This document shows positions 1 to 64,000 of a stretch of DNA of 64,000 nucleotides, piece by piece (the stretch's first letter is position 1; every line of letters starts with the position of its first letter). The stretch is from positions 9,829-73,828 of the forward strand of contig NZ_FAOZ01000008.1 in the NCBI RefSeq assembly GCF_001536285.1, in the 5' to 3' direction. The DNA is from Parafrankia irregularis (GTDB taxonomy: Bacteria; Actinomycetota; Actinomycetes; Frankiales; Frankiaceae). The notes beneath the pieces are model-generated. The model made no database searches. It worked only from the letters and a program-made list of their open reading frames with translations, and was not told where the DNA came from. The translations under genes were made by a program, and so were the position numbers.

Positions 1-1
1 C

Positions 2-55
2 CTCGGTGGCCTCGGTGGCCTCGGTGGCCTCGGTGGCCTCGGTGGCCTCGGTGGC
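2..55. repeat. 9-bp tandem repeat, six copies
   Basis: Six perfect head-to-tail copies of CTCGGTGGC begin at base 2. Just after them a weaker 9-base periodicity (a variable triplet followed by GCC GGT) continues to about base 115. The plus-strand frame that follows this periodicity meets stop codons near 108 and 115. The array probably continues to the left of the window. It looks like either the end of a gene for a tripeptide-repeat protein or non-coding satellite-like DNA. No function can be assigned. Confidence 0.8.
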
Positions 56-980
56 CAGCTCTCGCCGGTCGCGCCTGTAGCACCGGTTCTGCCGGTCCTC
101 GCTGGTAGTGCTTGGCCTTGTTCGTGTAGCTCGCCGTTCCTGCCTCTTGCGTCGGCTCCGCCGGTTATACCGATCCCAACGGCCCGCACCGGTCCCACGG
201 GGTTCTACGGGCCCACCTCGGTCGTGTCGAGTCCCGCGGCGCCGTGCCCGTCCCCGCGGTCTCCGGCCTGCCCGCTGGCCTGTCCGCCTGTGGTGCCAGG
301 TCGGTCTCGCCGCCCCGCATTGGTCCTGTCTCGACTCTGGGGCTGACTGCCGGCGCCGATACCGGTTCCGCGTCCGCCGGTCCTGTCGTCCGCGCTGTTC
401 TCGCCGGTTCCAGCCAGCCAGCTCATCCGCTCACCTACCCGCTCGCCCTCATACCCGCCTGGCCGCCCATTCCGCCGGATTCGTCGAACGGCGATGCGCT
501 GGCGCCGTGCGGGTTCCCGCTGGCCGCGCGCGATGTCCCGAACGGCCGGCTCTGCCGGTCCGCGCTGGCCTCGCCGGCAGCGATCCGCCGGTTCCGCCTC
601 GCAGACCCTGCGGATCTGTCGGCTCTGAGCGGTTCCTTTCGTGCCGGGCAGGCCGGTCCCGATGGCCCTGGTCAGGTTCCGTCCGGTTGACGGGCGGAGT
701 TCGGTCGGATGGCCGACCCGACCCGACCCGACCCGGACCCGGCCCGGTCGGGTCCGGGTCCGGACTCGGACTTTGAGCGTGGGCAGGTTCGTGCTCTCGC
801 GGACGGTCGGGATGATCCAGGCGCTGTTCATGGATAGACGGGCGATCGCCGGGCCGGGCTGGCCGATGGGCGCGCCTCAGGGAGTCGAGGACCGGTCAGG
901 ACTCTGAACGTGCCGGAGTCCCTGGCCTGCCTTTTGGCCTCTTCGAGGTCGCGGCGGCTGTTCCTGCGGATGGTGGCACC
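56..980. other. Low-complexity stretch without a convincing gene
   Basis: Several overlapping frames are open on both strands, but none looks like a known protein and their compositions (Arg/Pro/Ser rich) are typical of chance frames in GC-rich DNA. The plus frame from about 121 to 690 has the most coding-like third positions, and its predicted product is a proline/alanine/serine-rich chain without domains. A perfect hairpin lies at 730-760. I see no RNA gene here. Confidence 0.5.
730..760. terminator. Perfect 12-bp hairpin with 7-base loop
   Basis: GACCCGGACCCG (730-741) is followed by a 7-base loop and its exact reverse complement (749-760). It lies at the end of a (GACCC)n run and has no T-tract. 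Actinobacterial intrinsic terminators often lack a T-tract, so this may end a transcript coming from either side. It could also be just a by-product of the simple repeat. Confidence 0.4.
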
Positions 981-1562
981 ATGACCGCCATGCGTCTGGG
1001 CACCGCCGATCATCTCGGCTGGGCTGTGGCTGTCACGGCGACGGCGGACCATCAGGTCGTGGACCGTCGGCGGATCGAGCTGATCGAACCAGGCATGCCG
1101 GTGGCGCCGATCCACCATGCTGGCGGTCCTCACCAGCTCCACCGGCCGGGGGAGCCGCTGCGCGACACGGAACTCGCGGCCCTGGTGGCCGAGGTCCGCG
1201 CCTCAGCGGTCCGGGCCGCTTCGGCGGCCTTGGAGGAGCTGGCCGCAGCGGTGCCCGCACCGATCATCTCGCTCTCGCTGTGGACTTGGCCGGCCGGCTT
1301 CCCGGCCGACATCGCCGTGCAGCGACGCGTCCCGTACGAGAGCCGGGCCGACCCCATCATGTACCGGCAGGTGCTGGCAGACGTGGCGCGGAACCGCGGC
1401 TGGGCGATCCATCTCTACGACCCGAGAACTGTCGAGGCTGAAGCGATCCGCCTCCTGGGCGAGCGCGCGGACGAGGTGCTGCGCAGACCGCGGACGACGC
1501 TGGGGCCGCCCTGGGCGAAGGATCATCGGGTCGCCCTCGCGGCCACGATCGTGGCCGCGTGA
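981..1562 (+). CDS. Conserved actinobacterial hypothetical protein
   Basis: The 193-residue product starts MTAMRLGTADHLGWAVAV. The second ATG at 990 is an equally good start. The N-terminus reads like a beta-hairpin with an early acidic residue in a family of uncharacterised actinobacterial proteins that I recognise only by style (GWAVAVT, VVDRRRIEL, HHAGG). A helical middle (about 55-80) is followed by an alternating strand/helix region. There are no signal peptide, membrane segments or recognised catalytic motif. Codon use fits the host. It may be cargo of the integrated element or a resident gene; no function is assigned. Confidence 0.65.
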   Translation: MTAMRLGTADHLGWAVAVTATADHQVVDRRRIELIEPGMPVAPIHHAGGPHQLHRPGEPLRDTELAALVAEVRASAVRAASAALEELAAAVPAPIISLSLWTWPAGFPADIAVQRRVPYESRADPIMYRQVLADVARNRGWAIHLYDPRTVEAEAIRLLGERADEVLRRPRTTLGPPWAKDHRVALAATIVAA

Positions 1563-2372
1563 TCTCACCACTGGTGTGAGGTCCGTTCAGCTTCTGGGGG
1601 TGTCAGCAGAGCTTGCTGCGGAGGGACGCTGGCGGTGTGCCCAGCGCTTTCCTGTGCATGCTGGCGAAGCACAGCGTTGCAGGTCAGAGACCCAGTTGTG
1701 ATCGGGTCCTGCCGCTGGCGTACCGCTGCGGGCCGGACGGGTGGGGGGCGGCTGCACGGGTCGGCTGTGCGCGGCCGACTGCCCAGCGATCTTGCTGGGC
1801 AGGATGCGGTAGATCGTGCTGGCTTTCCGCTGGGCACGGTGTGGTGCGCTAGATCCGCCCGAATCCCTAGGCATCGGAAAGGGCGGCCCCATGTCCGCGA
1901 AACGATCTCTATTGTGTGAGCGCACAGCTGACGCCAGGCAGCGCGGGCCGCGTTGGCAACTTCCCGGGGCTGCTCCCGCCGGCCGTTCCCAGCATCCCTG
2001 CCCTGGGGCGGCGCACCCGTCCCGATCGTCACGCGGGCAGGCCACGCGAGGCTTGATCCGGCTGCCGGCTTGGGTCGATGGTCGCTCATGGCGCGACGCG
2101 GTGATCTTCGCCGGTCGCTCGCCGAGGGCCGGAGCTGCCTGCGACAGCGACGGGCGCCTGTGATCTTCGCGATGGACGCTGTCGCGTCGTTCAGCGATCA
2201 CCACCCGACTGGACTAGTTAATGGCACCATTTTTCCCTGTGAACGCACGTCGGACCATATTTTGATCTCTAATCCTGGTGGTCCGGTGGGTGGGCCCCAT
2301 TCCTACTAGTCGGGGAGTGTGGGCGGTGCTTTCTGGCGGTCCTCCGGGCCAATTTTCTTCCGTCATCCATCG

Positions 2373-2392
2373 AACAACTCTTCAACAACTCT
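2373..2392. repeat. Direct repeat of AACAACTCT spaced one helical turn
   Basis: Two identical 9-mers start at 2373 and 2384, 11 bp apart, so both face the same side of the helix. They lie about 20 bp upstream of the putative -35 box of the recombinase unit. This is a typical arrangement for a transcription-factor site, but no binding protein can be named. Confidence 0.4.
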
Positions 2393-2411
2393 GGAGATCG
2401 ACTGTCCGAAG

Positions 2412-2440
2412 TTGGCCTGAAAACCGGATTCATATATAGC
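2412..2440 (+). promoter_or_regulatory. Putative sigma-70-type promoter of the recombinase unit
   Basis: TTGGCC (2412-2417) could be the -35 box and TATAGC (2435-2440, inside TATATAGC) the -10 box, with a 17-bp spacer. The site stands in an AT-richer patch about 20 bases upstream of a strong AGGAGG ribosome site at 2461. This is inferred from sequence only. Confidence 0.4.
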
Positions 2441-2474
2441 GGCGTTTCGCGCCGCACGGAAGGAGGCCCGCCTC

Positions 2475-3299
2475 GTGACCGACCAGGCCCACACGAACGC
2501 CGACCGTCCCGGCTCCCGCCGCCCGCTGCGCGCGGTATCCCCTGCAGCACAGCAGCCAGATGGGCCGCAGCTCGCGCCAGCGCCCTCGGGGCCGCCGACG
2601 GTTCCCGCTGACCCGCCTCGCCCTGACGCGGCGGCGGGGGAGGAGTCCGGGTCCGGACCCGGTCCTATTCCTGGTCCTTCCTCGGACTCATCTGCGGGTG
2701 GGAATCCGCATCCAGCTCAGGCGGTGCTGTGTCCGCGGTCAATTCCCGGATCGGAGTATTTTCCGTGCTTCGCGGGTTCCCTTCCGGCCCGTCCGGGTGT
2801 TACTGTTTCTGTCAATGAGCCGGATACTGCCCCGTGCCCTGCTGGGAGCGGCTGCCCGATCCTGGCCTCCTCTGCCTCTGTCTGGTCCTTTCCTTCGGCG
2901 CCTGGAGGCTCTATGACGGCTGCCCGTCCCACCGGTCCCATCGACAACCCGGATGACAGCGGCGGGCCCCAGATCTCCCGGGCCGCCACCCGCCCCACGG
3001 CAAGCGAACAGGTCGCGCCGCCGGGGGGCACTTCAGCTGCGGAACCTCGCGGGCCGGTGGAGGCGCCGCCGGATGCGGAGGACACGGGGCGCCTCGCGCT
3101 TCCGCCTCCGACGAGGCCGGACGGTGGGAAGGGGCGGCCGGGTAGGCGGTGGGTGTTCCACGGAGAAGCCCAGACGATCAGTGGCCCGGAAGCCGAATGG
3201 ACATGGGCCAACTTGGCGGCCGTCACCCGCGATCTTCTGGTCTGGTCTGCCGGGGAACGGGCCGCTGATGGCGACACATCGGATGAGGAGGCAGCGTGA
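2475..3299 (+). CDS. Proline-rich protein translationally coupled to the recombinase
   Basis: The GTG start lies 8 bases after a strong AGGAGG. The 274-residue product is low-complexity Pro/Ala/Gly for most of its length. The last 50 residues (from RWVFHGEAQTISGP to the acidic tail) look like a folded, conserved segment. The stop overlaps the recombinase start as GTGA, so the two are probably translated together. Codons about 65-145 have lower third-position GC than the rest, so an alternative start is ATG 2913 with GGAGG just upstream, giving 128 residues. I do not recognise the family. A small partner of a serine integrase can be a recombination directionality factor, but that is only a guess here. 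Confidence 0.55.
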   Translation: MTDQAHTNADRPGSRRPLRAVSPAAQQPDGPQLAPAPSGPPTVPADPPRPDAAAGEESGSGPGPIPGPSSDSSAGGNPHPAQAVLCPRSIPGSEYFPCFAGSLPARPGVTVSVNEPDTAPCPAGSGCPILASSASVWSFPSAPGGSMTAARPTGPIDNPDDSGGPQISRAATRPTASEQVAPPGGTSAAEPRGPVEAPPDAEDTGRLALPPPTRPDGGKGRPGRRWVFHGEAQTISGPEAEWTWANLAAVTRDLLVWSAGERAADGDTSDEEAA

Positions 3300-5260
3300 T
3301 CGATCCTGGTCGTCCTTCCCGCGCGGCCGGGCCAGGCCGCCTGGGACCCGGGGCGGCGGATCCGGCGAACCCGGCACTGTCGGACCTGGCGGTATCCCCG
3401 TTCGCCATGCCGCTGTCGCTACTGCACGACGAGGTCCGGGTCGCGTTCGCCGGGCGGACCTCCACCGAGGAGCAGCAGGACCCCCGTCAGTCGCTCATCC
3501 GTCAGCTCGACCGGGCCAAGTCGGCGCTGCCCGCGTCGTGGGTGATCGTCGCGCACTACTACGACGTCGAGTCCGGCCGCAAGGAACTGCACGACCGTGG
3601 CCACGGAGCTGACGTATCCCGGTTCGACATCCCGATCCCTCGGGACGGCGGCATCGACGATCTTCTTGCCGAGGCCCCCCATCCGAACCGGCGGTTCGAC
3701 GTGGTGATCTGCGAGTCGATGTCGCGAATTGCCCGGCGGATGTTCGAGACACTGTCCATCGAACGTCAGCTCGAACGGGCCGGGGTTCCGCTGTTCGCCT
3801 GGAACGAGCCGATCAAGGTCGACGGGCCGCGGGCGTCGCAGATCCTGCAACGGAGGATCAACCAGTCCGTCGCCGAGTACGAGGTGTGGAACACCCTGGA
3901 GAGCTCCTGGGGTGGGCTGTGCACCCACGTCCGGGACGGTTGGAACATCGGCAAGCCGCCATATGGCTACCGGGCCAAGAGCTTCCGGCACCCGAACTCG
4001 GCCAAGGCCGACCGGGGAGCCACGAAGACCCGGCTCGAACCCGACGGGGCGCGCGGAGAGACCGTGACGCAGATCGCGCACTGGCGCTACTACCGCAAGC
4101 TCGGCTATGGAGCGATCGCCGAGCAGCTCAACACAGACCTGGAGCGCTACCCGCCACCCGAGCCGGTCGGCGGGGCCCACCAGGCCCGGGGCGCCTGGTC
4201 CAAGTCCACGGTGTCCGACCTGCTCCGTAACCCCAAGTACACCGGCTATCAGGTGTTCAACCGGCGGGCAAGCCGTTCTCGGCATGGAGCGGTCAACGGG
4301 CCGGAGAAGTGGGTCTGGTCAGCCCAACCCGTGCACGAGCCACTGATCCCCAAGTGGATGTTCGACGAGTTCAACGCCCAGCGGCAGAGCCGGCGGGGCT
4401 CTCGTCAGGGAAACGCCCTCAACACCCATCCCGCCACCCTGCGTACCTATGTCTTTCGGGGGATGGTGATCTGCACATGTGGGCGGCGTATGGCCGGCAA
4501 CCTCCGCCGGCCCGGCGACCCCGTGTACTACATCTGCTGGCCGAAGGCGAACAACCGGGGGCGTGAGGACAAGCTCTCCGAACATCCCAAGACGGTCCGC
4601 ATACGCGAGGATGTGCTCCTCGGTGCCATTACGGATTTTTACGCCGAACGGGTGTTCGGGCGCAGCCGTGTGGCGCTGCTGACCGCTGACCTCGCGACCT
4701 ACGACGATCGAGCGGCCCAGGAACGGGCTGCCGCTAGAAGCAGGCTCCAACGGAAGATCGATGATCTTGGTCGTAGGCAGGGCAACATCCTGCGTCAGGC
4801 GCAGGACGGTGATCCCGCCGATCCGTTCACGCAGGGGCTAAGGCGTAACTACAACGACCTCGATGCCGAACGAACCGCCGCAGTCGCTCAGATCGAAGAT
4901 CTTGATGTAGCTGACGAGGCTGAACCGGACCGGCCTGGGCCCGACAGCTTGCGACTCCTCGACGCGCTTCCGACGCTTCAGGTCAAGCTTGGTCAGGCGC
5001 CCGAGGAGCTACAGCGACGTCTCTATGAGATCACGCAGCTCACCGTCCATGTCGACCACGAGAGTCAAGAGGTCCTGATGATGATCAGAATTCCAGAGGT
5101 CAACCTTGATCAGGTAGCCGGTCTGGCGGGGGTCGTCGCCGACGGCGCTGCCCCACGTGCAGCGATCCCGCGATCTCATCGCCGCGTGGATGCTGTACGT
5201 GCCCCCGGCAGGATTCGAACCTGCGCACCCGCCTCCGGAGGGCGGTGCTCTATCCCCTGA
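3296..5260 (+). CDS. Large serine recombinase (site-specific integrase)
   Basis: This 654-residue protein has the layout of large serine integrases. A resolvase-type catalytic domain spans about 48-205, with the nucleophile Ser56 in GRTSTEE and the conserved SRIARRMFE helix. The recombinase domain (about 220-360) begins KPPYGYRAK. A zinc-ribbon segment (CTCGRRMAGN through YYICW) spans about 398-425, and a charged coiled coil covers about 475-560. GTG 3296 has GAGGAGG 5 bases upstream and overlaps the previous gene; ATG 3407 is an alternative start. The last 20 or so codons are the antisense of the tRNA-Arg gene, so the C-terminal tail was created by, or is shared with, the integration site. 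It probably inserts and excises the element to its left. Confidence 0.93.
   Translation: MIDPGRPSRAAGPGRLGPGAADPANPALSDLAVSPFAMPLSLLHDEVRVAFAGRTSTEEQQDPRQSLIRQLDRAKSALPASWVIVAHYYDVESGRKELHDRGHGADVSRFDIPIPRDGGIDDLLAEAPHPNRRFDVVICESMSRIARRMFETLSIERQLERAGVPLFAWNEPIKVDGPRASQILQRRINQSVAEYEVWNTLESSWGGLCTHVRDGWNIGKPPYGYRAKSFRHPNSAKADRGATKTRLEPDGARGETVTQIAHWRYYRKLGYGAIAEQLNTDLERYPPPEPVGGAHQARGAWSKSTVSDLLRNPKYTGYQVFNRRASRSRHGAVNGPEKWVWSAQPVHEPLIPKWMFDEFNAQRQSRRGSRQGNALNTHPATLRTYVFRGMVICTCGRRMAGNLRRPGDPVYYICWPKANNRGREDKLSEHPKTVRIREDVLLGAITDFYAERVFGRSRVALLTADLATYDDRAAQERAAARSRLQRKIDDLGRRQGNILRQAQDGDPADPFTQGLRRNYNDLDAERTAAVAQIEDLDVADEAEPDRPGPDSLRLLDALPTLQVKLGQAPEELQRRLYEITQLTVHVDHESQEVLMMIRIPEVNLDQVAGLAGVVADGAAPRAAIPRSHRRVDAVRAPGRIRTCAPASGGRCSIP
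5200..5245. other. Inferred right attachment site in the tRNA 3' half
   Basis: The recombinase frame runs out of the element into the 3' half of tRNA-Arg and stops inside it. Since the tRNA is intact, the crossover probably lies in its 3' half, where the element restores the gene. The exact core and the partner copy at the left end cannot be seen in this window. Confidence 0.35.
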
Positions 5261-5271
5261 GCTACGGGGGC
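5200..5271 (-). tRNA. tRNA-Arg (anticodon CCG)
   Basis: On the minus strand the sequence folds into a full cloverleaf. The acceptor GCCCCCG pairs with CGGGGGC, the D arm is GCTC/GAGC, the anticodon stem CCGCC/GGCGG carries loop CTCCGGA (anticodon CCG), and the T arm is GCAGG-TTCGAAT-CCTGC. The discriminator is A, and CCA is not encoded. It reads CGG arginine codons, which are common in this GC-rich genome. Its 3' end faces the serine recombinase gene, which overlaps it in the opposite direction. Confidence 0.97.
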
Positions 5272-5344
5272 TCCAGGGCAACGAGGCATACCGTACCAGG
5301 TGGGATCGGCAGACTGTGCAACCCGGTGCCCGTAAGCTTCGCCC

Positions 5345-5731
5345 GTGTACTTCAGCGCCCCCCGCGTGCTCGTCGTGGACGACGACGCCGTGATCCGTCA
5401 GCTCGTGGTCGTCAACCTCGAACTGGAAGGTTTCGAGGTGCACACCGCTGTCGACGGTGCTGACTGCCTCGAGCGGGTCCATGAGATCGCGCCGCAAGTG
5501 ATCACGCTGGACATCATGATGCCGCGGGTGAACGGCTGGGACGTCGCCGCGCGGCTGCGTGACGACCCGGCGACGGCCGGCATCAAGGTGATCATGCTTA
5601 CCGCGCGTGCGCAGGAGGCCGACGTCAAACGCGGTGCGCGCCTCGGCGTGGACTACTACCTGACGAAGCCGTTCGACCCCGATCTGCTGATCGGAGTGGT
5701 CAGCCGCCTCGCGGCGGGCCAGCCGGTCTGA
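5345..5731 (+). CDS. Stand-alone response-regulator receiver protein
   Basis: The product is 128 residues, the size of one receiver domain and nothing more. It has the acidic cluster VDDD near residue 12, the phospho-acceptor Asp56 in TLDIMMP, Thr86 in LTAR and Lys108 in LTKPF. There is no output domain, so it would act by protein contact, as CheY/DivK-like proteins do. The GTG start at 5345 gives the usual short lead to the first beta strand. No histidine kinase is nearby, so its partner is unknown. Confidence 0.9.
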   Translation: MYFSAPRVLVVDDDAVIRQLVVVNLELEGFEVHTAVDGADCLERVHEIAPQVITLDIMMPRVNGWDVAARLRDDPATAGIKVIMLTARAQEADVKRGARLGVDYYLTKPFDPDLLIGVVSRLAAGQPV

Positions 5732-5953
5732 GGTCCGGCTCCGGTAGCGGGGGTCGGCGCGGATGCCGGCGGCGCGGCGGGGGCTGGTGCCGGCGTGTCC
5801 TTCCGTGACCTTCCTGAAGACGCCACCGACTGCGCGCGGAAGGTATCCAGCGGGCGCTGCCTGGGGCGATGCCGAACGGGGCGCGGCACCCTTCGCCGCC
5901 CGGTCCGTACGCGCGGCGACCGGATTGGGCGGGCGCGCCGATAGCATCGCGAC

Positions 5954-7654
5954 ATGACCCCCGCCGAGCTGGCCGACTCCATCGTCGCGGCCGTTCGTGA
6001 TGCCGTCGCAGGCGGAGAGCTTGATGTGCCCGTGCCCACCACGGTCACGATCGAGCGCCCGCGGCAACCAGAGCACGGTGACTACGCGTCGCCGGTCGCC
6101 ATGCAGCTGGCGAAGGCGGCCCGCCGCCCGCCCCGGCAGGTGGCCGAGCTTCTCGCGGCGCGCCTGCGAACGAACCCGGGCGTGGCGGAGGTCGAGGTGG
6201 CCGGGCCCGGCTTCCTGAACATCCGGCTCGCCGGCGCCGCCCTCGGCGGGATCGCGCAGGCCGTCGTCCGTGGCGGTGCGGCCTACGGCCGTGCGACCAC
6301 GCCTCGGGGCCTGCGGGTGAACCTGGAGTTCGTCAGTGCGAACCCCACCGGTCCGGTGACGCTGGCGTCCACACGCTGGGCGTCGGTCGGTGACGCGCTG
6401 GCCCGGGTGCTGGCGGCGGCCGGCTACGAGGTCGGCACCGAGTACTACGTGAACGACGCCGGAGTGCAGGTCGAGCGGTTCGGGGCGTCGATCCTGGCCG
6501 CGCTGCGCGGCGAGCCCGCGCCCGAGAACGGGTACCACGGCGCCTATGTCGCCGAGATCGCCACGCGGGTCGTGGCGGCGAACCCCGGCCTGGAGCAGCT
6601 CGTCGCCGGGTCCGGTGGCCAGGTGGCGGATGAGAAGGCGCTCGCGGTCTGCGCTCGCGACGGCGTCGAGATGATGCTCGCGGAAATCCGTTCGACGCTG
6701 GCCGGCTTCGGGGTCGAGTTCGATCTGTGGAAGTCGGAGCGGAGCCTGCACGAGGCCGGCGAGCTGACCGCGGCCATCGAGGAGCTCCGGGCGAAGGGGC
6801 ACGTCTTCGACGCGGACGGCGCGGTCTGGCTGCGCACCACCGACTTCGGCGACGACAAGGACCGCGCCCTGGTCAAGAGCGACGGGCACCCGACCTACTT
6901 CTGCGCCGACGCGGCCTACTACCGGGACAAGCGCCGCCGTGGGTTCGACCGGCTCTGCTACCTGCTGGGCGCTGACCACCACGGTTACATCGGGCGGCTG
7001 CGCGCGATCGCGGCGTGCTTCGGTGACGATCCCGAGCAGACACTGGATGTGATCATTGGCCAGCTGGTGACCCTGTCGCGGGGCGGGGTGGCCGTGAAGA
7101 TGTCCAAGCGTGCCGGCACGTTCCTGACACTGCACGACCTGGTGGATGCGGTCGGCGTCGACGCGGCGCGGTACTCGTTGGTCCGGGCGTCGATGGATTC
7201 GTCGCTCGACCTCGACCTCGACGTGATCGCGCGGCAGACCAACGACAACCCGGTCTTCTATGTCCAGTACGCACATGCCCGGATCAGCTCGCTGATCCGC
7301 AATGCGGCCGCGCTGGGCCTGGCGACCTCCGCCGATCCGGCGTTCGACGTCGAGGCGGTCGACGTGTCGCTGCTCACCCATCAGCGGGAGGTGGAGCTTC
7401 TCGGGGCGCTGGGTGAGCTGCCGCGGGTGATCGAGTCGGCGGCCGCCCTGCGGGCGCCGCACCGCATCGCCCGGTATCTGGAGGAGCTGGCCGGGACGTA
7501 CCACCGCTTCTACGACTCCTGCCGCGTGCTGCCCCAGGGCGACGAGGAGGCGACGGCGCTGACGGCCGCCCGGCTGTTGCTGGTCGAGGCGACCCGGGTC
7601 GTCCTCGCGAACGGGCTGCATCTGCTCGGCGTCGGCGCGCCGGAACGGATGTGA
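5954..7654 (+). CDS. argS: Arginyl-tRNA synthetase with altered HIGH signature
   Basis: The 566-residue class I synthetase charges tRNA-Arg in the cytoplasm. The N-terminal Add-1 domain (about 1-110) is followed by the catalytic fold with SANPTGP and the ADHHGYI segment, the KMSKR loop at 382-386, and the C-terminal anticodon-binding helical domain ending in [10 protein letters not shown]. Colinearity with the mycobacterial enzyme is clear. The oddity is residues 136-139, where the usual HIGH-type H-[IV]-G-[GH] is replaced by TLAS, removing the ATP-binding histidine and glycine. It is either a divergent active form or a non-canonical paralogue. The next gene, hom, follows immediately; lysA, present here in Mycobacterium, is missing. 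Confidence 0.93.
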
Positions 7655-7659
7655 GGCGA

Positions 7660-8973
7660 ATGACGATCGACGGGGGGCGTCCGCGCCCGATGAGAATCGC
7701 GATGCTCGGCTGCGGCGTCGTCGGCACCGAGGTGGTGCGTCTGCTGCGCACGCATGCCGACGACCTGGCCGCCAGGGTCGGCGCTCCGCTGGAGATCGCC
7801 GGAATCGCTGTCCGTGACCCCGACCGGGTCCGCGGGATCGCGGTCGACCGGGCGTTGCTCACCACCGATCCCGGCGCGCTGGTCGCCCGGGATGACATCG
7901 ACATCGTGATCGAGGTCGTCGGCGGCATCGAGCCCGCACGCAGCTGGCTGCTCGCCGCGCTGCAGTCCGGGAAATCCGTGGTCAGCGCGAACAAGGCGCT
8001 GCTCGCGACGCACGGTTCGCTGCTGCACGACGCGGCGGCCGCCGCGGGTGTCGACCTGTACTACGAGGCCGCGGTGGCGGGCGCGATCCCGCTGCTGCGG
8101 CCACTGCGCGAAAGCCTCGCGGGGGACCGGATCCGCCGTGTCCTCGGCATCGTCAACGGCACGACGAACTACATCCTCACCCGGATGGACGAGACCGGTG
8201 CCTCCTTCGACGACGCGCTGGCCGAGGCCGGCGCGCTCGGGTATGCGGAGGCTGATCCGTCCGCGGACATCGACGGCTTCGACGCCGCCGCCAAGGCGGC
8301 GATCATCGCGCAGCTCGCGTTCCACACCCGGGTAACCATCGACGATGTCTACCGGGAGGGCATCCGCGGGGTGACCGCCGCCGACATCGCCAGCGCCCGT
8401 GAGCTCGGCTGCACGGTGAAGGCCCTCGTGATCGCCGAGCGCGCCGGCGACCGGCCGGGCATCAGCCTGCGGGTCCACCCGGCGATGATTCCCCGTTCGC
8501 ATCCACTCGCCGGTGTGCGCGAGGCGTTCAACGCGGTCTTCGTCGAGGCCGAGGCCGCCGGGCAGCTCATGTTCTACGGCCGCGGGGCGGGCGGCGCGCC
8601 GACCGCCTCGGCGGTCCTCGGTGACGTGGTCGCGGTCGCCCGCAACCGCATCGCGGGCCGACAGGGTCCGGGGGAGTCCGCGTACGCGGCGCTGCCGGTC
8701 CTGCCGATGGGGCCGACGGTCACCAGCTACCACCTGCAGCTCGACGTCACGGACAAGGCGGGTGTGCTGGCGTCGGTGGCCGGTGCGTTCGCCCGGCACG
8801 ATGTCTCCATCAGAAGTGTTCGTCAGGACGGCCGTGGCGACGACGCCAGCCTCGTCCTGGTCACCCATCCGGCCGCGGACGCGGCGCTGTCCGCGACCGT
8901 CGAGGACCTACGTGTCCTCGACGGGGTACGGGCAGTGTCAGGCGTGGTACGGGTCGAGGGAGTTGAGTCATGA
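7660..8973 (+). CDS. hom: Homoserine dehydrogenase
   Basis: This enzyme reduces aspartate semialdehyde to homoserine for threonine and methionine synthesis. The NAD(P)-binding motif GCGVVG is close to the N-terminus. The catalytic region carries [23 protein letters not shown] and [18 protein letters not shown]-terminal ACT domain (about 345-425, [15 protein letters not shown]) is the expected site of threonine feedback control. ATG 7660 has GAGG just upstream; GTG 7651, which overlaps the argS stop, and ATG 7690 are alternatives. Its end overlaps thrC as ATGA, so hom-thrC-thrB are one translationally coupled unit. Confidence 0.95.
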
Positions 8974-10094
8974 CCACGATGTCGTCGATGCCGGTTTCGA
9001 GTGCGTCGAGCTCCGCTGAGGTCTCCGGGCAGCTGCCGCGGGCCTGGCGCGGGATCATCGAGGAGTATCGGGACCGGCTGCCGGTCACGCCGGAGACTCC
9101 GGTCATCACCCTGCGGGAAGGCGGCACGCCGCTCCTGCACGCGGATCACCTGTCGCAACTTACCGGGTGTGATGTTCATCTCAAAGTCGAAGGGGCCAAC
9201 CCGACGGGCTCCTTCAAGGACCGGGGCATGACGGTCGCGATCAGCCGTGCGGTGGGGGAAGGCTCCCAGGTCGTCATCTGCGCTTCCACGGGTAACACCT
9301 CGGCCTCGGCTGCGGCCTACGCGGCCCGGGCCGGGCTCACCTGCGCGGTACTCGTGCCCAGTGGCAAGATCGCGCTCGGCAAGCTGGCTCAGGCACTGGT
9401 CCACGGGGCGCGCCTGCTGCAGGTCAGCGGCTCGTTCGACGACTGCCTGCGCGTCGCCCGCGAGCTGGCCGACACCTTCCCCGTGACCCTGGTCAACTCG
9501 GTCAATCCACACCGCCTCGAAGGCCAGAAGACGGCGGCCTTCGAAATCGTGGAGGCGCTCGGCCAGGCGCCGGACGTGCACTGCCTCCCGGTCGGGAACG
9601 CGGGGAACATCACGGCCTACTGGCGTGGCTACGTGGAGGAGGACACCCGGGTCGGCAGCGGCCGCCCGCGCATGTTCGGCTTCCAGGCCGCCGGTGCGGC
9701 GCCCATCGTGCGCGGTGAGGTCGTGACCGCGCCGCAGACCATCGCCACCGCGATCCGCATCGGCAATCCTGCGTCCTGGGATTTCGCGACCGATGCCCGC
9801 GACGCCTCCGGTGGCCTCATCGACGCGGTCAACGACCGCCAGATCCTCGCTGCCTACCGGCTCCTCGCGCGCCGTGAGGGCGTCTTCGTCGAGCCCTCCA
9901 GCGCCGCCAGCGTCGCCGGGCTGCTGGCAGCCCACGCCGACGGTCGGTTGGACGCCGGTCAGCGCGTGGTCTGCACGGTCACCGGCAACGGTCTCAAGGA
10001 CCCCGACTGGGCCATCAGCGGAGCCGCGAAGCCCGAGACCATCCCGCCGACCGTCGCCGGGGCCGCGCAGGCCCTTGGCCTGCGCAACCTGTGA
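8970..10094 (+). CDS. thrC: Threonine synthase
   Basis: This PLP enzyme converts O-phosphohomoserine to threonine. The 374-residue product has the short actinobacterial form, with the PLP lysine in [10 protein letters not shown], the phosphate-binding [17 protein letters not shown] region and the late [10 protein letters not shown] segment. It overlaps hom at its start (ATGA) and thrB at its end (GTGA), so the three threonine genes are co-translated. Nothing unusual is seen. Confidence 0.96.
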
Positions 10095-11119
10095 CAGCCG
10101 TCGGTGGTCGGGCCGCCGCAGCCCACGAAACCACCCACGCCTCCGGCGTCGCGGTGAGCACGTCCGTGGAGGCGGCGGAGCAAGCTGGTGAGCCGGCGGC
10201 AGGCGGGGTCCGGCTGCGGGTACCGGCGTCCAGCGCGAACCTCGGGCCGGGCTTCGACGCCCTCGGGATCGCCCTCGGCCTGTACGACGAGGTGTCCGTC
10301 CACCCGACGCGATCTGGTCTCACCATTGACGCGGTCGGCCCGGACGTTGTGCCCGCCACCGAGGATCACCTTGTGGTCCGGGCTGTCCGGGCCACCTTCG
10401 ACGAGATCGGCTGGGCTCAGCCCGGCCTGGCGCTGCGCTGCGTGAACCGGATACCGCACGGCCGCGGGCTGGGCTCGTCGGCCGCGGCGATCGTGGCGGG
10501 AGTAGCGGCGGCCGACACCCTTGCGGGCTCCCCGCTCGGCCCGGCCGGCCGGCTTCGGTTGGCGACCGCGATCGAAGGCCATCCGGACAACGTCGCGGCC
10601 GCGCTGCTCGGTGGTCTTACCGTGGCCTGGTTCGAGGCGGGTGTTCCGCAGGCGCTGCGGGTCGAACCGGCCGGTGAGGTACGACCCGTCCTTTTCGTCC
10701 CATCCCGCCGGCAGTCGACCGAACAGGCGCGGGGTGTGCTGCCCGAGCAGGTGTCGCACTCCGACGCGGCGGTGAACCTCGGGCGGGCCACTCTGTTGGC
10801 TCTCGCGCTCAGCGGCGCGGAACCCGCCGTGGCCGTGGGCGCCGAGCGTTCCAGGCTCCTGCTCGCCGCGACCGAGGACCGCCTGCACCAGCCCTACCGG
10901 CTGCCCCTGCTTCCCGCGTCGGCGGACCTGGTGCGGCGGCTGCGCGCGGAGGGAATCCCGGCGGCGCTGTCCGGGTCGGGGCCCTCCGTTGTCGCGCTCG
11001 CCGTCGGCGGAGGTCAGGCCGCGGCCGCGATCGGCGTGGCCGCGCCCGGGTTCTCGGTGATCCCGCTGACTCTCGACGCCGAGGGCGTACAGGTGGAGAC
11101 CGTCGACTCCCAGGAGTAG
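10091..11119 (+). CDS. thrB: Homoserine kinase
   Basis: This GHMP-family kinase phosphorylates homoserine, feeding ThrC. The 342-residue product has the substrate motif [16 protein letters not shown], the ATP loop [14 protein letters not shown] and the C-terminal GSGPSVVAL glycine loop. The first 35 or so residues before [13 protein letters not shown] are low-complexity, so GTG 10154 or a later codon could also be the start, but the GTGA overlap with thrC supports 10091. It ends the threonine operon. Confidence 0.95.
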
Positions 11120-11190
11120 TGAGCTAACTCCTGCTGGTGTACAAATGGCGGCACCTGACCGGTTTGGGTGCCAGGAAGGGGCTCCGGGTA

Positions 11191-11223
11191 GTCATCGAGA
11201 GTCCCTCGTGACGTCATCGAGAG
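11191..11223. repeat. Direct repeat of GTCATCGAGAG, 22-bp period
   Basis: Identical 11-mers lie at 11191-11201 and 11213-11223. The 22-bp period is two helical turns, so both lie on one face of the DNA, 20 bp upstream of the putative rho -35 box. This suggests an activator or repressor site. Confidence 0.45.
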
Positions 11224-11243
11224 ATCCAGAGGTCTCTAGGTTG

Positions 11244-11272
11244 TTGCCGAGGTGTCTCCGTCTGGATAGTCT
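11244..11272 (+). promoter_or_regulatory. Putative rho promoter
   Basis: TTGCCG (11244-11249) and TAGTCT (11267-11272) are separated by 17 bp and match the actinobacterial housekeeping consensus TTGNNN/TANNNT. Confidence 0.5.
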
Positions 11273-11591
11273 GATGACTGCACCCGCTGCCGCCGCGGCG
11301 CGTGCTCGCCCCCGCCAGCCTGATCTGGTCCTTCGTGGTGACCAAGCTGTGGTGGAGCCTCACCTCAGCGATCGGTCGCACACGGTGGCTGGTCCTGGTC
11401 AGGGATCCCGGTGCTTCAAGCCTCGTCGCCGTTGCCTCGGCTGGCGTACCGGCACCTGTCGGCGGGAAATCGGGTTCGCTCGCGGCTGTCGGCCGTCAGG
11501 GCCTTTGAGGGCGCGTTGCTCGCCGTTCAAATGGTGCTGCATCTCCACACATCCGGCATGCGCGCAGGCGAAGAAAGTTCACACGCTACGC

Positions 11592-11623
11592 CCGGCCTGA
11601 GAGGCCGGTTCCTTCCAGGAAGG
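11592..11623 (+). promoter_or_regulatory. Two leader hairpins; the second hides the rho ribosome site
   Basis: CCGGCCT-GAG-AGGCCGG (11592-11608) forms a 7-bp stem with a 3-base loop. CCTTCC-A-GGAAGG (11611-11623) forms a second stem whose 3' arm contains the GGAAGG ribosome-binding sequence of rho. If it folds, initiation at the TTG start would be limited until the structure is opened. Confidence 0.5.
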
Positions 11624-11629
11624 AAAACC

Positions 11630-13969
11630 TTGAGCGACACCACCGACGTGCTGCCCGACAGCGCACGTGAGTCTGCGGCGCCTGCCTCGCCCGTCGACAG
11701 TCCCGCTGCGGCCGGCACGACGACCGTGGACTCGGCCGACCCGATCGGCTCGAACGGCAACCACGCCGCTTCGGCCGGATCGGCCACGGCTCCCCGGCGC
11801 CGGAGGTCCGGCACCGGCCTGTCCGCGATGCTTCTGCCTGAGCTGCAGGCCATGGCCTCGCAGATGGGCATCCCCGGAGTCGGTCGACTCCGCAAGGGCC
11901 AGCTGATTGCAGCCATACAGAACGTTCAGAGTGGAGACGCGGCGACCCGACCGGTGCCCAGATCCTCAGCGGCGCCGACGGCGGCCGCAGATTCCGTAGC
12001 CTCCGCCACCGCTGACCAGGCCGTGTCGGAAAAGCCCGCCTCCGCGGGTGCCACCGTCACCGCAGCCTCGCCGGCCGAGGAGAAGGCCGCCACCGCGCCG
12101 ACGCAGGGCAGCGCGCCCAGCGCGGCGGCGCCGGCTGGCACCGAGGCGCCGTCCGCGCCCCCGGCCCGGGCACGTGGCCGGCGTGGTGCCTCCCGCGGGG
12201 TGACAAGTCCTGCTGGTGAGCAGCAGACGTTGCCGTCCGCGCCGCCGGCCGCCGGCGAGCCCGCCGAGGAGGCTGTCCGCCCCCAGGCCGCCGCCGAGGC
12301 CCCGACCGCGACCGCGCCGGTGGCCGCTGCGCCGCGTGCCGCGGCCGGCGGCTCCGAGACGACCCCCACCCGCAGCCGTGACGACCGCCGGGAGCGCTCC
12401 GGCGACCGTGACCGGGCGGACCGTTCCGCTGACCGGGATCGTTCCGCTGACCGGGATCGCTCCGGCGACCGCGACCGGTCTGGCGACCGGGACCGTTCGG
12501 GCGACCGGGCGGACCGCTCCGGCAACGACCGTCAGGGCCGTTCGCAGCCCGCGGGCGACCGGGACCGCGCGGGTGACCGTGACCGGACCGGCGACCGTGA
12601 CCGCGGCGGGGACCGTGACCGCGGCGGCGACCGTGACCGTGGCGGCGCGGACCGGACGCGCTCCGGTGACCGGGCCCCCGCCGGGGACCGCTCCTCCGTG
12701 CCGGGCGACGGCGCGGGCCAGGGCGACGACGAGTTCGGCAGCCGGCGCCGCGGCCGATTCCGCGAGCGTGGCCGCAACCGTGGGCGCGGTGGCCAGGGCG
12801 GCCCGGCCGAGACCGAGCCGACGGTGCGCGAGGACGACGTCCTCGTGCCGGTCGCGGGCATCCTCGATGTGCTCGACAACTACGCGTTCATCCGGACAAG
12901 CGGGTACCTGACCGGCCCGACGGACGTGTACGTCAGCCTCGCCCAGGTTCGGCGCAACGGCCTGCGCCGCGGCGACGCCATCACCGGCGTCGTGCGCGCG
13001 CCGCAGGAGGGCGAGCAGCGCCGGGACAAGTACAACGCGCTGGTCCGGCTCGACACGATCAACGGCATGGAGCCGGACGAGGCGCGCGGCCGGCCGGAGT
13101 TCCACAAGCTCACCCCGCTGTACCCGCAGGAGCGGCTGCGGCTGGAGACCGAGCCGCACATGCTGACCACCCGGGTCATCGACCTGGTGATGCCGATCGG
13201 CAAGGGCCAGCGGGCGCTGATCGTCAGCCCGCCGAAGGCCGGCAAGACGATGGTCCTGCAGGCGATCGCGAACGCGATCACCACGAACAACCCCGAATGC
13301 CACCTCATGGTCGTGCTCGTCGACGAGCGTCCCGAGGAGGTCACCGACATGCAGCGGTCGGTGAAGGGTGAGGTCATCGCCTCGACCTTCGACCGCCCGC
13401 CGGCCGACCACACCAACGTGGCCGAGCTGTCCATCGAGCGGGCCAAGCGGCTCGTCGAGCTGGGGCATGACGTCGTCGTCCTGCTGGACTCGATCACCCG
13501 GCTCGGCCGTGCCTACAACCTGGCGGCGCCGGCGTCCGGGCGGATCCTGTCCGGTGGTGTCGACTCGACGGCGCTGTACCCGCCGAAGCGGTTCCTCGGC
13601 GCGGCGCGCAACATCGAGAACGGCGGCTCGCTGACGATCATCGCCACCGCGCTGGTCGAGACCGGGTCGACGATGGACACGGTCATCTTCGAGGAGTTCA
13701 AGGGCACCGGCAACGCCGAGCTCAAGCTCGACCGCAAGATCGCCGACAAGCGGACCTTCCCGGCGGTGGACGTCGACGCCTCCGGAACCCGTAAGGAGGA
13801 GATCCTGCTGGCGCCCGAGGAGCTTGTGATCATGCACAAGCTGCGGCGCGTCCTGCACACCCGGGAGCCGCAGCAGGCGCTCGACCTGCTGCTCGACCGG
13901 CTCAAGCAGAGCAGGACGAACTACGAGTTCCTGATGCAGATCGCGAAGACCGCGCCGCCGCAGGACTGA
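11630..13969 (+). CDS. rho: Transcription termination factor Rho
   Basis: Rho is the hexameric RNA-dependent ATPase that terminates transcription. I chose TTG 11630 (MSDTTDVLP) because AGGAAGG lies just upstream; the frame is open from 11411. The product is 779 residues, far longer than the 419 of E. coli Rho. The Rho_N segment ([12 protein letters not shown]) is near 65. It is followed by a roughly 300-residue Ala/Pro-rich and then Arg/Asp-rich insert with repeated (S/G)-D-R-D-R units. After that come the RNA-binding fold, Walker A PPKAGKT, and Walker B with [15 protein letters not shown]. Such inserts are known in actinobacterial Rho and bind RNA. A strong hairpin follows the stop. Confidence 0.97.
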
Positions 13970-14026
13970 GCCTGTTCCGTCGCCGGAAGGGCTCACCGGC
14001 CGGCACTGGGCTGGCACTGACCGGCG

Positions 14027-14081
14027 CGACAACGCCTCCGACGGGCCCCGGGAACATCGAGGCTCGCCGGAGGCGTTGTCG
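14027..14081. terminator. Rho gene terminator, 14-bp stem
   Basis: CGACAACGCCTCCG (14027-14040) pairs perfectly with 14068-14081 across a 27-base loop that contains a further GC palindrome. It lies 58 bases after the rho stop and has no T-run. Confidence 0.7.
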
Positions 14082-14240
14082 AGTGCTGCTGGCCGGGTCC
14101 GGTCGGACGGGTCTGGCAGACTGGGAACACCAGCGACACATCAGCGTTACTCCGATCAGCAGCGTTACTGGAACAGCGGCTCCGGTTCACGCCCTCCGCG
14201 CCCGCGGCGGCGACCCGGCGGCCACATCGGAAGAGGGACC

Positions 14241-14477
14241 ATGAAGGCTGACATTCACCCGACGTACCACGAGACGGTCGTGACCTGCACCTGCGGGAGC
14301 ACGTTCACCACGCGCTCGACCAAGGACAACGCCGCGATCAGCGCCGAGGTCTGCTCGCAGTGCCACCCGTTCTACACGGGCAAGCAGAAGATCATGGACG
14401 TCGGTGGTCGTGTGGAGAAGTTCGAGCGTCGCTTCGGTCGGCGCCGGCCAGGCGACAAGGCCGGCGGCGCGAAGTAG
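14241..14477 (+). CDS. rpmE: 50S ribosomal protein L31
   Basis: The 78-residue product starts [11 protein letters not shown] at ATG 14241, preceded by an AGAGGGA-type ribosome site. The zinc-binding cysteines are present (CTC and CSQC), so this is the Zn-containing C+ form rather than the zinc-free paralogue made in zinc starvation. [12 protein letters not shown] is the usual L31 signature. It has its own upstream space after the rho terminator and is followed by a hairpin, so it may be a single-gene transcript. Confidence 0.97.
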
Positions 14478-14484
14478 GCCGTCC

Positions 14485-14519
14485 ACGGCGCCCGTTCCGG
14501 ACCCCCGGGCGGGCGCCGT
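14485..14519. terminator. rpmE terminator, 10-bp stem
   Basis: ACGGCGCCCG (14485-14494) and its exact complement (14510-14519) flank a 15-base loop directly after the rpmE stop. There is no T-tract. Confidence 0.65.
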
Positions 14520-14579
14520 TCGCGTCCTGGCGGCTGCACGGCCCCGATGCTGCACGGCACGATGACTGAAGGAACAGCG

Positions 14580-15650
14580 ATGACCTCCCCGCTCGCGAGC
14601 ATGATCGCCGAGCATGCCGACATCGAGAAGCGGCTGGCGGATCCTGCCATTCACAACGATCCGTCGGTGGCGCGGGAGCTCACCCGTCGGTACGCCGAGC
14701 TTGCCACCCCGGTCGATCTCGCCCTGCGGCTGGAGAGCGTCGAGGGTGACCTGGAAGCGGCCCGTGAGCTCGCCGAGCAGGACGCGTCGTTCCGTGACGA
14801 GATCACGGCGCTGGAGGACAGTCGGGCTGAGCTCGCCAGCCGTCTGCGTGCCTGGCTCGTGCCGACCGACCCCGACGACAGCCGGGACGCCATTCTCGAG
14901 GTCAAGGCCGGCGCCGGCGGCGAGGAGTCGGCGCTGTTCGCCGGCGACCTGCTGCGGATGTACCTGCGGTACGCCGAGCGGCGCGGGTGGCGAACCGAGA
15001 TCCTGGACGCGAACCCGAGCGATCTCGGCGGCTACCGCGATGTGAGCGTCGCGGTGAAGGCCCGCGGCTCCGCCGGACCCGGCCAGGGTGTCTTCGGGCG
15101 GCTGCGCTTCGAGGGCGGGGTGCACCGGGTGCAGCGGGTGCCGGTGACGGAGTCGGCGGGGCGGATCCACACCTCCGCGGCCGGGGTCCTGGTCCTCCCC
15201 GAGGCGGCCGACGTCGACGTCGACGTCGATCCGAACGACCTGCGCATCGATGTCTTCCGCTCCTCCGGCCCGGGTGGTCAGAGCGTGAACACCACCGACT
15301 CGGCCGTGCGCATCACCCACCTGCCGACCGGGGTGGTCGTCTCCTGCCAGAACGAGAAGAGCCAGCTCCAGAACAAGGAGTCGGCGATGCGCATCCTGCG
15401 GTCGCGGCTGCTCGCCGCCGCCCGGGAGAAGGCCGAGTCGGAGGCCGCCGCCGCCCGGGCGAGCCAGGTGCGCACCGTGGACCGCTCCGAGAAGATCCGC
15501 ACGTACAACTTCCCGGAGAACCGGATCAGCGACCATCGGATCAACTACAAGGCGCACAACCTCGAGCAGGTGCTCGACGGAGACCTCGACGCCGTGGTCG
15601 ACGCCCTGATCGAGGCGGACCAGGCAGCCCGGATGGTGGCGGCCCCGTGA
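14580..15650 (+). CDS. prfA: Peptide chain release factor 1
   Basis: RF1 terminates translation at UAA and UAG. ATG 14580 ([19 protein letters not shown]) has GAAGGA 6 bases upstream, giving 356 residues, the usual length. [15 protein letters not shown] and the catalytic GGQ in [11 protein letters not shown], the target of PrmC methylation, are both present. The PxT-type tripeptide that reads the stop codon would lie around residues 180-190 ([14 protein letters not shown]). The gene overlaps prmC as GTGA, linking the factor with its modifying enzyme. Confidence 0.97.
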
Positions 15651-16753
15651 CCCTGCCGCGGATCGCGGCGGCGGGCACCGGCGTCTCGGCGGCGGCCGGC
15701 GACCATTCCGTTCTTCTGCGGGACGAGCTGATCGCTGCCGCGGCACGTCTGGAGGCCGCTGGGGTGGGTAGTCCCCGCGGCGACGCGGAGCAGCTCGCCG
15801 CACACGTGCTGGACGTCTCCCGCGGCCGGCTGGCCCTGGTCGACCGGATCGACGCCGCCGCGGCGGCCGAGCTTCGGGCGCTGGTCGAACGGCGGGCGGG
15901 CCGGGTTCCCCTGCAGCACCTGACCGGTGTCGCGGGCTTCCGCCGGCTGGACATCGCCGTCGGCCCGGGGGTTTTCATCCCGCGCCCGGAGACGGAGTGG
16001 GTCGTCGAGGGCGCGCTCGCGGTGCTGCGCTCGCTGGCGGTCGCCCGCCCGGTCTGTGTTGATCTGTGCTCTGGATCGGGGGCCATCGCCCTGGCACTGG
16101 CCGACGAGTTCCCGGCCGCCCAGGTCCACGCGGTGGAGTTCGAGCCGTCCGCGCTCGGCTGGCTGCGCCGGAACGTCGAGCGCACCGGGCTGCCGGTGCA
16201 CGTGCACCACGCTGATGTCGGCATCTCCACAGACACCGGCACTGGCACCGGCGCCGGCGCCGGGCGCCCGTCAGCGCCGCCGGTGCGGGCGGTGCTCGCC
16301 GACCTGGCGGGGCGGGTCGACCTGGTGATCAGCAACCCTCCCTATCTTCCCGACCGCGACCGCGCGCTGGTCGAGCCCGAGGTGGGCCGCCATGACCCGC
16401 CGGCCGCGCTGTGGGGCGGGCCGGACGGGCTGGACGGCCCCCGGGCTGTCGTGGCCGCCGCCGCCGTCCTGCTGCGCCCGGGCGGCGTGCTGGTCATGGA
16501 GCACGCCGACGAGCACGGCCAGGCCGTTCCCGCCCTGCTGGCCGAGAGCGGGCTGGCCGAGAGCGGGCCGTCCGAAGGCGGGCCGTCCGAGCACGGGCCT
16601 GCTGCGAGCCGGCCGTCCGGCGGCGCGGGATCGGCGGGCCTGTGGTCTCATATCGTTGATCATCCTGATCTCGCCGGGCGGGACAGGTTCGTCACGGCCC
16701 GCTGGAACCCGCCGGAGCGGGGCCGGCCGCGCGGCGCCGGAGAGGACGCATGA
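15647..16753 (+). CDS. prmC: Release-factor glutamine methyltransferase
   Basis: PrmC N5-methylates the GGQ glutamine of RF1/RF2 using SAM. The GTG start overlaps the prfA stop. The 368-residue product has an N-terminal helical domain (about 20-100, with the PLQHLTG segment), a SAM site [14 protein letters not shown], and the catalytic NPPYLP. It is about 80 residues longer than E. coli PrmC. Two low-complexity insertions explain this: [12 protein letters not shown] before the NPPY strand, and a Ser/Gly/Pro repeat ([20 protein letters not shown]) near the C-terminus. The end overlaps the next gene as ATGATG. Confidence 0.94.
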
Positions 16754-17403
16754 TGCAGGTGTTCAACTGCGCGGAGCAGGATCGACGCGCCGCCGGACTC
16801 GACGCCGCCACGGCCGCCGTCCGCAGCGGCAGGCTCGTGGTCCTGCCCACGGACACGCTGTACGGCATCGGTGCGGACGCCTTCGACCCGGTAGCGGTGG
16901 GGTGCCTGCTAGGGGCGAAGGGCCGGGGCCGTGACATGCCCGTCCCGGTGCTGGTCGGCTCCTGGCGGACCCTCGACGGCCTGGTCGAGCAGGTCACCGA
17001 TCAGGTTCGTGACCTCGTGCGGGCCTTCTGGCCGGGCGGGCTGACGCTGGTCGTCAACCACGCGCCGTCGCTGAGCTGGGATCTCGGCGACGCCCGGGGC
17101 ACCGTCGCGGTCCGGATGCCGTTGCACCCGGTGGCGATCGAGCTGCTGACCAGGACCGGCCCGATGGCCGTGTCCAGCGCGAACATCAGCGGGCGTCCGC
17201 CCGCGACGACGGCCCATGACGCGCTCGCGCAGCTCGGCGGTGCGGTCGACGTCTACCTCGACGGGGGCCGGACGCCGGTCGGCAAGGCCTCGACGATCCT
17301 GGACTGCACCGGGACCGTCCCGGTGGTTGTCCGGGAGGGCGCGGTGGACCTCGATGCGCTGCGCTCGGTGGTGCCGCACATCGCGGAGCCCGTGCGCCGC
17401 TGA
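16750..17403 (+). CDS. tsaC: L-threonylcarbamoyladenylate synthase
   Basis: This YrdC/Sua5-family enzyme makes threonylcarbamoyl-AMP from threonine, bicarbonate and ATP, the first step of t6A formation on ANN-decoding tRNAs. The 217 residues are the short form without the C-terminal Sua5 domain. PTDTLYGIGADAFD, the KGRGRDMPVPVLV segment, and SSANISG near 145 are the family marks. The ATG start overlaps the prmC stop. Synteny with the mycobacterial and streptomycete homologues supports the call. Confidence 0.94.
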   Translation: MMQVFNCAEQDRRAAGLDAATAAVRSGRLVVLPTDTLYGIGADAFDPVAVGCLLGAKGRGRDMPVPVLVGSWRTLDGLVEQVTDQVRDLVRAFWPGGLTLVVNHAPSLSWDLGDARGTVAVRMPLHPVAIELLTRTGPMAVSSANISGRPPATTAHDALAQLGGAVDVYLDGGRTPVGKASTILDCTGTVPVVVREGAVDLDALRSVVPHIAEPVRR

Positions 17404-17598
17404 TCTTCGCGCGCCGCTGATCTTCGTGCGTCGCTGACCGCCCGGCCGTCGTCGACCCCTGGCCGTCGTCGGCCCTTTGCCCGCAGGTGTTCCGGTGGTG
17501 CGGCGGGCCGGTGCCCGGCCGGATGGGATGGCGGCGACGCGCGGTGCCGCGGCGGCCGGACTTATCCTGGCGTTGCAGCCGCGGGAGGTGAACGCATC

Positions 17599-18855
17599 AT
17601 GAGCACCCCGTTCTGGGGCCCGGACTTCGACCAGCTGCGGGCCACCGATCCCGAGATCGCCTCGGTCGTGCTGGGCGAGCTCGACCGGCTCCGCGGCGGT
17701 CTGCAACTGATCGCCAGTGAGAACCTGACCTCCCCGGCGGTGCTCGCGGCGCTGGGCTCGACCCTGTCGAACAAGTACGCCGAGGGCTATCCGGGGCGGC
17801 GGTACTACGGCGGCTGCGAGGTCGTCGACCGTGCCGAGGAGATCGGGATCGCGCGGGCGCGGGCCCTGTTCGGCGCCGATCACGCGAACCTGCAGCCGCA
17901 TTCCGGTGCCCAGGCGAACTTCGCCGTCTATGCGGCTCTACTCACGCCGGGCGACACGGTGCTGGCGATGTCGCTGCCGCACGGCGGGCACCTCACCCAC
18001 GGCAGCCGGGTGAACTTCTCCGGCCGCTGGTTCGACGTCGTGGGCTACGGAGTCCGCCGGGACACCGAGCTCATCGACTACGACGAGGTCCGTCAGCTCG
18101 CCCTGCAGCACCGGCCCAAGATGATCATCTGTGGTGCGACGGCGTACCCGCGGCTGATCGACTTCGCGGCCTTCCGCTCGATCGCCGACGAGGTGGGAGC
18201 CTGGCTGCTGGTCGACGCGGCGCACTTCATCGGCCTGGTCGCCGGTGGTGCGGTGCCCAGTCCGGTGCCCTACGCGGATGTCGTCAGCGCCACGACCCAC
18301 AAGGTCCTGCGGGGGCCGCGCGGGGGCATGATCCTCTGCCGGGAGGAGCTGGCGTCGCGCATCGACAAAGCGGTCTTCCCGTTCAGCCAGGGTGGCCCGC
18401 TGATGCACGCGATCGCGGCCAAGGCGGTGGCCCTGCGGGAGGCCGCCACCGCCGAGTACGCGGCCTACGCGCGGCAGGTGGTCGCCAACGCCCAGGCGCT
18501 GGCGGGCGGGCTCGCCGCCGAGGGGCTGCGACCGGTCGCCGGTGGCACCGACACGCATCTCGCCCTGCTCGATCTTCAGGAGCTGGGCGTCACCGGCCGC
18601 GAGGCGGAGGCACGCTGCGGCGCGGTGGGCATCACGCTCAACAAGAACGCCATCCCGTTCGATCCGCAACCGCCCGCGGTCTCGTCCGGTGTCCGGGTCG
18701 GCACCCCGTCGGTGACGACCCAGGGCATGCGGGAGGACGAGATGAAGGAGATCTCCAGCCTGATCTCCCGGGCTGTCCGCGAGCCGGAGTCCGCGCCGGA
18801 GGTGACGGCGGCGGTGGCCGCGCTGGTCACGCGTTTCCCCGCGTATCCGAGGTAG
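17599..18855 (+). CDS. glyA: Serine hydroxymethyltransferase
   Basis: This PLP enzyme interconverts serine and glycine with tetrahydrofolate and supplies one-carbon units. It has 418 residues, ATG 17599, and a GGGAGG ribosome site. [27 protein letters not shown] and [11 protein letters not shown] are typical. The PLP lysine is in [12 protein letters not shown], and the preceding [13 protein letters not shown] replaces the commoner DMAHIAGLVA but keeps the Asp and His. FPFSQGGP differs slightly from the usual FPGxQGGP. It has 195 bases of its own upstream DNA, so it is probably transcribed separately, and a hairpin follows. Confidence 0.95.
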
Positions 18856-18856
18856 T

Positions 18857-18888
18857 GGGCCGGGAGCAACCGTCCGTCCGACCGGCCC
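18857..18888. terminator. glyA terminator hairpin
   Basis: GGGCCGG (18857-18863) pairs with CCGGCCC (18882-18888) just 2 bases after the glyA stop, with an 18-base loop and no T-tract. Confidence 0.5.
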
Positions 18889-18954
18889 TGTCTGGGGACC
18901 TGCACCGAGGGGGCGCACCGAGTGCGCGAACGATGAACTGCGGAATGAGTTGAC

Positions 18955-20064
18955 ATGCGCGAGTACCTGCTCGTCTTCGCGGTCGCGGCGGCGGTCACCT
19001 TCCTCACGACTCCGGTCGCCCGCTGGATCGCCTTCCGCATCGGTGCGGTCGCGTGGCCGCGGGCCCGCGACGTGCACGCGACCCCGACGCCGCGCCTCGG
19101 CGGTCTGGCGATGCTCGCCGGGCTCTACGCCGGCCTCGAGGTAGCGGACCGGCTCCCCTTTCTCTCGGTGGTCTCCCAGGACTGGTCGGAGACGAGGGCG
19201 GTGCTCGTCGCGGGGACGCTGATCTGCCTGCTCGGGGTGGCCGACGACCGCTGGGAGCTGGACTCGCTGACCAAGCTCGCGGGCCAGGTGGCCGCGGCGG
19301 GGGTCATGGTCCTGCTGGGTGTGCAATGGTCCTTCGCGATCGACCGGGACAGCCAGACCACCATCAGCTTCGGGCCCGAAACCGCTGTGCCGCTGTCCAT
19401 TCTCGCGACGCTCATCCTGGTCAACGCGATGAACTTCATCGACGGCCTGGACGGGCTCGCCGCCGGCGTCGCCGCGATCGCGGCCGGGGCGACCTTCTAC
19501 TTCGCCTATCAGATCGCGGTGATCAACGGTTTCTACCGGGCCTCACCGGCGGCCCTGCTCGCGGCTGTCACGGCGGGTGTCTGCGTCGGCTTCCTGCCGC
19601 ACAACTTCAATCCGGCCCGGCTGTTCATGGGGGACTCGGGATCGATGCTCATCGGGCTCCTTTCGGCGGCCTCGATGATCTCGGTGACGGGTCAGGTCGC
19701 GTACGGGGGTTACGCTGGACCCTCCCGGCAGCTACCGTCGCTTATCCCGCTGGCGATTCCGCTCGCGGTGCTCGCCGTGCCGGTGCTGGACTTCGGGCTG
19801 GCGGTGATCCGGCGCACGAAGGCGGGTCGCTCGCCGTTCGCTGCGGACAAAATGCATCTACATCATCGAATTCTTTCCATCGGAAACTCCCATGTCAGGG
19901 CGGTTCTGCTGATGTACTTCTGGGCCGCGCTCGTCGGCTTCGGGGGAGTGGCGGCATCTTTCTCGGACTCGCCGCTCCCGATCCTCGCCGCGACCGTCGG
20001 TGTGGGCCTGCTGGCGCTGGTCGCCCTGCTGCTCACCGGGCAGCGAGCGGCGCGTCGGGCATGA
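18955..20064 (+). CDS. wecA: Undecaprenyl-phosphate GlcNAc-1-phosphate transferase
   Basis: This polytopic MraY/WecA-family enzyme (369 residues, about 10-11 membrane helices) transfers a sugar-1-phosphate to a polyprenyl phosphate and starts cell-wall glycan linker synthesis. Motifs are DDRWELD, the NAMNFIDGLDGLA aspartates, HNFNPARLFMGDSGS, and DKMHLHHRIL in the last cytoplasmic loop. The HIHH-like MHLHH favours WecA/TagO over MraY. It sits where rfe/wecA lies in Mycobacterium and overlaps the next gene as ATGA. Confidence 0.93.
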   Translation: MREYLLVFAVAAAVTFLTTPVARWIAFRIGAVAWPRARDVHATPTPRLGGLAMLAGLYAGLEVADRLPFLSVVSQDWSETRAVLVAGTLICLLGVADDRWELDSLTKLAGQVAAAGVMVLLGVQWSFAIDRDSQTTISFGPETAVPLSILATLILVNAMNFIDGLDGLAAGVAAIAAGATFYFAYQIAVINGFYRASPAALLAAVTAGVCVGFLPHNFNPARLFMGDSGSMLIGLLSAASMISVTGQVAYGGYAGPSRQLPSLIPLAIPLAVLAVPVLDFGLAVIRRTKAGRSPFAADKMHLHHRILSIGNSHVRAVLLMYFWAALVGFGGVAASFSDSPLPILAATVGVGLLALVALLLTGQRAARRA

Positions 20065-20555
20065 TCGCCACCGCGCTGCCCGCGTTGCGTGCCGGCCTGT
20101 GCGCGATGGCGGCCCTGCTGGTCGTCGTGCTGACCCTCGGGGGTGTCCTGCGGGGTGCGTCCGGGGTGGCGGGGGCCGCCCTCGCTGTCGGCCTGGTCGC
20201 GGCCTTCTTCGCGCTGGGCAAGCTCGCTCTGGTCGCGGTGGCCCGCCGCGGCGCCACCACGATGCTGCTGCCGGCGGCGCTCGGCGTCTACGCGGCGAAG
20301 GTGGCTGTCCTCGGCGTGGTCCTGCTCGCCCTGCGGGACGCGACCGCGATCGACCTGCCCAGCTTCGCCTGGTCGATCATGGCGGCCACGCTGTGCTGGG
20401 TGGGGGCCGAGGTGTGGGTCGCCGCCCGGCTGCGGGTGCCGTTCTACGATCCGCAGACCTTCGATCCGTCCCGGGTCGCACCGCTTTTCTCCGCCCAGGG
20501 GCGCCCGTCCGGGGGCACCTCCGCCGCGGCCGCACCGTCACACGAGGAGCTGTAG
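20061..20555 (+). CDS. Four-helix membrane protein upstream of ATP synthase (AtpI-like)
   Basis: The 164-residue product has four hydrophobic segments (about 8-30, 34-60, 68-92, 99-122) and a Pro/Ser-rich cytoplasmic tail. It overlaps wecA by ATGA. Its position matches the small membrane gene between rfe and the AtpI/AtpB genes in Mycobacterium (Rv1303). It resembles ATP synthase protein I only in topology and place. If it is AtpI-like, it would assist c-ring assembly or Mg uptake. Confidence 0.75.
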   Translation: MIATALPALRAGLCAMAALLVVVLTLGGVLRGASGVAGAALAVGLVAAFFALGKLALVAVARRGATTMLLPAALGVYAAKVAVLGVVLLALRDATAIDLPSFAWSIMAATLCWVGAEVWVAARLRVPFYDPQTFDPSRVAPLFSAQGRPSGGTSAAAAPSHEEL

Positions 20556-20561
20556 GCAAGC

Positions 20562-20918
20562 ATGGTCAGCCGCAGGCAGTCCGAGGTGGGCGCGGCCCTG
20601 GACAGGTCGTCAGCCCGGATTAGGCGCAACGTGGCGGCGGACAGCACCAATGGGCGGAATCGCGGCCATTCGGGCAAAAAGGGCAGTGGTGAAAAGGATG
20701 AAAGACTAAGATCGGGACCGGTCGATGCCGGCCCGCCGCCGGGAGAGGCCTGGGGCATCATCGGCACACTCGTGGCCGGCGGTGGGTTCTGGGGGCTGGT
20801 GGGTATTGGTGTCGATCACCTGGCGGGCTTCGGCCCCGTGTTCTTTCCGATCGGGCTTGTCGTCGGTATGGTCGCCTCGCTCTATCTGGTCATCTACCGT
20901 TTCGGCGCGCGCCGTTGA
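20562..20918 (+). CDS. AtpZ/AtpI-family protein
   Basis: The 118-residue product has a charged N-terminal half (about 1-58) and two membrane helices with AWGIIGTLVAGGGFWGLVG and PIGLVVGMVASLYLVIYRF. The G-hairpin-G pattern with a conserved Asp (GVDHL) is the AtpZ/AtpI signature. These small proteins are encoded before atpB in many bacteria and help assemble Fo or import Mg2+. ATG 20562 follows the previous stop by only 6 bases. Confidence 0.8.
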   Translation: MVSRRQSEVGAALDRSSARIRRNVAADSTNGRNRGHSGKKGSGEKDERLRSGPVDAGPPPGEAWGIIGTLVAGGGFWGLVGIGVDHLAGFGPVFFPIGLVVGMVASLYLVIYRFGARR

Positions 20919-21304
20919 CGGAGCGTGTTGTTGGCGGGGCGTTGGGCGACGCATCGACAACGTAGTGTGACAATATGTCCAAAAACCCAACGGAAGATGA
21001 ACGTTCGACCGTCCGTCGGAGATCTTAGTCCTGCAACGAGTGCTCTCACGCGCCCGGCCGGATAGCATCTGCCCTGTCGAGGAGCGTCTGTGGATGCTGT
21101 CGGCACTGGGCGCCCCGCTTCGACCGCATCGGTACCGGGACAGTGAGTCCCCTGCCACCGAAGCTCTGAACGGGTAGTGCTCAGCGGTCCTCCGCTTGTC
21201 TTTGATTGCCCGGGGCGGCGGCCCATCCCGTATAGGGTGAGGTCGATCCAGCCCTGGGGGGATCGCGAACTTTGTCAGCATAAATGATCTTGGAGGTATC
21301 GGAA
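20919..21304 (+). promoter_or_regulatory. atp operon upstream region
   Basis: About 385 bases without a gene lie before atpB. TAGGGT inside CGTATAGGGTGAGG (around 21233-21240) is a good -10-like box about 65 bases before the start, but no matching -35 is evident. A 7-bp inverted repeat (CGTTGGG near 20939 and CCCAACG near 20985) encloses the AT-richest part. The main operon promoter is probably here. Confidence 0.4.
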
Positions 21305-22180
21305 GTGCCGAGCGGATCGGTGCTCTTGGCGGCCGACGATGGCTTCCACGGGCCGACTCCCGATGTCTTCAAGCCGAAGAGCTGGTTCGAGTTCGACCTG
21401 GGACCGATCGACTTCTACTTCAACAAGTGGACCGCGCTGACGCTGTTCGTGGCGCTCTTCGTCGGAGTCTTCCTCTGGCTGGGGTTCCGCAAGGCGACGC
21501 TGGTGCCGCGCGGCCTACAGAACTTCTGTGAGTCGATCTACGACTTCGTCGACATCTCGATCGCGCGGAACGTGATCGGGGAGCGGGGTAAGACCTTTGC
21601 CCCGTACCTGACCATTCTCTTCTGCTTCATCCTGGTCGCGAACGTCATGGCGGTCATTCCCGTCGCCCAGTTCCCGGTGACGTCCCGGATCGCGGTTCCG
21701 CTGATCCTGGCGCTGACCAGCTGGGTGATCTTCAACGTCGTCGGTATCCGTGAACACGGGTTCGGTGGCTACTTCAAGGACATGCTGGTCCCGGCACCGA
21801 CCGCCCCGCTGTTCGTCAAGATCATCCTGGCGCCCATCGAGTTCGTCTCGACCATCGTCGCCCGGCCCGCCACGCTGGCCATCCGGTTGTTCGCCAACAT
21901 GTTCGCCGGCCACATGCTGCTGCTCGTGTTCGCTCTCGGTGCCGACTACCTGCTACCCAAGCCGCAGTTCATCTTCGGTGTGGTCTCCGGTGTGGTGGCA
22001 ATCGGCCTGACCGCCTTCGAGTTGATGATCGACGTCCTGCAGGCCTATATCTTCACGGTCCTGACAGCCGCCTACATCGGCGGAGCGATCTCCTCGCACG
22101 GTGGCGACCACGGTGCGGACCACGCCCATGGCCACGAACACAGCGAACCGGTCGCCGCCGTCGCGGTGGCGCGGGCCTGA
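21305..22180 (+). CDS. atpB: ATP synthase Fo subunit a
   Basis: Subunit a forms the proton half-channels against the c-ring. I chose GTG 21305 ([17 protein letters not shown]) because GGAGG lies 8 bases upstream; the frame opens at ATG 21284. The 291-residue product has about 6 membrane helices. The essential Arg lies in [16 protein letters not shown], and the last helix contains [15 protein letters not shown]. The C-terminal tail is His-rich ([15 protein letters not shown]), which is longer and more metal-binding-like than usual. Confidence 0.96.
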
Positions 22181-22248
22181 AGCCAAACGACCCACGCGCA
22201 CCGTGGGAGATCCCCGGTGCATTGACCACAGAAGGACGGATAACAACG

Positions 22249-22497
22249 ATGTCTCTTTCCGCGTCCGCGTTGCTCGCCGCTGATGAGGCCATCAGCGGCA
22301 ACATCGGGACGGTGGCCTACGGCATCGCCACCCTTGGTCCCGGCATCGGCGTCGGCATCATCTTCGGTCTGGGTGTTCAGGCGATCGCTCGCCAGCCCGA
22401 GGCCGAGCAGGTGGCTTTCCGGTACATGCTGATCGGCTTCGCCGTCGTCGAGGCGCTCGCCCTCATCGGCTTCGTCGTGCCGTTCGTCTTCACCTGA
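22249..22497 (+). CDS. atpE: ATP synthase Fo subunit c
   Basis: The 82-residue proteolipid has two membrane helices joined by the polar loop ARQPEAEQ. The proton-carrying glutamate lies in the second helix (FAVVEALALIGFV). ATG 22249 has GAAGGA upstream. The first helix is the glycine-rich GIGVGIIFGLG typical of c-rings. Confidence 0.97.
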   Translation: MSLSASALLAADEAISGNIGTVAYGIATLGPGIGVGIIFGLGVQAIARQPEAEQVAFRYMLIGFAVVEALALIGFVVPFVFT

Positions 22498-22510
22498 TCC
22501 GGGGCGCCTG

Positions 22511-23089
22511 GTGCTGCACACACTCATTCTCGCCGCCGAAGAAGGCGCGGAGCACGAGGACAGCGTCCTTGTGCCGCCGCTCGCCGAGCTGATCGTCGGC
22601 CTGCTGGCCTTCGGCCTGCTCGTGGGCTTCTTCTTCTGGAAGGTCTATCCGCAGGTCCGCAAGACCTATGCGGAACGGACCGAACGCATCGAAGGTGGCC
22701 TCAAGCGCGCGGAGACGGCGCAGGCGGAGGCACAGGTCCTGCTCGAGCAGTACCGCTCCCAGCTCGCCGAAGCCCGGACCGAGGCGGCTCGCATCCGCGA
22801 GGACGCCCAGGCCCAGGGGCGGCAGATCGTCGAGGAACTGCGCGCGCAGGCCCAGCAGGAGGTCGCCGAGATCCGGGAACGCGCCGACGCGACACTGGTG
22901 GCCGAACGGGCCCAGGTCGTGGCGTCGGTGCGCCGCGAGATCGGCGAGATCGCGCTCGAGCTCGCCACCCGCATCGTCGGGCGCGAGCTTGAGAACGACG
23001 CGAGCCAGCGGCAGCTCGTCGACGACTTCATTGCGGGTCTCGACGAGGCGCCGCGTCCCGCGGCCGCCCCGGCCGGGCCGGGGGCCTGA
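22511..23089 (+). CDS. atpF: ATP synthase Fo subunit b
   Basis: The 192-residue peripheral stalk subunit has one N-terminal membrane helix (about 23-47, LAELIVGLLAFGLLVGFFFW) followed by a long charged coiled coil to about 165 and a Pro/Ala tail. The GTG start is 13 bases after the atpE stop. It holds delta and the alpha/beta head against rotation. Unlike mycobacteria, b and delta are separate genes here. Confidence 0.95.
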   Translation: MLHTLILAAEEGAEHEDSVLVPPLAELIVGLLAFGLLVGFFFWKVYPQVRKTYAERTERIEGGLKRAETAQAEAQVLLEQYRSQLAEARTEAARIREDAQAQGRQIVEELRAQAQQEVAEIRERADATLVAERAQVVASVRREIGEIALELATRIVGRELENDASQRQLVDDFIAGLDEAPRPAAAPAGPGA

Positions 23090-23091
23090 CG

Positions 23092-23931
23092 GTGGAGGGA
23101 GCCAGCCGGCAGTCACTCGCCGCCGCCAGGTCGGTCCTCGACCAGGTGACGGCGGTGCCGGTCGGTGCCACCGCCGGCTCCGGGCAGCCGGATGTGCGCT
23201 CGATCGCCGAGGAGCTCGGAGCGGTCGCGGCACTCATCGGTCGTGAGGCGACGGTCCGCCGTGCGCTGACCGATCCCGGTGCGCCGGCGCAGTCGCGGGC
23301 GGGTCTCGCCAGCCGTCTGTTCGGTACCCAGATCAGCCCGGCGTCGCTCTCCGTGGTCTCAGCGGCCGTCTCCGGCCGCTGGTCCCGGCCGATCGACCTG
23401 CGCCTCGCACTGGAGGAGCTCGCGGTCGAGGCCACCCTGGCCGAGGCGCAGGCGGCTGAGGTGCTGGACGAGGTGGAGGACGAGCTGTTCCGGTTCGGCC
23501 GCATTCTCGGGCAGAACCCGCAGCTCTCCCTCGCACTCACCGATCCGGCCGCGCCGGCGGCCGCGAAGGCCGCCCTCGTGTCCCGGCTGTTGTCCGGCCG
23601 GGCCCACCCGGTGACCGTCCGGCTGGCTCAACAGACGACCGCCGACCCCTCACAGGGCGACGTCGAACGGCGTCTGGAGAATCTGAGCCGGATCGCGGCT
23701 GCCCGCCGCGGGCGGGTGGTCGCCGTGGTCCGGACCGCGACCGTGCTCGACGAAGACCAGATCGCAAGGCTGAAGGCGGCCGTCAGTCGTTTCTTCGGCC
23801 GGCAGATCCAGCTCCAGATCGACCTCGACCCGTCCATCCTCGGCGGTCTGTCCGTGCGGGTCGGCGACGAGGTCGTGGACGGCACCGTCCTGCGCCGGCT
23901 CGCCGCGGCCCGCCGCGGGCTGACGGGCTAG
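23092..23931 (+). CDS. atpH: ATP synthase F1 subunit delta
   Basis: This 279-residue stalk subunit links b to the top of the alpha/beta head. It is longer than the 177 residues of E. coli delta because of an N-terminal helical extension, a common actinobacterial feature. The C-terminal signature LDPSILGGLSVRVGDEVVDG is intact. GTG 23092 follows atpF by two bases. Confidence 0.95.
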   Translation: MEGASRQSLAAARSVLDQVTAVPVGATAGSGQPDVRSIAEELGAVAALIGREATVRRALTDPGAPAQSRAGLASRLFGTQISPASLSVVSAAVSGRWSRPIDLRLALEELAVEATLAEAQAAEVLDEVEDELFRFGRILGQNPQLSLALTDPAAPAAAKAALVSRLLSGRAHPVTVRLAQQTTADPSQGDVERRLENLSRIAAARRGRVVAVVRTATVLDEDQIARLKAAVSRFFGRQIQLQIDLDPSILGGLSVRVGDEVVDGTVLRRLAAARRGLTG

Positions 23932-24030
23932 GCCTGGACGCGCGATGGGCGAGCGCAGACCGGGCCCGAGGCCAGGGCCGGCAGTGACGACCTATGACCA
24001 GATCCACGTCAGCCATGAAGGACCAACGCG

Positions 24031-25689
24031 ATGACTGAGCTGTCCATCCGGCCGGAGGAGATCCGCGACGCCCTCCGGGAGTACGTCGACTCCTTCCAGG
24101 CCACCTCCGGTGAGCGGGAGGAGGTCGGCCGCGTTGTCGTGACCGGTGACGGGATCGCGCGGGTCGAGGGCCTTCCGCACACGATGACCAACGAGCTGCT
24201 GGAGTTCCACGGCGGCGTGCTGGGCCTCGCTCTCAACCTCGAGGTCGGCGAGATCGGCTGCGTCATCCTCGGCGAGGCCGAGCACATCGAGGAGGGCCAG
24301 GAGGTCCGCCGCACCGGCGAGATCCTCGCCGTCCCGGTGGGCGACGGCTTCCTCGGCCGGGTCGTCGACCCGCTGGGCCGGCCGGTCGACGGCCTCGGTG
24401 ACATCGTGGCCGAGGGCACCCGTGCCCTCGAGCTGCAGGCGCCGTCGGTCGTGGAGCGCCAGCCCGTCAAGGAGCCGCTGCAGACCGGCATCAAGGCCAT
24501 CGACGCGATGACCGCCATCGGTCGTGGTCAGCGTCAGCTGATCATCGGCGACCGGCAGACCGGCAAGACGACGGTCGCGATCGACGCGATCATCAACCAG
24601 CGTGACAACTGGCTGTCCGGCGACCCGAAGAAGCAGGTCAAGTGCGTCTACGTCGCCATCGGCCAGAAGAAGTCGACCATCCGCGAGGTCGTCAACACCC
24701 TTGAAGAGGCCGGCGCGCTGGCCTACACGACCATCGTCGCCGCCCCGGCGGACGAGCCGGCCGGCTTCAAGTACATCGCCGCCTACACCGGTTCCGCCAT
24801 CGGGCAGCACTGGATGTACAACGGGCAGCACGCGCTGGTGGTCTTCGACGACCTCTCCAAGCAGGCCGAGGCCTACCGGGCCATCTCGCTGCTGCTGCGC
24901 CGCCCGCCGGGCCGTGAGGCCTACCCGGGCGACGTCTTCTACTTGCACTCCCGCCTGCTGGAGCGCTGCGCGAAGCTCTCGGACGAGCTGGGCGGCGGTT
25001 CGCTGACCGGGCTGCCGATCATCGAGACGAAGGCCAACGACATCTCGGCCTACATCCCGACGAACGTCATCTCGATCACCGACGGCCAGATCTTCCTGGA
25101 GTCCGACCTGTTCAACCAGGGCGTCCGGCCGGCGATCAACGTCGGTACCTCGGTCTCCCGAGTTGGTGGTAGCGCGCAGGTCAAGGCGATGAAGTCGGTC
25201 GCCGGCCGGCTTCGGCTCGACCTGGCCCAGTACCGCGAGCTGGAGGCCTTCTCGGCGTTCGGCTCCGACCTGGACAAGGCCTCGCGCGACCAGCTCGCCC
25301 GCGGTGCGCGGCTGGTGGAGCTGCTCAAGCAGCCCCAGAACAAGCCGTTCTCCGTCGAGCGCCAGGTCGTCTCCATCTGGGCCGGCACCACCGGCAAGCT
25401 GGACGACGTGCCGGTCGAGGACATCCGCCGCTTCGAGACCGAGTTCCTCGACTTCGTCGGGCGGACCCACGGCGGCATCTACGACACGATCGTCAACTCC
25501 GGCAAGCTCGGTGACGACACCGTTGCCTCGCTGACCTCGGCGATCGCCGAGTTCAAGCAGCAGTTCACCCTGACGAGCGGCAGCCCGCTGGTGAACGAGG
25601 CCACCCCGGAGGCGCTCGACCCGTCCGCGGTCGAGCGTGAGGAGATCGCCGTCCACCACCCGAAGCCGTCCGAGAACAAGGGCCGCTGA
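24031..25689 (+). CDS. atpA: ATP synthase F1 subunit alpha
   Basis: This is the 552-residue non-catalytic nucleotide-binding subunit. Walker A is [13 protein letters not shown] near 170, and the arginine finger lies in the [10 protein letters not shown] / SVSRVGG region. The C-terminus is the extended actinobacterial form ending [14 protein letters not shown] 24031 follows GAAGGA. It is co-transcribed with the rest of the operon. Confidence 0.97.
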
Positions 25690-25692
25690 CCG

Positions 25693-28120
<2,428 letters not shown>

Positions 28121-28121
<1 letters not shown>

Positions 28122-28378
28122 TGCCGATGCGGGTGGCGATCGTCTCGCCCGAGCAGGAGGTGTGGTCCGGCGACGCCGACATGGTCGTCGCCCGGACCGT
28201 CGAGGGCGACATCGGTGTCCTGCCGGGCCACGTCCCGATGCTGGCGGTCCTGGTCCGTGACCAGGTCGTCCGCGTGAAGGTCGGCTCGCAGGAGATCTCC
28301 GCCGGTGTCGACGGCGGCTTCCTGTCCGTCACCAAGGAGGGCGTCAGCATCCTCGCGGAAAGCGCGACGGTCGCCTGA
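28121..28378 (+). CDS. atpC: ATP synthase F1 subunit epsilon, short form
   Basis: The 85-residue product covers only the N-terminal beta-sandwich (MPMRVAIVSPEQEVWSGDAD through EGVSILAESATVA) that binds gamma and the c-ring. The C-terminal helical hairpin found in most epsilon subunits (about 120-140 residues) is absent, and no continuation is seen in another frame, so this looks like a natural short form rather than a frameshift. Such an enzyme would lack epsilon-mediated inhibition of ATP hydrolysis. Confidence 0.93.
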
Positions 28379-28533
28379 CCTGCACTCCTTTGTTCTGAAC
28401 TGTTGTTCTGACTCTGGCCCGGTTTCCGGTGCTGGCACCCCGCCAGCGCCGAGCCCGGGCCAGATCCGTTTTCCCCCGGGATTCGACCGCTCATCCGCTT
28501 CTCCACGGAGAGCCTTGCTCCCGGGCAAGATTT

Positions 28534-28567
28534 GAGGATTCTGGCTGCTGGGACGACCAAAATCCTC
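28534..28567. terminator. Possible bidirectional terminator after the atp operon
   Basis: GAGGATT (28534-28540) pairs with AATCCTC (28561-28567) over a 20-base loop. It lies between the convergent ends of atpC and the adenosyltransferase gene. Confidence 0.4.
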
Positions 28568-28596
28568 GGATCTTCGGGCCTGCCGGCGGCGTTCGC

Positions 28597-29187
28597 TCAG
28601 CCTCCGGCGCCGGGCTTCCACAGCACGTCGCCGTTGGGGTTCGCGACCCTGGACAGGATGAACAGCAGGTCCGACAGGCGGTTCAGGTAGCGGGCGGGCA
28701 GCGGGTTCGTGCTGTCCGGCTCCGCCTCGAGCAGCGCCCAGCAGGACCGTTCGGCCCGACGGGCCACGGTGCGTGCCACGTGGAGCAGTGCCGCGGCGGG
28801 AGTGCCCCCCGGCAGGATGAACGAGTTGAGCTTCGTCAGCGTCTCGTTGTACCGGTCGCAGGCCTCCTCCAACCGGTCGACATACGTGTCGGTGATCCGC
28901 AGCGGTGGGTACTTCGGCTCCGCGACCACGGGGGAGCACAGGTCCGCGCCCACGTCGAACAGGTCGTTCTGCACCTGGGCGAGCGTCTCCCGCACCTCGG
29001 CGCCGGGATCCCCGAGAGCGCCGAGATCCCCGAGGGCGAGCGCCACCCCGATCGCCGCGTTCGTCTCGTCGACGTCCGCGTAGGCCGCCAGCCGCACCGA
29101 CGTCTTCGGCACCCGCGACATGTCGCCCAGCGCCGTCGTCCCGTCGTCGCCGGTCCGGGTGTAGATCCGGGTCAGGTGCACCGCCAT
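28597..29187 (-). CDS. pduO: PduO-type cob(I)alamin adenosyltransferase
   Basis: This enzyme transfers the adenosyl group of ATP to cob(I)alamin, making coenzyme B12. The 196-residue product has the PduO/MMAB marks: TRTGDDGTT near the N-terminus, VDETNAAIG, FILPGGTPAAALLHVART, and RRAERSCWALL with LNRLSDLLFILSR. The adenosylcobalamin it makes is needed by the ethylmalonyl-CoA mutase encoded at 34675. It faces the atp operon convergently. Confidence 0.95.
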   Translation of the reverse strand: MAVHLTRIYTRTGDDGTTALGDMSRVPKTSVRLAAYADVDETNAAIGVALALGDLGALGDPGAEVRETLAQVQNDLFDVGADLCSPVVAEPKYPPLRITDTYVDRLEEACDRYNETLTKLNSFILPGGTPAAALLHVARTVARRAERSCWALLEAEPDSTNPLPARYLNRLSDLLFILSRVANPNGDVLWKPGAGG

Positions 29188-29250
29188 GCCGTCACTGTAT
29201 GGGGGAGCCTGCGCGGATGCCCGCGGTTACAGCCGGCGCGATCGCGATCG

Positions 29251-30195
29251 CTACTGTGACCCGTCCGCGCCGCCCGGGTCGAGAATCGGGGCGAGGACGG
29301 CGTGTACGACGCTCGCGTCGTCGCTGGCGCCGAATCTCGGACGGCGGACGCGGTCGGGGTCGGCCGCCTCCACCGCCCGCAGCCGCTCCACCAGTTCGCC
29401 GGCCGCTCCGTGGCGGACCGCGGCCAGCAGGGCACCGTAGCCGTCCACCAGACCGAACGGTTCCACCAGGCGGCCGAACCCGTCCGAGCAGATCAGAACC
29501 TCCGCGTCGCCGGTCAGCGGCACGCTCAGGCAGCGGGCGTGCGCGGCGGCGGCCGGGACGTCGCCGAGGATCCACGCGCCGGCGTCGGTGTTGCGGCGTC
29601 TGCGGTGGTCCAGCAGGGTCTCGTGGAGTCGCCCATAGGCTGTGGCCGGATCGTCGCCTCGGTCGAGGCTCGCCCGGACCCGGCCGAGCAGCTCACGCTC
29701 GACATCGTCGTACTGCGGATCCGTGAGGACCATCGGCTGACCGTCGGGGCCGTCGGGGCCGTCGGGGCCGTCGGAGTCGGCGGTGCTCGTGGTGGTTGCG
29801 GGGCTGGCGAAGCCGCTGAGCACGACGGGGGCGTCGCCGAGCAGACAGACATCCAGCAGGACGCCGCGCTGGCGGACCAGTGAGATCGCGGCGGTGGGGA
29901 ATCCGGACGAGCGGGCGGTGCCCGCGTCGACCAGCCCGGCTCGCCGACCCCGCTCGATCAGGTGCTCGATGAGCTCCACCAGGACGTCCCGCAGCGCCTG
30001 CCCGTCCCAGTCGACCTCGCTGAGATAGGCCCCGGCCAGGATGCTCACCCAGGCGGGCCCGGGCAGCCCGTCGAGGAGCGGTCCTGGCTCCAGCGCCGAG
30101 GCGCCGTCGATGACCCAGGCGCCGTCCGCGCGCGATCCGCAGGTGTCCTCGTTGTGAGCCTTGAACGACCAGCTCCTGGCCACCGTGGTGCGCAT
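29251..30195 (-). CDS. PP2C-like protein phosphatase
   Basis: The 314-residue product has PP2C-fold features: an early KAHNEDTCG with DGAWVIDGAS (the metal-binding Asp pair region), LLGDAPVV, and SDGFGRLVEPFGLVDG later on, where PP2C proteins have SDG. I chose ATG 30195 because the longer frame would overlap the divergent Nudix gene. A small Asp/Gly/Pro repeat (DGPDGPDGPDG) forms a linker near 190. It probably removes phosphate from a Ser/Thr protein; the target is unknown. It sits 63 bases upstream of the adenosyltransferase on the same strand and could be in its operon. Confidence 0.75.
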   Translation of the reverse strand: MRTTVARSWSFKAHNEDTCGSRADGAWVIDGASALEPGPLLDGLPGPAWVSILAGAYLSEVDWDGQALRDVLVELIEHLIERGRRAGLVDAGTARSSGFPTAAISLVRQRGVLLDVCLLGDAPVVLSGFASPATTTSTADSDGPDGPDGPDGQPMVLTDPQYDDVERELLGRVRASLDRGDDPATAYGRLHETLLDHRRRRNTDAGAWILGDVPAAAAHARCLSVPLTGDAEVLICSDGFGRLVEPFGLVDGYGALLAAVRHGAAGELVERLRAVEAADPDRVRRPRFGASDDASVVHAVLAPILDPGGADGSQ

Positions 30196-30268
30196 CCCGG
30201 TGATCGCCTCCCGCGTCGCCGAACCTGCCTCCTCAGAGTAGTAACACGCCGACACCAGGTGGTGGGAG

Positions 30269-30892
30269 GTGGCTGTCACGTCCACCGATGATGCGGGCGT
30301 GGACGTCCCGGGAGTTCTCCACACGCAGGTGAGCGTCGGTGTCAGCGTGGCCGCGGTGATCCGTAGGGGTGACGGTCGTGTGGTCTGCATTCGGCGGCGG
30401 GACAACGGGGCCTGGCAGATCCCGGGTGGGGTGCTCGACCGCGGCGAGACCTTTCACCAGGCGCTTCGCCGTGAGGTTCGCGAGGAGACCGGAATGTCGG
30501 TCGAGCCGGAGCGGCTCACCGGGATCTACCTGAACCTGCCGCTGGGCGTGGTCGCGCTGGTCTTTCTCTGCCGAGAGGGGCACGCCGAGGAACTGGCGGA
30601 GGCGGAGCCACCGACGGAGACCGAGGAGGCCACGGCGGTCGAGTGGCTCACGGTGGAGGAGGTCGTGCGGCGGTCGACGCCCGCGTTCGCCGTGCGGGTC
30701 ACGGACGCGCTGGCCGGTCGGCAGGAGCCTGTCCTGCGCCACCATGACGGCGTTCGTCTCCTTGGTGTGGAGAGTGGCGCGTTGGACGGCGTGGGAGAAG
30801 AGGCGTCAGCGGAGGCCGGACCGGGGGTCCGATCGTGGTCCACAGCGGCCAATCCCCGGGGTTGGTCTGAAGATCCCCCGCGCAGCACCTAG
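30269..30892 (+). CDS. Nudix hydrolase
   Basis: The complete Nudix box is present as [23 protein letters not shown] near residues 53-75, so Mg-dependent hydrolysis of a nucleoside-diphosphate derivative is expected; the substrate is unknown. The 207-residue product has a disordered C-terminal tail after about 160. The start is uncertain: GTG 30269 is the first codon, but its GGGAGG overlaps it, and internal GTG 30332 is possible. It is 11 bases upstream of murA and probably in one transcript with it. Confidence 0.88.
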
Positions 30893-30903
30893 CATCGGAG
30901 CCC

Positions 30904-32181
30904 GTGGAACGCTTCGTCGTGACAGGCGGGACCAGGCTGGTCGGCGAGGTCGCCGTTCCGGGTGCGAAGAACTCGGTGCTCAAGCTGATGGCGGCGAGCC
31001 TGCTCGCACCCGGCCGCACCACGTTGGAGGCCGTGCCGGACATCCTCGACGTGTCGGTGATGGCGGACGTCCTGTGCGGTCTCGGTGCCAGCACCTCACG
31101 TGACCGGGACGCGGGGCGGGTCGTCATCGACGTGCCCGAGATGGTGGAGTCCACCGCACCGGCGGAGCTGGTCCGCCGGATCCGTGCGTCGGTCGCCGTG
31201 CTGGGGCCGCTGGTGGCCCGCCGCGGCGAGGCCCGGGTGGCGCTGCCGGGGGGTGACGCGATCGGCTCGCGTGCGCTCGACATCCACATGAACGGCCTGG
31301 CGAAGCTGGGCGCGGTCGTGGACGTCGAGGCGGGGGCGCTGGTGGCCCGCTCGTCCGGGCGCCTGCAGGGGGCGTCGATCTGGCTGGACTTCCCCAGCGT
31401 CGGCGCGACCGAGAACCTGCTGATGGCCGGCGTGCTGGCCAAGGGCACCACGGTGATCGACAACGCCGCGCAGGAACCGGAGATCGCGGACCTGTGCGCG
31501 CTGCTGGTGGAGATGGGCGCGCGGATCGGCGGGGTCGGCACGTCCACGCTGGTCGTCGACGGTGTCGACACGCTGAGCCCGGTGTCGCACCGGACGGTGC
31601 CGGACAGGATCGTCGCGGGCACCTGGGCGATCGGCGCGCTGATGACCGATGGCGATGTGATGATCCACCATGGCCGCGCCGATCATCTGGGGATCGTGCT
31701 GGAGAAGCTCTGCGACGCCGGTGCCCTGGTGGAGCTGCATGCGGACGGCTTCCGGGTCAGCGCGCAGGGGCGGCCGAAGTCGATCGATGTCGTCACACTG
31801 CCGTATCCGGGCTTCCCGACCGATCTGCTGCCCCAGGTGATCGCGTTGGAGGCGATCAGCGAGGGCACGTCCCTGATCACGGAGAACGTCTTCGACAGCA
31901 GGTTCGTGTTCTGCCGTGAACTGCACAAGCTCGGCGCGGACCTGCGCACCGACGGCCACCATGTGGTGGTTCGTCCCACCCCCCGCCTGGTGGGCGACTC
32001 CGTGCTGGCGTCGGACGTCCGGGCCGGCGCGGCGCTGGTGCTGGCCGGGCTGGTCGCGGAGGGCACCACGGAGGTCCGCGACGTGCACCACATCGACCGG
32101 GGTTACGCGAACTTCGTCGAGAGCCTCACCGGGTTGGGCGCCCAGATACGCCGTGAGCCGCCCTCGGTGGTGGCCGCCTGA
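30904..32181 (+). CDS. murA: UDP-GlcNAc 1-carboxyvinyltransferase, Asp-type
   Basis: MurA adds enolpyruvate to UDP-GlcNAc in the first committed step of peptidoglycan synthesis. The 425-residue product has Lys22-Asn23, [17 protein letters not shown] and the C-terminal DRGYANF. The residue at the position of E. coli Cys115, in the loop [10 protein letters not shown], is Asp118. A Cys-to-Asp change there is known from Mycobacterium to make MurA insensitive to fosfomycin. Confidence 0.95.
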
Positions 32182-32274
32182 GGCCTTCTGAGGGCACGAG
32201 GCCCTGAAACGCCGCGGCCCTGAACCCCTGAACCCCTGAACCCTCAGCCCCGAATTCCGAGGTCGGGCGCGGGG

Positions 32275-32847
32275 TCAGCGGTTCGTGCCGCCCCCGCCGC
32301 CCGGCTTGCCGGCTGACCCGCTGCCCGGCCCGCCGCCGTCCGGCCCGCGGTCCGGCCGCTGGCCGGGTGCGCCGCGGGCCTGCCGCAGGGTCCGCAACGC
32401 GCTGGGGACGTCGTTGGCGAAGACGAGCACGTGGGCGAGCTCGACCGGGCGGCCATGCCGGGCCCGGACCGTCCCGGCCGGGCCGAGGGTGGCGCGGACC
32501 CCACCGGCAGCCAGCACGGCCCGCACCTGCGCCGCCCGTTCCTTCGGCCCGGTGGCGACCGGCACGAGCAGGCCGAAGTCCTGCGGCTGCCGGGCGCCGG
32601 GCCAGGCCCGGCCCGCCCTCGAGGCACGGTTGCGGGGATGCCCACGCTGTGGCCCACGTCGCCGGCGCCCGCTGTGCCTGGATGTGCCGTCTCGTGGGCT
32701 CCTGGGCCGGGCGCTGCCGTTCCGGGGGCTGCCGGCCCGGCCACGGGGCGCCGAACCGGATGTCAGCCGGCAGATGAAGACCAGCACGCCGATGGTGAGC
32801 AGCACCAGGGTCGGCCCGTAGAGAAAACCGAGCGCGGTGGTCTCCAC
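32275..32847 (-). CDS. Single-pass membrane protein, unknown function
   Basis: The 190-residue product has one membrane helix (about 7-27) followed by an Arg/Gly/Ser-rich linker (30-85), a small alpha/beta domain (about 90-155, with VLVFANDVPSALRTLRQA) and a Gly/Pro-rich tail. ATG 32847 starts directly with the helix (METTALGFLYGP). I recognise the layout of conserved actinobacterial membrane-anchored hypotheticals but no named family. It is convergent with murA. Confidence 0.7.
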   Translation of the reverse strand: METTALGFLYGPTLVLLTIGVLVFICRLTSGSAPRGRAGSPRNGSARPRSPRDGTSRHSGRRRRGPQRGHPRNRASRAGRAWPGARQPQDFGLLVPVATGPKERAAQVRAVLAAGGVRATLGPAGTVRARHGRPVELAHVLVFANDVPSALRTLRQARGAPGQRPDRGPDGGGPGSGSAGKPGGGGGTNR

Positions 32848-33157
32848 GGTCGCCTCCTGGACGCGCGACGTGCCGTTGGGCGATCCCGCGCAGGGCGCCG
32901 GATCGCTGCCGCCGGGTCCATCGTCGCACCGTCGCGGGTCCGCCGGAGAGAACTTCGTCCCTGATCAGGCTGTCGCCGCGGCGGAACCGAACATCGTGGC
33001 CGTGTTGGTGGGATCATCAGTTCGAGTGGGCTCCGAGTGGCCCACTTCCGCGGTCGGATGTCCGGTTCGTGCGGGCAGCTCGAGCGCGTGTCCAGGTGCC
33101 CAACGGCGGGCCCCGACAGACGTCTCGGGCAGCCGGTGCATGGGATCGGAGGCCTCG

Positions 33158-33628
33158 GTGGACGTGCTGTCGGCAGGTCAGGCGGTGGTGCCTCCAGGCG
33201 CCGTACGGGCGGTGGCGGCAGCCGATCGCCCCGACCTCGACCCACACCGGGCGGACCCACACCGGGCGGACATGCACCATGCAGACCCGAACCAGGTGGA
33301 CGTGCACCAGACGGTGCGGCTCACCGGGACGGTGGACGTCCGATCCGTCGGTGAGCTGCGGATCCAGCTGCACGCGGCGATCGACGCGGGGTGTGGGCCG
33401 CTGCACGTGGATGTCGGCGGCCTGGAGCTCACGGACAATGCCGGTGTCGGGGTGCTGCTCGGCGGTGCCCGGCGGGCGCGTTCGATCGGGCGTTCGCTGG
33501 TTCTGCTGGACGTGCCCGCGGCGCTGTGGCCGCTGCTGGCGGCCGACCGCCTCGGGCAGCTGCTGCGGGTGCGCAGTGTGCATGAACCGCTGGTTCCGGA
33601 TGCCTCGCGAGATACGTCACCGGAATGA
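33158..33628 (+). CDS. STAS-domain protein lacking the phospho-serine
   Basis: The 156-residue product has a STAS (anti-sigma-factor antagonist) domain at about 47-145, with a linker before it containing PHRADPHRAD, encoded by a 15-bp direct repeat. I chose GTG 33158 because GGAGG lies 5 bases upstream; ATG 33140 is an alternative. In SpoIIAA-type antagonists the phosphorylated serine lies in DSSG. Here the segment is TDNAG (Asp93-Asn94-Ala95-Gly96), so it should not be switched by an anti-sigma kinase in the normal way. Confidence 0.8.
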   Translation: MDVLSAGQAVVPPGAVRAVAAADRPDLDPHRADPHRADMHHADPNQVDVHQTVRLTGTVDVRSVGELRIQLHAAIDAGCGPLHVDVGGLELTDNAGVGVLLGGARRARSIGRSLVLLDVPAALWPLLAADRLGQLLRVRSVHEPLVPDASRDTSPE

Positions 33629-33718
33629 TCTGTCGCGAGACGGTGCGTGACTGACGACCGCCCGTCGGAGGATGTCGAGTCGCGATAGGGCATGCTTTCC
33701 CGATAATCAGGCCGAGGC

Positions 33719-34381
33719 ATGGCATGGTGGAGGGCAGACGCAGACATGCTGGACGTGGAGGTGCCCGCAGGGGTGGACTCAGCCAGTGGTCGCGTGGCCG
33801 GATCCGGCGCCGCGACGTGGACCGAGCGGAAGCGACCTCTTCTCGTCGCGGGCTCGTTCGTGGTCGCGATCCTGCTCGGGGTCGTTCTCGGACTGGCCTG
33901 GGCCGACGACGAGGAGCCGGCCACCGTCACCACCACGACCGAGCTGCCCGACAATCCGGTCCTCAGCCCGGCTCTCCCGTTGGTGAGCTGGGCGACGAGC
34001 CGAGTCGAGGGCACTCCGCACAAGGTGACGCTGTCGGCCACCGAGCGTCAGAGCGTGCGCCTGCCGCTGCAGTGGCTCGCCGCCTGGAAGGTGCGCGAGA
34101 AGACCCCCGGCAGCACCACGCCGACCATGGACGATGTCACCATCGTCAAGGACACCCTGTTCTACGGCGCGATCGAGGGCGCCGACAGTGCACATGACGA
34201 GTTCTGGGCCGTCGCCCAGACCGAGATCAAGGACGTGCCGGAAACGGATGCGCCCGACCCGCATGTGTGGAAGCGCGTCGGCAACGAGCCCTGGACCCTG
34301 GTCGCCCTCGGTCCCGGTGCGTGCAGTTCGATTCCGGCCAAGCTGATGACGGTCCTGAGCCCGGGTATCTGCGCCTCCTGA
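33719..34381 (+). CDS. Membrane-anchored secreted-domain protein, unknown
   Basis: The 220-residue product has a cytoplasmic N-terminus, one membrane helix (about 41-61, VAGSFVVAILLGVVLGLAWA), a Thr-rich spacer and an outward-facing domain containing the cysteine pair ACSSIP...GICAS at the end. A downstream ATG at 33746 is an alternative start. I do not recognise the family. Confidence 0.7.
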   Translation: MAWWRADADMLDVEVPAGVDSASGRVAGSGAATWTERKRPLLVAGSFVVAILLGVVLGLAWADDEEPATVTTTTELPDNPVLSPALPLVSWATSRVEGTPHKVTLSATERQSVRLPLQWLAAWKVREKTPGSTTPTMDDVTIVKDTLFYGAIEGADSAHDEFWAVAQTEIKDVPETDAPDPHVWKRVGNEPWTLVALGPGACSSIPAKLMTVLSPGICAS

Positions 34382-34674
34382 GCCGACCGGACCGGATCTC
34401 ACAGCCCGGTTCATCTCCCGCAGGCCGGTTCGGCGCCGGCGCGGGCCGGTTCAACCTTGTCGTAGGCCAGGTCACATCCGGGGCGCGCGGGCGGCTCGGG
34501 CCGTTACTCTGCTTCGGTCGCCGGCAGCCTTCGAGCTGGCGGCAAACGATCTCTGTCCCGGCCCGGCGTCGGTGACGGCCAAGCCTGTGCTGCCATGCCC
34601 TGTGCCGCCTGGTGCCGTCATGCCCGACCGCTGGTTCCGGGCACCACCCCCGCACGGAGCGCGAGGAGACGGCG

Positions 34675-36672
34675 ATGACGGAGACGGCTCGGCCAGAGCG
34701 GGATCGGCCGTGGATCATCCGGACCTATGCGGGTCATTCGAGCCCGGCCGAGAGCAACGCGCTGTATCGGCGCAATCTCGCGAAGGGGCAGACGGGTCTG
34801 TCGGTGGCGTTCGATCTGCCGACCCAGACCGGGTACGACCCCGATCATGTGCTGGCGCGGGGTGAGGTCGGCAAGGTCGGGGTCCCGATCGCGCACCTGG
34901 GTGACATGAGGGCGCTGTTCGACCAGATCCCGCTGGGCAAGATGAACACGTCGATGACCATCAACGCGACGGCGATGTGGCTGCTCGCGCTCTACCAGGT
35001 CGCAGCGGAGGAGCAGGGTGCGGCGCCGGCGGAGCTGACCGGTACGACGCAGAACGACATCATCAAGGAGTACCTGTCCCGCGGGACCTATGTGTTCCCG
35101 CCGGGGCCGTCGCTGCGGCTGATCACCGACCTGGTCGCCTACACGGTGACCGAGATCCCGCGCTGGAACCCGATCAACATCTGCAGCTACCACCTGCAGG
35201 AGGCCGGCGCGACGCCGGTGCAGGAGCTGGCCTACTCGCTGTGCACCGTCATCGCCGTGCTCGACGCGGTCGTCGCGTCCGGGCAGGTTCCGCAGGAGCG
35301 GATGGGTGAGGTGTGCGCCCGGATGTCGTTCTTCGTGAACGCGGGGGTGCGGTTCGTCGAGGAGCTGTGCAAGATGCGCGCGTTCGTCGCGCTGTGGGAT
35401 GACCTGCTGCGCACCCGCTACGGCGTCACCGACCCGCGTCACCGCCGGTTCCGTTACGGGGTGCAGGTCAACTCGCTGGGGCTGACCGAGGCGCAGCCGG
35501 AGAACAACGTGATCCGGATCGTGCTGGAGGCGCTCGGGGTCACGCTGTCGAAGGACGCTCGCTGCCGGGCGTTGCAGCTGCCGGCGTGGAACGAGGCGCT
35601 GGGCCTGCCGCGCCCGTGGGATCAGCAGTGGTCGTTGCGCATCCAGCAGATCCTGGCGTACGAGACGGATCTGTTGGAGTACCCGGACCTGTTCGAGGGT
35701 TCGGTGGTCGTGAACGGCCGGGTGGACGAGCTGGTCGCGGCCGCGACCGAGGAGATCGACCGGGTCCAGGCGATGGGCGGGGCGATCGCGGCGGTGGAGA
35801 GCGGCTATATGAAGTCGCAGCTCGTCGCGTCGCAGGCGACCCGGCGGGCGCGGATCGAGTCCGGTGACGACGTTGTGGTCGGGGTGAACCGGTTCACCGA
35901 GACCGAGCCGAATCCGCTGCTCGCGGACCTGGACACGGCCGTGCAGGTCATCGACCCGGCCGGTGAGCAGGCCACCCGCGAGCAGGTCGCGGTGTGGCGG
36001 GCGGGCCGGGACGCCGCGGTGGTGGATGAGGCGCTGCTGGGGTTGCGGGAGGCGGCGAAGACGGATGTCAACCTGATGCCGGCGACGTTGGCGTGTGCGC
36101 GGGCGGGGGTGACGACCGGGGAGTGGGCCGGTGTGCTGCGGGAGGTGTTCGGTGAGTACCGGGCCCCGACCGGTGTGTCGGGGGCGGTGACCGCCGGGGC
36201 CGGTGAGGGCCTGGCCGAGGTGCGGGGGCTGGTCACCCGGACCGGTGAGGAGCTGGGGCGGCGGCTGCGGCTCCTGGTCGGCAAGCCGGGGCTGGACGGG
36301 CATTCGAACGGCGCGGAGCAGATCGCGGTGCGGGCCCGTGATGTCGGCTTCGAGGTGGTCTATCAGGGCATCCGGCTGACCCCGGGCCAGATCGTCGCCG
36401 CCGCGGTGGAGGAGGACGTCCACCTTGTGGGGTTGTCGGTGCTGTCGGGTTCGCACATGAACCTGGTGCCCGAGGTGCTGGACGGGTTGCGGGCCGCGGG
36501 GCTCGGGGACGTACCAGTGGTGGTGGGTGGCATCATCCCGCCCGCCGACGCGGACAGGTTGACCGCGCTCGGTGTCGCGGCGGTCTTCACCCCCAAGGAC
36601 TACGGCCTCACCGAGATCATGCGAGGGATGGTGAACATCGTGCGCACCGCGAACGGCCTCGCCGGTGCCTGA
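34675..36672 (+). CDS. ecm: B12-dependent ethylmalonyl-CoA mutase (MeaA-type)
   Basis: The 665-residue fusion has a mutase TIM-barrel (about 15-500, with TYAGHSSPAESNALYRRNL, FDLPTQTGYDPDH and MNTSMTINATAMWLLALYQ) and a C-terminal B12-binding domain with the base-off motif DGHSNG and the following GLSVLSGSH and VVGGIIPP. The lack of a small partner subunit and the barrel signatures fit ethylmalonyl-CoA mutase, which makes methylsuccinyl-CoA in the ethylmalonyl-CoA pathway or for polyketide precursors, rather than methylmalonyl-CoA mutase. ATG 34675 follows GAGGAG. No crotonyl-CoA carboxylase gene is in the window. Confidence 0.9.
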   Translation: MTETARPERDRPWIIRTYAGHSSPAESNALYRRNLAKGQTGLSVAFDLPTQTGYDPDHVLARGEVGKVGVPIAHLGDMRALFDQIPLGKMNTSMTINATAMWLLALYQVAAEEQGAAPAELTGTTQNDIIKEYLSRGTYVFPPGPSLRLITDLVAYTVTEIPRWNPINICSYHLQEAGATPVQELAYSLCTVIAVLDAVVASGQVPQERMGEVCARMSFFVNAGVRFVEELCKMRAFVALWDDLLRTRYGVTDPRHRRFRYGVQVNSLGLTEAQPENNVIRIVLEALGVTLSKDARCRALQLPAWNEALGLPRPWDQQWSLRIQQILAYETDLLEYPDLFEGSVVVNGRVDELVAAATEEIDRVQAMGGAIAAVESGYMKSQLVASQATRRARIESGDDVVVGVNRFTETEPNPLLADLDTAVQVIDPAGEQATREQVAVWRAGRDAAVVDEALLGLREAAKTDVNLMPATLACARAGVTTGEWAGVLREVFGEYRAPTGVSGAVTAGAGEGLAEVRGLVTRTGEELGRRLRLLVGKPGLDGHSNGAEQIAVRARDVGFEVVYQGIRLTPGQIVAAAVEEDVHLVGLSVLSGSHMNLVPEVLDGLRAAGLGDVPVVVGGIIPPADADRLTALGVAAVFTPKDYGLTEIMRGMVNIVRTANGLAGA

Positions 36673-36798
36673 CCCGTCGGCTCCTGACCCGGACGAGCCC
36701 GGACCTCGCCCCCACCGGGGCGAGGTCCGGGCCGTAGCGCGGTCATCGACTACAGCGAGGCCTCCTCCACCAGCACCGATACCACAACAGGCAGCGTC

Positions 36799-37875
36799 TC
36801 AGTCCAGTTCTGCCTTGGCGGGTGCCGGTTCCTCCACATCGCCGCGGTCAGCCCCTGTACCGGCGGAAGACGTGCCTACGGCGACGGGTGGAGTACGGCG
36901 GATTGCGGCCAGGACGACGAGCAGCAGCCCGACTATCGCGAGGACGATCGGCACGACGACACCGATCAGAAGCAGGAGTCTCCCGGCCGAGGTCGCCTTG
37001 TCCGTGAGCTCCGCCACCGACGCAGCGGTGAGCTTCACCTTGACCGCCCTCACTGGCAGCAGCTCGACCGTCGTCCCGGCCGTGGTCAGATTCGCGATGA
37101 TCTGCTGGTCCTGTGTGGTGTCGACGACCAGCCCGGTCTGCTGGTCGACCACCGCCACCACCGTTGTCCGGGCGGTGTAGCTGATCGGAACATTCGCGGG
37201 CAGTGACGGCAGCGCGGTGGTCAGCTTGCCGGTGGCTACGGCGGGCAGCAGCGGGGTAAGCGACGACAGCAGGTCCTTGGGCAGCGCCGCCGGCAGCGCC
37301 GCCGCCACCGCGGGGTCCTTCAGCGCGGCTGAGGCGATATACCTGAACCGGTAGGTGGAACGACTGTTCGTCGAACCCGTCCCGAGGTATTTCCCGGGCC
37401 AGCTCCGTCGCGTCGCGGTGTCATACAGCTGGTACTGCTTCGAAGCGCTTGGACCGATTGGCCAGGCCACCGGAAGCGCTCCGGTCGTCGGCTCGACGAC
37501 TGTCGCGTCCGGAGACGCGACACCGGCAAGGCTTGTTCGATCCAGCGCATAGGTGTGCCGGTTCGTCTGCACGGCGCCACCAGCATTGACCGACACGTCA
37601 TCGCCGACGATCGCCCGGTCCCCGTGCACTGATTTCACATAGGTATGCCGGTCGATACTGATGGGGACATCCTTCGTGAGCGCATGCGCCGTGTCCCCCG
37701 CGGCCAGTGCCTTCGCGTCGAGTAACGTTCCCGAACCGGTGTACTTGACAGTGATGTCGGTGCTCTTCGGTAACTTCGTTCCCGCGGGTAACACAACGAA
37801 CCTAGTAAGTGCGGCGGCGGCGAGAAGCACAAGACCGACAGCAGAGAGCACGATCGAAGAACGACGGACACGCAC
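36799..37875 (-). CDS. DUF3068-type (PorA-like) membrane protein
   Basis: The 358-residue product has one N-terminal membrane helix (about 5-28), a large outward domain rich in Thr/Val (30-300), and a C-terminal membrane helix (LIGVVVPIVLAIVGLLLVVLA) with a short acidic tail. DITVKYTGSGTLLD and the threonine-rich TTVVAVVDQQTGLVVD match DUF3068 / PorA-family proteins of actinomycetes. Real pore activity is unproven. GTG 37875 has GGGAG upstream. Confidence 0.8.
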   Translation of the reverse strand: MRVRRSSIVLSAVGLVLLAAAALTRFVVLPAGTKLPKSTDITVKYTGSGTLLDAKALAAGDTAHALTKDVPISIDRHTYVKSVHGDRAIVGDDVSVNAGGAVQTNRHTYALDRTSLAGVASPDATVVEPTTGALPVAWPIGPSASKQYQLYDTATRRSWPGKYLGTGSTNSRSTYRFRYIASAALKDPAVAAALPAALPKDLLSSLTPLLPAVATGKLTTALPSLPANVPISYTARTTVVAVVDQQTGLVVDTTQDQQIIANLTTAGTTVELLPVRAVKVKLTAASVAELTDKATSAGRLLLLIGVVVPIVLAIVGLLLVVLAAIRRTPPVAVGTSSAGTGADRGDVEEPAPAKAELD

Positions 37876-38208
37876 GAAAACTCCCTCAGTTCTGGATTTC
37901 AGGCGCTGTCGAGGAGATTGCAAATGGGAAATATTGCGAAAACGACGGCAAAACGCATCCCTGCGGAGCCACCGGACTTGCCACCTCGAAAGGCGCGATG
38001 AGATAGCTGGGGCGATACCAGGAAGCCGTGTCCGCAGCCTGCCACCAACGACGGAGGAGGCTGCGGATAAATTTTGCCCGACGATATTTTCCGGGCATTC
38101 GGAGCCCGCCGGAAAGGGTCGTTCCAATCGCGCCGGAAAACTGTTCCCGGCGAACTTCCACCCACAGCGATCGCCACCTATTGTGCGATCACTGTGGTGC
38201 TACTTACA
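37876..38208. promoter_or_regulatory. Upstream region of the DUF3068 gene
   Basis: This 333-base gap lies between two minus-strand genes and is richer in A/T than its flanks, mainly at 37910-37970 and 38060-38210. It should carry the promoter of the DUF3068 gene. No clear -35/-10 pair or terminator is evident. Confidence 0.35.
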
Positions 38209-39465
38209 TCATCCGAAGGGGTGGGCTTTCTGCCCCCTCGAGTGGCCGGTTCCGGCGAGCGCGAGGGCCCGGTCGGTACCACGGTGATACGCGGCCCCGG
38301 CTTCGGAGCGGGTCGCCGCGCCGAGCTTGCGCATCAGGCTCTTCACATGCGATTTCACGGTCGCCTCGGTAACGAAGAGCCGCTCGCCGATCTGCGCGTT
38401 GGTCAGCCCCTCGGCGACGAGTCGCAGAACCTGTTCCTCTCGGCGGGTCAACCCGGACTTCCAGTCATCGGCATCCGGCAGCTCGGATAAGCGATGCGCC
38501 GGGCGTACGGCCCGCGCGACGTTGACGCTCTGCTCGCCCGGGTCACGTGACAGGCAGGTCGGCCCATCGGAGAGTGAGATGGGAAGGGAGCCCGCGTCGG
38601 CGTCGGCTGTGGGGTGGTTCTGTCCGTTCCCGAGCCGCCCCACCAGATCATGCAGCATCACGGCGTGGCCTTCGACGGTCTCACGGACGGTCTCCAGGTC
38701 CCTTAACGTCCGGACCCGGTCCAGCGCGAGCCCGAGGCCCGCGGACAGAAGAGCGAGCAGGTCGCGATCGAACCCGTCCATCGCGCCCGTCTCAGCGTTA
38801 CGGTCGACGTGCAGCAGGCCTACCACCTGGTCCCGCAGCACCAGCGGCGCGGCCACGTAGGAGCGTGAGTGCGTGACTGCCAGCAGCTGGGTGTGCACGC
38901 GAGGGTTACCCTTGACGTCGCGGACCAGGATCGTCGAACAGCTGCGCACGACCTCGTCCTCCAGCAGGCCGTGGATGCGTCGATAGGCCGGGGTGCCGCC
39001 GGCGGCGACGATGGCCGCCGCCTCGTCCGGGTCGCTGCAGGTGCGGGCCGCACAGGGAATCCACCGGCCGTGCCGGACCCAGGAAAGAAGAACCCGGTCG
39101 TAGCCGAGCTCGGCCGTCAGATTCGGGATGAGTTCAGTGAGTTCGGCGACCGTCGTGGCCGCACGGAGCCGCTGCAACACCCGGGCGAGCATGCCGGGGC
39201 TCCCCCGCCCGCGAAGAGCCGTCCAGCTGACGAGATCCAGCTTGGCGGCGGCGAGCTCCCCCGCGGCCAGCTCCGCCGCCTGCGCCAGACCCGGCCCCGC
39301 CGTAGCGCGCACCGCCGCGGACGCTTCGGTCAGCGCCTGGAGGACCTGCTCAGGGTCATCCACCCCGAAGCGAGGCAGCGGAAGATTTATACCGAAAACG
39401 GACGTCGCCGAGCGGAGCGCGTTCTCCGCGGCAACGAAGGCCTGTTCATACGCGATGCGCCGCAC
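38209..39465 (-). CDS. GAF-LuxR transcriptional regulator
   Basis: The 418-residue product has a helical N-terminus, a GAF-like sensor domain (about 110-260, with YVAAPLVLRDQVVGLLHVDR), and a C-terminal LuxR helix-turn-helix (LTRREEQVLRLVAEGLTNAQIGERL, split here at the second helix TVKSHVKSLMRKLGA). There is no receiver domain. GTG 39465 has GGAGGG 8 bases upstream. It is divergent from the acyl-CoA ligase gene, and both promoters carry the same operator-like motif. A paralogue of the same layout lies at 55533, so this family is linked to the catabolic region. Confidence 0.88.
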   Translation of the reverse strand: MRRIAYEQAFVAAENALRSATSVFGINLPLPRFGVDDPEQVLQALTEASAAVRATAGPGLAQAAELAAGELAAAKLDLVSWTALRGRGSPGMLARVLQRLRAATTVAELTELIPNLTAELGYDRVLLSWVRHGRWIPCAARTCSDPDEAAAIVAAGGTPAYRRIHGLLEDEVVRSCSTILVRDVKGNPRVHTQLLAVTHSRSYVAAPLVLRDQVVGLLHVDRNAETGAMDGFDRDLLALLSAGLGLALDRVRTLRDLETVRETVEGHAVMLHDLVGRLGNGQNHPTADADAGSLPISLSDGPTCLSRDPGEQSVNVARAVRPAHRLSELPDADDWKSGLTRREEQVLRLVAEGLTNAQIGERLFVTEATVKSHVKSLMRKLGAATRSEAGAAYHRGTDRALALAGTGHSRGQKAHPFG

Positions 39466-39508
39466 CGTGGCATCCCTCCGATCATGCCCCCCACCAGGAG
39501 TTTCGGAA

Positions 39509-39536
39509 CGATAAAATGGTATGACCTAAACGTCAA
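39509..39536 (-). promoter_or_regulatory. GAF-LuxR promoter with operator in the spacer
   Basis: On the minus strand TTGACG (39536-39531) and TTATCG (39514-39509) are 16 bp apart. The spacer is the motif AATGGTATGACCTAA (39515-39529), the near-copy of the perfect palindrome at 63193. The transcript would start about 37 bases before GTG 39465. Confidence 0.55.
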
Positions 39537-39794
39537 GGCACCAGACGGCCGCGACCGAAACGTCTCCCGTGGGATTGCCCGCCGAGAGCGGACCTGACGG
39601 CCCCGACACGCTCAGCTCCGGCGGCCGCCGCCACCCGCGTGCCGCCGGCGGGACTCGGTCGAAGCGACACGCGCCCGGAAGAAGATCTTTAGACCCCGGG
39701 GGCCGAGCGTCGGCATTCACACCGAAGATCCCCCACCCGCGGCCACAGCCCAAGCGCGCCCGGGGGACCATGCAGCACCCCGGGATCGAGGGAG

Positions 39795-39822
39795 TGGACA
39801 CATTTGGCCATACCATTATAAC
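39795..39822 (+). promoter_or_regulatory. Acyl-CoA ligase promoter with operator in the spacer
   Basis: TGGACA (39795-39800) and TATAAC (39817-39822) are 16 bp apart. The spacer carries TTTGGCCATACCATT (39803-39817), the same motif in the other orientation. Confidence 0.55.
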
Positions 39823-39846
39823 TTGCGACCAGTAGCCTTCTGGCCC

Positions 39847-41643
39847 ATGTCGATCCGGCCTCCCGGCGACAGCGGAGCGCACACCCCGGCGCCCGCCATC
39901 CCGACCGTGCCTGAGCACAACGATCCCAGGATGACTGTCATGGAGATTCCCACCGTCAGTGACCGCTACGATCGCCCCGCGGTCGATCACTACTACGCCT
40001 CTGGCCGTTGGGGGAAAGAGACGTTAGGGCAGATCCTTGCCCGGCAGGCCGGCGAACGCGGAGACAAGACCTTCATCACCGATGGCGATGCCTCCATGAC
40101 CTACCGCCAGGTCTACGAAGCCGCACTGCGCCTGGCCGTCGGCCTGAAGACGCGGGGAGTGCGAGCCGGCGACCGGGTGGCAGTCCAGTTGCCCAACTGG
40201 GCGGAGTTCGCCGTCGCTGCCGCGGCCGTAGCCCGAGTGGGCGCCGTGATGGTGCCGATCATGCCGATCTACCGCCGCGACGAGGTTGGCCATGTGCTCG
40301 ATGACGCGGACGTGAGGGCGGTGGTCACACCCGCGACGTTCAAGGGCTTCGACCACCTGGGAATGTTCCGGAGTCTGGCGGCCGATCGGCCGGCCCTGCA
40401 TTCGATCCTCGTGGCACGCGACGACGCGGCCGTACGCGCGTCGGGAGCTCACGCCGGGGGGCCAGGCGCCGAGGTCCTCTCCCTGAGCGCGGTGAGCGCC
40501 GACATCGAACCGTCGCTCGCGGAGGTCACCCTGGGTTCGCCGGTGGGCCCGGACGACCCGTTCGTCATCGTTTACACCTCCGGGACCACGGCCCGCCCCA
40601 AGGGCTGCCTGCACACTTTCAACACCTATGCGTCGGGTGCCCGCGCGCTGGGCACCGCGTTCGGCTACACCGAAGACGACGTGCAGTTCGGCCCGTCGCC
40701 GATCACCCACACGACCGGGCTCGTCACCAGCGTTCTTCTCCCCCTCCTGCACGGCGGGGCGACGCATGTGATGCCCGAATGGGACCCGGTGCGCGGCCTG
40801 GCCGAGATCGCCAGGTATCGGTGCTCGGTGGCCGTCGCCGCCACGACCTTCCTCCAGATGGCGCTCGAGGCCTACGATCCAGACCGCCACGACGCCTCGA
40901 GCCTGCGCGTCTGGGTGTGCGCTGGCGCTCCGATTCCCCGTTCGCTCGTGGAACGTGCCCGGGCCCTTCTCCCGGACACGAGAATCCTCAGCCTGTACGG
41001 ACGCAGCGAGAACCTCACCACCACCACCTGCACCGTGGGGGACGATCCCGAGCGGGCGCTGACCTCCGACGGAGCGGCGCTGCCGTTCAGCCAGGTCCAG
41101 ATCGTCGATGAGGCCGGCGAACCCGTCCCGGCCGGCACCGAGGGCGACATCGCCTACAAGGGTCCGACCCATATGCTCGGTTACCTCGGCCGACCCGAGG
41201 ACACCGCCGCGCTGTTCACTCCCCACGGGTTCTCGCGCTCCGGCGACCTCGGAGTCATGGACGCCGACGGATTCGTGCGCGTCACCGGCCGGACCAAGGA
41301 CATCATCATCCGCGGTGGGATGAACATCAGCGTCCGGGAGATCGAGGACCTGCTCGCCGCGCACCAGGCGGTCCGCGCCGTCGCGGTCGTCGGCATGCCC
41401 GACGAACGACTCGGCGAACGCGCGTGTTGCTATGTCGTCCCCGCGGATCCCGCCGACCCGCCCACCCTGCCGGAACTGAAGGAATACCTCCAGAACCGGG
41501 GAATCGCGCTGCAGAAGACGCCGGAGCGGCTGGAACTGCTCGACGCGATGCCGATGACTGCCACCGGGAAGATCCAGAAGCACGTGCTCCGGCAGGAGAT
41601 CGCCCAGAGGATCGAGCGCACCGAGATCCCTGCCCGGACCTGA
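39847..41643 (+). CDS. Acyl-CoA ligase (AMP-forming)
   Basis: This class I adenylate-forming enzyme activates a carboxylic acid to its CoA thioester. The P-loop is YTSGTTARPKG. The later motifs are SLYGRSENL, SGDLGVMDADGFVRVTGRTKD, and the catalytic lysine in PMTATGKIQKH. ATG 39847 gives 598 residues; ATG 39931 or 39940 would remove a disordered 28-31 residue leader and may be the true start. The substrate cannot be told from sequence. It is probably the entry step of the catabolic cluster and appears to share control with the regulator next to it. Confidence 0.92.
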   Translation: MSIRPPGDSGAHTPAPAIPTVPEHNDPRMTVMEIPTVSDRYDRPAVDHYYASGRWGKETLGQILARQAGERGDKTFITDGDASMTYRQVYEAALRLAVGLKTRGVRAGDRVAVQLPNWAEFAVAAAAVARVGAVMVPIMPIYRRDEVGHVLDDADVRAVVTPATFKGFDHLGMFRSLAADRPALHSILVARDDAAVRASGAHAGGPGAEVLSLSAVSADIEPSLAEVTLGSPVGPDDPFVIVYTSGTTARPKGCLHTFNTYASGARALGTAFGYTEDDVQFGPSPITHTTGLVTSVLLPLLHGGATHVMPEWDPVRGLAEIARYRCSVAVAATTFLQMALEAYDPDRHDASSLRVWVCAGAPIPRSLVERARALLPDTRILSLYGRSENLTTTTCTVGDDPERALTSDGAALPFSQVQIVDEAGEPVPAGTEGDIAYKGPTHMLGYLGRPEDTAALFTPHGFSRSGDLGVMDADGFVRVTGRTKDIIIRGGMNISVREIEDLLAAHQAVRAVAVVGMPDERLGERACCYVVPADPADPPTLPELKEYLQNRGIALQKTPERLELLDAMPMTATGKIQKHVLRQEIAQRIERTEIPART

Positions 41644-42285
41644 CGCCGGTCGCCGGTCGGCGCAGGACCTCCGCCGATTGCGCTGGTCCTGCGGCGACCG
41701 ACCTCCTCGTGGGCGCTGATCGGCAGCCCCCGCCCCTTCGGACTGTCCCGGGGTGCAGCCTGTGGTACGGCCAAGGACTGTTCGCTCGAGTCCTCGGCGG
41801 TCCGCTGCCCTTGCTGATCCCGACACCCACCGCGAAGCGCGCACCGCGCAGTCGACCCCGGTGGGAGAGCTGGGAGTGGGCCCCAACCTCGATCTCGACC
41901 GACTCCAGTCAGACCTCAGCGGCACCCCACCCCGGACTATGACGACCACGGTGAACTGCCGTCCCCAGATCCGCCGGCGATCGACACGGAGGGCGTCCTC
42001 GGCGCAGCCGTCTACCTGACGAAGGACGATCAGCCGCGCAGACTGACTCCCCCGGCCCGGCAAGTGACTCGTTCGCGGAAGGTCAATACCGTGGCCCTCC
42101 GCCGAGGCCTGCGATGGTCAGGCGTCGGGACACAGCGGGGGCGCGGCCCGACGCACCTTCGCCGCACAGCCGTGACCGCGCCAGCCAGGACCATCAACGT
42201 GAACCACGCAACCCGCCGTTTCGAGGTCCCGAGCGTCGGATCGCGTCGCGCCAGCGGTGCGTAACCGCCGGTCGAGCCGGGGTGG
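41644..42285. other. Gene-free stretch with a possible coding remnant
   Basis: No intact gene is seen. The plus frame around 41938-42060 translates to YDDHGELPSPDPPAIDTEG then LGAAVYLTKDD with coding-like third positions, then decays. This may be a fragment of a lost gene. The rest looks like random GC-rich DNA. Confidence 0.35.
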
Positions 42286-42627
42286 TCAGTGAGCCTTGTC
42301 GAACGCTTCGACGATGTTCGACGCGATACGACCCCGGTCGCTGACCGTGTAGCCGTTGTCTCGTGCCCACTCGCGGATGTCAGCGGTTCGGTCCGCTGCC
42401 GCTGACCGAGGCGACGCGGCATGCGGGGCGCGGCGTCCACCGGCCGGACGGCCACCGGAACGGCGGCCCGCGGAAACGAACGAGGCCAGTGCCTCCCTCA
42501 GCTTCTTGGCGTTCACCTCGGACAGGTCGATCTCGTACTGCGCGCCGTCCAGCCCGAACCGGACCGTCTCGTCGGCCGTCTCGCCGCTGAGGTCGTCGAT
42601 CAGCGAAACAATGGTCTTCTGCGCCAT
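42286..42627 (-). CDS. lsr2: Lsr2 nucleoid-associated protein
   Basis: Lsr2 bridges AT-rich DNA and silences acquired genes, as H-NS does in enterobacteria. The 113-residue product has the N-terminal dimerisation domain (MAQKTIVSLIDDLSGETADE, FGLDGAQYEIDLSE) and the C-terminal DNA-binding domain with IREWARDNGY and the AT-hook-like Arg98-Gly-Arg100. ATG 42627 has AGGA 6 bases upstream. Frankia and Streptomyces carry several copies; whether this is the main one is unknown. It stands alone, with gene-free DNA on both sides. Confidence 0.95.
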   Translation of the reverse strand: MAQKTIVSLIDDLSGETADETVRFGLDGAQYEIDLSEVNAKKLREALASFVSAGRRSGGRPAGGRRAPHAASPRSAAADRTADIREWARDNGYTVSDRGRIASNIVEAFDKAH

Positions 42628-43521
42628 AAGGATTCCTACTTCTCCTCGCGGACGGTGTGTCCACAACGTATTTCCCACCGTATCGCCTGACCGTCCGAGC
42701 CGGTCCACCGCCGCATCGAAATTACCTAAACATGCCTAGACGGCTTCCCCGTGAGAGCACTGCACTGGGGCGCGAAGAGCCTCGGGAAACCCATGAGGCC
42801 TGAGTGTGCCTCACGTGTATAGGACAGGCCCACGCTGGCCACCGCTGACCATTTAAATACGCACTCCGATCGAGGTAGTCCCGCACGCGCACGGCTACGG
42901 CTCCGGCAGTCAGCCGGTTTCGGTGCGGTCATCCCGATCGGGATGTGGTCGGAGTAGCCGGTCTCGTCGACGGTGGCGCCCATGCCACCAAACGGGCGGG
43001 GCCGCCGATGGTCGCCGCCGTGGGCCAGCTCGGGAATGCGAGGGATCCGCGCAGCAGAGGGAAGAGGGCTCGCAGGACGGGCCATATTCGCGTTGACGAG
43101 GAACGGTCCAGCGGGTTCGGTGGTCCGCATCAGGTTCCAGAACCGCAGCGTATCCGCGCCTGATCAACTGCGGATGTGGTGCGTTTCGGGGGTGTCATCC
43201 CTGCGACCAGTCACTCGGCCGCGCGGCCCACCTCGGCTGCCTGGTCCGCCTCCGACCGTGCGGCGTGGGCGCGTACTGCGGCCAGGTGGTCGCGCGGGAC
43301 GTTCGGTACCAGGACAGCCGTACTGGTAGAGCGGCGGTTGCGCGGTGGGCGAGGTCGTGCGTTGCCCCAGTACCAACGCCCACAGGCGCCCGGCGAGCCG
43401 TGGGGTCAACCATCCCGTTTCGTCGGTTGATGGCGGGGAAGAGGCAACGAGGGGTGCCCCGGAATTGTACGACGATTGATTTCCTGCGACCAATGATCGA
43501 AGCTGGGAGTGACCCGAGGGA
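42628..43521. other. Gene-free stretch between lsr2 and the GGDEF gene
   Basis: About 890 bases. Frames such as the minus one at 42726-43130 are open but not recognisable. The DNA is patchily less GC-rich (around 42660-42870 and 43440-43500), which fits regulatory DNA or decayed foreign DNA. It must contain the lsr2 promoter and the GGDEF gene promoter. Confidence 0.4.
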
Positions 43522-45135
43522 GTGGCCAGAGAGAGCGCGCGGGACGGCGGGTCCTTCGTTGGACGACTCAATGCGACGCAGGCCGCATCGGGCGGTCAAC
43601 AGCGCTCGCCGGGGATGGCTGACGTCTTCGCAGCGGGCGGCGAGGTGGGCCGGCTGATGTCGACCATGGACTGGTCCGCCACACCGCTCGGGCCGTTGAG
43701 TCGCTGGTGTGCTGAGCTGCGAACGGCGGTGAGTCTCTGCCTCGAATCCCAGTTTCCGATTCAGATCCTGTGGGGGCCCGATCTGATTGAGCTGCACAAC
43801 GACGCACTTACGCAACATTTAGGCAGGAAACATCCGAAATGTATAGGGCGTCCCTTTCGTGAGTTCTTCCCGGAAGCCTTGGAGCTTGTCAGCCCACTGC
43901 TCGACCAGGTGATGTCCGGAGGTGGGGCTACCTGGGCGCAGGACCTGCGGGTCCTGTCAGACCGGCGTGGATACCTGGAGGAATGCTTTTTCACCTTCTC
44001 ATATGGCCCGATTCGGCGGATCAAGACCGCCGAAGTTCTCGGAGTTCTCACAGTATCGACCGAAACGACACGAAATGTGGTCAGCCTGCGGCGCCTGTCC
44101 TGCCTGCGCGAGATCGCGGGCCTCACGATACATGCGCAGACGTCCGAGGAGGTCTTCAAGAACTCGGTTGACGCGCTGGGGCGCTGCTGGGCGGACGTTC
44201 CGTACTGCATGATCCTCCTGCGGGATCAGGATACCGACCGTCCGACCGTGCGTCCCGTCGCAACAGCCGGGCTGGCAGCGATGCCGGGCGCCCCGTCTGA
44301 CCAGGACACGCTCGACGCCGATGGGCTCCTGCCCGAATTCGGCGAATCGTTGCTCTCCGGCCGGATGATGATCTCCAGACGGCTCCCCGACCGACTCGAT
44401 CTCCAGATCATCGCCGCTACTCCTGCCCTGAACCGGGCGATTGTCGTCCCACTCGCGGCTAGGGGGAACGAACCGCCTCCGGGACTGCTCGTGGCAGGGA
44501 TCAGTGATCGGCTCCCTCTCGACGGTGACTACCGCACTTTCTTCAGCCTGGCGGCATCCCAGATCTCCGGCGCCGCGTGGGCGGCCGACGCGGCCGCGGC
44601 CGAGCGAGCGCGGGCGGTCGAGGCCCGCTATCAGTCTCTGCACGATGCGCTCACCGGGCTGCCGAACAGGTCCGCACTGTTCGATCATCTTGATCAGGCT
44701 CTCGCTGATGCCAGGGAAGGAGGACGGCACGTCGGCTTCCTCTTCATCGATCTTGACAGATTCAAGATGGTAAATGACCTGCTAGGCCATGAAGCAGGCG
44801 ATGATCTGCTTCGCGAGATCGCTCGTCGCATGCGGCGCACCGTCCGTCCCGCGGATTTCGTCGCTAGGCTTAGCGGCGACGAGTTCGCTGTCGTCTGCGC
44901 GGACATAACGTGCCCGGACGGAGTCGAAACGGTCGCCGAACGCGTTCGCGCGGCTCTGTTGACCACCAGAACCCAGGGGGCGAGGACATTCAGTGTAAGC
45001 GCAAGTGTCGGTGTCGCCATATCCGATCCAGACACCTTCTCGCCGGACGGCCTTGTGCGGACAGCTGACGCCGCGATGTATCAGGCAAAGCGGCGCGGTA
45101 AAACCCACGGTCAGATCCTCGACACCGTGCGCTAA
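43522..45135 (+). CDS. PAS/GAF sensor with GGDEF domain
   Basis: The predicted 537-residue protein has a PAS-like N-terminal part (about 45-165, with MDWSATPLGPLSRWC and FPIQILWGPDLIELHNDA), a GAF-like domain (about 195-345) and a GGDEF diguanylate cyclase domain (about 370-535, LTGLPNRSALFDHLD and FLFIDLDRFKMVND). The active-site motif is SGDEF rather than GGDEF, which is tolerated in many active cyclases. There is no EAL domain. GTG 43522 leaves a poorly conserved leader, and ATG 43615 is a likely alternative. It would make c-di-GMP in response to an unknown signal. Confidence 0.9.
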   Translation: MARESARDGGSFVGRLNATQAASGGQQRSPGMADVFAAGGEVGRLMSTMDWSATPLGPLSRWCAELRTAVSLCLESQFPIQILWGPDLIELHNDALTQHLGRKHPKCIGRPFREFFPEALELVSPLLDQVMSGGGATWAQDLRVLSDRRGYLEECFFTFSYGPIRRIKTAEVLGVLTVSTETTRNVVSLRRLSCLREIAGLTIHAQTSEEVFKNSVDALGRCWADVPYCMILLRDQDTDRPTVRPVATAGLAAMPGAPSDQDTLDADGLLPEFGESLLSGRMMISRRLPDRLDLQIIAATPALNRAIVVPLAARGNEPPPGLLVAGISDRLPLDGDYRTFFSLAASQISGAAWAADAAAAERARAVEARYQSLHDALTGLPNRSALFDHLDQALADAREGGRHVGFLFIDLDRFKMVNDLLGHEAGDDLLREIARRMRRTVRPADFVARLSGDEFAVVCADITCPDGVETVAERVRAALLTTRTQGARTFSVSASVGVAISDPDTFSPDGLVRTADAAMYQAKRRGKTHGQILDTVR

Positions 45136-45224
45136 TCACGGCACGGCGTCAAGATGAGAAATCGTTTCGAGACACGCATTCCCACTTTGGGGAGGCCTGC
45201 GGGCTGGCGGCCCCGGCCAAGCGG

Positions 45225-46163
45225 TCAGCCGCGAGAGGGTACCTGGGCCCGGAGCAGAGCCCGGACCTCGGCGGCCTGCTCGATACCCTCGTGCACGGTG
45301 TCGGCGACCGGTATCAGGGTCAGCGTCCGGGCACCCGCCTGGACGTAGGGCAGCAGAAACGCGGCGACGTCCTGCGCCGTGCCGGCCGCGCTGATGTGGG
45401 CGAACTTATCCGCGGGCAGGTTGTACAGCTGTGACATCCGCTCCCCGAGCGCTGCCCGCGCCGTCGCCGCGTCCCTGCCGAATCCGACCCAGACATTGAG
45501 CCCGGCGAAGGTCGGCGCGGGCCGGCTGGCGGCCGCGCACGCCGTCAGGATCTGCTGGTGGGTGGCGGCATACCTGCGGGCCGAGCACCACATCCCGAGC
45601 CATCCGTCGCCGTGCGCGACCGTGCGCCGCACCGCCACATCGCCCGAGCCACCGATGACGATCGGTACCCGGGGCTCCAGGGGTGGCAGGATTCGCGCCC
45701 CGTCGAGCTGGAAGAACTGCCCGCTGTGGTCGACGCTCTCGCCCGTCGCGAGTCGGCGCAGCAACTCGAGCGTCTCGTTCACGCGGTGCCCGCGGGTCGC
45801 CGGGTCGACGCCCATATTGCTGACCTCCAAGCGGTCCTCCCCCGCGACCCCGACGCCCAGGACGAGCCGGCCGGGGGCGATCTGGGTCAGTGTCGCGAGC
45901 GAGCGGGCGGTGGCCATCGGATGGCGCAGGCCCGCCAGGTAGACACCGATCAGCACATTGAGGGTGTCGTGCGACGCGAGCGCGGTCGTCGCGGCGACGA
46001 ACCCGTCGAATCCGGTGCCTCCATGGAAGCTGATGTGGTCACCGACCGTGAGATGGTCGAGCCCGGATTCGGCCATGTGGTCGAGGATGGCCCGGCGAGC
46101 CACCGGATCGGCCGTGAGCAGCTCGTCGTTGACGGCGATACCGAGGGTGAGATCGGAGGTCAC
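45225..46163 (-). CDS. LLM-class F420-dependent oxidoreductase
   Basis: This luciferase-like TIM-barrel protein has 312 residues from GTG 46163; three tandem GTG codons make the start uncertain by two residues. LTVGDHISFHG, RHPMATARSLATLTQIAPGRLVLGVGVAGED, and VPIVIGGSGDVAVRRTVAHGDGWLG are typical of F420-dependent members in actinomycetes. It probably oxidises or reduces an acyl-CoA or alcohol intermediate of the nearby pathway. An operator-like motif lies about 40 bp upstream. Confidence 0.88.
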   Translation of the reverse strand: MTSDLTLGIAVNDELLTADPVARRAILDHMAESGLDHLTVGDHISFHGGTGFDGFVAATTALASHDTLNVLIGVYLAGLRHPMATARSLATLTQIAPGRLVLGVGVAGEDRLEVSNMGVDPATRGHRVNETLELLRRLATGESVDHSGQFFQLDGARILPPLEPRVPIVIGGSGDVAVRRTVAHGDGWLGMWCSARRYAATHQQILTACAAASRPAPTFAGLNVWVGFGRDAATARAALGERMSQLYNLPADKFAHISAAGTAQDVAAFLLPYVQAGARTLTLIPVADTVHEGIEQAAEVRALLRAQVPSRG

Positions 46164-46200
46164 CACCACATCCTCTCGTAGACCAGGCGGACTTTCGACT

Positions 46201-46222
46201 AATGGAATGACCAAATACTGGT
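46201..46222 (-). promoter_or_regulatory. Operator-like motif upstream of the LLM gene
   Basis: AATGGAATGACCAAA (46201-46215) is the same motif seen at 39515, 39803 and 63193. It overlaps ACCAAATACTGGT (46210-46222), which differs by one base from the site upstream of the ABC-transporter binding protein at 54399. It lies 38-59 bp before the LLM start. Confidence 0.5.
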
Positions 46223-46257
46223 GACCGGTCCAGGCCAGCCCCGACGCCGGCACGACG

Positions 46258-47448
46258 TCAGCTCACAGCCGTCCTGCGGCCGATGGCGCCGGCCCGCTCC
46301 CACCCGTCGACCGTGTCGGCTGGCACCCCCCACTCCGCCAGCGCCGCCCAGGTGTGCTCGCCGGGGGCGGGCGGCGGTCCGTCCACCCTTGCGGGAGTGC
46401 GGCTGAAACGCGGCTGTGGGGCAGGCTGCGTGACGCCGTCGATCTCGACGAACGTGCCGCGCGCGACGTTGTGTGGATGCGCCCAGGCCTCGCGCGGCTC
46501 CAGCACCGCGGACACGCAGCCGCGGCCAGCGGCCAGCTCGACCCACTCGTCCCGTGTCCGCTCCCGCACCACCCGGGCGAAGATCTCCTTGAGCCGCGGC
46601 CACTGCTCCTGGTCGTCCCGGTCTGGCAGGCCGGCCGGGTCAAGGCCGAGGATCGCCACGAGGTCGGCGTAGAAGTGCGCCTCCATCGCGGCGACCGCGA
46701 GCCATCTGTCATCCGCCGTCAGGTAGACGTCGTAGAAGGGCGCGCCGGAGTCGACGATCTGGGTGCCGCGCGGGCCCGGCCACACGCCGGCGCTGACGAA
46801 GCCGTGGAAGGCGGCGCCCAGCAGCGCCGCGCCGTCGACCATCGCGGCGTCGATGACCTGCCCCTGGCCCGAGCGCGCCGACTCCCACAGTGCCGCGCAG
46901 ATTCCCAGCGCGAGCATCAGCCCGCCGCCCCCGAAGTCCCCGACGAGGCTCAGCGGTGGCGTTGGGGGCTGGCCGTACCGTCCGATCAGCGCCAGAATGC
47001 CACTCTGGGCGACGTAGTTGAGGTCGTGCCCGACGGCCTGGGCCATCGGCCCGTCCTGGCCATAGCCGGTCATGCGGCCGTAGACCAGACGGGGGTTGAC
47101 CGCCAGGCAGGTGTCAGGGCCGATGCCCAGCCGCTCGGCGACGCCGGGGCGGAAGCCCTCGATGAGCGCGTCGGCCCCACGGACGAGAGCACGGACGACC
47201 TCGGCTCCGCGCGGGTTCTTCAGGTCGACCGCCACCGACCGCCGCCCGCGGTGCAGGACCTCGGCCCGGAAGTCCGCGTTCGGGCCGACCAGAGCGGCTC
47301 CCGACAGCCGGTCCACCCGGATCACGTCGGCGCCCAGGTCGGCGAACAGCATCGCGCAGAACGGCCCGGGGCCGATGCTCCCGACCTCGACGACCCTCAT
47401 TCCGGCCAGGGGTCCGGTGAACGACCGTTCGACAGGGGTTCGGGTCAT
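46258..47448 (-). CDS. CaiB/BaiF CoA transferase, alpha-methylacyl-CoA racemase type
   Basis: The 396-residue family III enzyme starts MTRTPVERSFTGPLAGMRVVEVG, at ATG 47448 with GGCGGAGAG upstream. ADVIRVDR, VAVDLKNPRG, EGFRPGVAERLG, and GRMTGYGQDGPMAQAVGHDLNY (split here) are the marks of the AMACR subgroup, whose His/Asp pair epimerises the 2-methyl centre of branched acyl-CoAs. A CoA-transferase role cannot be excluded. It overlaps nothing and runs just downstream of the SDR gene in the same direction. Confidence 0.9.
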   Translation of the reverse strand: MTRTPVERSFTGPLAGMRVVEVGSIGPGPFCAMLFADLGADVIRVDRLSGAALVGPNADFRAEVLHRGRRSVAVDLKNPRGAEVVRALVRGADALIEGFRPGVAERLGIGPDTCLAVNPRLVYGRMTGYGQDGPMAQAVGHDLNYVAQSGILALIGRYGQPPTPPLSLVGDFGGGGLMLALGICAALWESARSGQGQVIDAAMVDGAALLGAAFHGFVSAGVWPGPRGTQIVDSGAPFYDVYLTADDRWLAVAAMEAHFYADLVAILGLDPAGLPDRDDQEQWPRLKEIFARVVRERTRDEWVELAAGRGCVSAVLEPREAWAHPHNVARGTFVEIDGVTQPAPQPRFSRTPARVDGPPPAPGEHTWAALAEWGVPADTVDGWERAGAIGRRTAVS

Positions 47449-47476
47449 CTCTCCGCCTCTCTTCGGATCGGGCCGG

Positions 47477-48184
47477 TCAGGCCTGCCCAGGTCGGGCAAC
47501 CGACGAGGTGACCGACCTGGTGTTGAGGGCGTCGCCACCGTCGACCGTGAGCAGCTGCCCGGTCACCATTGCGGACTCCGGGGCGGCGAAGAACGCCACC
47601 GCGTTGGCGATGTCATCGGGATCCACGAAACCGTTCGGCAGGCTGTCCAGCCAGGCATCCTTGATCGGCTCAGGCATTCCGAGGATGCCCGACGATGCGG
47701 TCATGCCCGGCAGGACGCAGTTGGCGGTGACGCCGAGGCGGACGTTCTCGGCCGCCACGGTCTTCACCATCCCGATGAGCCCCGCCTTGCTGGTCGCGTA
47801 TGACACCTGGGCGGGCATGCCCTGCGTGCCGGAGGTGGAGGAGATCACTACGATCCGGCCGTAGCGGCGTTCACGCATGCCTGCCAGGCACTTCTGCAGA
47901 ACACGGAACGTTCCCGTGAGATTGATGTCCAGGTCGAGCTGCCACTTCTCGCGCGAAAAGGTATGCGCGGCACCGAACAGCGTCGTGATGGCCGCGTTGG
48001 CGACGTACACGTCCACCTGCCCGAAGTCGGGCAACTCGTCGGTGGCGAGGTCGACCTGCCAGGTGCACCCCGGGAGCTTGTCGAGCGTGAGCACTTCCAT
48101 GCCGTCCACCTCGAGTCGCTTCACGATGGCCTGGCCGATGCCGCCGTCGCGGCCCGCTCCCGTCACCAGCGCCCGGTAGGACAT
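47477..48184 (-). CDS. Short-chain dehydrogenase/reductase
   Basis: The 235-residue NAD(P)-dependent oxidoreductase has TGAGRDGGIGQAI at the cofactor site, YVANAAI, the catalytic Ser in VISSTSG, and YATSK with Tyr and Lys. The strong ribosome site GAAGGAGGAAGG precedes ATG 48184. It is probably a 3-hydroxyacyl-CoA dehydrogenase or similar step of the pathway. The gene is followed 28 bases later by the racemase/CoA-transferase gene on the same strand, so they are likely one operon. Confidence 0.93.
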   Translation of the reverse strand: MSYRALVTGAGRDGGIGQAIVKRLEVDGMEVLTLDKLPGCTWQVDLATDELPDFGQVDVYVANAAITTLFGAAHTFSREKWQLDLDINLTGTFRVLQKCLAGMRERRYGRIVVISSTSGTQGMPAQVSYATSKAGLIGMVKTVAAENVRLGVTANCVLPGMTASSGILGMPEPIKDAWLDSLPNGFVDPDDIANAVAFFAAPESAMVTGQLLTVDGGDALNTRSVTSSVARPGQA

Positions 48185-48491
48185 ACAGCCTTCCTCCTTC
48201 TTCAGGTCCTCGGGCGCGAGCGCACGAGCCGGACTGGCAAACGGCGGATGCGCGACACCGCACCGGTCACGGAAGGTGCGCCGGCCGCGCTCGCCGTTGC
48301 CCGGCGACACCCGCCAGTCAGCGGTCCGCCCTGAGACGGAGCCGAGGAGTACTCCCGCACTGTGCATCCACCACCGCGGCGCGACCAGGATCGCCTCCGG
48401 ATGCCGGTGTGGGGCTCCACAGCCGGGTAGCGGACAGGATTCCCGCCGCTTTGGCGGCACCAGCCGAGCGACCTCGCGACCGGGTGCGGCC
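48185..48491. other. Intergenic stretch with short hairpin
   Basis: About 307 bases between the MaoC and SDR genes, both on the minus strand. A small hairpin, GCCGC-TTTG-GCGGC (48445-48458), lies about 34 bases after the MaoC stop and could end its transcript. The promoter of the SDR operon should be on the right side. No gene is seen. Confidence 0.4.
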
Positions 48492-48965
48492 CTAGCGGGC
48501 GAACGACTCTGCGGGATAGGTGAGATAGATCGACTCTGCGACCATGGCGGGGCGGTCCTGTCCTCGCACCTGGATGGCGAGCGCGACCCGGTACTGCACA
48601 CCGCCGTCGTCGCGCCGTCTGCCGTCCTTGATTGACGCCGCGAGCCGGATCTCGGACCCGACCCGGACCGGCGAGGTGAATCGCACCCGCTCGAGGCCGT
48701 AGTTGGTGCCTCGTCCGTGATCGGTGATGGTGAGCAGCTCCTTGAGCATCGCGGGCACGAGTGAGAGCGTCAGGTATCCGTGCGCGATGGTCCCGCCGAA
48801 GGGCCCGGTCGCGGCGCGCTCGGGATCGACGTGGATCCACTGCTGATCGTCCGTGGCATCCGCGAAGGCGTCGACCCGCCGCTGGTCCACGACCCGCCAC
48901 GGCGAAGCGCCCAGGTCCAGGTCGCTTGCCCCGACCAGCTCGGCTCCCGTGATCTGCAGTGCCAC
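48492..48965 (-). CDS. MaoC-family dehydratase/hydratase
   Basis: The hotdog-fold protein has 157 residues from GTG 48965, with GAGGAGG upstream. The hydratase motif is FADATDDQQWIHVDPERAATGPFGGTIAHGYLTLSL (split at the His), matching (R)-specific enoyl-CoA hydratases with catalytic Asp and His. It would hydrate an enoyl-CoA. A second MaoC gene at 58228 has the same layout, so the pathway may use two different hydrations. Confidence 0.92.
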   Translation of the reverse strand: MALQITGAELVGASDLDLGASPWRVVDQRRVDAFADATDDQQWIHVDPERAATGPFGGTIAHGYLTLSLVPAMLKELLTITDHGRGTNYGLERVRFTSPVRVGSEIRLAASIKDGRRRDDGGVQYRVALAIQVRGQDRPAMVAESIYLTYPAESFAR

Positions 48966-49003
48966 CGCGTCCTCCTCGTCCGGGGCGTCCGCGCAGTCGC
49001 GTC

Positions 49004-49039
49004 GCCGCTGCCGCTGCCGCTGCCGCTGCCGCTGCCGCT
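49004..49039. repeat. (GCCGCT)6 microsatellite
   Basis: Six perfect hexamers, followed by a partial copy, lie in the 188-bp region between the divergent MaoC and thioesterase genes, 39 bases before the MaoC start. Length changes would alter promoter spacing. If translated on the minus strand the longer frame gives an RQRQRQ run, but the real start is after the repeat. Confidence 0.85.
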
Positions 49040-49153
49040 GCCGCAGTGTGCCTGAGCCTGGGCCGACCGCGGCGGCCCCGCCGGTCCCGGCGCTGTGGAA
49101 ACCGACAGTCACGCCGATTCGTCCGGGCACCGTCCGGGCCTAGAGTCGGCGAC

Positions 49154-49666
49154 ATGACGTCTCCGACGACGCACGCGCTCTCCTGGGAGCTGGTCAGGCA
49201 GGTCCCGTCCCTGGTCGAGGCCAAGGTCGAGCCGGAGTTCATCGACTTCAACGGACACATGAACGTCCGTTACTACCTCGACAAGGGCGCCGAGGGGGCC
49301 GACCAGCTGTGCCGCGCCGTCGGGATCGACGAGGCCTACCGGCGGGACCGGAGAATGGGTGTCTTCACCGCCGAGCACCACCTCCGGTACCTGTCCGAGC
49401 TGCAGGCCGGTGACGCCTTCTCGGTGCATGCCCGGGTCCTGGACTGTTCGGACAAGGTGACCCACCTGATGGCGTTCCTGGTCGACCAGGCCCGGGAGAG
49501 GCTCTCCTGCACGGTGGAGATTGTCCTCGTGCATGTGGGCCTGGACGACCGGAGACCCCGGCCGTTCCCGGAGGACGTCGCCGCCGGCTGGGATCGGCTG
49601 GTCCACGAGTCCAGGGCTCTGCCATGGGATGCGCCGGTGTGCGGCTCGATGGGTGTGCGTCGCTGA
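49154..49666 (+). CDS. Hotdog thioesterase
   Basis: The 170-residue protein has the 4-hydroxybenzoyl-CoA-thioesterase-like signature IDFNGHMNVRYYLDKG, in which Asp and the GHMN motif form the active site. FTAEHHLRYLSELQAGD and the long strand LMAFLVDQARERLSCTVEI complete the fold. It is expected to hydrolyse an acyl-CoA, releasing CoA. It reads away from the MaoC gene and towards the ABC-transporter operon. Confidence 0.88.
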   Translation: MTSPTTHALSWELVRQVPSLVEAKVEPEFIDFNGHMNVRYYLDKGAEGADQLCRAVGIDEAYRRDRRMGVFTAEHHLRYLSELQAGDAFSVHARVLDCSDKVTHLMAFLVDQARERLSCTVEIVLVHVGLDDRRPRPFPEDVAAGWDRLVHESRALPWDAPVCGSMGVRR

Positions 49667-49783
49667 ACGCGTGTCGCCGAGCGCCTGGGACTCGCCGCGG
49701 CCGGACGAGCGCGGTTCTCTGCGGGGATGTCCGCGTCGCCCGGCGGGCGTCGCGGGACACGGCCGCTCGTGCCGCCCCCGGTG

Positions 49784-50476
49784 TCAGAGAGCGATGAGCT
49801 CCTGCACGGCGCGGTCCTGCAGCCGCGCGACCGGGCCGTCACCGACCAGCTTCCCGCCGCGCAGTGCGAGGTAGCGGTCCGCCAGCTTCTGGATCATGCC
49901 TATGTGCTGCTCGACCAGCAGGAGCGCGGTGCCACGGGCACGGATCTCCTTCAGCGCCTCGACGATCGCGTCGATGACCACAGGCGCCAGGCCCTCGGTG
50001 GGCTCGTCCAACATCAGCAGGGCCGGCTCGGCCATGAGTGCCCGGGCGATGGCCAGCATCTGCTGTTCACCACCGCTGAGCGCGGTGCCGTGCCGACGTC
50101 TTCCCCGCGCCAGGTTCGGGAAGAGCTCGAAGACGGCGTCGAGCGTCCACGTGCCCGTGCGGCGCGACGCACGGCCGAGCGTGATGTTCTCCTCGACGGT
50201 CAGGTTGGGAAAGATCCTCTTGCCCTGGGGCACCAGGGAGACCCCGCGCGAGGTGGGCACGTGCGCGCGCCCGGCGAGAGGTACGCCGTCGACGAGAATG
50301 TCGCCTTGGGTGGTCGGCACGCCGTAGACGGCGAGGAGAGTGGTCGACTTTCCCGCGCCGTTGCGGCCCACGAGGCCCACGGTCTCCCCGGAGCCGACGG
50401 CGAACGAGACGTCCCGCAGGATTGTCGCGCCGCCGTAGGAGGCGTCAACATGACGGAACTCCAGGATCGCGCTCAT
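49784..50476 (-). CDS. LivF-type ABC transporter ATPase
   Basis: The 230-residue ATPase of a branched-chain (HAAT) importer has Walker A GRNGAGKST, the LSGGEQQMLAIARAL signature and Walker B ALLMLDEPTEGLAP. Its ATG overlaps the stop of the LivG gene. The importer in this setting probably takes up a carboxylic acid rather than an amino acid. Confidence 0.95.
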   Translation of the reverse strand: MSAILEFRHVDASYGGATILRDVSFAVGSGETVGLVGRNGAGKSTTLLAVYGVPTTQGDILVDGVPLAGRAHVPTSRGVSLVPQGKRIFPNLTVEENITLGRASRRTGTWTLDAVFELFPNLARGRRRHGTALSGGEQQMLAIARALMAEPALLMLDEPTEGLAPVVIDAIVEALKEIRARGTALLLVEQHIGMIQKLADRYLALRGGKLVGDGPVARLQDRAVQELIAL

Positions 50477-51174
50477 GCCGCGCTCCCCAGGTAGGCGCGG
50501 ATGACCCGGGGGTCGGCCCGGACCTCCTCCGGCGGGCCGGAGCTGAGAACCTCGCCGAGGTCGAGCACGGTGATCGTGTCGCAGGTCCGGAAGACGCCTT
50601 CCACATCGTGCTCCACCAGCAGCGCCGCGACGTCGCGCTCCCGGCACAGGTCGCGCACGTGCCGCAGCATCCGGCCCGCCTCGTCGGCGACCAGACCCGC
50701 GCACGGCTCGTCCAGGAGCACGACGCGTGGCCGGCCGATGAGGGCGATGGCCAGGTCGACCGCCCGCTGGGTGCCGTAGGCGATCTCACCGCAGACCCGG
50801 TCGACCACCTCGCCCAGGCCGAGCGTGTCGATGATCCCGGCCAGGTCGGGCTCGGCGTTCCTGCGCGCGACCATGCTCAGCTGGGCGCCCACCGTCATGG
50901 ACGCGAAGACGCTGGTGCGCTGGAAGGATCGCGAGATTCCGTGGGCGCGCCGCCAGCGGACGGATCGGCGGGTGATGTCCTCACCGTCGAGGAGCACCCG
51001 GCCCGACGACGGGCGCCGACGCCCGGACAGCGCGTCGATGAAGGTGGATTTGCCCGCGCCGTTCGGACCGATCACGCCGTGCACACACCCCTGGACCAGG
51101 GCGATATCGATGTTCTTGTTTGCCGCGACGGCGCCGTAACGTACCGACAGCCCGCTGGCTTCGAACACGGCCAT
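50473..51174 (-). CDS. LivG-type ABC transporter ATPase
   Basis: The 233-residue ATPase has Walker A GPNGAGKST and Walker B VVLLDEPCAGL. The signature loop is the LivG-like IAYGTQRAVDLAIAL. It shares ATGA overlaps with its neighbours on both sides, which shows tight translational coupling of the operon. Confidence 0.94.
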   Translation of the reverse strand: MAVFEASGLSVRYGAVAANKNIDIALVQGCVHGVIGPNGAGKSTFIDALSGRRRPSSGRVLLDGEDITRRSVRWRRAHGISRSFQRTSVFASMTVGAQLSMVARRNAEPDLAGIIDTLGLGEVVDRVCGEIAYGTQRAVDLAIALIGRPRVVLLDEPCAGLVADEAGRMLRHVRDLCRERDVAALLVEHDVEGVFRTCDTITVLDLGEVLSSGPPEEVRADPRVIRAYLGSAA

Positions 51175-52202
51175 CAGCGCTTCACCCGCTTCCAGAGACG
51201 CTGCAGGGTCCCGGTGATGCCACCGGGCAGGAAGACCAGAACGACGATGAGTGCGACGCCGGTGTACAGCGGCAGGTTGGCGCCGGAGTTCAGCCGCGAC
51301 TCGCCCCACACGTACAGTGCGGTGCCGACCAGCGGCCCGGCCAGCGTGCCGAGCCCACCCACCATGGCCGCGATCAGCGAGTCGCCGGCCTGGGCGAAGC
51401 CCAGGAGGTCGGGTGAGACGTAGGCGGCGTTGAGGGCGAACAACGCACCCCCGAGCGACGCCAGCAATCCCGAGAGAACGAAGGCGGCCAGCCGGGGCAG
51501 GAAGGTGTTGTAGCCGGAGAAGCGCATCCGCTCCTCGTTCTCGCGTATCCCTTCGAGAGTCGTCCCGAAGCGGGACCGCCCGACCAGCCACACGACGACG
51601 AGGCCCACCGCCAGCGGAACCCAGACGACGGGCCAGAAACGACCGGGGTCCTGCAGGTCCGCCGGCGAGAGCCCCACGAAGGAGGAGTCGGCGTCCAGGC
51701 CGATCAGCAGGCCGTCGTACGCTCCGGTGAGTGGGCGGAAGGCCGTCTGCACGCAGAGCTGGTAGAGCGCCTGCGAGAGAGCCAGCGTCAGCATGAGAAA
51801 GCCCATGCCCGAGGCGCGGACCACAAGGACGCCCATGAGCACCGCGATGACTGTGCCGACAAGAACCCCGAACAGCACCGACGGCAGCGGGTCCCAGCCC
51901 CAGCGGTTCACCGCGATGCCGACCGCGTAGGCCGCACCGCCGAAGAACGCCGTGTGGCCGAGACTGATCAGGCCGAGATGTCGGGCCAGGAAACCGATCC
52001 CGAGGGCGAGCAGGCCCAGCAGCGCGGCCTCGACCGCCAGGCCCATCGTGTAGGCGTCGGCGACGACGGACGGCATCGCCAGGCCGGCCACCAGCACGAC
52101 GGTGGCCACGGCGAGCCCGAGCAGCAGCCTGCGGCTCGGCCTTCGCCCCGCTTCGGGAGCTGTCCCGCTGGCAGTCACCTCAGCCGTGGTGGTCGCGGTC
52201 AT
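51174..52202 (-). CDS. LivM-type ABC permease
   Basis: The 342-residue permease has about 9-10 membrane helices. LLALGIGFLARHLGLISLGHTAFFG (split here after LGIG) and the cytoplasmic EAA-like loop TTLEGIRENEERMRFSGYN are LivM marks. ATG 52202 (MTATTT) is preferred over a longer frame because it overlaps the LivH stop. Confidence 0.94.
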   Translation of the reverse strand: MTATTTAEVTASGTAPEAGRRPSRRLLLGLAVATVVLVAGLAMPSVVADAYTMGLAVEAALLGLLALGIGFLARHLGLISLGHTAFFGGAAYAVGIAVNRWGWDPLPSVLFGVLVGTVIAVLMGVLVVRASGMGFLMLTLALSQALYQLCVQTAFRPLTGAYDGLLIGLDADSSFVGLSPADLQDPGRFWPVVWVPLAVGLVVVWLVGRSRFGTTLEGIRENEERMRFSGYNTFLPRLAAFVLSGLLASLGGALFALNAAYVSPDLLGFAQAGDSLIAAMVGGLGTLAGPLVGTALYVWGESRLNSGANLPLYTGVALIVVLVFLPGGITGTLQRLWKRVKR

Positions 52203-53053
52203 GATGCCCTCCTGCCAGCCAGGCCCCTCGGCCGCCACAGCAGCACCACGACAAGGGCGGCGTACGGAACCAGGACGGAGACGCTCGGCGACCAGACGGT
52301 GATGAGAGTCTGGATGACACCGAGGCCCATGCCGGCGGCCATCGCCCCGCCGACACTGCCCACGCCGCCGACGACGACGACAATGAGCACGGTGATGAGG
52401 AACCGGCCCCCCATCGACGGATCCACCGAGATGTAAGGTGCCGCGAGAATTCCGGCGAGACCCGCGAGCGCCGCACCGAGACTCACGACGATGATGCTGA
52501 TCCGGTTGACGTCGACGCCCATGATCGCGGCCGTCTCGATGTCCTGGCTCGCCGCCCTGATGTACAGCCCGGTGCGGGTGTGCCGCAGCCAGAGGACAAG
52601 CGCGGCGGCCAGGGCCGCCGCGATCACGATGACACCGAGCCGATAGGTCGGGTAGTGCACGCCGAACAGGGACGTGGTGCCCCGCAGCCCGGGAGGCGGG
52701 TCCAGCGATAGGGTCTTCTCCCCCCAGGCGAGCACCACCAGGCGCTCGGCTATCAGCGCCAGTCCAAACGTCACCAGGCCGACCTCCATGTGGGACCGGC
52801 CCTGCAGGGGCCGAAAGAACACGAGCTCAAGGAGCACTCCGATCGCCGTGAGAGCGAGCGGCACCAGCAGGAGCGCGAGCCAGAAGTCGAGGTGCCGGGC
52901 CACCGAGTAGCCGATGTAGGCGCCGGTCATGTAGAGCGCTCCATGGGCGAAGTTCGTGACGCCCCGGAGTCCGTAGATCATCGCCAGCCCGGAGCTCAGC
53001 ACCATGAGAAGGGAGCCGAGCGCGATGCCGTTGAGGACCTGGGCCGCGTTCAT
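52199..53053 (-). CDS. LivH-type ABC permease
   Basis: The 284-residue permease begins MNAAQVLNGIALGSLLMVLS and has about 8 helices. GLRGVTNFAHGALYMTGAY and the loop TRTGLYIRAASQDIETAAIMG are the family marks. It is the first permease after the binding protein. Confidence 0.94.
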   Translation of the reverse strand: MNAAQVLNGIALGSLLMVLSSGLAMIYGLRGVTNFAHGALYMTGAYIGYSVARHLDFWLALLLVPLALTAIGVLLELVFFRPLQGRSHMEVGLVTFGLALIAERLVVLAWGEKTLSLDPPPGLRGTTSLFGVHYPTYRLGVIVIAAALAAALVLWLRHTRTGLYIRAASQDIETAAIMGVDVNRISIIVVSLGAALAGLAGILAAPYISVDPSMGGRFLITVLIVVVVGGVGSVGGAMAAGMGLGVIQTLITVWSPSVSVLVPYAALVVVLLWRPRGLAGRRAS

Positions 53054-53117
53054 GCACAGCCTTTCTCTGAGGACGGGGGATGCGCCACCCTTGGCCGTTC
53101 GCACCCCCCGCGGCGAG

Positions 53118-54344
53118 TCACAGATCGCAGTCAGGGCTGGGTGTCGGTGACGTCTGGCTCGCCGGAGCCGAAGCGAGGATCTTGAACTCCAGACCGGTGT
53201 CGGACCCCGCGACCTGGCCCAGGTAGGACGGCCGCAGCAGCTGGTGGTCGGCTCCTCGCATCGTCACCGGCCCCACGATGCTGTCGAAGGTGAGCCCGTC
53301 CAGCGCGGCACCGACCTCGTCGGGGTCGGTGCTTCCGGCCTTCTCGACCGCCGCGAACAGCGTCTTCGCAGCCAGGTAGTTGTCCGCCGGGACGTAGTAG
53401 GGCGCGCTGCCGTACTTCGCCGCGTAGGCGGCGACGAACTTCTTGTTCAGCTCGTTGTCAGCGTGCACGTCGTACCCGACGTTGTTGTAGTACCCGGTGA
53501 CGCCGTCGCCCAGGACGGGGAACAGGGGCTCGGACACCATGTTGAAGCCGAGAACCGTCTTGACCTGCGAAGCCAGATCGAACTGTGCGGCCTGCTTCAC
53601 GAAGGCGACACCGTCGGCGCCGTATTCGACCGCGAAGAGGGCGTCCGCGCCACTACTTTTGATCTTGGTGATGTACGAGCCGAAGTCCGTCGTGTTCAGC
53701 GGTGCGAACTGCTGCAGCACCACCTGCTTGCCGGCCGCCCGCGCAGCCTCGGTGAAGGTGTCGGCCGCACTGTGGCCGGTCGAGTAGTCCACCGCCTGGA
53801 TCGCCCACTTGGTTCCCGGCATTGTCTTGAGCGCCGAGGCCAGGGCATTGATGTCCATCGTGTCGGTCTGGACGATGTGGAAGCTGTTCGCCACGCACTG
53901 CTTTCCGACGAGACCGGCGTCCTTGGCTGTCGCGTGGAAGGCGAGCGCTCCGAGGCTGCCCAGCTGCGCGTTGAGCGCCGCAGCCTCGGTCGAGGTCATG
54001 ACGGCGCCGATGAACCGCGCGCCGTCCTTCGTCACGGCCTCCCGCGCCGCTTGTAAGGTCGTGCCGCTCTTTCCGTCCGTGGTCTTCTTGATCAGCTCGA
54101 CCGGATGACCGTCGACCCCGCCTGCGGCGTTGACCTCGTCGACCGCGAGCTGCCACCCCCTCACCTCGTCGGTTCCGTACTGGGCGAGCGCTCCAGTACT
54201 CGGTGGGATGAGCGCCACCTTGATCGGTGAGGTGCCGCCGCCGGACGAGTCGGTGTCCGCCGAACTCCCGCCGGGCGAACCGCACGCGGCCAGCGCGACG
54301 GATGTCGCCAGCGCGAGCGCCGCGATCGGAACAACCTTCTTCAT
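53118..54344 (-). CDS. Branched-chain-type ABC substrate-binding lipoprotein
   Basis: The 408-residue extracellular receptor has a lipoprotein signal with the lipobox LAAC (Cys21), so it is anchored to the membrane surface. The mature domain (KVALIPPSTGALAQYGTDEVRGWQLAV, split after LAQ) is the periplasmic-binding-protein type I fold of LivK-like receptors. ATG 54344 has GAGG 5 bases upstream; GTG 54350 is an alternative. An operator-like palindrome lies 55 bp before it. Confidence 0.94.
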   Translation of the reverse strand: MKKVVPIAALALATSVALAACGSPGGSSADTDSSGGGTSPIKVALIPPSTGALAQYGTDEVRGWQLAVDEVNAAGGVDGHPVELIKKTTDGKSGTTLQAAREAVTKDGARFIGAVMTSTEAAALNAQLGSLGALAFHATAKDAGLVGKQCVANSFHIVQTDTMDINALASALKTMPGTKWAIQAVDYSTGHSAADTFTEAARAAGKQVVLQQFAPLNTTDFGSYITKIKSSGADALFAVEYGADGVAFVKQAAQFDLASQVKTVLGFNMVSEPLFPVLGDGVTGYYNNVGYDVHADNELNKKFVAAYAAKYGSAPYYVPADNYLAAKTLFAAVEKAGSTDPDEVGAALDGLTFDSIVGPVTMRGADHQLLRPSYLGQVAGSDTGLEFKILASAPASQTSPTPSPDCDL

Positions 54345-54398
54345 GTGCACCTCGCGAGGCAGAGGAGTCCCGGGCCATGCCGGGATGTGATGGGCCTC

Positions 54399-54420
54399 AC
54401 CAAATATTGGTCTGATAGTT
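54399..54420 (-). promoter_or_regulatory. Operator-like palindrome upstream of the ABC operon
   Basis: ACCAA-ATA-TTGGT (54399-54411) is a perfect 5-bp inverted repeat, one base different from 46210-46222. It runs on into ATTGGTCTGATAGTT (54406-54420), which matches 11 of 15 bases of the palindrome at 63193. It lies about 55-75 bp before the binding-protein start. Confidence 0.5.
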
Positions 54421-54497
54421 GGAGCAGTTCGACCCCCCTGAAGGGGTGTTCACCTACCCCCAAGGAGTGGTCCGGGTCCGGGCTGCAACCGGGACCG

Positions 54498-55445
54498 CTA
54501 GGACGCCTCACCCTGCGTGGCGACCTGCTCCACCCCAGGTCGCGGGGCACGCTCGGCCGTGACGACGAGCGCAACCGAGCTCAGGACGAGGCCGCCGCCG
54601 ACGAGCACAGCCAGTCCGACCGGCTCGGCGAGGATCGCCCAGCCGAGGAGCAGGGCCACGACCGGGTTCACGTAGGCGTGGGTGGCCGTCAGCGACAGCG
54701 GCACATGCGTCAGCAGCCAGGCGAACGCGAGGAACGCGACGATCGAGCACGCGACGACCAGGAAGGCGAGCGCGGCCCAGCCCCGTGCCGAGTAGGCGAG
54801 GCTGACACGCTCCCCGCTCGCCCCCGCCAGAACGGCCGAGCACAGGAAGGCGACGATCTGCTGACAGGCCGCGACGACGAGGATGTCCCCCGGTAGATCG
54901 ACCGTGCCCTGCAGGTACGAGCCGACCGTCCAGCTCAGGCTCGACCCGACGCAGAGCAGCACACCAGCGACCGGCATCGTCTCGCCGAGACCCCGGCCGA
55001 GGAGAACGAGCATGACCAGTCCCGCGAAGCCGATCCCCACGCCCGCGACGGTGAGCCACGCCGGGCGCTCTCCCGCGAGAATCCGCAGGAGTACAGCCCA
55101 TGCCGGCACAGACGCCGCGATCAGTGCGGCGACCCCGGAGGGCAGCCCCTTGACCTGGGCGAGTGCCTGCAGCCCGTTTCCGAGCCCCAGGAGGAGCACG
55201 CCGGTGATGACCAGCGAGACGCCCTGAGAACGCGTGACACGCATCGCTCGGGGCCCGCGGCGCGCGACCACGATGACCGACAGGATCAGCCCGGCGAGCA
55301 GGAACCGCTGAGCCATTGCCTGAAAGGGCGCGACCTCGTCGATGACCACGTGGATCGCCAGATACACCGATCCCCACAGAACCCATACGACCGCGAGACA
55401 CAGCGCGACGAGCGATCTGTTGGTGCCCGCAGCGAGTTCAGGCAC
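54498..55445 (-). CDS. EamA/DMT-family transporter
   Basis: The 315-residue protein has ten membrane helices in two repeated halves, as in drug/metabolite transporters. RFLLAGLILSVIVVARRG and the second-half THVPLSLTATHAYVNPVVALLLGW (split here) are typical EamA segments. It probably exports a small metabolite; the substrate is unknown. It sits between the importer operon and a regulator gene on the same strand. Confidence 0.9.
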   Translation of the reverse strand: MPELAAGTNRSLVALCLAVVWVLWGSVYLAIHVVIDEVAPFQAMAQRFLLAGLILSVIVVARRGPRAMRVTRSQGVSLVITGVLLLGLGNGLQALAQVKGLPSGVAALIAASVPAWAVLLRILAGERPAWLTVAGVGIGFAGLVMLVLLGRGLGETMPVAGVLLCVGSSLSWTVGSYLQGTVDLPGDILVVAACQQIVAFLCSAVLAGASGERVSLAYSARGWAALAFLVVACSIVAFLAFAWLLTHVPLSLTATHAYVNPVVALLLGWAILAEPVGLAVLVGGGLVLSSVALVVTAERAPRPGVEQVATQGEAS

Positions 55446-55532
55446 CGTCAGCCACGTTCGGCGGACGCCTGGAGGTAAACGCCATGGCTGCCTCCTGTTT
55501 CGGCGGAACGGGACGGGTCGGACGGGGACGGC

Positions 55533-56675
55533 TCAGTCCTCCCGCGCACCGACCGTCATGCGCAGGTACAGCGCGATGGCCTCGGCACGGTTCTCCACCC
55601 GCAACTTGCGCAGGATCTGCTTGACATGCGACTTCACGGTGTCCGTCGCGATGACCAGGCGCCTGGCGATACGCTCGTTCGTCGCGCCCGTGGCCATCAA
55701 CGCCAGCACCTCCTGCTCCCGACCGGTGAGCAGACCGTCGAGCATGCGCGGCCGCTCGGCCACCACCGGGCGCAATGGGCGGACGACGTTGGGTGCGGTC
55801 GTCTCGGCGCGCGAAGCCAGCTCGATCTCGCTCGAGGCGAGCTCGTCGAGAGCCGCCTCGACCGACTTCAGAAGGTGCATAACCTCGGTCCGCTGATCAC
55901 GCAGACGGGCCAGGAGCACCGAGCGCTCGAAGATCTGGGCGAACCCGGTCGCGAAGAACCACAGGATCTCCCGGTCGATTTCGGCCACGTCGCCGTCCCG
56001 GTTGTCCGCGTGCAGTATCCCGATGACCCGCTCGCCGCTGACGATCGGCGCCGCGACGTACGAGGCCAACCGAGCGACCCGGGCCAGCGGCTCATAGACG
56101 CGGTTGTCCGTGGACGCGTCCGATACGATCGCCGGCTCGCGCCTTCGGACCAGTTCGTTCTCCAGAAGCATGTGGGAGAGTCGGATCCTGGGCTCGGTCT
56201 CGCGCATCCAGCCCAGGAACGCCCGCTCGGCCGGGCCGATCTCGCGCGAGTAGCTCCGCCACGGCCGCCACTCGTCATCGTCGACCCGCGACAGCATGAC
56301 CCGGTCGAAGCCACCCGCCACGGCCGCGGACTCACAGACGACATCGAGCAGGGTGTCCTGGTCAGTGACACGACGAAGCCGCGCCAGACCGTGATCAAGA
56401 GCGTCGAGGCGGCGCAGCCTCTCATGTCCCAGGCTGTCATGGATGGCGAAGCGGACCGTGTGCATTTCATGCAGCGCCTGGCTCAGCTCGACGACATCCG
56501 TGCGCAGAAGGTCCCGCCGCGGGTCCTGGAGGAGGTCGCGCACAATGCCGCCGAGGATCGCCAGCTGACCGTCGAGGGTATGTAGATCCGTCGGGCACGG
56601 CTGCTCGACATCGGCATACTCCTGCGCCGAGGTCAGCCGCCCCACAACGGCAAGCGCCTGCCGGTGCGCACTCAC
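55533..56675 (-). CDS. GAF-LuxR transcriptional regulator
   Basis: The 380-residue product (GTG 56675, chosen because the frame further upstream enters the acyl-CoA dehydrogenase gene) has a GAF-like sensor (about 85-260, YVAAPIVSGERVIGILHADN) and a LuxR helix-turn-helix (LLTGREQEVLALMATGATNERI, IATDTVKSHVKQILRKLRV). It has the same layout as the protein at 38209. No receiver domain is present, so it senses a ligand or redox signal through GAF. It lies downstream of the acyl-CoA dehydrogenase gene. Confidence 0.88.
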   Translation of the reverse strand: MSAHRQALAVVGRLTSAQEYADVEQPCPTDLHTLDGQLAILGGIVRDLLQDPRRDLLRTDVVELSQALHEMHTVRFAIHDSLGHERLRRLDALDHGLARLRRVTDQDTLLDVVCESAAVAGGFDRVMLSRVDDDEWRPWRSYSREIGPAERAFLGWMRETEPRIRLSHMLLENELVRRREPAIVSDASTDNRVYEPLARVARLASYVAAPIVSGERVIGILHADNRDGDVAEIDREILWFFATGFAQIFERSVLLARLRDQRTEVMHLLKSVEAALDELASSEIELASRAETTAPNVVRPLRPVVAERPRMLDGLLTGREQEVLALMATGATNERIARRLVIATDTVKSHVKQILRKLRVENRAEAIALYLRMTVGARED

Positions 56676-56818
56676 ACCCTGGGCCGACAGGTCACGACGG
56701 CGTCGCGACGCCGCGGCGGACAGGGACTCCTTCTGCCGGCTCCTCTCGCCGCATTCGTGGGAGACCGCTCCAGAACCACCGCGGATCGCCCCGGAGCCAC
56801 CGCGAAGGTCGCCGCTCC

Positions 56819-58072
56819 TCACGCGTCTGGGCGGCGGTTGGACCTGAAGTCCCACATCGCCGCGGCGATCCGGCGGTACTGGAGCTCGTCGGACCCCTCC
56901 GTGATCCGATAACGCCGGTGATGCCGGTAGATGTGCTCGAAGGGGTAGTGCCTGCTGTAACCGACCCCTCCGTGAATCTGCATCGCACGATCGGCGGCGT
57001 CACACGCCAGCCGGTTGCCGCGCACGTTGACCATGGCCACCTTGTCGCTCACGGCCGTCCGGCCGCGTACGTCCATCTCCCAGGCGGTCTTGTACAACGT
57101 GTTGCGCACCAGTTCAGCCTCGGTCTGCAGCTCGACGAGCTGCCACTGGATGCCCTGGTAGTCCCGCATCCTCCCGCCGAAGAGCCGGCGCTCGTCCGTG
57201 TACCGCACGCTCTGGTCCACGCAGAACTGCGCCGCGCCCAGCGAGGATGCCGCCTGCCTGATCCGGTTCTCGTGGACGAACAGCTGCGCGCAGTCCAGTC
57301 CGCGCCCCACCTCGCCGACAACAGCGCTGCCGGGCACGCGGACGTCGTTCAGGCGCACCTCCGCATGGTCGGTCGGCATGTTGAAGGTCCACCAGTAGAA
57401 CGGGACCTCGAAGCCCGGCGCACTGGTCGGCACCAGGAACGCGGTGATCCCGGACGCCTTGCCGTCCTCGCCACCGGTCCGGGCGAAGACGAGGTCGACC
57501 TCCGCCACGTCGACGACGCTGTTCCAGCGCTTGGCACCGCTGATGACCCAGTCGGTGCCGTCGCGGACAGCCCGTGTCTCCAGCCAGGTGGCGTCGCTGC
57601 CGTGGTTCGGCTCGGTGAGTCCGAACGCCATCTCCATGGCACCGGAGACGAGCCGTTCCAGGTACGTCTCCTTCTGCTCGTCGGTGCCGTACTCGTGCAG
57701 CACGAGTGCCAGCGGCAGGTTCGCCACCACCGAGGCCTCGTGGCTCAGTTCCGCGTGCAGGCCCGGGCCGCGGTGGGCGAGATGCTCCCGGATCGCGGCC
57801 ATCGCGACGTTGGTGCCGTCGCCTCCGCCAAGTGCCGCGGGCAGGGGGTACCGGTAGAAGCCGGCCTTGTCGGCCAGCACCCGCGCCTCCTGCATGATCT
57901 CGCGCCACCGGGCTGACGGAATGCCGCCTCGTTCCAGATCGGTGCGGGTGAACTCACGTCGGTGGTCGAAGTACTCGGGGTGCTTTTCCTCGATCGGCTT
58001 TATCTGGATGTCGATGAAACGATCGAGCGCGGCGATGAAGGCCGTGACGTCCTCGGGGAGCGAGATGTCCAT
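56819..58072 (-). CDS. Acyl-CoA dehydrogenase
   Basis: This FAD enzyme introduces the 2,3-double bond in an acyl-CoA. The 417-residue product starts MDISLPEDVTAFIAALDRFI. The FAD-binding stretch is GLTEPNHGSDATWLETRA. The base-type region YRITEGSDELQ occupies the place of the usual TEGTSEIQ, so the catalytic Glu there is kept. IHGGVGYSRHYPFEHIYR follows the family pattern. With the APH kinase at 59720 it forms a pair like mammalian ACAD10/11. Confidence 0.93.
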   Translation of the reverse strand: MDISLPEDVTAFIAALDRFIDIQIKPIEEKHPEYFDHRREFTRTDLERGGIPSARWREIMQEARVLADKAGFYRYPLPAALGGGDGTNVAMAAIREHLAHRGPGLHAELSHEASVVANLPLALVLHEYGTDEQKETYLERLVSGAMEMAFGLTEPNHGSDATWLETRAVRDGTDWVISGAKRWNSVVDVAEVDLVFARTGGEDGKASGITAFLVPTSAPGFEVPFYWWTFNMPTDHAEVRLNDVRVPGSAVVGEVGRGLDCAQLFVHENRIRQAASSLGAAQFCVDQSVRYTDERRLFGGRMRDYQGIQWQLVELQTEAELVRNTLYKTAWEMDVRGRTAVSDKVAMVNVRGNRLACDAADRAMQIHGGVGYSRHYPFEHIYRHHRRYRITEGSDELQYRRIAAAMWDFRSNRRPDA

Positions 58073-58227
58073 GGTCGCTGTCTCCTCTGCGTCGGGTCGG
58101 CGGCTACGACCGTAGGCCGGCGCGCCGGGACGGCGAATCGAGCGTCTCCGGCGGCGCTGTCGAGTTCTCCATCGCCGCGGACGACGGCCCTCGCCTCCGG
58201 CGCCGGTGGGCTGCTTGCATCCGTGAC

Positions 58228-58680
58228 ATGGAGGCCTTGCAGGGAGTCGACGCGCTGCGCGCGAAGGTGGGGCGGCAGCTGGGGACCAGTTCCTGGCACG
58301 ACGTCACCCAGGAACGAATCCAGGCGTTCGCCGACGCCACCGAGGACTGGGAGCGGATTCACCTCGATCCGGCCCGTGCCGCGCAGACACCGTGGGGGGT
58401 AACGATCGTGCACGGGCTCTACACGTTGTCGCTCGGCCCGAAATTCCTCTACGAGATCTTCTCGATGAGCGGCCACCGGCTCGCCCTGAACTACGGATTC
58501 GACAAGGTGCGTTTTCTCTCCCCCGTGCTCGTCGGCTCGCGGATACGGATGGCCGCCCACCTCACCGGTGAGGAGCGCATCCGCGGCGGGTCGAAGTTCC
58601 GGATCACGCAGACCTTCGAGATCCAGGACGCGGGCAGGCCCGCCTGTGTCGCCGAGTCCGTCGTCGCGTATTTCGACTGA
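58228..58680 (+). CDS. MaoC-family dehydratase/hydratase
   Basis: The 150-residue hotdog protein has the hydratase motif FADATEDWERIHLDPARAAQ followed by TIVHGLYTLSLGP. It is similar in layout to the MaoC protein at 48492 but clearly not a recent duplicate. It probably hydrates an enoyl-CoA made by the adjacent dehydrogenase. The gene is 22 bases upstream of the reductase gene and is likely in its operon. Confidence 0.92.
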   Translation: MEALQGVDALRAKVGRQLGTSSWHDVTQERIQAFADATEDWERIHLDPARAAQTPWGVTIVHGLYTLSLGPKFLYEIFSMSGHRLALNYGFDKVRFLSPVLVGSRIRMAAHLTGEERIRGGSKFRITQTFEIQDAGRPACVAESVVAYFD

Positions 58681-58702
58681 CCAACCCCGAGGAGGATGAG
58701 CG

Positions 58703-59686
58703 ATGCGCGCCATGGTTGTCGAGAATTTCGGCGGGCCGACGGCAACGGTGCTACAGGACGTCCCCGAGCCGGCCGGGGCACATCCCCGGGCCTGCGGCCG
58801 CCGCGTGCTGGTCGAAGTGCACGCCGTCGGGCTTTCCTTCATCGACCCGCTGCAGACGCGCGGCCTGTACCAGGCCGGTGTCGCGGCGCCCTACATCTGT
58901 GGTTCGGAGCTGGCCGGGCTGGTCCTGGAGGCCCCCGCGGACTCGTGGGTGAACCCCGGCGACCGGGTGGCGGGGATCGTCTGGCAGGGGGCGATGGCCG
59001 AGCGCGCGCTCGCGATCGACGACTTCATGGTCAGGCTGCCCGACTCCATGTCGTACGCCACCGGCGCCGGTGTCTACATGAACTACGCGACCGCGTGGTA
59101 CGCACTTGACCGGGCCGGTTGCCGTCCGGGGGAACACGTGCTGGTCACCGGCGCCGCGGGCGGCGTCGGCACCTGCGTGCTGGACCTGGGCCCCGCGTTC
59201 GGGGTGTCGACGATAGCCCTGGTCTCCTCGGACGCGAAGGCGGCGACGGCACGGGCCGCCCGCGCGACCCACGTGGTCCGCACGGACGAGGACTGGCAGG
59301 GCGAGATCCGGCGGCTGACCGACCACCGTGGCGTCGAGGTCTTCGTGGACATGGTCGGCGGTGAGACGTTCCTCGACACGGTCCGTGCGCTGCGCGTCGG
59401 CGGGCGGGGGGTCGTCGTCGGGTTCGCCGGCGGCTCGATACCGGAGATCAGGGTGAACCGGCTGCTGTTGCGGAACCTGACCCTGACCGGCATCACGATG
59501 GACGTGATGGAGACCGAGTACCCGGGCACGCTCACCCGTGTTCGCACGGGCGTGCAACGCCTGCTGGACGCCGGCGAGATCACCCCTTCGATCGGCTCGA
59601 CATACCCACTGGAGCGGGCTGTCGACGCGCTCCGGTCGTTGGAGGACCGCACAGCCGTCGGCAAGGTGGTCGTCCAGGTCCGCTGA
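58703..59686 (+). CDS. Zinc-free medium-chain reductase (quinone oxidoreductase-like)
   Basis: The 327-residue NADPH-dependent MDR enzyme has an excellent GAGGAGG ribosome site before ATG 58703. It has VLVTGAAGGVGTCVLDLG at the cofactor fold and no zinc-ligand cysteines, as in quinone oxidoreductases and enoyl reductases. It may reduce an enoyl-CoA or quinone. It probably forms an operon with the MaoC gene in front. Confidence 0.92.
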   Translation: MRAMVVENFGGPTATVLQDVPEPAGAHPRACGRRVLVEVHAVGLSFIDPLQTRGLYQAGVAAPYICGSELAGLVLEAPADSWVNPGDRVAGIVWQGAMAERALAIDDFMVRLPDSMSYATGAGVYMNYATAWYALDRAGCRPGEHVLVTGAAGGVGTCVLDLGPAFGVSTIALVSSDAKAATARAARATHVVRTDEDWQGEIRRLTDHRGVEVFVDMVGGETFLDTVRALRVGGRGVVVGFAGGSIPEIRVNRLLLRNLTLTGITMDVMETEYPGTLTRVRTGVQRLLDAGEITPSIGSTYPLERAVDALRSLEDRTAVGKVVVQVR

Positions 59687-59719
59687 GCAGCGGCTCGGGC
59701 TGCTCGGGCGTCGGCGGGT

Positions 59720-60790
59720 TCACCACCCGTCCAGCGCCCGGTGCCCGGCTTCGAGGACGTCGGCCAGATGACGGGCCGCGACCCTCAAGGCCGGATCGGG
59801 CTCAGGGCGCCGGCGGTCCCGCTTGTAGATCACCGCGATCGTCGCCGCGACCTTGTAGTGGCAGACGCCGAGGAACCAGGCCAGGTCGGTGGTGCTCTGA
59901 CCGGCCTCCCCCGGCGTCGCGCCCAGCGCGCAACGCGCCGACATGTACTCGGACAGCAGCGCCGTCTGCGTCGGCAGCGCCGAGGCGGCCGCTCGATCGG
60001 CGGCCGGGCGGTCCTCGTGGAAGACGTGCGCGGGGAGCGTGTGCATGAGCAGCCAGGCGAGATCCGACCGAGGATCGCCGACCGACCAGATCTCCCAGTC
60101 GATGACCGATTCGAGCGTCACCCCGACGAACAGCATGTTCGCCAGGCGGAAGTCCCCGTGGAGCAGCCGCGGCTCCGCACCGGCGGGCACGCCCCTCGCC
60201 AGGCGCGCGGACAGCTCCTCGTGGCCGGGGCCGATGTCCGCGTCGACGGTGGCGAAGAGTCGCTGCCACCGAGACAGTTCCTCCGCAGGTGGGCAGACGG
60301 GCTCGGCGCCCAGGCCCAGCGCGCCGGGCGGCCGCGACTGTAACCGCGCCAGGGCACGGGCCGCGACCAGCATCCGTTCCGCGGCGACGGCCGCGGTCGG
60401 GGGTGCCGGGCTCACGTCCAGACCGGGCTCATAAGACTCACCGGGCCGGCGCGCCATCCCGAACAGGGGTGGGACCGCCGGCGGCGCGCCGGAGTCCTCG
60501 AACTCGACCTCGGGGACCGGGAAGCCGTCGAGCCGGGCGAGGCGGCGCAGCACCTGGGCCTGGCGCAGGACGTCACGGTTGCGGACGGGGGCCAGACCCG
60601 GCGGCGCGACCTTCAGAACCACCGGCCGCTCGCTCTCGACGGTCCTCATCGTCGCCGCGTAGGTCAGGCTCGAGACCCCGCCTTGGAGCCGGACCAGTCC
60701 GGTCACGTCAGCGTCTGGGTGCACGCGGCGGGCCGCAGCCGTGGCGCGGCGCGAAACGTCGTCCAGGTCGATGTCGGTCACGTCGGCCAC
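59720..60790 (-). CDS. APH-family phosphotransferase
   Basis: The 356-residue kinase has a VLKVAPPG-like lysine strand, the catalytic HGDFRLANMLF and the following IDWEIWSVGDP metal-binding Asp. I chose GTG 60790; the frame opens at 60850. Beyond antibiotics, this family includes kinases of 4-hydroxyacyl-CoAs (LvaA of Pseudomonas, and the kinase part of ACAD10/11). The surrounding acyl-CoA genes make that role more likely than drug resistance. It is convergent with the reductase gene. Confidence 0.9.
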   Translation of the reverse strand: MADVTDIDLDDVSRRATAAARRVHPDADVTGLVRLQGGVSSLTYAATMRTVESERPVVLKVAPPGLAPVRNRDVLRQAQVLRRLARLDGFPVPEVEFEDSGAPPAVPPLFGMARRPGESYEPGLDVSPAPPTAAVAAERMLVAARALARLQSRPPGALGLGAEPVCPPAEELSRWQRLFATVDADIGPGHEELSARLARGVPAGAEPRLLHGDFRLANMLFVGVTLESVIDWEIWSVGDPRSDLAWLLMHTLPAHVFHEDRPAADRAAASALPTQTALLSEYMSARCALGATPGEAGQSTTDLAWFLGVCHYKVAATIAVIYKRDRRRPEPDPALRVAARHLADVLEAGHRALDGW

Positions 60791-60906
60791 TGTGCTCAGC
60801 GGCCCACCGCACCGGCAAGCATGCCGGGGAACGCGGGTGGAGATGCCCACAGGACGGCCAGGGGCAACGTCTCGTGGAGGCCGGGCGCCCGCGGTAGAAC
60901 CGGGAA

Positions 60907-61704
60907 ATGATCCCCATCACCCCGCAGTCGTTCGATCCTTCGTCCTGGCAGAGCCGGTTCCGCCTCGACGGGAAGGTCGCCGTGGTGACGGGAGCGTCCA
61001 GCGGCCTGGGGGTCGCGATCGCGCAGGGCATGGCCGCCGCGGGGGCCGATGTCGCCGTCGGCGCGCGCCGTCTCGACCTGCTGACACACACCCGCGAGAT
61101 CGTGGAGAAGCTGGGCCGCCGGTGCGTCACCGTACCGACCGACGTGACGCGTGTGGCGGAGTGCGACCGCCTGGTCAGGACCGCCGTCACCGAGCTCGGC
61201 CGGTGCGACGTGCTGGTCAACAACGCGGGCATCGGCGGAGACTACAACCCGGCGACCGAGGACCCGCCCGACCACTTCCGGCACGTCGTCGATGTGAACC
61301 TGATGGGCTCGTACTGGATGGCGCAGGCCGCCGGCCGGGTCATGCCGCCCGGCGGCGCCATCGTCAACATCTCCAGCGTGATGGCGGTGACCACCGCCAA
61401 GATGCCGGCGGCGGGATACAGCGCGGCCAAGGCCGGGGTCCTGGGCATGACCCGAGACCTCGCGGCCCAGTGGGGAGCAAAGGGCATCCGGGTCAACGCC
61501 ATCCTTCCCGGCGTGTTCCTGACCGAGGCGACCGCGAACTACAGCCCCGGCTACCAACGCAGAATCATCGAGGCACGGGTGCCCGCCGGGCGTCTCGGCG
61601 ACGCGATCGAGGTCGCGAGCACCGCGGTGTTCCTCGCCTCGGATGCGGCCGCCTACATCACCGGGGCGGGCGTACCGGTGGACGGAGGCGTCCTGCTGCT
61701 CTGA
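60907..61704 (+). CDS. Short-chain dehydrogenase/reductase
   Basis: The 265-residue classical SDR has VVTGASSGLGVAIAQ, NNAGIGG, NISSVMAVT with the catalytic Ser, and GYSAAKAGVLGMTRDLA with Tyr and Lys. The C-terminus VDGGVLLL is the usual end. A 117-bp gap separates it from the divergent kinase gene. It is probably a hydroxyacyl-CoA or ketoacyl-CoA oxidoreductase. Confidence 0.94.
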   Translation: MIPITPQSFDPSSWQSRFRLDGKVAVVTGASSGLGVAIAQGMAAAGADVAVGARRLDLLTHTREIVEKLGRRCVTVPTDVTRVAECDRLVRTAVTELGRCDVLVNNAGIGGDYNPATEDPPDHFRHVVDVNLMGSYWMAQAAGRVMPPGGAIVNISSVMAVTTAKMPAAGYSAAKAGVLGMTRDLAAQWGAKGIRVNAILPGVFLTEATANYSPGYQRRIIEARVPAGRLGDAIEVASTAVFLASDAAAYITGAGVPVDGGVLLL

Positions 61705-61749
61705 CGGCGCGCCCTGGCATGCCCAGGGCTTTCGCGACTGCCCGGCGGG

Positions 61750-63135
61750 TCATGCGGTGTCCTTCTTCCTCGAGGCCGGGCGGTCCGGGTCGGCGATCGC
61801 CTGACGCTCGACGAACGGCGGGAGCGCCGGGTGGCCCTCCAGCCGCAGCACCAGCAACGCGGTCTGCACGCTGAGCTGGTCATTCGCGTTCGCGGCCACA
61901 TCCAACCCGGTGAGGTCGTGCACCTTCGCCATCCGAAGTCGGACGGTGTTCTCGTGTATCCCCAGCCGGGCGGCGGACTCACGCACCGAACGGCCGGTGT
62001 CGAAGAAGCACTGCAGCGTCCGCAGCAGGTCGGCCGAGCCGGGCGTGTCACCGAGCAGTGAGCCCAGCGCATCATGCACGTATCGCCGGACCGACCCTAT
62101 GTCACTGTTCGCGACGAACAGGCGCGCCGGGCCGAGGTCGTCGACGGCGATCACCCGGTGGAGCCCACGCCCGAATCGGTCAATACACAGCACCACCTCG
62201 CGTGTCTCCCGGTACGCGCGCTTGAGGCCGCTCGGCCCTGACACAGCCGACACTCCGACTACGGTCTCAGGCTCGCCGATCCGAGCGATGACCTGCCGCA
62301 GCACCTGCTTGACCCGGTGAACGAACGCGACGCACGCGGTCTCCTCGGGCACCTCGACGAGGAGGATCATCCCCTCACGGCCACGGGTCGCCAAAATCTC
62401 GACGCCGAGCTCCCTGGCCACCACATCCGCGAGGGCCTGGTCGTCACACAGCTCGTCCGCGGAGTGGTCCCCCACGTAGACGAGCACGCGGTCGGCGTCC
62501 GCACGGACTCCGAGATAGTCCGCGGACGCGAGCAGATCGGCGTCGGTGTGGGACCCACGCACCAGCTGCCGGGCGAACGCGGCACGCGCGTTCCACGACG
62601 CACGCGCGACCCTGCGCTGCACCACGTACTCCGTCGCGAGATGGAGCGCGGTCCGCTGGGCCAGGTTCGTCTCGTCGCCGCCGAGCCGTACCGCCACCTC
62701 CGCCATCACCAGCCATGCGAACATTCGCCCGTCACGGGCGACAGGAACCACAAGATGCCGCCGGGCGAGGCCGCGGGCGGGCTCGGCGGGGATCACGACG
62801 GGTTTCGTCGAGGCGATGTCGACCGGCCCGCACCGCGCGAGGAGCAGGTCCAGGTCCGGCGGCTTGAAATCGGAGCCCCGCGCGACAACAGACCTCGACA
62901 CGACTCTGCGTCTCGCGTCGATCAACCACAGCGGATTCGCGGTGAGCTCCGCGGCGGTACCGACCAACCCCGAAATACCTCCGGCTCGGGCGACCGAGGC
63001 CGACAGCCGCAGTTCGACCGTATGCCGCCGGGCCAGCTCGTCGTACCGGCGCCGCAGCTCGTCGGAGGGGACAGGCGTCAACGCCTCGGCCGGAGTGCTC
63101 GCTGCCGCGCTCGCGCGGACCTGACGCGTGAGCAT
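61750..63135 (-). CDS. PucR-family transcriptional regulator
   Basis: The 461-residue protein has a GAF-like N-terminal part (about 45-170), a GGDEF-like CdaR middle part (about 190-330) and the C-terminal PucR helix-turn-helix (DTGRSVRESAARLGIHENT, RLRMAKVHDLTG). PucR proteins activate catabolic genes when bound to their substrate. ATG 63135 has GGGAGG upstream. Its promoter carries the perfect operator palindrome at 63193. Confidence 0.93.
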   Translation of the reverse strand: MLTRQVRASAAASTPAEALTPVPSDELRRRYDELARRHTVELRLSASVARAGGISGLVGTAAELTANPLWLIDARRRVVSRSVVARGSDFKPPDLDLLLARCGPVDIASTKPVVIPAEPARGLARRHLVVPVARDGRMFAWLVMAEVAVRLGGDETNLAQRTALHLATEYVVQRRVARASWNARAAFARQLVRGSHTDADLLASADYLGVRADADRVLVYVGDHSADELCDDQALADVVARELGVEILATRGREGMILLVEVPEETACVAFVHRVKQVLRQVIARIGEPETVVGVSAVSGPSGLKRAYRETREVVLCIDRFGRGLHRVIAVDDLGPARLFVANSDIGSVRRYVHDALGSLLGDTPGSADLLRTLQCFFDTGRSVRESAARLGIHENTVRLRMAKVHDLTGLDVAANANDQLSVQTALLVLRLEGHPALPPFVERQAIADPDRPASRKKDTA

Positions 63136-63185
63136 CAAGACACCTCCCTCAACGCGGTGGCCGTTCTAGCCGGCCATATGCCCGC

Positions 63186-63214
63186 ACACTAGAATGGTCT
63201 GACCATTACTTCAA
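63186..63214 (-). promoter_or_regulatory. pucR promoter with perfect palindromic operator
   Basis: On the minus strand TTGAAG (63214-63209) and TAGTGT (63191-63186) are 17 bp apart. The spacer contains AATGGTC-T-GACCATT (63193-63207), a perfect 7-bp inverted repeat. Its core TGGTCAGACCA fits the TGGTNNNACCA type bound by FadR/GntR-class repressors and is also plausible for a TetR. Confidence 0.6.
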
Positions 63215-63216
63215 GA

Positions 63217-63804
63217 CTAGTGTCGATCATGGCCGCCAGATGCCTCACCACCAGCGCGATCATGGCCCCGCAGGCCGACGTCCAGCAGCTCCAGCAACAG
63301 ACCCGTGAGGTCCTCGTGCGCGAGGGACCGCGCCGGCCAGTACGACACCGAGAACACCATGCCGAGACACGCCTGGGTCACCGCCGCCACGGTCGCCTGC
63401 GGCATGCCCGGAAACCTGTCGGCGACCAAGCGCTCCCAGCGCTCGGTGTACTGAACGCGCCGGCGGTCGAACGCGCGCCTCCACGGGGCGGCGAGGGAAC
63501 GGATCTCCCGCTGGTAGAGATTGACGAGGTGTCGGTGGGCGACCGCGAAGTCGGCATGATGACGCAGCGCCCGGTCGAGGTCGCGCCCCGGGTTCCCGTG
63601 AACCGGCAGCGTCGCGCTCATCAGCTCGTCCATCGCCTCGTTCAGCAACGTCGCGAGGATCTCGTCCTTACTGCCGAAATGCCGGTAGATGGCCGGGCCG
63701 CTCAGTCCGGCCCTCCTCCCGATCTCGTCGACGCCGACTCCGTGGAAGCCGTTCTGGTAAAAGGCCTCCGCGGCGACCTCGAGAATTCGACGATCTTTCT
63801 CCAT
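63217..63804 (-). CDS. TetR-family transcriptional regulator
   Basis: The 195-residue repressor has the N-terminal helix-turn-helix (ILEVAAEAFYQNGFHGVGV, IGRRAGLSGPAIYRHFGSKDEI; about 7-50) and a ligand domain with LDRALRHHADFAVAHRHLVNL. ATG 63804 starts MEKDRRIL. A palindromic site ATACC-TCAG-GGTAT lies directly upstream (63803-63816) and may be its own operator. It sits next to the pucR promoter, so it is a candidate repressor for the shared sites. Its family members often control acyl-CoA genes. Confidence 0.93.
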   Translation of the reverse strand: MEKDRRILEVAAEAFYQNGFHGVGVDEIGRRAGLSGPAIYRHFGSKDEILATLLNEAMDELMSATLPVHGNPGRDLDRALRHHADFAVAHRHLVNLYQREIRSLAAPWRRAFDRRRVQYTERWERLVADRFPGMPQATVAAVTQACLGMVFSVSYWPARSLAHEDLTGLLLELLDVGLRGHDRAGGEASGGHDRH

Positions 63805-63868
63805 ACCTCAGGGTATCCAGCTGTGAACGCTCGTTATCAGGTATCAAGCGGTTCGGGCGCCGTCCGCA

Positions 63869-64000
63869 CTAGTCGGAGACAGTGACAACCACCTTTCCCG
63901 TCGACGCCCGCCCGTCGAGAAGGCACAGTGCCTCGGACGCCCGCGCCCACTCCAACCGGTGGCCGATCACGGGGTGCAGTCTGCCAGCCGCCGCGGCTGT
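63869..64000 (-). CDS. Partial medium-chain reductase (C-terminal end)
   Basis: The minus strand from the window edge to a TAG at 63869-63871 translates as the C-terminal 43 residues of an MDR quinone-oxidoreductase-like protein: GRLHPVIGHRLEWARASEAL, then LLDGRASTGKVVVTVSD. The PVIG and GKVVV strands are characteristic. The rest of the gene lies beyond the window. It reads towards the TetR gene on the same strand. Confidence 0.75.
   Translation of the reverse strand, partial: TAAAAGRLHPVIGHRLEWARASEALCLLDGRASTGKVVVTVSD

Follow-up and report, generated by a model that had tools for sequence, protein, structure and literature searches.

A probable housekeeping arginyl-tRNA synthetase with TLAS in place of the HIGH signature in the Frankia group

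The window analyzed here is a 64,000-nucleotide stretch of the genome of Parafrankia irregularis; the features around its argS gene, which encodes an arginyl-tRNA synthetase (ArgRS), are collected in Table 1. The preliminary description found the loss of the HIGH signature striking in an ArgRS encoded beside a tRNA-Arg gene. However, this adjacency is conserved synteny: of 25 loci scanned, among which L011 and L053 represent one gene, 23 have a tRNA-Arg gene close to argS, including 8 of 10 loci of ArgRSs that keep the signature histidine (H-type). Because the neighbor is also present at H-type loci, it is uninformative about the variant. The 3' end of the recombinase-like ORF overlaps the tRNA-Arg(CCG) gene, and this ORF may be part of an integrated element using that tRNA gene; no repeat of the tRNA-Arg end was found within window positions 1 to 5900. 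A tRNA-Ala predicted by ARAGORN inside argS (6615-6710) is probably spurious, being missing from the other scanned loci, even from the 99% identical L003. At the window edge (positions 1 to 63) there is a short 9-base tandem repeat, CCTCGGTGG.

Table 1. Features of the argS locus, in window coordinates
Feature	Position	Strand	Basis
Recombinase-like ORF, 654 aa	3296-5260	+	Best NCBIfam match XisF, below cutoff
tRNA-Arg(CCG), a common argS neighbor, about 0.7 kb upstream	5199..5271	-	ARAGORN; locus scan
argS, ArgRS of 566 aa, T-type (TLAS)	5954..7654	+	ORF, TIGR00456, Pfam domains, fold match
NPTGP, residues 130-134, strand-loop ahead of the signature, retained	6341..6355	+	Alignment
TLAS, residues 136-139, replacing HIGG/HIGH, start of helix 137-155	6359..6370	+	Alignment; AlphaFold helix
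GADHHGY, residues 339-345, catalytic-core block, retained	6968..6988	+	Alignment
KMSKR, residues 382-386, second class I signature, intact	7097..7111	+	Sequence, alignment
Homoserine dehydrogenase ORF, overlaps the argS end by 4 bases as listed	7651..8973	+	ORF list

Judged from its sequence, the encoded protein is an ArgRS by every feature tested save the textbook signature of its class. It scores 373.1 bits against the TIGR00456 profile (cutoff, 261.65), and the N-terminal, class I (R) catalytic, and DALR anticodon domains follow one another in this order, all above their Pfam cutoffs (PF03485, 86.1 bits; PF00750, 46.7 bits; PF05746, 117.9 bits). The best PF00750 stretch spans residues 270 to 404 alone, without the HIGH half. 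The KMSK signature is present as KMSKR and the GADHHGY block is in place, in agreement with the preliminary statement that KMSKR and the rest are intact. The class I signature proper, with His first and Gly third (HxGH or HxGG), is absent: as the preliminary description had it, within positions 6350 to 6385, residues 136 to 139 read TLAS (codons ACG CTG GCG TCC). The consensus of relatives at this place is NPTGP-x-H[IL]G[GH]-xRW, and canonical relatives with HIGG, HLGG, or HLGH align with the window ArgRS without a gap across the signature. The loss had been described against a pattern H-[IV]-G-[GH]; the fourth residue in the nearest H-type relatives is usually Gly rather than His (HIGG/HLGG); the true losses are therefore the first His and the third Gly.

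The distribution of this variant was assessed in an alignment of ORFs that matched at least query positions 40 to 540 with at least 45% identity, identical proteins being used once. Among the resulting 205 rows, four genes turned out to be represented twice with different trimming, which leaves 201 distinct full-length actinobacterial ArgRS genes in a sample weighted towards the relatives of the query. At position 136, 174 of them have His (H-type) and 27 have Thr (T-type). All distinct H-type genes (178 rows) have both His 136 and Gly 138, with no exception. The T-type genes comprise 25 with TLAS, one with TLAG (L043, from genome G156), and one with TLGS (L063, from Blastococcus sp. CT_GayMR19), so that the third residue is Ala in 26 and Gly in one. 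A sequencing or assembly error is refuted as the source of the variant, since all 24 full-length genes of the main T-type clade, from 24 genomes, share TLAS with varied synonymous codons. Outside the family, T-type genes account for 2 of 98 and 1 of 77 ArgRS genes from two genome sets. In a peptide search of 393 genomes, for which the best 30 matches were read as loci, ranks 1 to 23 were family genes already read and ranks 24 to 30 were two known T-type rows and five H-type rows; lower ranks may hide further T-types, because the known TLAG row of G156 lies well under rank 30.

The T-type signature appears to have arisen more than once. In the full tree, which includes the four doubled genes, 24 of the 27 T-type genes group together as the Frankia clade (SH-aLRT, 100), and the remaining three rows (L228, with TLAS, from genome G048; L043; and L063) are placed among H-type relatives. 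This tree needs four changes between H and T, three of which are forced by well-supported branches. When the four signature residues were masked (44 of the 205 rows), four changes were again needed, and all were forced; a tree with all T-types in one clade had a log likelihood 262 lower and was rejected by the AU test on the same rows (p-AU, 9e-65). Both trees derive from the 205-row set, and the exact place of L228 is unsure because it sits on a long branch and shifts between the two trees. The preliminary description had offered a lineage-specific change as one possibility. This fits the Frankia clade, in which TLAS is fixed, but the change is not confined there, since the tree needs three more origins. 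From the CAC codon of the nearest H-type rows, a Thr codon (ACN) is two base changes away. TLGS and TLAG look like partial steps in the alignment, with Thr constant and Ala and Ser variable.

Gene conversion of a very short tract from Frankia would be another source of the scattered T-type rows, and in a 60-base window over the motif, identity to Frankia does rise (for L063, 0.78 to 0.88 versus 0.80 to 0.82 to its own family). Over the whole gene, however, L063 and L043 are closer to their own relatives than to Frankia, and L228 is about equally distant from all (0.68 to 0.72). The codons of the motif also differ, and the Blastococcus copy retains Gly, so that conversion is not supported.

The preliminary description proposed looking for a second argS. 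None was found by protein search or by TIGR00456 profile search in the window genome, which is 9.5 Mb in size and 99.7% complete and falls within the Frankia group (nearest named relative, Frankia nepalensis; 75% identical). A weak second match in this genome is an isoleucyl-tRNA synthetase (IleRS) and not a second argS. The 35 family genomes divide into 24 whose argS is full length with TLAS, 2 in which it is full length with HIGG or HLGG (G019 and G021), and 9 with a shortened gene. In 20 of the first 24, the profile search found no other ArgRS. A missed second ArgRS is unlikely, because 18 of these 20 genomes are at least 90% complete and four (G006, G010, G028, and G031) are recorded as single contigs. 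Likewise, no other ArgRS above the cutoff was found in the genomes of the three outlying T-type rows (Blastococcus, TLGS; G156, TLAG, 86% complete; G048, TLAS, 72% complete); G156 has one further fragment match, of 19 bits, in an ORF of 830 residues. In a different genome, that of L037 (a full HLGG ArgRS and the row nearest the TLAG gene), we observed a second ORF of actinobacterial-type ArgRS (L295/L306; G127:C203:2178-3491), which has 441 aa and HIGG and is 53% identical to the query.

Apart from the signature, the T-type proteins look like ordinary ArgRSs. Columns were taken as near invariant if at least 98% conserved in H-type ArgRS; T-type rows retain 98 of the 101 such columns, with the same result on the 201 genes. 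The three lost columns are positions 136 and 138 and V160, the last being lost solely in three related T-type rows (L012, L013, and L019). Conversely, 18 columns have a residue that is almost uniform across the Frankia TLAS clade and seldom found in H-type genes; three of these belong to the motif, and another is the start residue. None of the other 14 is present in all three outlying rows, and thus no compensating change common to all origins was found; seven of them, including F390, are common to L063 only. Constraint is likewise ordinary. For 19 TLAS pairs, dN/dS is 0.09 to 0.29, versus 0.13 to 0.31 in 5 H-type control pairs; within the TLAS pairs it is 0.08 to 0.30 in the catalytic part and 0.07 to 0.28 in the rest. 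Because they were chosen by hand among near relatives and share sequences, these pairs are not independent tests. The seven of these 19 pairs in which a genome also has a second ArgRS show no relaxation either (0.09 to 0.27). Since TLAS genes beside a second ArgRS are equally constrained, constraint alone is no proof of a charging role.

An AlphaFold model of the window ArgRS, built on a 41-row alignment, has a mean pLDDT of 93.6 and a pTM of 0.91, and in it helix 137-155 begins at the signature. The 15 best-ranked PDB matches to the model are all ArgRSs, led by that of Campylobacter jejuni (3fnr; Z score, 39.9; rmsd, 2.0; 443 residues aligned). Thus, an ArgRS fold is predicted with high confidence, though a fold match by itself is no sign of activity.

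A second, distant ArgRS is present in 13 of the 33 TLAS-lineage genomes (24 with a full-length gene and 9 with a remnant); its signature is HVGH in all 12 copies read, the copy in G024 being the thirteenth. In four genomes (G012, G015, G016, and G029), it exists beside a full-length TLAS gene and may be a recent arrival. The other nine (G008, G022 to G027, G030, and G032; loci L163 to L171) have shortened argS genes whose open frames span 313 to 475 residues (for G023, as far as the retrieved sequence extends). The N-terminal and anticodon parts persist in these remnants, and no intact copy of the core blocks NDxG, WLRTT, GDDKDR, GADHHGY, or MSKRAG was found in any of the nine. An altered stretch near the KMSK loop is still present in G024 and G025, and TLAS-like letters are left in three remnants (TLAS in G008, TVAS in G022, and TLAA in G025). 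All nine genomes hold a second ArgRS above the TIGR00456 cutoff, with HVGH in eight of the nine, namely, those read. In a tree built from the parts that the genes have in common, the remnants branch at three separate points within the TLAS clade; the catalytic core was lost three times there, each time with a second ArgRS present. The arrival of a second ArgRS is not enough to end the TLAS gene, because four genomes keep that gene whole beside it. The dN/dS of the remnants (0.24 to 0.46 in 8 pairs) is looser than that of full-length genes, yet not free. G008 contains, in addition to its 356-aa remnant and a full second ArgRS, a third, broken-up stretch that matches TIGR00456 in pieces (G008:C1:587700-591544).

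The remnants resemble NrtL (NF045898), and the five that were scored lie below the cutoff of that profile. Of 197 genomes searched, 13 exceed this cutoff, and the over-cutoff genomes seen in the list belong to one group (f18), which we take to be Streptomyces. In the NrtL sequences read, the signature stretch is largely gone and the catalytic core is absent; core loss is therefore probably not special to TLAS, and a repeated birth of NrtL-like proteins from argS remnants is possible. It might be argued that the window protein is itself a catalytically dead or moonlighting paralogue of this kind and that another protein charges tRNA-Arg. It matches NF045898 (268.8 bits, below the cutoff of 340), and some relatives do have core-less remnants. 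However, its genome has no other ArgRS that we could find, its catalytic core and KMSKR are retained, and its catalytic part is constrained about as much as the rest of the gene, which makes a dead or moonlighting protein very improbable. The same absence of another ArgRS and the same retained core speak against the paralogue with another job that the preliminary description had considered.

Because it has no genomic rival, retains the other near-invariant residues, and is under ordinary constraint, the window argS is best read as a housekeeping gene. Comparison favors the active variant among the possibilities first proposed: most likely, the protein is a functional housekeeping enzyme in which a recurrent natural variant replaces HIGH, and not a paralogue. 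The "essential" signature histidine can apparently be replaced, since the TLAS enzyme is the sole ArgRS found in most TLAS relatives and a like change arose several times. We give a probability of about 0.8 to the joint reading that the gene encodes the housekeeping ArgRS, that HIGH became TLAS on the branch leading to the Frankia group, with a like change in three other actinobacterial lineages, and that the enzyme activates arginine. The change on the Frankia stem is matched elsewhere by H to T in three lineages and by G to A in two of the three, and according to this reading the enzyme would activate arginine and charge tRNA-Arg at a useful rate. The hydroxyl of Thr136, together with Thr132 and the KMSK lysines, would hold the ATP phosphates that His otherwise contacts, a role that Thr may also have in the TIGN of TrpRS, and Ala138 would be tolerated against the adenine through a slight movement of the helix tip like that reported for IleRS2. 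We take Thr132 to correspond to the threonine preceding HIGH in TyrRS. TrpRS usually has T at the first signature position, where it did not displace another residue within that family, and by analogy with its TIGN, Thr136 probably substitutes for the first histidine.

Several points run counter to an active TLAS enzyme. According to one report, the first His of the class I signature stabilizes the transition state during activation, and in several class I enzymes mutating it lowers activation about 1,000-fold (PMC10485003). In addition, no compensating change is shared by all origins, and in 9 of the 13 lineage genomes with a second ArgRS the native catalytic core has been lost, as could be expected of a weak T-type enzyme.

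Why TLAS arose is a separate matter, and there are two candidate explanations, which the evidence does not separate. (i) TLAS may have been selected for weaker binding of a natural inhibitor mimicking ATP or arginyl-adenylate, much as GXHH weakens that of mupirocin in IleRS2, the enzyme remaining the housekeeping ArgRS; we regard this as quite unlikely. The replacement of two otherwise invariant residues is recurrent and nearly identical, 13 of the 33 lineage genomes have a second ArgRS, and the IleRS of the family carries GXHH, which PMC10485003 describes as a signature of mupirocin hyper-resistance in IleRS2. GXHH is present in 29 of 30 family IleRS loci read (GAHH in 26, GTHH in 2, and GVHH in 1; the thirtieth is off the pattern); the second residue is thus mostly Ala, which is absent from the list in that paper (PMC10485003). 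The sole IleRS above the cutoff in the window genome has GAHH and lies outside the window, at G000:C28:42117-44738 (L346 and L377; relatives, L347 to L376). On the other hand, a search of titles and abstract openings found no natural inhibitor directed at ArgRS, and G019 combines a GTHH IleRS with a HIGG ArgRS, so that the ArgRS and IleRS changes are separate events that did not arise together. That TLAS is a target-site resistance evolved four times against a natural ArgRS inhibitor, as the ArgRS counterpart of GXHH IleRS2 in a family with both signatures, is an unlikely proposal. (ii) As a simpler alternative, TLAS could be weaker but sufficient in slow growers, fixed without positive selection and later replaced by a canonical ArgRS, an explanation that is doubtful but deserves somewhat more weight. 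An argument from slow growth is made for IleRS2 in PMC10485003, and the three core losses are nested in the TLAS clade, all nine genomes having a second ArgRS above the cutoff. Yet H to T takes two base changes, and each of the four origins arrived at T, a pattern that speaks against free drift; the full-length genes show no relaxation of dN/dS, and core loss seems to have occurred outside the TLAS clade too, in the NrtL of group f18.

If TLAS is a housekeeping variant as we propose, the initial His and the Gly of the HIGH signature, regarded as near-absolute requirements of class I enzymes, are both naturally replaced here, in what is seemingly the only enzyme for arginine incorporation, and the same first residue is found each time the replacement recurs in another lineage. 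The preliminary description held that presence as the sole ArgRS in many relatives, with normal activity, would make TLAS a known family variation. By its presence as the only ArgRS found in 20 of 24 genomes it is a family variation, but no prior description was found: a search of titles and abstract openings in the open-licence literature returned no report of an ArgRS without the HIGH histidine and no Frankia example. Pairs of HIGG and TLAS enzymes are ready material for testing the role of the signature histidine, and motif-based annotation could wrongly label TLAS enzymes as dead. Should the resistance explanation be true, a class I synthetase would work without His and without Gly in HIGH, and the trait would be a pointer to an unknown antibiotic.

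The window enzyme shares with canonical ArgRS (TIGR00456/PF00750; nearest solved structure, 3fnr) the fold, the N-terminal domain, the catalytic core, KMSK, the DALR domain, and 98 of 101 near-invariant columns, and it differs in having T for the first H, A for the third G, and no signature His. NrtL, an ArgS-related anticodon-binding protein, has N- and C-terminal parts related to those of actinobacterial ArgRS, but the NrtL sequences read lack the catalytic core that the window protein has. In IleRS2, as in the T-type ArgRSs, the first and third residues were rewritten naturally and repeatedly with the housekeeping role kept. The Gly of HIGH makes room for the adenine, and in the G/AXHH motif of IleRS2 the third residue is shifted by 1.7 A and can be bulkier than Gly; the His moves to this third position, where a ring nitrogen replaces the first His (PMC10485003). 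TLAS, in contrast, has no His and is not known to confer a resistance phenotype, and the third residue of the T-type rows is never His (Ala in 26 of 27 and Gly in one). TrpRS has TIGN at the same place and is a working enzyme, as stated in PMC10201369, which indicates that Thr can occupy the first position of a class I synthetase signature. It belongs to a separate family, and it keeps Gly and has Asn fourth; the T-type ArgRSs share its Thr, only the TLGS row has the Gly, and none has the Asn. As read from the alignments, TLAS is thus a signature without any His that joins a TrpRS-like first Thr to a third residue other than Gly.
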